Shown: positions 1-11,349 of the stretch, in pieces | Numbering within the stretch: the first letter of the stretch is position 1 | Layout: each line of letters starts with the position of its first letter | Assembly: GCA_003160265.1 (NCBI GenBank) | Contig: PLQY01000103.1 | Span: 10,817-22,165, forward strand | Direction of reading: 5' to 3' | From: Peptococcaceae bacterium | GTDB taxonomy: Bacteria; Bacillota; DSM-12270; Thermacetogeniales; Thermacetogeniaceae | DNA: 11,349 bases | Program-made: the position numbers and the translations under genes | The notes under the pieces: model-generated | Seen by the model: only the letters and a program-made list of their open reading frames with translations | The model's database searches: none | What the model was told of the DNA's origin: nothing

Positions 1-21
1 TCATCACTCATCACTCATCAC
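1..21. repeat. Three tandem copies of a 7-bp repeat at the window edge
   Basis: The first 21 bases are three perfect copies of TCATCAC, read on the coding (minus) strand as GTGATGA. The array starts nine bases beyond the tyrA stop codon and may continue outside the window. Each unit carries overlapping GTG/ATG start and TGA stop triplets. A 7-bp unit shifts frame with every copy gained or lost. No gene can be assigned to it from what is visible. Confidence 0.8.
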
Positions 22-29
22 TTATTTGA

Positions 30-1121
30 TCAGCGTCTTTTAGCCCTCAAGCCCCGGCCTTGCAGGGCGAACAGGGCTGCTTCCGCATCCACGTCGGTCC
101 TGAAGGCCAACCTGAGGGTACCGCCGTCTCCCTCCCGGATCCGCAGGATCTCGATGTCAACAATGTTGATCCCTTGTTCTCCCAGAATGCCGGCGATCCC
201 GCCGATCGCCCCGGGACGGTCGGGCACTGTGGCCAGCACTTCGTACACCGCAGGGAGAAACCCCCGGACGACGCTGGGGATCCTAGCGCGCCCCGCCCGC
301 GCCCGCGTCAGCTTATCAGCGAGGGAGACAGTGTCGCCGTCTTCGAGACAACTCTCCATCTCCGACAGCACGGCGCGCAACTGCCTGCTTGTCTGCAGAA
401 TGAACTCCCGGTTGCTGGCAAAGATGTCCATCCACATGGAGGGGTCCCCCGAGGCCACCCGGGTCACGTCTCTGAAACCGCCGGCGGCCAGCAGCACGGC
501 GGCGGGGTGGTCTGGCTCCAGCGAAGAAGCCAGGTTCATCAGGGCCACCGCCAGCAGGTAGGGTTGATGGCTGACCGCAGCCACGATCAGGTCATGCTCC
601 CGGGGTGCCAGGCAGATTGGGCTGGCGCCGATCTCCCGCACCAACTGTTCGACTGCGCTGAGTGCCTGGGAACTGGTGCGTTCCGTAGGAGTCAGCACGT
701 AGATGGCGTTTTCGAACAGGTACTGATCGGCGCCGCTGATACCGGCGTGTTCAGAGCCGGTCATCGGGTGCCCGCCCACAAACCGGGCGGGGTAGAGGCC
801 TTCGAGAGTATTCACCACCTGTTCCTTGGTGCTCCCCACATCCGTGACGACAGCATCGGATGGCACCGAGTCCCTGATCAGGGCGGCTATCTCCATGATG
901 CCGGCGACCGGAACGGCCAGGAAGACGATTCCTGCGCCGGTGACGCCAAGGTGGTAGTCCGTCGTGCCCTCGTCAATGGCGCCGGTATCCAGGGCTACTC
1001 GCAGCGTCTGTTCATCCTGATCTATGCCTACGACGCGGTATTTACCCAGGGACTTGAGGCTCATGCCCAGAGAGCCTCCGATGACACCCAGGCCAATGAT
1101 GGAGATCTTGGTCTGTTGCAT
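30..1121 (-). CDS. tyrA: Prephenate dehydrogenase with C-terminal ACT domain
   Basis: The product oxidatively decarboxylates prephenate to 4-hydroxyphenylpyruvate with NAD(P)+, the branch step to tyrosine, in the cytoplasm. The 363-residue protein begins with a Rossmann dinucleotide site, G10-L-G12-V-I-G15. DVGSTK (94-99) and GGHPMTGSE (116-124) match the conserved Ser and His regions of the TyrA active site, and SHQPY follows in the helical dimerisation domain. Residues of about 290-363 ([20 protein letters not shown] and onward) form an ACT domain, which in this family usually binds tyrosine for feedback control. There is no chorismate mutase domain. The ATG at 1121 is chosen because GGAG lies seven bases upstream; the open frame extends further but overlaps aroF. 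The gene starts four bases after the aroF stop, so the two are co-transcribed and probably translationally coupled. Confidence 0.95.
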
Positions 1122-1125
1122 TTGT

Positions 1126-2160
1126 TTACTCCACGCCGGACGCATCGGCCAGGCGCCGCCCGATCGCCCTGGACAGGTCCCTGACCCCGGCAACCAGCAG
1201 ACGGAAGTTTTCCGGCGTCAGCGATTGCTCGCCATCAGACAGGGCCTCACTGGGAGAGGGATGCACCTCCACCATCAAACCGTCGGCGCCGGCAGCTATA
1301 GCCGCCCTGGCCATAGGTTGGACCAGCCACCATTTGCCGGTGCCATGGCTGGGATCCACAATCACCGGCAGGTGGGAGAGCCTTTTGATCACCGCTACTG
1401 CGCTCAGATCCAGAGTGTTTCTGGTATAGTTCTCGAAGGTCCTGATCCCCCGTTCGCACATGATCACCCGGTGGTTCCCGCCCAGCATGATATACTCGGC
1501 GGCCATCAGCCATTCCTCGATGGTGGCGGAGGGGCCCCGCGTCAGTAGTACCGGCTTGTCTATTTTCGCCACTTCCCTCAGCAGAAAAAAGTTCTGCATG
1601 TTCCGCGCCCCGATCTGGAGGATATCCGCATACTGGGAGACAAGAGGCACAAACCCGGTGTCCATGACTTCGGTCGTAATCAGCAGACCCGTCTGTGACC
1701 GGGCCTCAGCCAGTAACTCCAGCCCCTTTTCTTCAAGTCCCTGAAAAGAGTAGGGAGACGTCCGGGGCTTGTAGGCGCCTCCGCGCAGCAGGGTGGCGCC
1801 GGCCTCCTTGACTGCAAAGGCGGTCTCCAGGATCTGCTCCCGGCTCTCCACGGCGCAGGGGCCGGCGATAATGTGCACCTCACTGCCCCCGATGATGTGC
1901 GGGCCAACCCGGATCTTGGTGTCTTCCGGCTGGAAATCGCGGCTTGACAGTTTGAATGGATTGAGAATGGGGATCACTTTCTCCACCCCGGGCATGGCGC
2001 CCAGAGACAGGTTGAGCGCCCTCGTCCGGTCGCCGATCACCCCGATGATCGTCCTGGACACCCCCTGGGAGAGATGAACCGAAAAACCCTCACCGACCAG
2101 TTTGCTGCGCAACGCCTCGATATCCTTTGCGGTTGCCGAGGCCTCCATCACGATAACCAC
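1126..2160 (-). CDS. aroF: 3-deoxy-7-phosphoheptulonate (DAHP) synthase, type I-beta with N-terminal regulatory domain
   Basis: The enzyme condenses phosphoenolpyruvate and erythrose 4-phosphate to DAHP, the first step of the shikimate pathway. The protein has 344 residues, close to the roughly 338 of the Thermotoga maritima enzyme. Residues 1 to about 70 form a ferredoxin-like regulatory domain that in the Thermotoga type mediates tyrosine/phenylalanine inhibition. The barrel follows with [45 protein letters not shown] and SDGEQS. The Cys of GPC, His of DPSH, Glu of VEVHP and Asp of SDGEQ match the family's metal ligands. The GTG at 2160 is chosen because AAAAGGAGG lies eight bases upstream, although the frame stays open upstream through the leader. 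It heads an aroF-tyrA operon and is preceded by a promoter and a candidate attenuator. The symbol follows common Firmicute usage; aroG or aroA are used for the same family. Confidence 0.95.
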
Positions 2161-2205
2161 TGCAGTTGCCTCCTTTTGCTGGCGGGAACAGCGCATACAT
2201 AAGGC

Positions 2206-2268
2206 AAAAGGGTACTCACGCCAGGAGTACCCCCGATCAAACACCCTCGCTGCCGTACTGCTGTCCTG
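2206..2268 (-). promoter_or_regulatory. Candidate transcription attenuator in the aroF leader
   Basis: On the minus strand an 8-bp perfect stem, GGGTACTC (2232-2225) with GAGTACCC (2217-2210), encloses a 7-base loop and is followed directly by TTTT (2209-2206), a rho-independent terminator. It sits 46 bases before the aroF start codon, inside the leader. An upstream segment can pair instead with the terminator's 5' half and loop: CAGGA (2268-2264) with TCCTG (2226-2222), and GTAC (2258-2255) with GTAC (2230-2227), leaving a 5-base CAGCA bulge. The two structures exclude each other, the hallmark of attenuation. The T-box consensus (GGGTGG-N-ACCGCG) is absent, so I do not call it a T-box. The signal sensed is unknown. 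Confidence 0.55.
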
Positions 2269-2339
2269 CCTGATAAAGTTATTTCTCTCCCGCCGGAAAT
2301 ACCATACTTTCCTACCGTTTACCCACTCCGGCTGCTTCC

Positions 2340-2369
2340 ATTCTAGCACATATTTCCTCGCAGTGACAA
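2340..2369 (-). promoter_or_regulatory. Predicted housekeeping promoter of aroF-tyrA
   Basis: TTGTCA (2369-2364, five of six consensus bases) and TAGAAT (2345-2340, five of six) are separated by 18 bases. An extended -10 TGC precedes TAGAAT. Transcription would start near 2334, giving a leader of about 175 bases before the aroF GTG. The promoter lies in the gap after glpC, so aroF-tyrA need not depend on the glp operon for transcription. Confidence 0.65.
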
Positions 2370-2381
2370 TATGAAAACCAT

Positions 2382-2400
2382 GCGCATGCAAGCATGGCGC
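2382..2400 (-). terminator. Possible weak terminator after glpC
   Basis: GCGCATGC (2382-2389) and GCATGGCGC (2392-2400) form an imperfect inverted repeat with one bulged G, starting five bases after the glpC stop. On the transcribed strand it is followed, after ATGG, by TTTT. The stem is good, but the T tract is short and displaced, so termination may be partial. It separates glpABC from the aroF promoter just downstream. Confidence 0.4.
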
Positions 2401-2405
2401 GGGAG

Positions 2406-3623
2406 TTATTTCTTTTCTTCCACCCTGCCGTAGGCCTGGTCTATCAACACCGCCGGATGCACGGCGCCGATGCCGGTGGCGTGGGAGATCTGCATGCAGC
2501 AACTGCTGCAGTCGGAAGCCACTAGGTCGGGGGCGATCTCTCTGATCCGGTTGAACAGCCGGGCGCCGATCTCCAGGGACAGCCGGTATTGCTCCTTCTT
2601 GAAGCCGAAGCTGCCGGACATGCCGCAGCAGCCCTCATCCACCTCGATCACCTGCAGGGACGGGATCTTCTTCAGGATCTCCAGGGACGGCTGGCCGATG
2701 CCCTGGGCCTTCAGGTGGCAGGGCGTATGGTAGGCCACTCTGAGCGCCAGATCACGGAAGCCGGAAGCGGGGGCGCCCCGCTGCTGCAGGGTCAGCAGCC
2801 ATTCGCTGAAATCATAGACGTTGGCTGCCAGTGACCGGGCCTGCGGCAGATTGTGGAGCTCCTCATACTCGCTCTTCAGGGCCAGGCCGCAGCTCGGGCA
2901 ACTGACGATCACCGGATAACCCTGCCGGACGAAGGGCAGCAGGTTGTCGAGGTTCTGCCCGGCCATGCGGGCGGCGTCCTCGAGGAACCCGTTGGCCGCC
3001 AGCGGCAGGCCGCAGCAGTTCGGCGGCGGCAGGATCACCTGGTAGCTGCACCGCTCCAGGATGTTGACCACGCTCCTGCCGATCTCCGGCAGGTTGTACT
3101 CGGCCGTACAGCCCGGGAAATACACCACCTTGTTTGGGGACGAATCGGGCTGCCGGCGCCGCTGGAACCATTTTTTGAGGTTCTCCCGGCTATAAGCCGG
3201 CAGCGGGCGTTCTCTGGCTATCCCCAGCCCCCGGTCCAGGGCGGCCCTGACCAGCCTGTTGTTGAGCACGTAGTTGGTGGCGCCGGCATTCAGGGAGCCC
3301 AACCTGGCCATCATCCCGGGCCGGCCGAGGATGCCGTCCCGCAGTTTGAGGCCCTGCCTGGTGTGCAGATCGTGCCTGTAGCAGGCATTCAGCAGGGAGA
3401 TCTTGACTCCAGAGGGGCAGGCCTGCTCGCAGGTACGGCAGTTGCAACAGTAATCGATCTGCGCCTCCAGGCCCAACCGGTCATCTAGTCGGAATCTGGT
3501 CATCTCCGGCCCCATGTGCTTGGGGCCGGCAAACCCCCCCGTCCTGCTCGCCACCGGGCAACTGGCGGTACAGAGCCCGCACTTGATGCACTTGTCCAGC
3601 TCACTCCTGATCGGCAGATCCAT
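2406..3623 (-). CDS. glpC: Anaerobic glycerol-3-phosphate dehydrogenase, iron-sulfur subunit C
   Basis: In the known GlpABC complex, GlpC passes electrons from the GlpAB flavoprotein dimer to the membrane quinone pool and anchors the complex. The protein has 405 residues (E. coli GlpC about 396). Two 4Fe-4S ferredoxin motifs lie near the N-terminus: C12-x2-C15-x2-C18-x3-C22-P and C59-x2-C62-x2-C65-x3-C69-P. Two cysteine-rich CCG domains follow, with NCCGLPL and EGCCGMSGSFG as their signatures. The ATG at 3623 has GGAGGGG seven bases upstream and overlaps nothing essential; a longer open frame upstream is only read-through over glpB. It overlaps the end of glpB by a few bases and is the last gene of the operon. 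Related CCG proteins occur in lactate and heterodisulfide systems, but the glpA and glpB context settles the assignment. Confidence 0.93.
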   Translation of the reverse strand: MDLPIRSELDKCIKCGLCTASCPVASRTGGFAGPKHMGPEMTRFRLDDRLGLEAQIDYCCNCRTCEQACPSGVKISLLNACYRHDLHTRQGLKLRDGILGRPGMMARLGSLNAGATNYVLNNRLVRAALDRGLGIARERPLPAYSRENLKKWFQRRRQPDSSPNKVVYFPGCTAEYNLPEIGRSVVNILERCSYQVILPPPNCCGLPLAANGFLEDAARMAGQNLDNLLPFVRQGYPVIVSCPSCGLALKSEYEELHNLPQARSLAANVYDFSEWLLTLQQRGAPASGFRDLALRVAYHTPCHLKAQGIGQPSLEILKKIPSLQVIEVDEGCCGMSGSFGFKKEQYRLSLEIGARLFNRIREIAPDLVASDCSSCCMQISHATGIGAVHPAVLIDQAYGRVEEKK

Positions 3624-3627
3624 GCGT

Positions 3628-4908
3628 TCACCCCTCCGTAGCGGCAGCGTTGCCAGCCACATATCCCGTGGCCAGGGCCACCCCCAGGCCATCCTTCCCG
3701 ACGGCCGGGTCATAACCGGCCAGGGTGCTGCCAGCCACAAACAGGCGGCGGTATTGCTCCGGATCGCCGTCTGTGGCGACCGGTCGCATCCGCCCGTCGA
3801 CGACCACCCCGGCCATGGCGAAGGGATCCCGCCCCCAGCCGGACGCTTCCCTGGCTTGACCGGGCAGGTCCCGGCCAGCCACCGGCAGTCCGGCCACACA
3901 CTCCCTGATCTGGGTCCGGTCGGCCTCCAGGCCGCGGCCGATCAGCCCTCCGGTGGCCAGCACCAGAGCGCCGCCGGTCACAACGGCGGCCCGGCCGGGC
4001 AGATCGAGCATCACCTGCCAGGCGCCATTCCTTCTCTCCGCGCTCAACACGCTGACATTGAAGCGGAATCCTACTCCGTACTGTTTCAGAAACTTTATAA
4101 GCAGTTGTGCCAGGCGCAAGCCGGTCACCGTCGGCTGCCCGGCCGGGATCTCGAACACGGGGCAGCCCAGGCGGGTTTCCACCTGCCGGAACAGCGCCGC
4201 CCCCTCATCGATACCGAGCACTGCGGGCAGGCCCAACCGGCCGGTGCCGGGTGTCAGAGACTTCCGGAGACCGGCGATCAGCAGCTCCAGATGCTGGGCA
4301 TTCTCCAGGAAACGTGCCATCATTACCGGAGTGAGTTCTGGGGCAGCTCCGGGGAGAGCGTCGAGCATCACGCTGCTCCAGGCGCCGCCCAGGCCGCGCC
4401 GGTTCCGGAGGTCATTGATGCCATCGGCGATCAGCTTGGGGTGCCAGTCCAACAGGTTCAGCCACCCCACCACCAGTGTGCCGGCCTCGTTCCGGATGTC
4501 CCCGCCGGCCATGGTGGCCGGCGCCAGGGCAGTCGGCCTGACGGTGCCCAGGGCGGTCGGCAGCAGGTAGTTGACCGCCCCCGATCCGCAATAGGGGTAG
4601 CCCACCGCCGGCATGACCTGCTGCCAGAATTCGATGCTCTCCTGAACTAGGTCGAGGCCGATCTTGGCATAGGGATGATCGGGGTCGATTGCGGCCAGGC
4701 GCTGCAGGCCGCCGGCAACGTCGGTAAGGCAGCGGCCCTCTGACCCCGGCAGACAGCCCAGGATGTCGATGCAGCCGGTGGTCAGGGCGAGCACCCCCTG
4801 TCCCCGGGCGAGCACCAGCACCGAGCGGCCGCCGGCGCTGGCCCGGGCGGCCGCGATCAATCCTGACAGCCCTGCTCCGATCACGATCACGTCATAGTCC
4901 ATAATCAT
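3628..4908 (-). CDS. glpB: Anaerobic glycerol-3-phosphate dehydrogenase, flavoprotein subunit B
   Basis: GlpB is the second flavoprotein subunit of the anaerobic glycerol-3-phosphate dehydrogenase and forms the catalytic dimer with GlpA. The 426 residues are close to E. coli GlpB (about 419). The N-terminus is a Rossmann FAD-binding fold, DVIVIGAG followed by LSG (residues 6-16), with an LTTGCIDIL segment at 42-50. The C-terminal LFVAGSTLAGYDP and GKDGLGVALATGYVAGN complete the FAD site. The ATG at 4908 follows AGGAAGCGG. A second in-frame ATG lies six bases later (4902) and would also work. The gene overlaps the 3' end of glpA by 17 bases, which points to translational coupling. The long in-frame extension upstream of 4908 is a shadow of glpA. 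Confidence 0.93.
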   Translation of the reverse strand: MIMDYDVIVIGAGLSGLIAAARASAGGRSVLVLARGQGVLALTTGCIDILGCLPGSEGRCLTDVAGGLQRLAAIDPDHPYAKIGLDLVQESIEFWQQVMPAVGYPYCGSGAVNYLLPTALGTVRPTALAPATMAGGDIRNEAGTLVVGWLNLLDWHPKLIADGINDLRNRRGLGGAWSSVMLDALPGAAPELTPVMMARFLENAQHLELLIAGLRKSLTPGTGRLGLPAVLGIDEGAALFRQVETRLGCPVFEIPAGQPTVTGLRLAQLLIKFLKQYGVGFRFNVSVLSAERRNGAWQVMLDLPGRAAVVTGGALVLATGGLIGRGLEADRTQIRECVAGLPVAGRDLPGQAREASGWGRDPFAMAGVVVDGRMRPVATDGDPEQYRRLFVAGSTLAGYDPAVGKDGLGVALATGYVAGNAAATEG

Positions 4909-6523
4909 CCGCTTCCTTTTGGAAGTTGTGCAGGTTGAGGTAGACGTTCCTGGCATACAAGCGCTCCCGGAGTTGATCACCCCAGAGCACTTCCTGGTTG
5001 CCCTTCCAGCGCTCGTCCAGGAATTCGCCCAGCAGGCGCCTGGCGCGGCCGAGGTCGAGCATACCGTCCTGGTACAACTGTCCGATCGCCCTGGCAGCGC
5101 AGATCGTCCCCTGGCAGGTGCCCATACCGAGCCGCGTCCGGCAGCGGAGGTCACCCAGCCGCAGCCAACTGCTGCCGGTGGCGCGCCACTCCAGCTCCGC
5201 CAGGCAGACCTGCTCGCACTCACAGACAAACTGTCTCTTCCAGCCGTTCCTGCTAAGGATGCCCAGCAGTTGGTCCAGGTCGGCCCGGCCCAGCCGCTCC
5301 GCCATTTTTTGGCTGACGGGTGGTGAGAAGTACCGCTGCAGTTGTCTGACCTGGGCTGCAGTCGCCTCAGGCAGCAACACCTCCACTGCCGTGCGGCAGG
5401 GAGCGTCATGCTCCAACAGGACGCAGACCAGGTTGGTGGCCTGCTCGGCCATCAGACGAAAGGTGGTCAGTTTGCCTCCCACCACCGTGATCAGGCCGCG
5501 CACACCCTGGCGCTCGTGATCGACCAGGGCGAACTGCCGGGCTACCGCCCGCCCGTCTTGTGGCCGCTGTCCCTCACCGCCGTTTTCCTGGTACAATGGT
5601 CTGACTCCGGCAAAGCTCCTGAGCACCCGGCGCTCGTCGAGTCCAGGCACCAGGTCCCGCCCCAGCAGCAACAGTTGATCAACTTCGGCCCGGCTGCTGC
5701 CCAGGTGTTCCGGCCCGTCGACCGGCACCGAGGTGGTGCCGAGGATCGCCACCGTATCCTGGGGCACGATGATATCGCCGTCCCCGGGACGCCGCAGCCG
5801 GTTGACCACCCGGTTGGTGACCCGGTGATTGAAGACCAGCAGGGAACCCTTGCTGGCCAGGATCTTAAGCTCACACCCCGCCAGCCGGGCGACCTGTCCC
5901 GCCCAGGCCCCGGCAGCGTTAACAATGAACCGGCACTCGATCTGACGCTGTTCACCCGTCCGCAGGTCGGTCACCAGCGCCCCCGAGACCGTCCCGTCCC
6001 GGACGATGATCCGGTCGACCCTGGTGTAGGTATAGGCCCTGGCGCCGTGTCCGGCAGCCGATCCGACATTCGCCCACACCAGAGCGAATCCGTCGATGGA
6101 GGCATCGGGCACGCGGAAAACCCTCTTCAGGGCGGGGTTCAGGTTCGGTTCCAGGCTGAGCGCCTCTGCCGCCGGGATCTCCTGAACAGCAATACCGGCC
6201 CTGAGGCAGGCAGCGAACCAGTCATCGGCATAGCCCGGATCATCACCGGGCAGGAGCACGAACAGGCCTCCGGTGTCATCAACGCAGCACCGGGCGATCC
6301 GCTTCAGGATGGCGTTCTCCTGCCGGCACTCCCGGGCCGACTCGGGATCGTTGACGGCATAACGGGCGCCGCTGTGCAGCAACCCGTGAAACCGGGAACT
6401 GGTACCGTAGGCCAGGTCCTGCTGTTCCGCCAGAATGGCGTCCACACCGCGCAGCGCCAGGTCTCGCAGCACCCCGGTCCCGGTGGCGCCTCCCCCGATC
6501 ACCAGAACATCCGTCTTCTCCAT
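4892..6523 (-). CDS. glpA: Anaerobic glycerol-3-phosphate dehydrogenase, FAD subunit A
   Basis: GlpA oxidises sn-glycerol 3-phosphate to dihydroxyacetone phosphate using FAD; electrons pass via GlpB/GlpC to the membrane. The protein has 543 residues, almost the E. coli length (542). VLVIGGGATGTG (6-17) is the FAD dinucleotide motif, and GTSSRFHGLLHSGARYA is the family's conserved substrate/FAD region. VVGGKLTTFRLMAE closes the DAO fold. The C-terminal domain has a BFD-like [2Fe-2S] ligand set, C434-x-C436-x33-C470-x4-C475, typical of GlpA and absent from aerobic GlpD. The ATG at 6523 has GGAGG seven bases upstream. A GTG two codons earlier overlaps the stop of a small upstream reading frame. 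First gene of glpABC; no glpK, glpF or glp regulator is in the window. Confidence 0.95.
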   Translation of the reverse strand: MEKTDVLVIGGGATGTGVLRDLALRGVDAILAEQQDLAYGTSSRFHGLLHSGARYAVNDPESARECRQENAILKRIARCCVDDTGGLFVLLPGDDPGYADDWFAACLRAGIAVQEIPAAEALSLEPNLNPALKRVFRVPDASIDGFALVWANVGSAAGHGARAYTYTRVDRIIVRDGTVSGALVTDLRTGEQRQIECRFIVNAAGAWAGQVARLAGCELKILASKGSLLVFNHRVTNRVVNRLRRPGDGDIIVPQDTVAILGTTSVPVDGPEHLGSSRAEVDQLLLLGRDLVPGLDERRVLRSFAGVRPLYQENGGEGQRPQDGRAVARQFALVDHERQGVRGLITVVGGKLTTFRLMAEQATNLVCVLLEHDAPCRTAVEVLLPEATAAQVRQLQRYFSPPVSQKMAERLGRADLDQLLGILSRNGWKRQFVCECEQVCLAELEWRATGSSWLRLGDLRCRTRLGMGTCQGTICAARAIGQLYQDGMLDLGRARRLLGEFLDERWKGNQEVLWGDQLRERLYARNVYLNLHNFQKEADDYGL

Positions 6524-6525
6524 GG

Positions 6526-6591
6526 TCACTCCTCCATGTCAGCCCATCCCCTGGCCAGCACGTCTCTCTGAGGATCACCTAGCTTCGACAT
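6526..6591 (-). CDS. Possible 21-residue leader peptide upstream of glpA
   Basis: A short frame starts at ATG (6591), 11 bases after a perfect AAGGAGG (6609-6603), and encodes a 21-residue acidic peptide beginning MSKLGDPQRD and ending ADMEE. Its TGA (6528-6526) ends three bases before the glpA ATG, so translation could be coupled. The Shine-Dalgarno sequence is stronger than chance would suggest in this gap, but the spacing is slightly long and no family is recognised. It could be a leader peptide, a decayed gene end, or chance. Confidence 0.3.
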   Translation of the reverse strand: MSKLGDPQRDVLARGWADMEE

Positions 6592-6613
6592 CGTCGGGGC
6601 AACCTCCTTCAGC

Positions 6614-6630
6614 CGGAACCGGCCGTTCCG
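6614..6630. promoter_or_regulatory. Inverted repeat in the glpA upstream region
   Basis: CGGAAC and GTTCCG are perfect 6-bp arms around a 5-base CGGCC centre. The repeat lies between the ferredoxin terminator and the AAGGAGG ahead of glpA, where an operator or a 5' leader hairpin would be expected. I see no convincing -35/-10 pair beside it: a TTGTCG with a TGCAAT 16 bases on is weak. Its role is inference from position only. Confidence 0.3.
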
Positions 6631-6660
6631 CATTGCAAGCGTCAGCCATGAAGCGACAAC

Positions 6661-6684
6661 AAAAAACCGGCGTCCGAAACGCCG
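6661..6684 (-). terminator. Rho-independent terminator after the ferredoxin gene
   Basis: On the minus strand CCGGCGT, loop TTCGG, ACGCCGG forms a perfect 7-bp GC-rich stem (6684-6666) followed by TTTTT (6665-6661). It begins 23 bases past the ferredoxin stop codon. This should insulate the glp operon from ferredoxin transcription. Confidence 0.9.
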
Positions 6685-6707
6685 GCCTATCAAGACAGGA
6701 TGCAAAT

Positions 6708-6890
6708 CTACTCCTCGAGGAGGACGATGGCCTCTTCCGGGCACTCCTCTACACAGGTCTCGCAAGCAGTGCAATCATCCGGACGGGTAACCTTGGACTT
6801 CTCGTTCTCAATATCAAATACTTCACTCGGACAAACGTCTGAACATGTTCCGCAACCGGTACACTTCTCAAGATCTACCTTCGGCGGCAT
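6708..6890 (-). CDS. 2[4Fe-4S] ferredoxin
   Basis: A 60-residue electron carrier of the clostridial bacterial-ferredoxin type. Two motifs bind the clusters: C10-x2-C13-x2-C16-x3-C20-P and C40-x2-C43-x2-C46-x3-C50-P. The chain is strongly acidic at its C-terminus, which is usual for low-potential cytoplasmic ferredoxins that serve hydrogenases, pyruvate:ferredoxin oxidoreductase and similar enzymes. The ATG at 6890 is preceded by GGGGAG and AAAGG. It has its own near-consensus promoter and its own terminator, so it is probably a single-gene, well-expressed unit. No dedicated redox partner is encoded beside it. The neighbouring GlpABC complex is thought to deliver electrons to quinone, so a link between the two is not implied. 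Confidence 0.93.
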   Translation of the reverse strand: MPPKVDLEKCTGCGTCSDVCPSEVFDIENEKSKVTRPDDCTACETCVEECPEEAIVLLEE

Positions 6891-6934
6891 CCTTTCCCAT
6901 CTCCCCTTTAATATTTTAATCGAAACCCGCCTAG

Positions 6935-6963
6935 ATGATACAAGCCCTATGAAGATCTGTCAA
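6935..6963 (-). promoter_or_regulatory. Strong predicted promoter of the ferredoxin gene
   Basis: A perfect TTGACA -35 box (6963-6958) and TATCAT -10 box (6940-6935, five of six) are separated by exactly 17 bases. It lies between aroH and the ferredoxin, in a locally AT-rich patch. The predicted start, near 6928, leaves a leader of about 38 bases containing the ribosome binding site. This is the best housekeeping-type promoter in the window. Confidence 0.8.
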
Positions 6964-6970
6964 CCCTTTT

Positions 6971-7351
6971 TTAGGCGCTTCCGGAACTGAGATCCGGCCT
7001 CAAACCGGCAGCTTCTCCCAGGTAAACGTGCCTCACCTCGGACTGGCTCCTTTTCGTGTAGGCATGCATCAGGACCCGGATGCATTTTTCCATGGCCCCG
7101 GACACGGGGATCTCCGTCGTGCACATCAGGGGCGCCATGCTCCACCCCAGCCGGCGCGCCGCTTCAGCCGGAAAGACAGCGTCGAGATCGGCAGTCACGG
7201 AGAAGATGATGCTGACAATGTCTTCACTGCCGATCTCATTCTCTCCGGCTATCAGGGTCAGTAGTTGTTCCGTGGCCGTTATGATCGCCGTCCGGCTGTT
7301 TTCTGCCACGGTGACAGCGCCGCGTATTCCCCGTACCCTTGCCTCGTCCAC
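6971..7351 (-). CDS. aroH: Chorismate mutase, AroH type
   Basis: The enzyme rearranges chorismate to prephenate, the branch point to phenylalanine and tyrosine. At 126 residues it matches the monofunctional AroH fold of Bacillus subtilis (about 127). By alignment from memory the active-site set is intact: R10 in RGIRGAVTV, E80 in CTTEIPVSG, R92 in KCIRV, Y110 in RHVYL and R118 in GLRPDL, corresponding to Bacillus Arg7, Glu78, Arg90, Tyr108 and Arg116. The GTG at 7351 has GAGGGGG seven bases upstream; no in-frame ATG fits better. It begins 12 bases after the HutP-family stop, so the two are probably one transcript. It supplies the mutase step missing from TyrA in this window. No terminator is visible after it. 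Confidence 0.95.
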   Translation of the reverse strand: MDEARVRGIRGAVTVAENSRTAIITATEQLLTLIAGENEIGSEDIVSIIFSVTADLDAVFPAEAARRLGWSMAPLMCTTEIPVSGAMEKCIRVLMHAYTKRSQSEVRHVYLGEAAGLRPDLSSGSA

Positions 7352-7363
7352 ATCATCGCCCCC

Positions 7364-7789
7364 TCAGGAAACGGCCCGGTGGCCCAACCCGATGGCCACA
7401 TCATCCAGGTGCAGCAGGCCGAAGCCGAAGTATACGGCGACACTGATGTGATCCTTATAGCGGGCGATGCCGATTTTACCACCCACACTGAAACCGACCG
7501 CCTTCATTCCAATCTGGCTCAGGGCTTCCCTGGTCGCTCCGGCAATCGCTCCCTCTTCGCTGTGCGTTTCCCGGATCACACCCTCCCGCTTGGCAGCCAC
7601 GATCGCCCTCTCGATAAACTTCTTCAGGGAGACCACGTACTCACCGCCGCAGTCGACTGCGGCGGTCTTGATGCCAAGCTCACGGAATTCCAGCTTTTTT
7701 TTGCTCTCCTCTTCCCTGGTTTCCGTGATCGCCATCCTCACGGCTGAAGCTGCAACCTGCCGGCTTCCATAGTCTGCCAGAACAATCAC
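7364..7789 (-). CDS. HutP-family putative RNA-binding antiterminator
   Basis: A 141-residue protein with the HutP fold signature: VAASAVRMAITETREE, VDCGGEYVVSLKKFIERA, AAKREGVI, GATREAL, VGGKIGIARY and FGFGLLHLDDVAIGLGH. Bacillus HutP is a hexameric, histidine- and Mg2+-dependent RNA-binding protein that disrupts a terminator upstream of hut genes by binding spaced NAG triplets. No hut gene is present here. The Bacillus metal-contacting His73 and His77 align with glycines in this protein (G80 and G84), though H76, H127 and H137 are close by, so the ligand may differ. The gene sits directly upstream of aroH. The GTG at 7789 lies inside a GAGGTGAT sequence that is itself an excellent ribosome binding site; a CTG at 7780 would be ideally spaced from it. 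The family call is firm, the target is unknown. Confidence 0.85.
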   Translation of the reverse strand: MIVLADYGSRQVAASAVRMAITETREEESKKKLEFRELGIKTAAVDCGGEYVVSLKKFIERAIVAAKREGVIRETHSEEGAIAGATREALSQIGMKAVGFSVGGKIGIARYKDHISVAVYFGFGLLHLDDVAIGLGHRAVS

Positions 7790-7826
7790 CTCAAAACCCT
7801 GCCTACTTTAGCACTGCTCTTCACCG

Positions 7827-8282
7827 TTACCTGGTGGCAAGCCGCCTCTCCAGGAACAACTGGTAATTCCTCATCTCTTCGCTGATCCGGTAGATGATCC
7901 GCTCGACGTCATGCTTGTCCAGAACGATCTCACTTGGAGCGATCACCTCGATCTTCCGGAACTCCTCTCTGAGCAGTAAGGGAATCAGGTCTTCGATAGA
8001 ATCCGAATCCAAGACAATCTCGATCGGCGCATAAGCCACGTCCCTGTTCGTTATCTCGTCCCTGACCGTATAGATCTCGCTGTCGGTATTGATCTCTTCA
8101 ATGCGCACCCCCTGAATGGGCAGGTTGCGCAGCACGATGGCCTTCCGCTCTCTGATCTCTTCGGCCACCTGCTCCCCCTCTTTGCCCCGCGCAAAGACCC
8201 GCCCCTGTTTTCCCTCGCCCCGATAATCGAAGCGCGCCCGCACCCTCATCATCTTTTCACTTTTCCCTATTTCTCCGATCAT
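7827..8282 (-). CDS. Conserved-looking hypothetical protein, family not recognised
   Basis: About 151 residues, strongly charged, with no signal peptide, membrane segment or cysteine cluster. The N-terminal part is basic (MMRVRARFDYRGEGKQGR) and is followed by a likely helix EGEQVAEEIRERK, a hydrophobic-alternating beta-like segment, then two parallel stretches: APIEIVLDSDSIEDLIPLLL and APSEIVLDKHDVERIIYRI. These share A-P-x-E-I-V-L-D, suggesting an internal duplication. Start choice is uncertain. ATG 8282 has GGGGGTGG six bases upstream; a GTG at 8321 and an ATG at 8252 are alternatives. It ends 37 bases before the HutP-family gene and is probably in the same transcript, so a role in regulation is possible but is only guilt by association. 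Confidence 0.6.
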   Translation of the reverse strand: MIGEIGKSEKMMRVRARFDYRGEGKQGRVFARGKEGEQVAEEIRERKAIVLRNLPIQGVRIEEINTDSEIYTVRDEITNRDVAYAPIEIVLDSDSIEDLIPLLLREEFRKIEVIAPSEIVLDKHDVERIIYRISEEMRNYQLFLERRLATR

Positions 8283-8331
8283 CTCAAGCCACCCCCAGGA
8301 TTTACTAACTGTTTCTTCCACAGATGACTAC

Positions 8332-8477
8332 CCGCTCTAATGCCACCGCTTCAGAAGCGGTGGGATAAGAGCGGCTACATCACTGTATTAACTGGCTCCT
8401 CCGCATCCAGGCCTACGGCCTGGCCTGAAGAATGCGGAGTGCATAAACTTCGGTGGGGGAAAACACCACCCCCGAAG
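8332..8477 (-). mobile_element. Three-hairpin element, likely solitary IS200/IS605-type end
   Basis: The gene-free gap between the adenosyltransferase and the hypothetical gene holds three strong hairpins. The first pairs CTTC-GGTGG (8448-8456) with CCACC (8466-8470) and GAAG (8474-8477). The second pairs CTCCGCAT (8399-8406) with ATGCGGAG (8432-8439), enclosing CCAGGCC-TAC-GGCCTGG (8407-8423). The third pairs CCGCTCT (8332-8338) with AGAGCGG (8368-8374), enclosing CCACCGCT with AGCGGTGG (8343-8363). Read on the minus strand the series ends in GGGTAGTCATC. This layout resembles the 3' end of TnpB-bearing IS200/IS605 elements, where the guide (omega) RNA is made. No transposase or TnpB frame is present, so it would be a remnant or a non-autonomous copy. 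The identification is from recalled pattern. The rest of the gap (8478-8546) shows nothing clear. Confidence 0.45.
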
Positions 8478-8546
8478 CCAAGGCCCAGTTGGACATTTAT
8501 ATTTCTGCTATTTTCGCCGCAAGCTGGCATAATTCCTTTCGACTTC

Positions 8547-9143
8547 CTAATATTCGATCCCGCGGCGACTTTTAATTCCCTGTTGGTAGGGATGCTTGAC
8601 AATCTTCATCTCGGTCACCAGGTCGGCGGCGGCGATAATCTCCGGTGGAGCATTGCGCCCGGTCAGGATTACCTCCACATGTTCTGGTTTCCCAGCAAGC
8701 AGCGTCAGCGCATCTGCAACGGGAAGGAGTCCGAAATGAAAGGCATGGATGATCTCATCCAGGACCACGATATCGTAATCACCTGAGCGGACAGCCTCTT
8801 CAGAGGCTTTAAAGGCCAGGCGGGCAAGGTTCCTGTTTTCCTCGGTATCCTTCCCCTTTTGCGTAAAGCACCGGCCGCAACCCTTGCAATCCATCTCCCC
8901 CTGCCTGATCAGAGCGCTGTAAGGGCAAGTGATCCCATACTGGCGGATGGTGAAGTTTGGATACAGCCTCTGGGCGGCAAACAGCTCCCCACTGTAAGCC
9001 CCGCCCTTCAGGAACTGGATCATGCAGGCGAAGAAACCATGTCCGACAGCTCGCAAGACCAACCCCAGAGCTGCAGTCGTCTTGCCTTTGCTGTCGCCCG
9101 TATACACCTGGACGAGTCCTTTTTCCAACCGGGGCCTACCCAT
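8547..9143 (-). CDS. cobO: Cob(I)yrinic acid a,c-diamide adenosyltransferase (CobO/BtuR family)
   Basis: The enzyme transfers the 5'-deoxyadenosyl group of ATP to the cobalt of reduced corrinoids, giving adenosylcobamide. The 198-residue protein has the family P-loop GDSKGKTTA (16-24), a Walker B-like stretch YDIVVLDEIIHAF and the C-terminal VKHPYQQGIKSRRGIEY motif found at the end of BtuR proteins. Unusually, the middle contains C73 and a C86-x2-C89-x2-C92 cluster (CKGCGRCF), absent from E. coli BtuR; it may bind a metal or an iron-sulfur cluster. The ATG at 9143 has GGGAG about eight bases upstream. No other cobalamin gene or cobalamin riboswitch motif is visible nearby, so it looks like a stand-alone salvage or cofactor-activation gene. 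The adenosyltransferase family assignment is firm; cobA or btuR are equivalent names. Confidence 0.93.
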   Translation of the reverse strand: MGRPRLEKGLVQVYTGDSKGKTTAALGLVLRAVGHGFFACMIQFLKGGAYSGELFAAQRLYPNFTIRQYGITCPYSALIRQGEMDCKGCGRCFTQKGKDTEENRNLARLAFKASEEAVRSGDYDIVVLDEIIHAFHFGLLPVADALTLLAGKPEHVEVILTGRNAPPEIIAAADLVTEMKIVKHPYQQGIKSRRGIEY

Positions 9144-9239
9144 CGCTCGCTCTCCCTGTCACCTGTTTTCTGATACTATTCTTCCACTTATTTTGCGTTT
9201 TGTCTCTCTCTTTTTGCCATACTGTATCCCAAGATGACT

Positions 9240-9974
9240 CTACGGCTTCCCCAAAGCGAGCTCCTTCAAGGTTCGCACCTCGCTGGGGGTGAGCCGGCGA
9301 TACTGGCCGGGTCGCAACCCCTCCAGCGTCAGAAACGCCAGGTTGGTGCGCTGGAGTTCGATCACCGGATGCCCTACCGCCTCACACATCTTGCGCACCT
9401 GCCGCTTTTTGCCCTCCCGCAGGCCGATCTCCAGCAGCGTTGCGCCGGCCGGTTCCTTTAAAACCCTCAGTATCTTCACTCTTGCCGGGGCGGTCTTGCC
9501 CTCCGGCAGCAGCACTCCCTGCTGCAGCCTCGCTATCTCCTCAGCGTCAGGCACCCCTATCACCTGCGCCTGGTAGGTTTTCCAGATGTCATGCTTGGGA
9601 TGGGTCAGCAAGAAGGCCAGTTCTCCATCATTGGTCAGGATCAGCAAACCGCTGGTCTGCAGGTCCAGCCGGCCGACCGGATAAAGACGCACCCCCGGCA
9701 AGGGTACCAGGTCGGTGACCTTCGACCTTCCCTGGGGGTCCCTGGCTGTGGATACATATCCTTTTGGCTTGTATACCAGAAAATAATAGAACTTGCCGGT
9801 AGTCGACACCCTTTTGCCATCCACGCAGACATCCTGACACTCCGGGTCAACCAACATCCCAATGCCGGCGGGCTCTCCACCCACCCGGACCCGGCCGTCC
9901 CGGATCAACTCCTCACAGGCGCGGCGCGAGCCGACACCCGCCCTTGCCAACACCTTATGCAATCTTTCCGGCAC
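9240..9974 (-). CDS. rluB: 23S rRNA pseudouridine synthase, RluB/RsuA family
   Basis: The enzyme isomerises a specific uridine to pseudouridine in ribosomal RNA, most likely 23S position 2605 for the RluB type. The protein has 244 residues. An S4 RNA-binding domain covers about residues 2-60 (RLHKVLARAGVGSRRACEEL). The catalytic domain starts at YKPKGYVST, and the catalytic aspartate is D104 in VGRLDLQTSGLL. EGKKRQVRKMCEAVGHPV and LTPSEVRTLKEL are further RsuA/RluB signatures. The GTG at 9974 is chosen because GGGGAGG lies eight bases upstream; a TTG one codon earlier is possible, and the open frame extends to 10004. It follows spmAB, as is common in clostridia, but has its own -10 box. RsuA or RluE specificity cannot be excluded from sequence alone. 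Confidence 0.92.
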   Translation of the reverse strand: MPERLHKVLARAGVGSRRACEELIRDGRVRVGGEPAGIGMLVDPECQDVCVDGKRVSTTGKFYYFLVYKPKGYVSTARDPQGRSKVTDLVPLPGVRLYPVGRLDLQTSGLLILTNDGELAFLLTHPKHDIWKTYQAQVIGVPDAEEIARLQQGVLLPEGKTAPARVKILRVLKEPAGATLLEIGLREGKKRQVRKMCEAVGHPVIELQRTNLAFLTLEGLRPGQYRRLTPSEVRTLKELALGKP

Positions 9975-9990
9975 CAATGCGGCCTCCCCT

Positions 9991-10018
9991 GTGTGTATAC
10001 ACACTTTCCCTGATTATA
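9991..10018 (-). promoter_or_regulatory. rluB promoter (-10) with an overlapping perfect palindrome
   Basis: On the minus strand a consensus TATAAT (10018-10013) is followed by the perfect 14-bp palindrome GTGTGTATACACAC (10004-9991), then the rluB ribosome binding site. No good -35 box lies 16-18 bases upstream. A start near 10006 would place the palindrome at roughly +2 to +15, a typical repressor operator position. A further GTGTGTA half-copy lies at 10047-10041. The binding protein is unknown. Confidence 0.5.
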
Positions 10019-10084
10019 CAGTCTCTTGATGCATGCTGGCTACACACGCCTGACTTCAGTCTCACACAAGGCCCGGGCAGAAAT

Positions 10085-10106
10085 AAAAGCCCGTCAACGG
10101 GCTTTT
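10085..10106 (-). terminator. Rho-independent terminator after spmB
   Basis: AAAAGCCCG (10085-10093) and CGGGCTTTT (10098-10106) form a perfect 9-bp stem with a 4-base loop. On the minus strand the stem's own T run continues into TTTTATTT. It lies 44 bases past the spmB stop and closes the spmAB unit ahead of the rluB promoter region. The A and T arms make it potentially active in both directions, but no plus-strand gene is present. Confidence 0.9.
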
Positions 10107-10150
10107 AGCTAGTTTAGAAATTGGCCTTTCCTTTTCAATGAAGAATAGCC

Positions 10151-10687
10151 CTACCTGAACAGGTGGTTGCAGATCCAGACGGAGGCGCACAGGCCGGACA
10201 AGTCTGCCAGCAGGCCCAGGATGACGGCGTGCCGGAAGCGCCTGACCCCGACCGAACCGAAATAGACCGTCAGCACGAAGAAGGTGGTGTCGGTAGAACC
10301 CTGCATCACAGAGGCCAATCTGCCCACAAAAGAGTCCGGTCCGTAGGTCTTGATCAGTTCGGTGGCAAGGCCGAGGGCGCTGCTTCCGGAGAGCGGGCGC
10401 ATGATCGCCAGCGGCAGCACCTCTGCCGGCACCCCGAAGAGCTTTAAAACGGGAGCGCAGGCGTGGGCGAGAAGTTCCATGGCGCCCGAGACCCGAAAGA
10501 CTTTGATCGCCACAAACATGGCCACCAGGTAGGGTATGATCCGGATGGCGGTCATAAAGCCCTCGGCGCCCCCCTGGATAAAAGCCTCGTACACCGGCAC
10601 CCGGCGCAACCACCCCAGCAGCAGAAACAGACAGATCATGGCCGGGATCGCCCAGCGCGAGACTGCTCCCAGGACCAGGGCTAGCAC
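10151..10687 (-). CDS. spmB: Spore maturation protein B
   Basis: SpmB acts with SpmA in spore core dehydration and heat resistance in Bacillus; its biochemical role is unsettled. The protein has 178 residues, the usual length for the family. It is largely hydrophobic with several predicted membrane segments and carries the shared nucleoside-transporter-like gate fold. Conserved stretches include AFIQGGAEGFMTAIRIIPYL, MRPLSGSSALG, GPDSFVGRLASVMQGSTDTT and FFVLTVYFGSVGVRRFRHA. The GTG at 10687 is chosen because AGGAAG lies about eight bases upstream and because it overlaps the spmA stop, the normal arrangement of this pair. A longer open frame to 10891 is a shadow of spmA. It is followed by a strong terminator. 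Confidence 0.93.
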   Translation of the reverse strand: MLALVLGAVSRWAIPAMICLFLLLGWLRRVPVYEAFIQGGAEGFMTAIRIIPYLVAMFVAIKVFRVSGAMELLAHACAPVLKLFGVPAEVLPLAIMRPLSGSSALGLATELIKTYGPDSFVGRLASVMQGSTDTTFFVLTVYFGSVGVRRFRHAVILGLLADLSGLCASVWICNHLFR

Positions 10688-11286
10688 CGGGGCGGCTTCC
10701 TGCGCCTGCCCTGCAGATAGGTGCGCCAGATAATGTCCGCCACCATTACAAAAACCATGGAGAAACCGGTGGCAAAAATAGTCGGGGCGACGACCTCGGT
10801 GGCGTTGGCAGACCCCGTCGCCACCCGGACAGCGATGATGGTAGCCGGGATCAGGACGATGCAGGAGGTGTTTAAGGCCAAAAAAGTGCACATGGCGTTC
10901 GAGGCGGTGTCAGGACTGAGATTGAGCTTTTGCAGCTCCTGCATGGCCTTCAGCCCGAAAGGGGTGGCCGCATTGCCCAGGCCGAGGATATTGGCGCAGA
11001 TATTCATGATGATGGAGCCCATGGCCGGATGTTGAGGAGGAATGTCCGGGAACAGGAGCACAGTCAGAGGGCGGACCAGGCGGGCCAACAGCCTGATCAG
11101 TCCAGCCTGCCGGGCCACTTCCAACATCCCCATCCACAGCGTCATCAGACCGATCAGTTCCAGGCAAACCCTGACCCCATCGTTGGCGGCGCTAAAAATA
11201 GTCTCCGTCACCAGATCGATCCTGCCATTGCAGGCAGCAACCGCAATCCCGCCCAAAATTAAGAAAAGCCAAACCAGGTTGAGCAC
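10681..11286 (-). CDS. spmA: Spore maturation protein A
   Basis: SpmA is a membrane protein needed with SpmB for full spore core dehydration. The 201-residue chain (Bacillus subtilis SpmA about 196) starts with a membrane segment, LNLVWLFLILGGIAVAACNG. The conserved AANDGVRVCLELIGLMTLWMG, PAMGSIIMNICANILGLGNA and ATPFGLKAMQELQKLN regions follow, all typical of SpmA. A basic tail (GRRRKPPRC) ends the protein. The GTG at 11286 is preceded by GGAGG nine bases upstream; the frame is open to the window edge, but the family start matches this position. The end overlaps the spmB start by seven bases. A TGA in another frame at 11342-11340 could be the end of an upstream gene, but too little is visible to name it. 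Confidence 0.93.
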   Translation of the reverse strand: MLNLVWLFLILGGIAVAACNGRIDLVTETIFSAANDGVRVCLELIGLMTLWMGMLEVARQAGLIRLLARLVRPLTVLLFPDIPPQHPAMGSIIMNICANILGLGNAATPFGLKAMQELQKLNLSPDTASNAMCTFLALNTSCIVLIPATIIAVRVATGSANATEVVAPTIFATGFSMVFVMVADIIWRTYLQGRRRKPPRC

Positions 11287-11349
11287 GTCTCCAATCCTCC
11301 ATCCTTCGGGTGCCGCGCCCACCTGTGCGCCGCATTCTTTCAGGCCGGG

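Follow-up and report, generated by a model that had tools for sequence, protein, structure and literature searches.

What is the role of a HutP protein whose gene directly precedes a gene for chorismate mutase? This question is raised by a stretch of 11,349 nucleotides from a Peptococcaceae bacterium (contig PLQY01000103.1), which was analysed at full length and is referred to here as the window. An initial annotation had described a hutP-like gene ending 12 bases before aroH with no hut gene in sight, together with an apparent attenuator before aroF-tyrA, and had proposed an antiterminator dedicated to aromatic amino acid synthesis. Both open reading frames and the 12-base spacing (7352-7363) are indeed present on the minus strand, and the main genes of the window, judged by the list of open reading frames and by Pfam profiles, include no hut gene. 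The genes in question are:

7364..7789, minus strand: hutP of the aro type (PF09021), 141 aa; PF09021 profile, 159.2 bits, E 7e-47
6971..7351, minus strand: aroH, monofunctional chorismate mutase, 126 aa; CM_1 157.7 bits, TIGR01796 exceeds its cut-off
1126..2160, minus strand: aroF, DAHP synthase with ferredoxin-like domain; PF00793 and PF18152, PRK08673 over its cut-off; start codon at 2160 assumed
30..1118, minus strand: tyrA, prephenate dehydrogenase with ACT domain; PF02153, PF20463 and PF01842; start assumed

The PF09021 match of the window protein covers model positions 1-128 of 128, its score of 159.2 bits compares with a curated cut-off of 25, and it is the sole Pfam match of the protein. 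The protein also has the HutP fold, as does HutP of Bacillus subtilis. It is encoded by the only PF09021 gene of its own genome (1.78 Mb, 84.7% complete), in which no match to urocanase (PF01175) was found; its named relatives, judged by sequence, are Thermacetogenium and Syntrophaceticus. A 164-aa protein without Pfam or NCBIfam match is encoded at 7827-8321 (minus strand), and in many loci it lies between rluB/cobO and hutP. In the window, aroH and aroF are separated by a glpABC-like cluster and a small dicluster ferredoxin gene (2406-6890, minus strand). At loci L032-L034 the ferredoxin gene is kept, and homologues of the glp genes were not found there.

The window protein is a HutP by fold and by family that stands outside the L-histidine-activated hut system. 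In a tree of PF09021 proteins that took in 33 aro-type rows, the aro (support 100/99) and hut (100/100) proteins lie on separate sides of branches, with the bootstrap unsettled (0.987), and the window protein falls outside the hut clade. The aro clade has a mean column identity of 74% (19 sequences). The columns of H73 and H77, which together with H138 we take to be the metal/L-His ligands of B. subtilis HutP, contain Gly in 94 of 94 aro-type rows, some species being represented twice, and the H138 column is a gap, depending on the alignment. By contrast, hut and b_HH rows retain H73/H77/H138. The last His (H147 of B. subtilis) is conserved in 95 of 95 rows, B. subtilis included. Among the residues that presumably read UAG in B. 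subtilis HutP, E55, T56, R98, T99 and E137 are not conserved in the aro clade; E81 is conserved.

Other clades of PF09021 were seen as well. The b_HH clade (L142-L151, L124), which keeps H73/H77/H138, has CoA transferases, carboxyl transferase, the oxaloacetate decarboxylase beta subunit, an ammonium transporter or sigma-54 activators as neighbours, and at L124 an array of three UAG-N4 units (1991-2007) overlaps the ribosome-binding site of a CoA transferase gene. A small clade (L116, L117, L119, L147) carries Arg in place of both H73 and H77, and its genes in L116 and L147 are followed by one for an ABC transporter whose membrane and ATPase domains are fused. A separate clade (L152 at 4053-4844, minus strand; L134, L141, L161 and others) consists of proteins of ~260 aa with two CBS domains and a C-terminal HutP domain. 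The L152 fusion gene has ispF on one side and a GluRS-like gene on the other; ispD and a gene for a PIN-domain protein are found upstream.

Among 398 sampled genomes of the phylum, PF09021 is present in 257 and aroH (PF07736) in 289; both occur in 215, PF09021 only in 42, aroH only in 74, and neither in 67. A neighbourhood survey, the check that the initial annotation had suggested, reveals that the adjacency is common rather than rare. The aroH gene lies immediately 3' of hutP on the same strand in 29 of the 30 best phylum loci, the 30th of which stops at a contig edge, and immediately 3' in 71 of 80 named loci, including Moorella, Desulfotomaculum, Desulfosporosinus, Syntrophomonas and Acetivibrio. 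The same holds for 118 of the 150 best-scoring HutP rows of the phylum sample, which were taken one per genome and are not a random draw of the family. With aroH as the next gene in the window and in these 118 rows, no linkage to hut genes was found. In the other 32 rows, aroH is elsewhere or on another contig (18) or has no match (14), and in four of the nine named exceptions aroF is the next labelled gene, at a distance of ~250-560 nt. Across the named loci the hutP-aroH pair stays while the wider neighbours (spmAB, rluB, orf164, aroF, tyrA) vary. In three genomes (G201, G298, G226) a TrpX-type transporter adjoins hutP, and aroH is absent or on another contig. The pairing of hutP with aroH is not due to chance.

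The starting point for a candidate RNA target was a group of three loci (L164, L169, L177) in which aro-type hutP precedes a TrpX-type ABC transporter instead of aroH. The L164 transporter comprises PF04392, BPD_transp_2 and ABC_tran, L177 has PF04392, and the gene order of L169 is as in L164. Three TrpX-type proteins were tested against NCBIfam, and each matched NF041285 (TrpX) alone, with scores of 335-346 bits that stay below the cut-off of 390. The gap between hutP and the transporter contains a stretch that resembles a promoter, three GUAG units that recur every 8 nt, and a terminator; an Rfam search of this gap gave no family matches. In 1.42 Mb of loci the strict pattern GTAGN4GTAGN4GTAG has ten matches, all of them intergenic and followed by aroF (4), aroH (2) or TrpX-type genes (4), compared with 0 and 2 matches for the GATG and GGAT versions used as controls. 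The spacer columns, which had played no part in the selection, are conserved among 34 instances, with A in 28/34 and 33/34, Y in 32/34 and 33/34, and G in 29/34 twice. From these instances we derived the refined pattern GYAGNAYRGYAGNAYRGYAG, i.e. (GYAGNAYR)3, an element in which GYAG occurs three times with a period of 8 nt and 5 nt separate one UAG from the next.

When the 398 whole genomes were searched, the refined pattern was found at 106 places, six of which fall within one repeat region of G022, as opposed to 7 places for the reversed pattern. It occurs in 82 of the 257 PF09021-bearing genomes, 175 being without it, and in only 4 of the 141 PF09021-less genomes (Fisher p 1.1e-13, kinship uncorrected). 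Among these four, G022 carries the tandem repeat, and completeness is 80% for G121 and 87% for G356. For G001 no such reason is apparent: it has two sites and neither PF09021 nor TRAP, with one site before a trigger factor gene and the other before no called gene. Within a single genus, the strict pattern accompanies an aro-type gene (assigned by score) in G115 and G226, and G149, with only a b_HH gene, has neither pattern. Some sites, such as those of trpX in G341 and G124, share a contig with hutP but are far away from it. At the hut-type locus L123, which served as a positive control, three UAG-N4 units with a period of 7 follow right after hutP, before a terminator-like hairpin. Being found mainly in genomes with PF09021 and placed before aromatic amino acid genes, the leader element suggests an RNA switch that has gone unrecognised. 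In G304 and G387 (family f123) there are 20 and 29 strict GTAG-repeat matches; those listed are near-identical and resemble dispersed repeats, not leaders.

As target we called the best-scoring homologue of a reference protein starting at most 700 nt downstream of a site (loci L182-L285, misses included; L182-L187 stem from hand-chosen genomes and L246-L285 were hand-picked from the whole-genome site list). For 79 distinct refined sites, the target so called is aroF in 36 cases, trpX in 11, aroH in 4, hutP in 4, tyrA in 2, paaK (phenylacetate-CoA ligase) in 2, and pheA and an aminotransferase gene in one each, so that 61 of 79 are aromatic. The remainder comprises DctP transporters (6), sodium-solute symporters (3), beta-RFAP-synthase-like (2), AMP-binding (1) and trigger factor (1) genes and five sites without a labelled gene. 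At L191, where the strict but not the refined pattern matches, a gene of the tryptophanase/tyrosine phenol-lyase family is next. A matrix trained on L182-L285 minus the window site was then applied to the named loci and the window, some species being in both sets. Sites at p 0.01 or better were found in 23/38 aroF, 8/59 aroH and 12/70 hutP upstream regions, and no such site in 15/38, 51/59 and 58/70, respectively. A best score of at least 12 bits was reached in 20/38 aroF regions vs 5/38 reversed ones (hutP 8/70 vs 4/70, aroH 3/59 vs 0/59). Before some aroH genes (L101, L104, L250, L251) the element abuts the ribosome-binding site, which suggests translational control at these genes, too.

In the window itself the element lies in the leader of aroF-tyrA, where a promoter-like site, the element and a terminator precede the genes in this order:

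2340..2369, minus strand: sigma-70-like promoter site of aroF-tyrA (TTGTCA, 18 nt, TAGAAT, with TG before); 10 of 12 consensus bases
2250..2269, minus strand: candidate HutP-binding element GCAG-N4-GCAG-N4-GCAG, the sole GYAGNAYRGYAGNAYRGYAG match in its own genome
2210..2234, minus strand: intrinsic terminator hairpin followed by a T run, from folding of the aroF leader

The hairpin provides the attenuator that had been suspected before aroF-tyrA. Scored with the matrix trained without it, the window element reaches 25.7 bits, a value attained by none of 100 shuffles. The promoter assignment reflects the consensus match only, and promoter-type sites number 5 in the window vs 2.5 in shuffles. 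A looser array, GGTAAACGGTAGGAAAGTATGGTA, at 2300-2323 (minus strand), lies upstream of the main element in the same leader and might represent an additional, weak site.

Among 58 sites, 51 have a hairpin of -6 kcal/mol or below and a T run behind them, compared with 33 of 174 shuffles. To simulate occupancy, the site was held unpaired in 56 of 85 sites; the other 29 had no hairpin of -8 kcal/mol or below within 75 nt. Duplicate leaders and L184, L185, L187, L219 and L225 were left out of both the hairpin count and the occupancy test, and L218, L274, L275 and L285 were also left out of the latter. The mean terminator probability rises from 0.66 to 0.84 with the site held, compared with 0.65 for upstream 20-nt control blocks (56 sites; Wilcoxon 5.5e-6). 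It increases by at least 0.3 in 15 of 56 leaders, as opposed to 2 with control blocks, and where the terminator is unlikely (16 leaders), holding the element brings 10 leaders to at least 0.8, which the control blocks do in no case. A decrease of at least 0.2 is seen in L113, L210, L243 and L254, and one of ~0.1 in L078 and L216. These simulations suggest that occupancy promotes termination, at least for biosynthesis and uptake genes. An attenuator is likelier than an antiterminator, because simulated occupancy favours the terminator in the leader set. For the window's own leader, the modelled switch is not robust and depends on the ends chosen: in the set-wide folding test the terminator probability changes only from 0.04 to 0.07; over 12 end settings it goes up in 8, stays level in 1 and goes down in 3; and when the leader runs from the assumed start and is cut at the hairpin end, it is 0.28 free and 0.87 bound. 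The third-repeat pairing has a z of 0.1.

Fold, clade, loss of the histidine/Mg ligands, linkage, element, regulon, co-occurrence of element and HutP, and folding bias have all been computed, and from them we infer binder, ligand and sign of control: aro-type HutP is likely an RNA-binding regulator of aromatic metabolism that reads (GYAGNAYR)3 leaders by TRAP-like attenuation. HutP of B. subtilis is a hexamer that binds RNA, and the aro-type protein, presumably oligomeric as well, would be a binder of single-stranded RNA. In the window it would bind the leader element before aroF-tyrA, and elsewhere it would read the element before aroF, trpX, aroH/hutP, tyrA, pheA and related genes. When an end product, most likely Trp, Tyr or Phe, is plentiful, the protein would cover the repeats, which would then lose their alternative pairing, so that the downstream intrinsic terminator could form. 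Where the element lies at the ribosome-binding site, as in some aroH genes, the protein may hide that site instead. The overall logic would be that of TRAP, executed by a HutP fold. Three facts weigh most heavily against this reading: 175 PF09021-bearing genomes have no refined pattern, the switch is weak in the window's own leader, and the aro clade has lost residues that presumably read UAG. Of the original proposal of an aromatic antiterminator, an aromatic RNA regulator of the HutP kind appears well supported by adjacency, distinct clade and triple-NAG element, but antitermination is probably the wrong sign of control, as modelled occupancy favours the terminator.

Conceivably, aro-type HutP binds the element but acts as an antiterminator, like the hut system of B. 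subtilis. PMC12456014 presents HutP as an antiterminator whose binding to RNA requires the inducer, and occupancy lowers the terminator probability in L210 and L243 and, to a lesser degree, in four other leaders. However, the far more numerous gains over the control blocks run the other way, and end-product control of biosynthesis and uptake needs repression, so we regard antitermination as unlikely. The reader of the element might instead be TRAP (MtrB), with another role in the operon for aro-type HutP. TRAP binds (G/U)AG repeats and acts by attenuation, and among the 82 site-bearing PF09021 genomes 72 were tested, of which 55, the own genome (G000:C29) included, have a TRAP match (PF02081). 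Yet 17 of these 72 genomes have PF09021 and the site but no TRAP match. Conversely, 80 of the 141 PF09021-less genomes were tested and 22 have TRAP, but 20 of the 22 are without the refined pattern, the two carriers being G022, with its tandem repeat, and the 80% complete G121. Moreover, TRAP targets consist of 9-11 (G/U)AG triplets with 2-3 nt spacers, a rule that three triplets with a period of 8 do not fit. The geometry of the element favours HutP, because the hut-type UAG-N4-UAG-N4-UAG of L123 is a close cousin of GYAG repeats with a period of 8. TRAP as the reader thus seems quite improbable.

It could also be asked if the adjacency merely reflects passive operon inheritance, HutP being a protein partner of AroH or having an unrelated core role, and the repeats belonging to another factor. 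The aro clade is unusually conserved for a local regulator, as judged by the column identity given above, an aroH match is absent in 14 of the best 150 genomes, and in these 14 hutP lies near cmk in two and near mraZ in one. On the other hand, the element co-occurs with PF09021 even where sites are far from hutP, and an element of the NAG-repeat kind is found at a hut-type locus; we therefore give this explanation little credence. A protein that still senses L-histidine and exerts histidine-responsive cross-pathway control would agree with the shared fold and the invariant H147. This is hardly probable considering the loss of the H73/H77/H138 set in aro-type rows, which hut and b_HH rows retain, and the distribution of urocanase, which is absent in 20 of the 29 tested genomes that have no second PF09021 gene of hut length but present in 10 of the 11 that do.

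Returning to attenuation by aro-type HutP, we lean, with some reserve, towards a more general view, in which PF09021 would comprise metabolite-responsive RNA regulators in at least five Bacillota clades, rather than being devoted to histidine use with a few stray members. The aro clade would be a second TRAP-like attenuation system serving a whole aromatic regulon via (GYAGNAYR)3, and the pocket, on losing the histidine and metal ligands, would have become accessible to an aromatic one. If this is true, the regulon of the aro clade covers biosynthesis, catabolism and TrpX-type uptake and in some genomes extends to hutP. Aromatic amino acid control in many anaerobic Bacillota would gain a candidate protein, a defined RNA element and a target list, and a gene now annotated as 'hut operon positive regulator HutP' would turn into an aromatic regulator that can be tested. 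A further lesson would be how a single RNA-binding fold could be adapted to other ligands and to control of the opposite sign. For low-GC Gram-positives, the regulation of aromatic metabolism was reportedly treated by Panina et al. in 2003. In our literature search, outside of which most subscription papers lay, no paper with both HutP and aroH was found and the phrase 'HutP family' was absent; among the titles listed in this search, none was on the aro-type HutP clade.

The T-box leader (RF00230), which PMC9382623 describes as an RNA control of trpX in Streptococcus suis, resembles the proposed system in acting through the leaders of genes for aromatic biosynthesis and TrpX-type uptake. A search with the T-box model gave no matches in the window, and in 43 distinct loci no match reached the gathering score. 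Sub-threshold matches are seen only in L194 (622-876 and 1000-1166), from genome G121, which has the element before aroF. By its logic the proposed system resembles TRAP (MtrB, PF02081) of B. subtilis, in which a ring protein loaded with the end product covers NAG repeats so that a terminator forms at aromatic amino acid genes. Unlike TRAP, the window protein belongs to another family by profile, matching PF09021 only and not PF02081, and its element has three repeats with a period of 8, as opposed to ~11 repeats with 2-3 nt spacers. HutP of B. subtilis (PF09021; PDB 1vea, 1wmq) is in turn the relative by family, but the aro-type proteins form a separate clade, have lost the H73/H77/H138 set and carry changes at E55/T56/T99. 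Their element has a period of 8 nt, not 7, and is associated with aromatic instead of hut genes, and in contrast to the B. subtilis protein, aro-type HutP probably favours termination.
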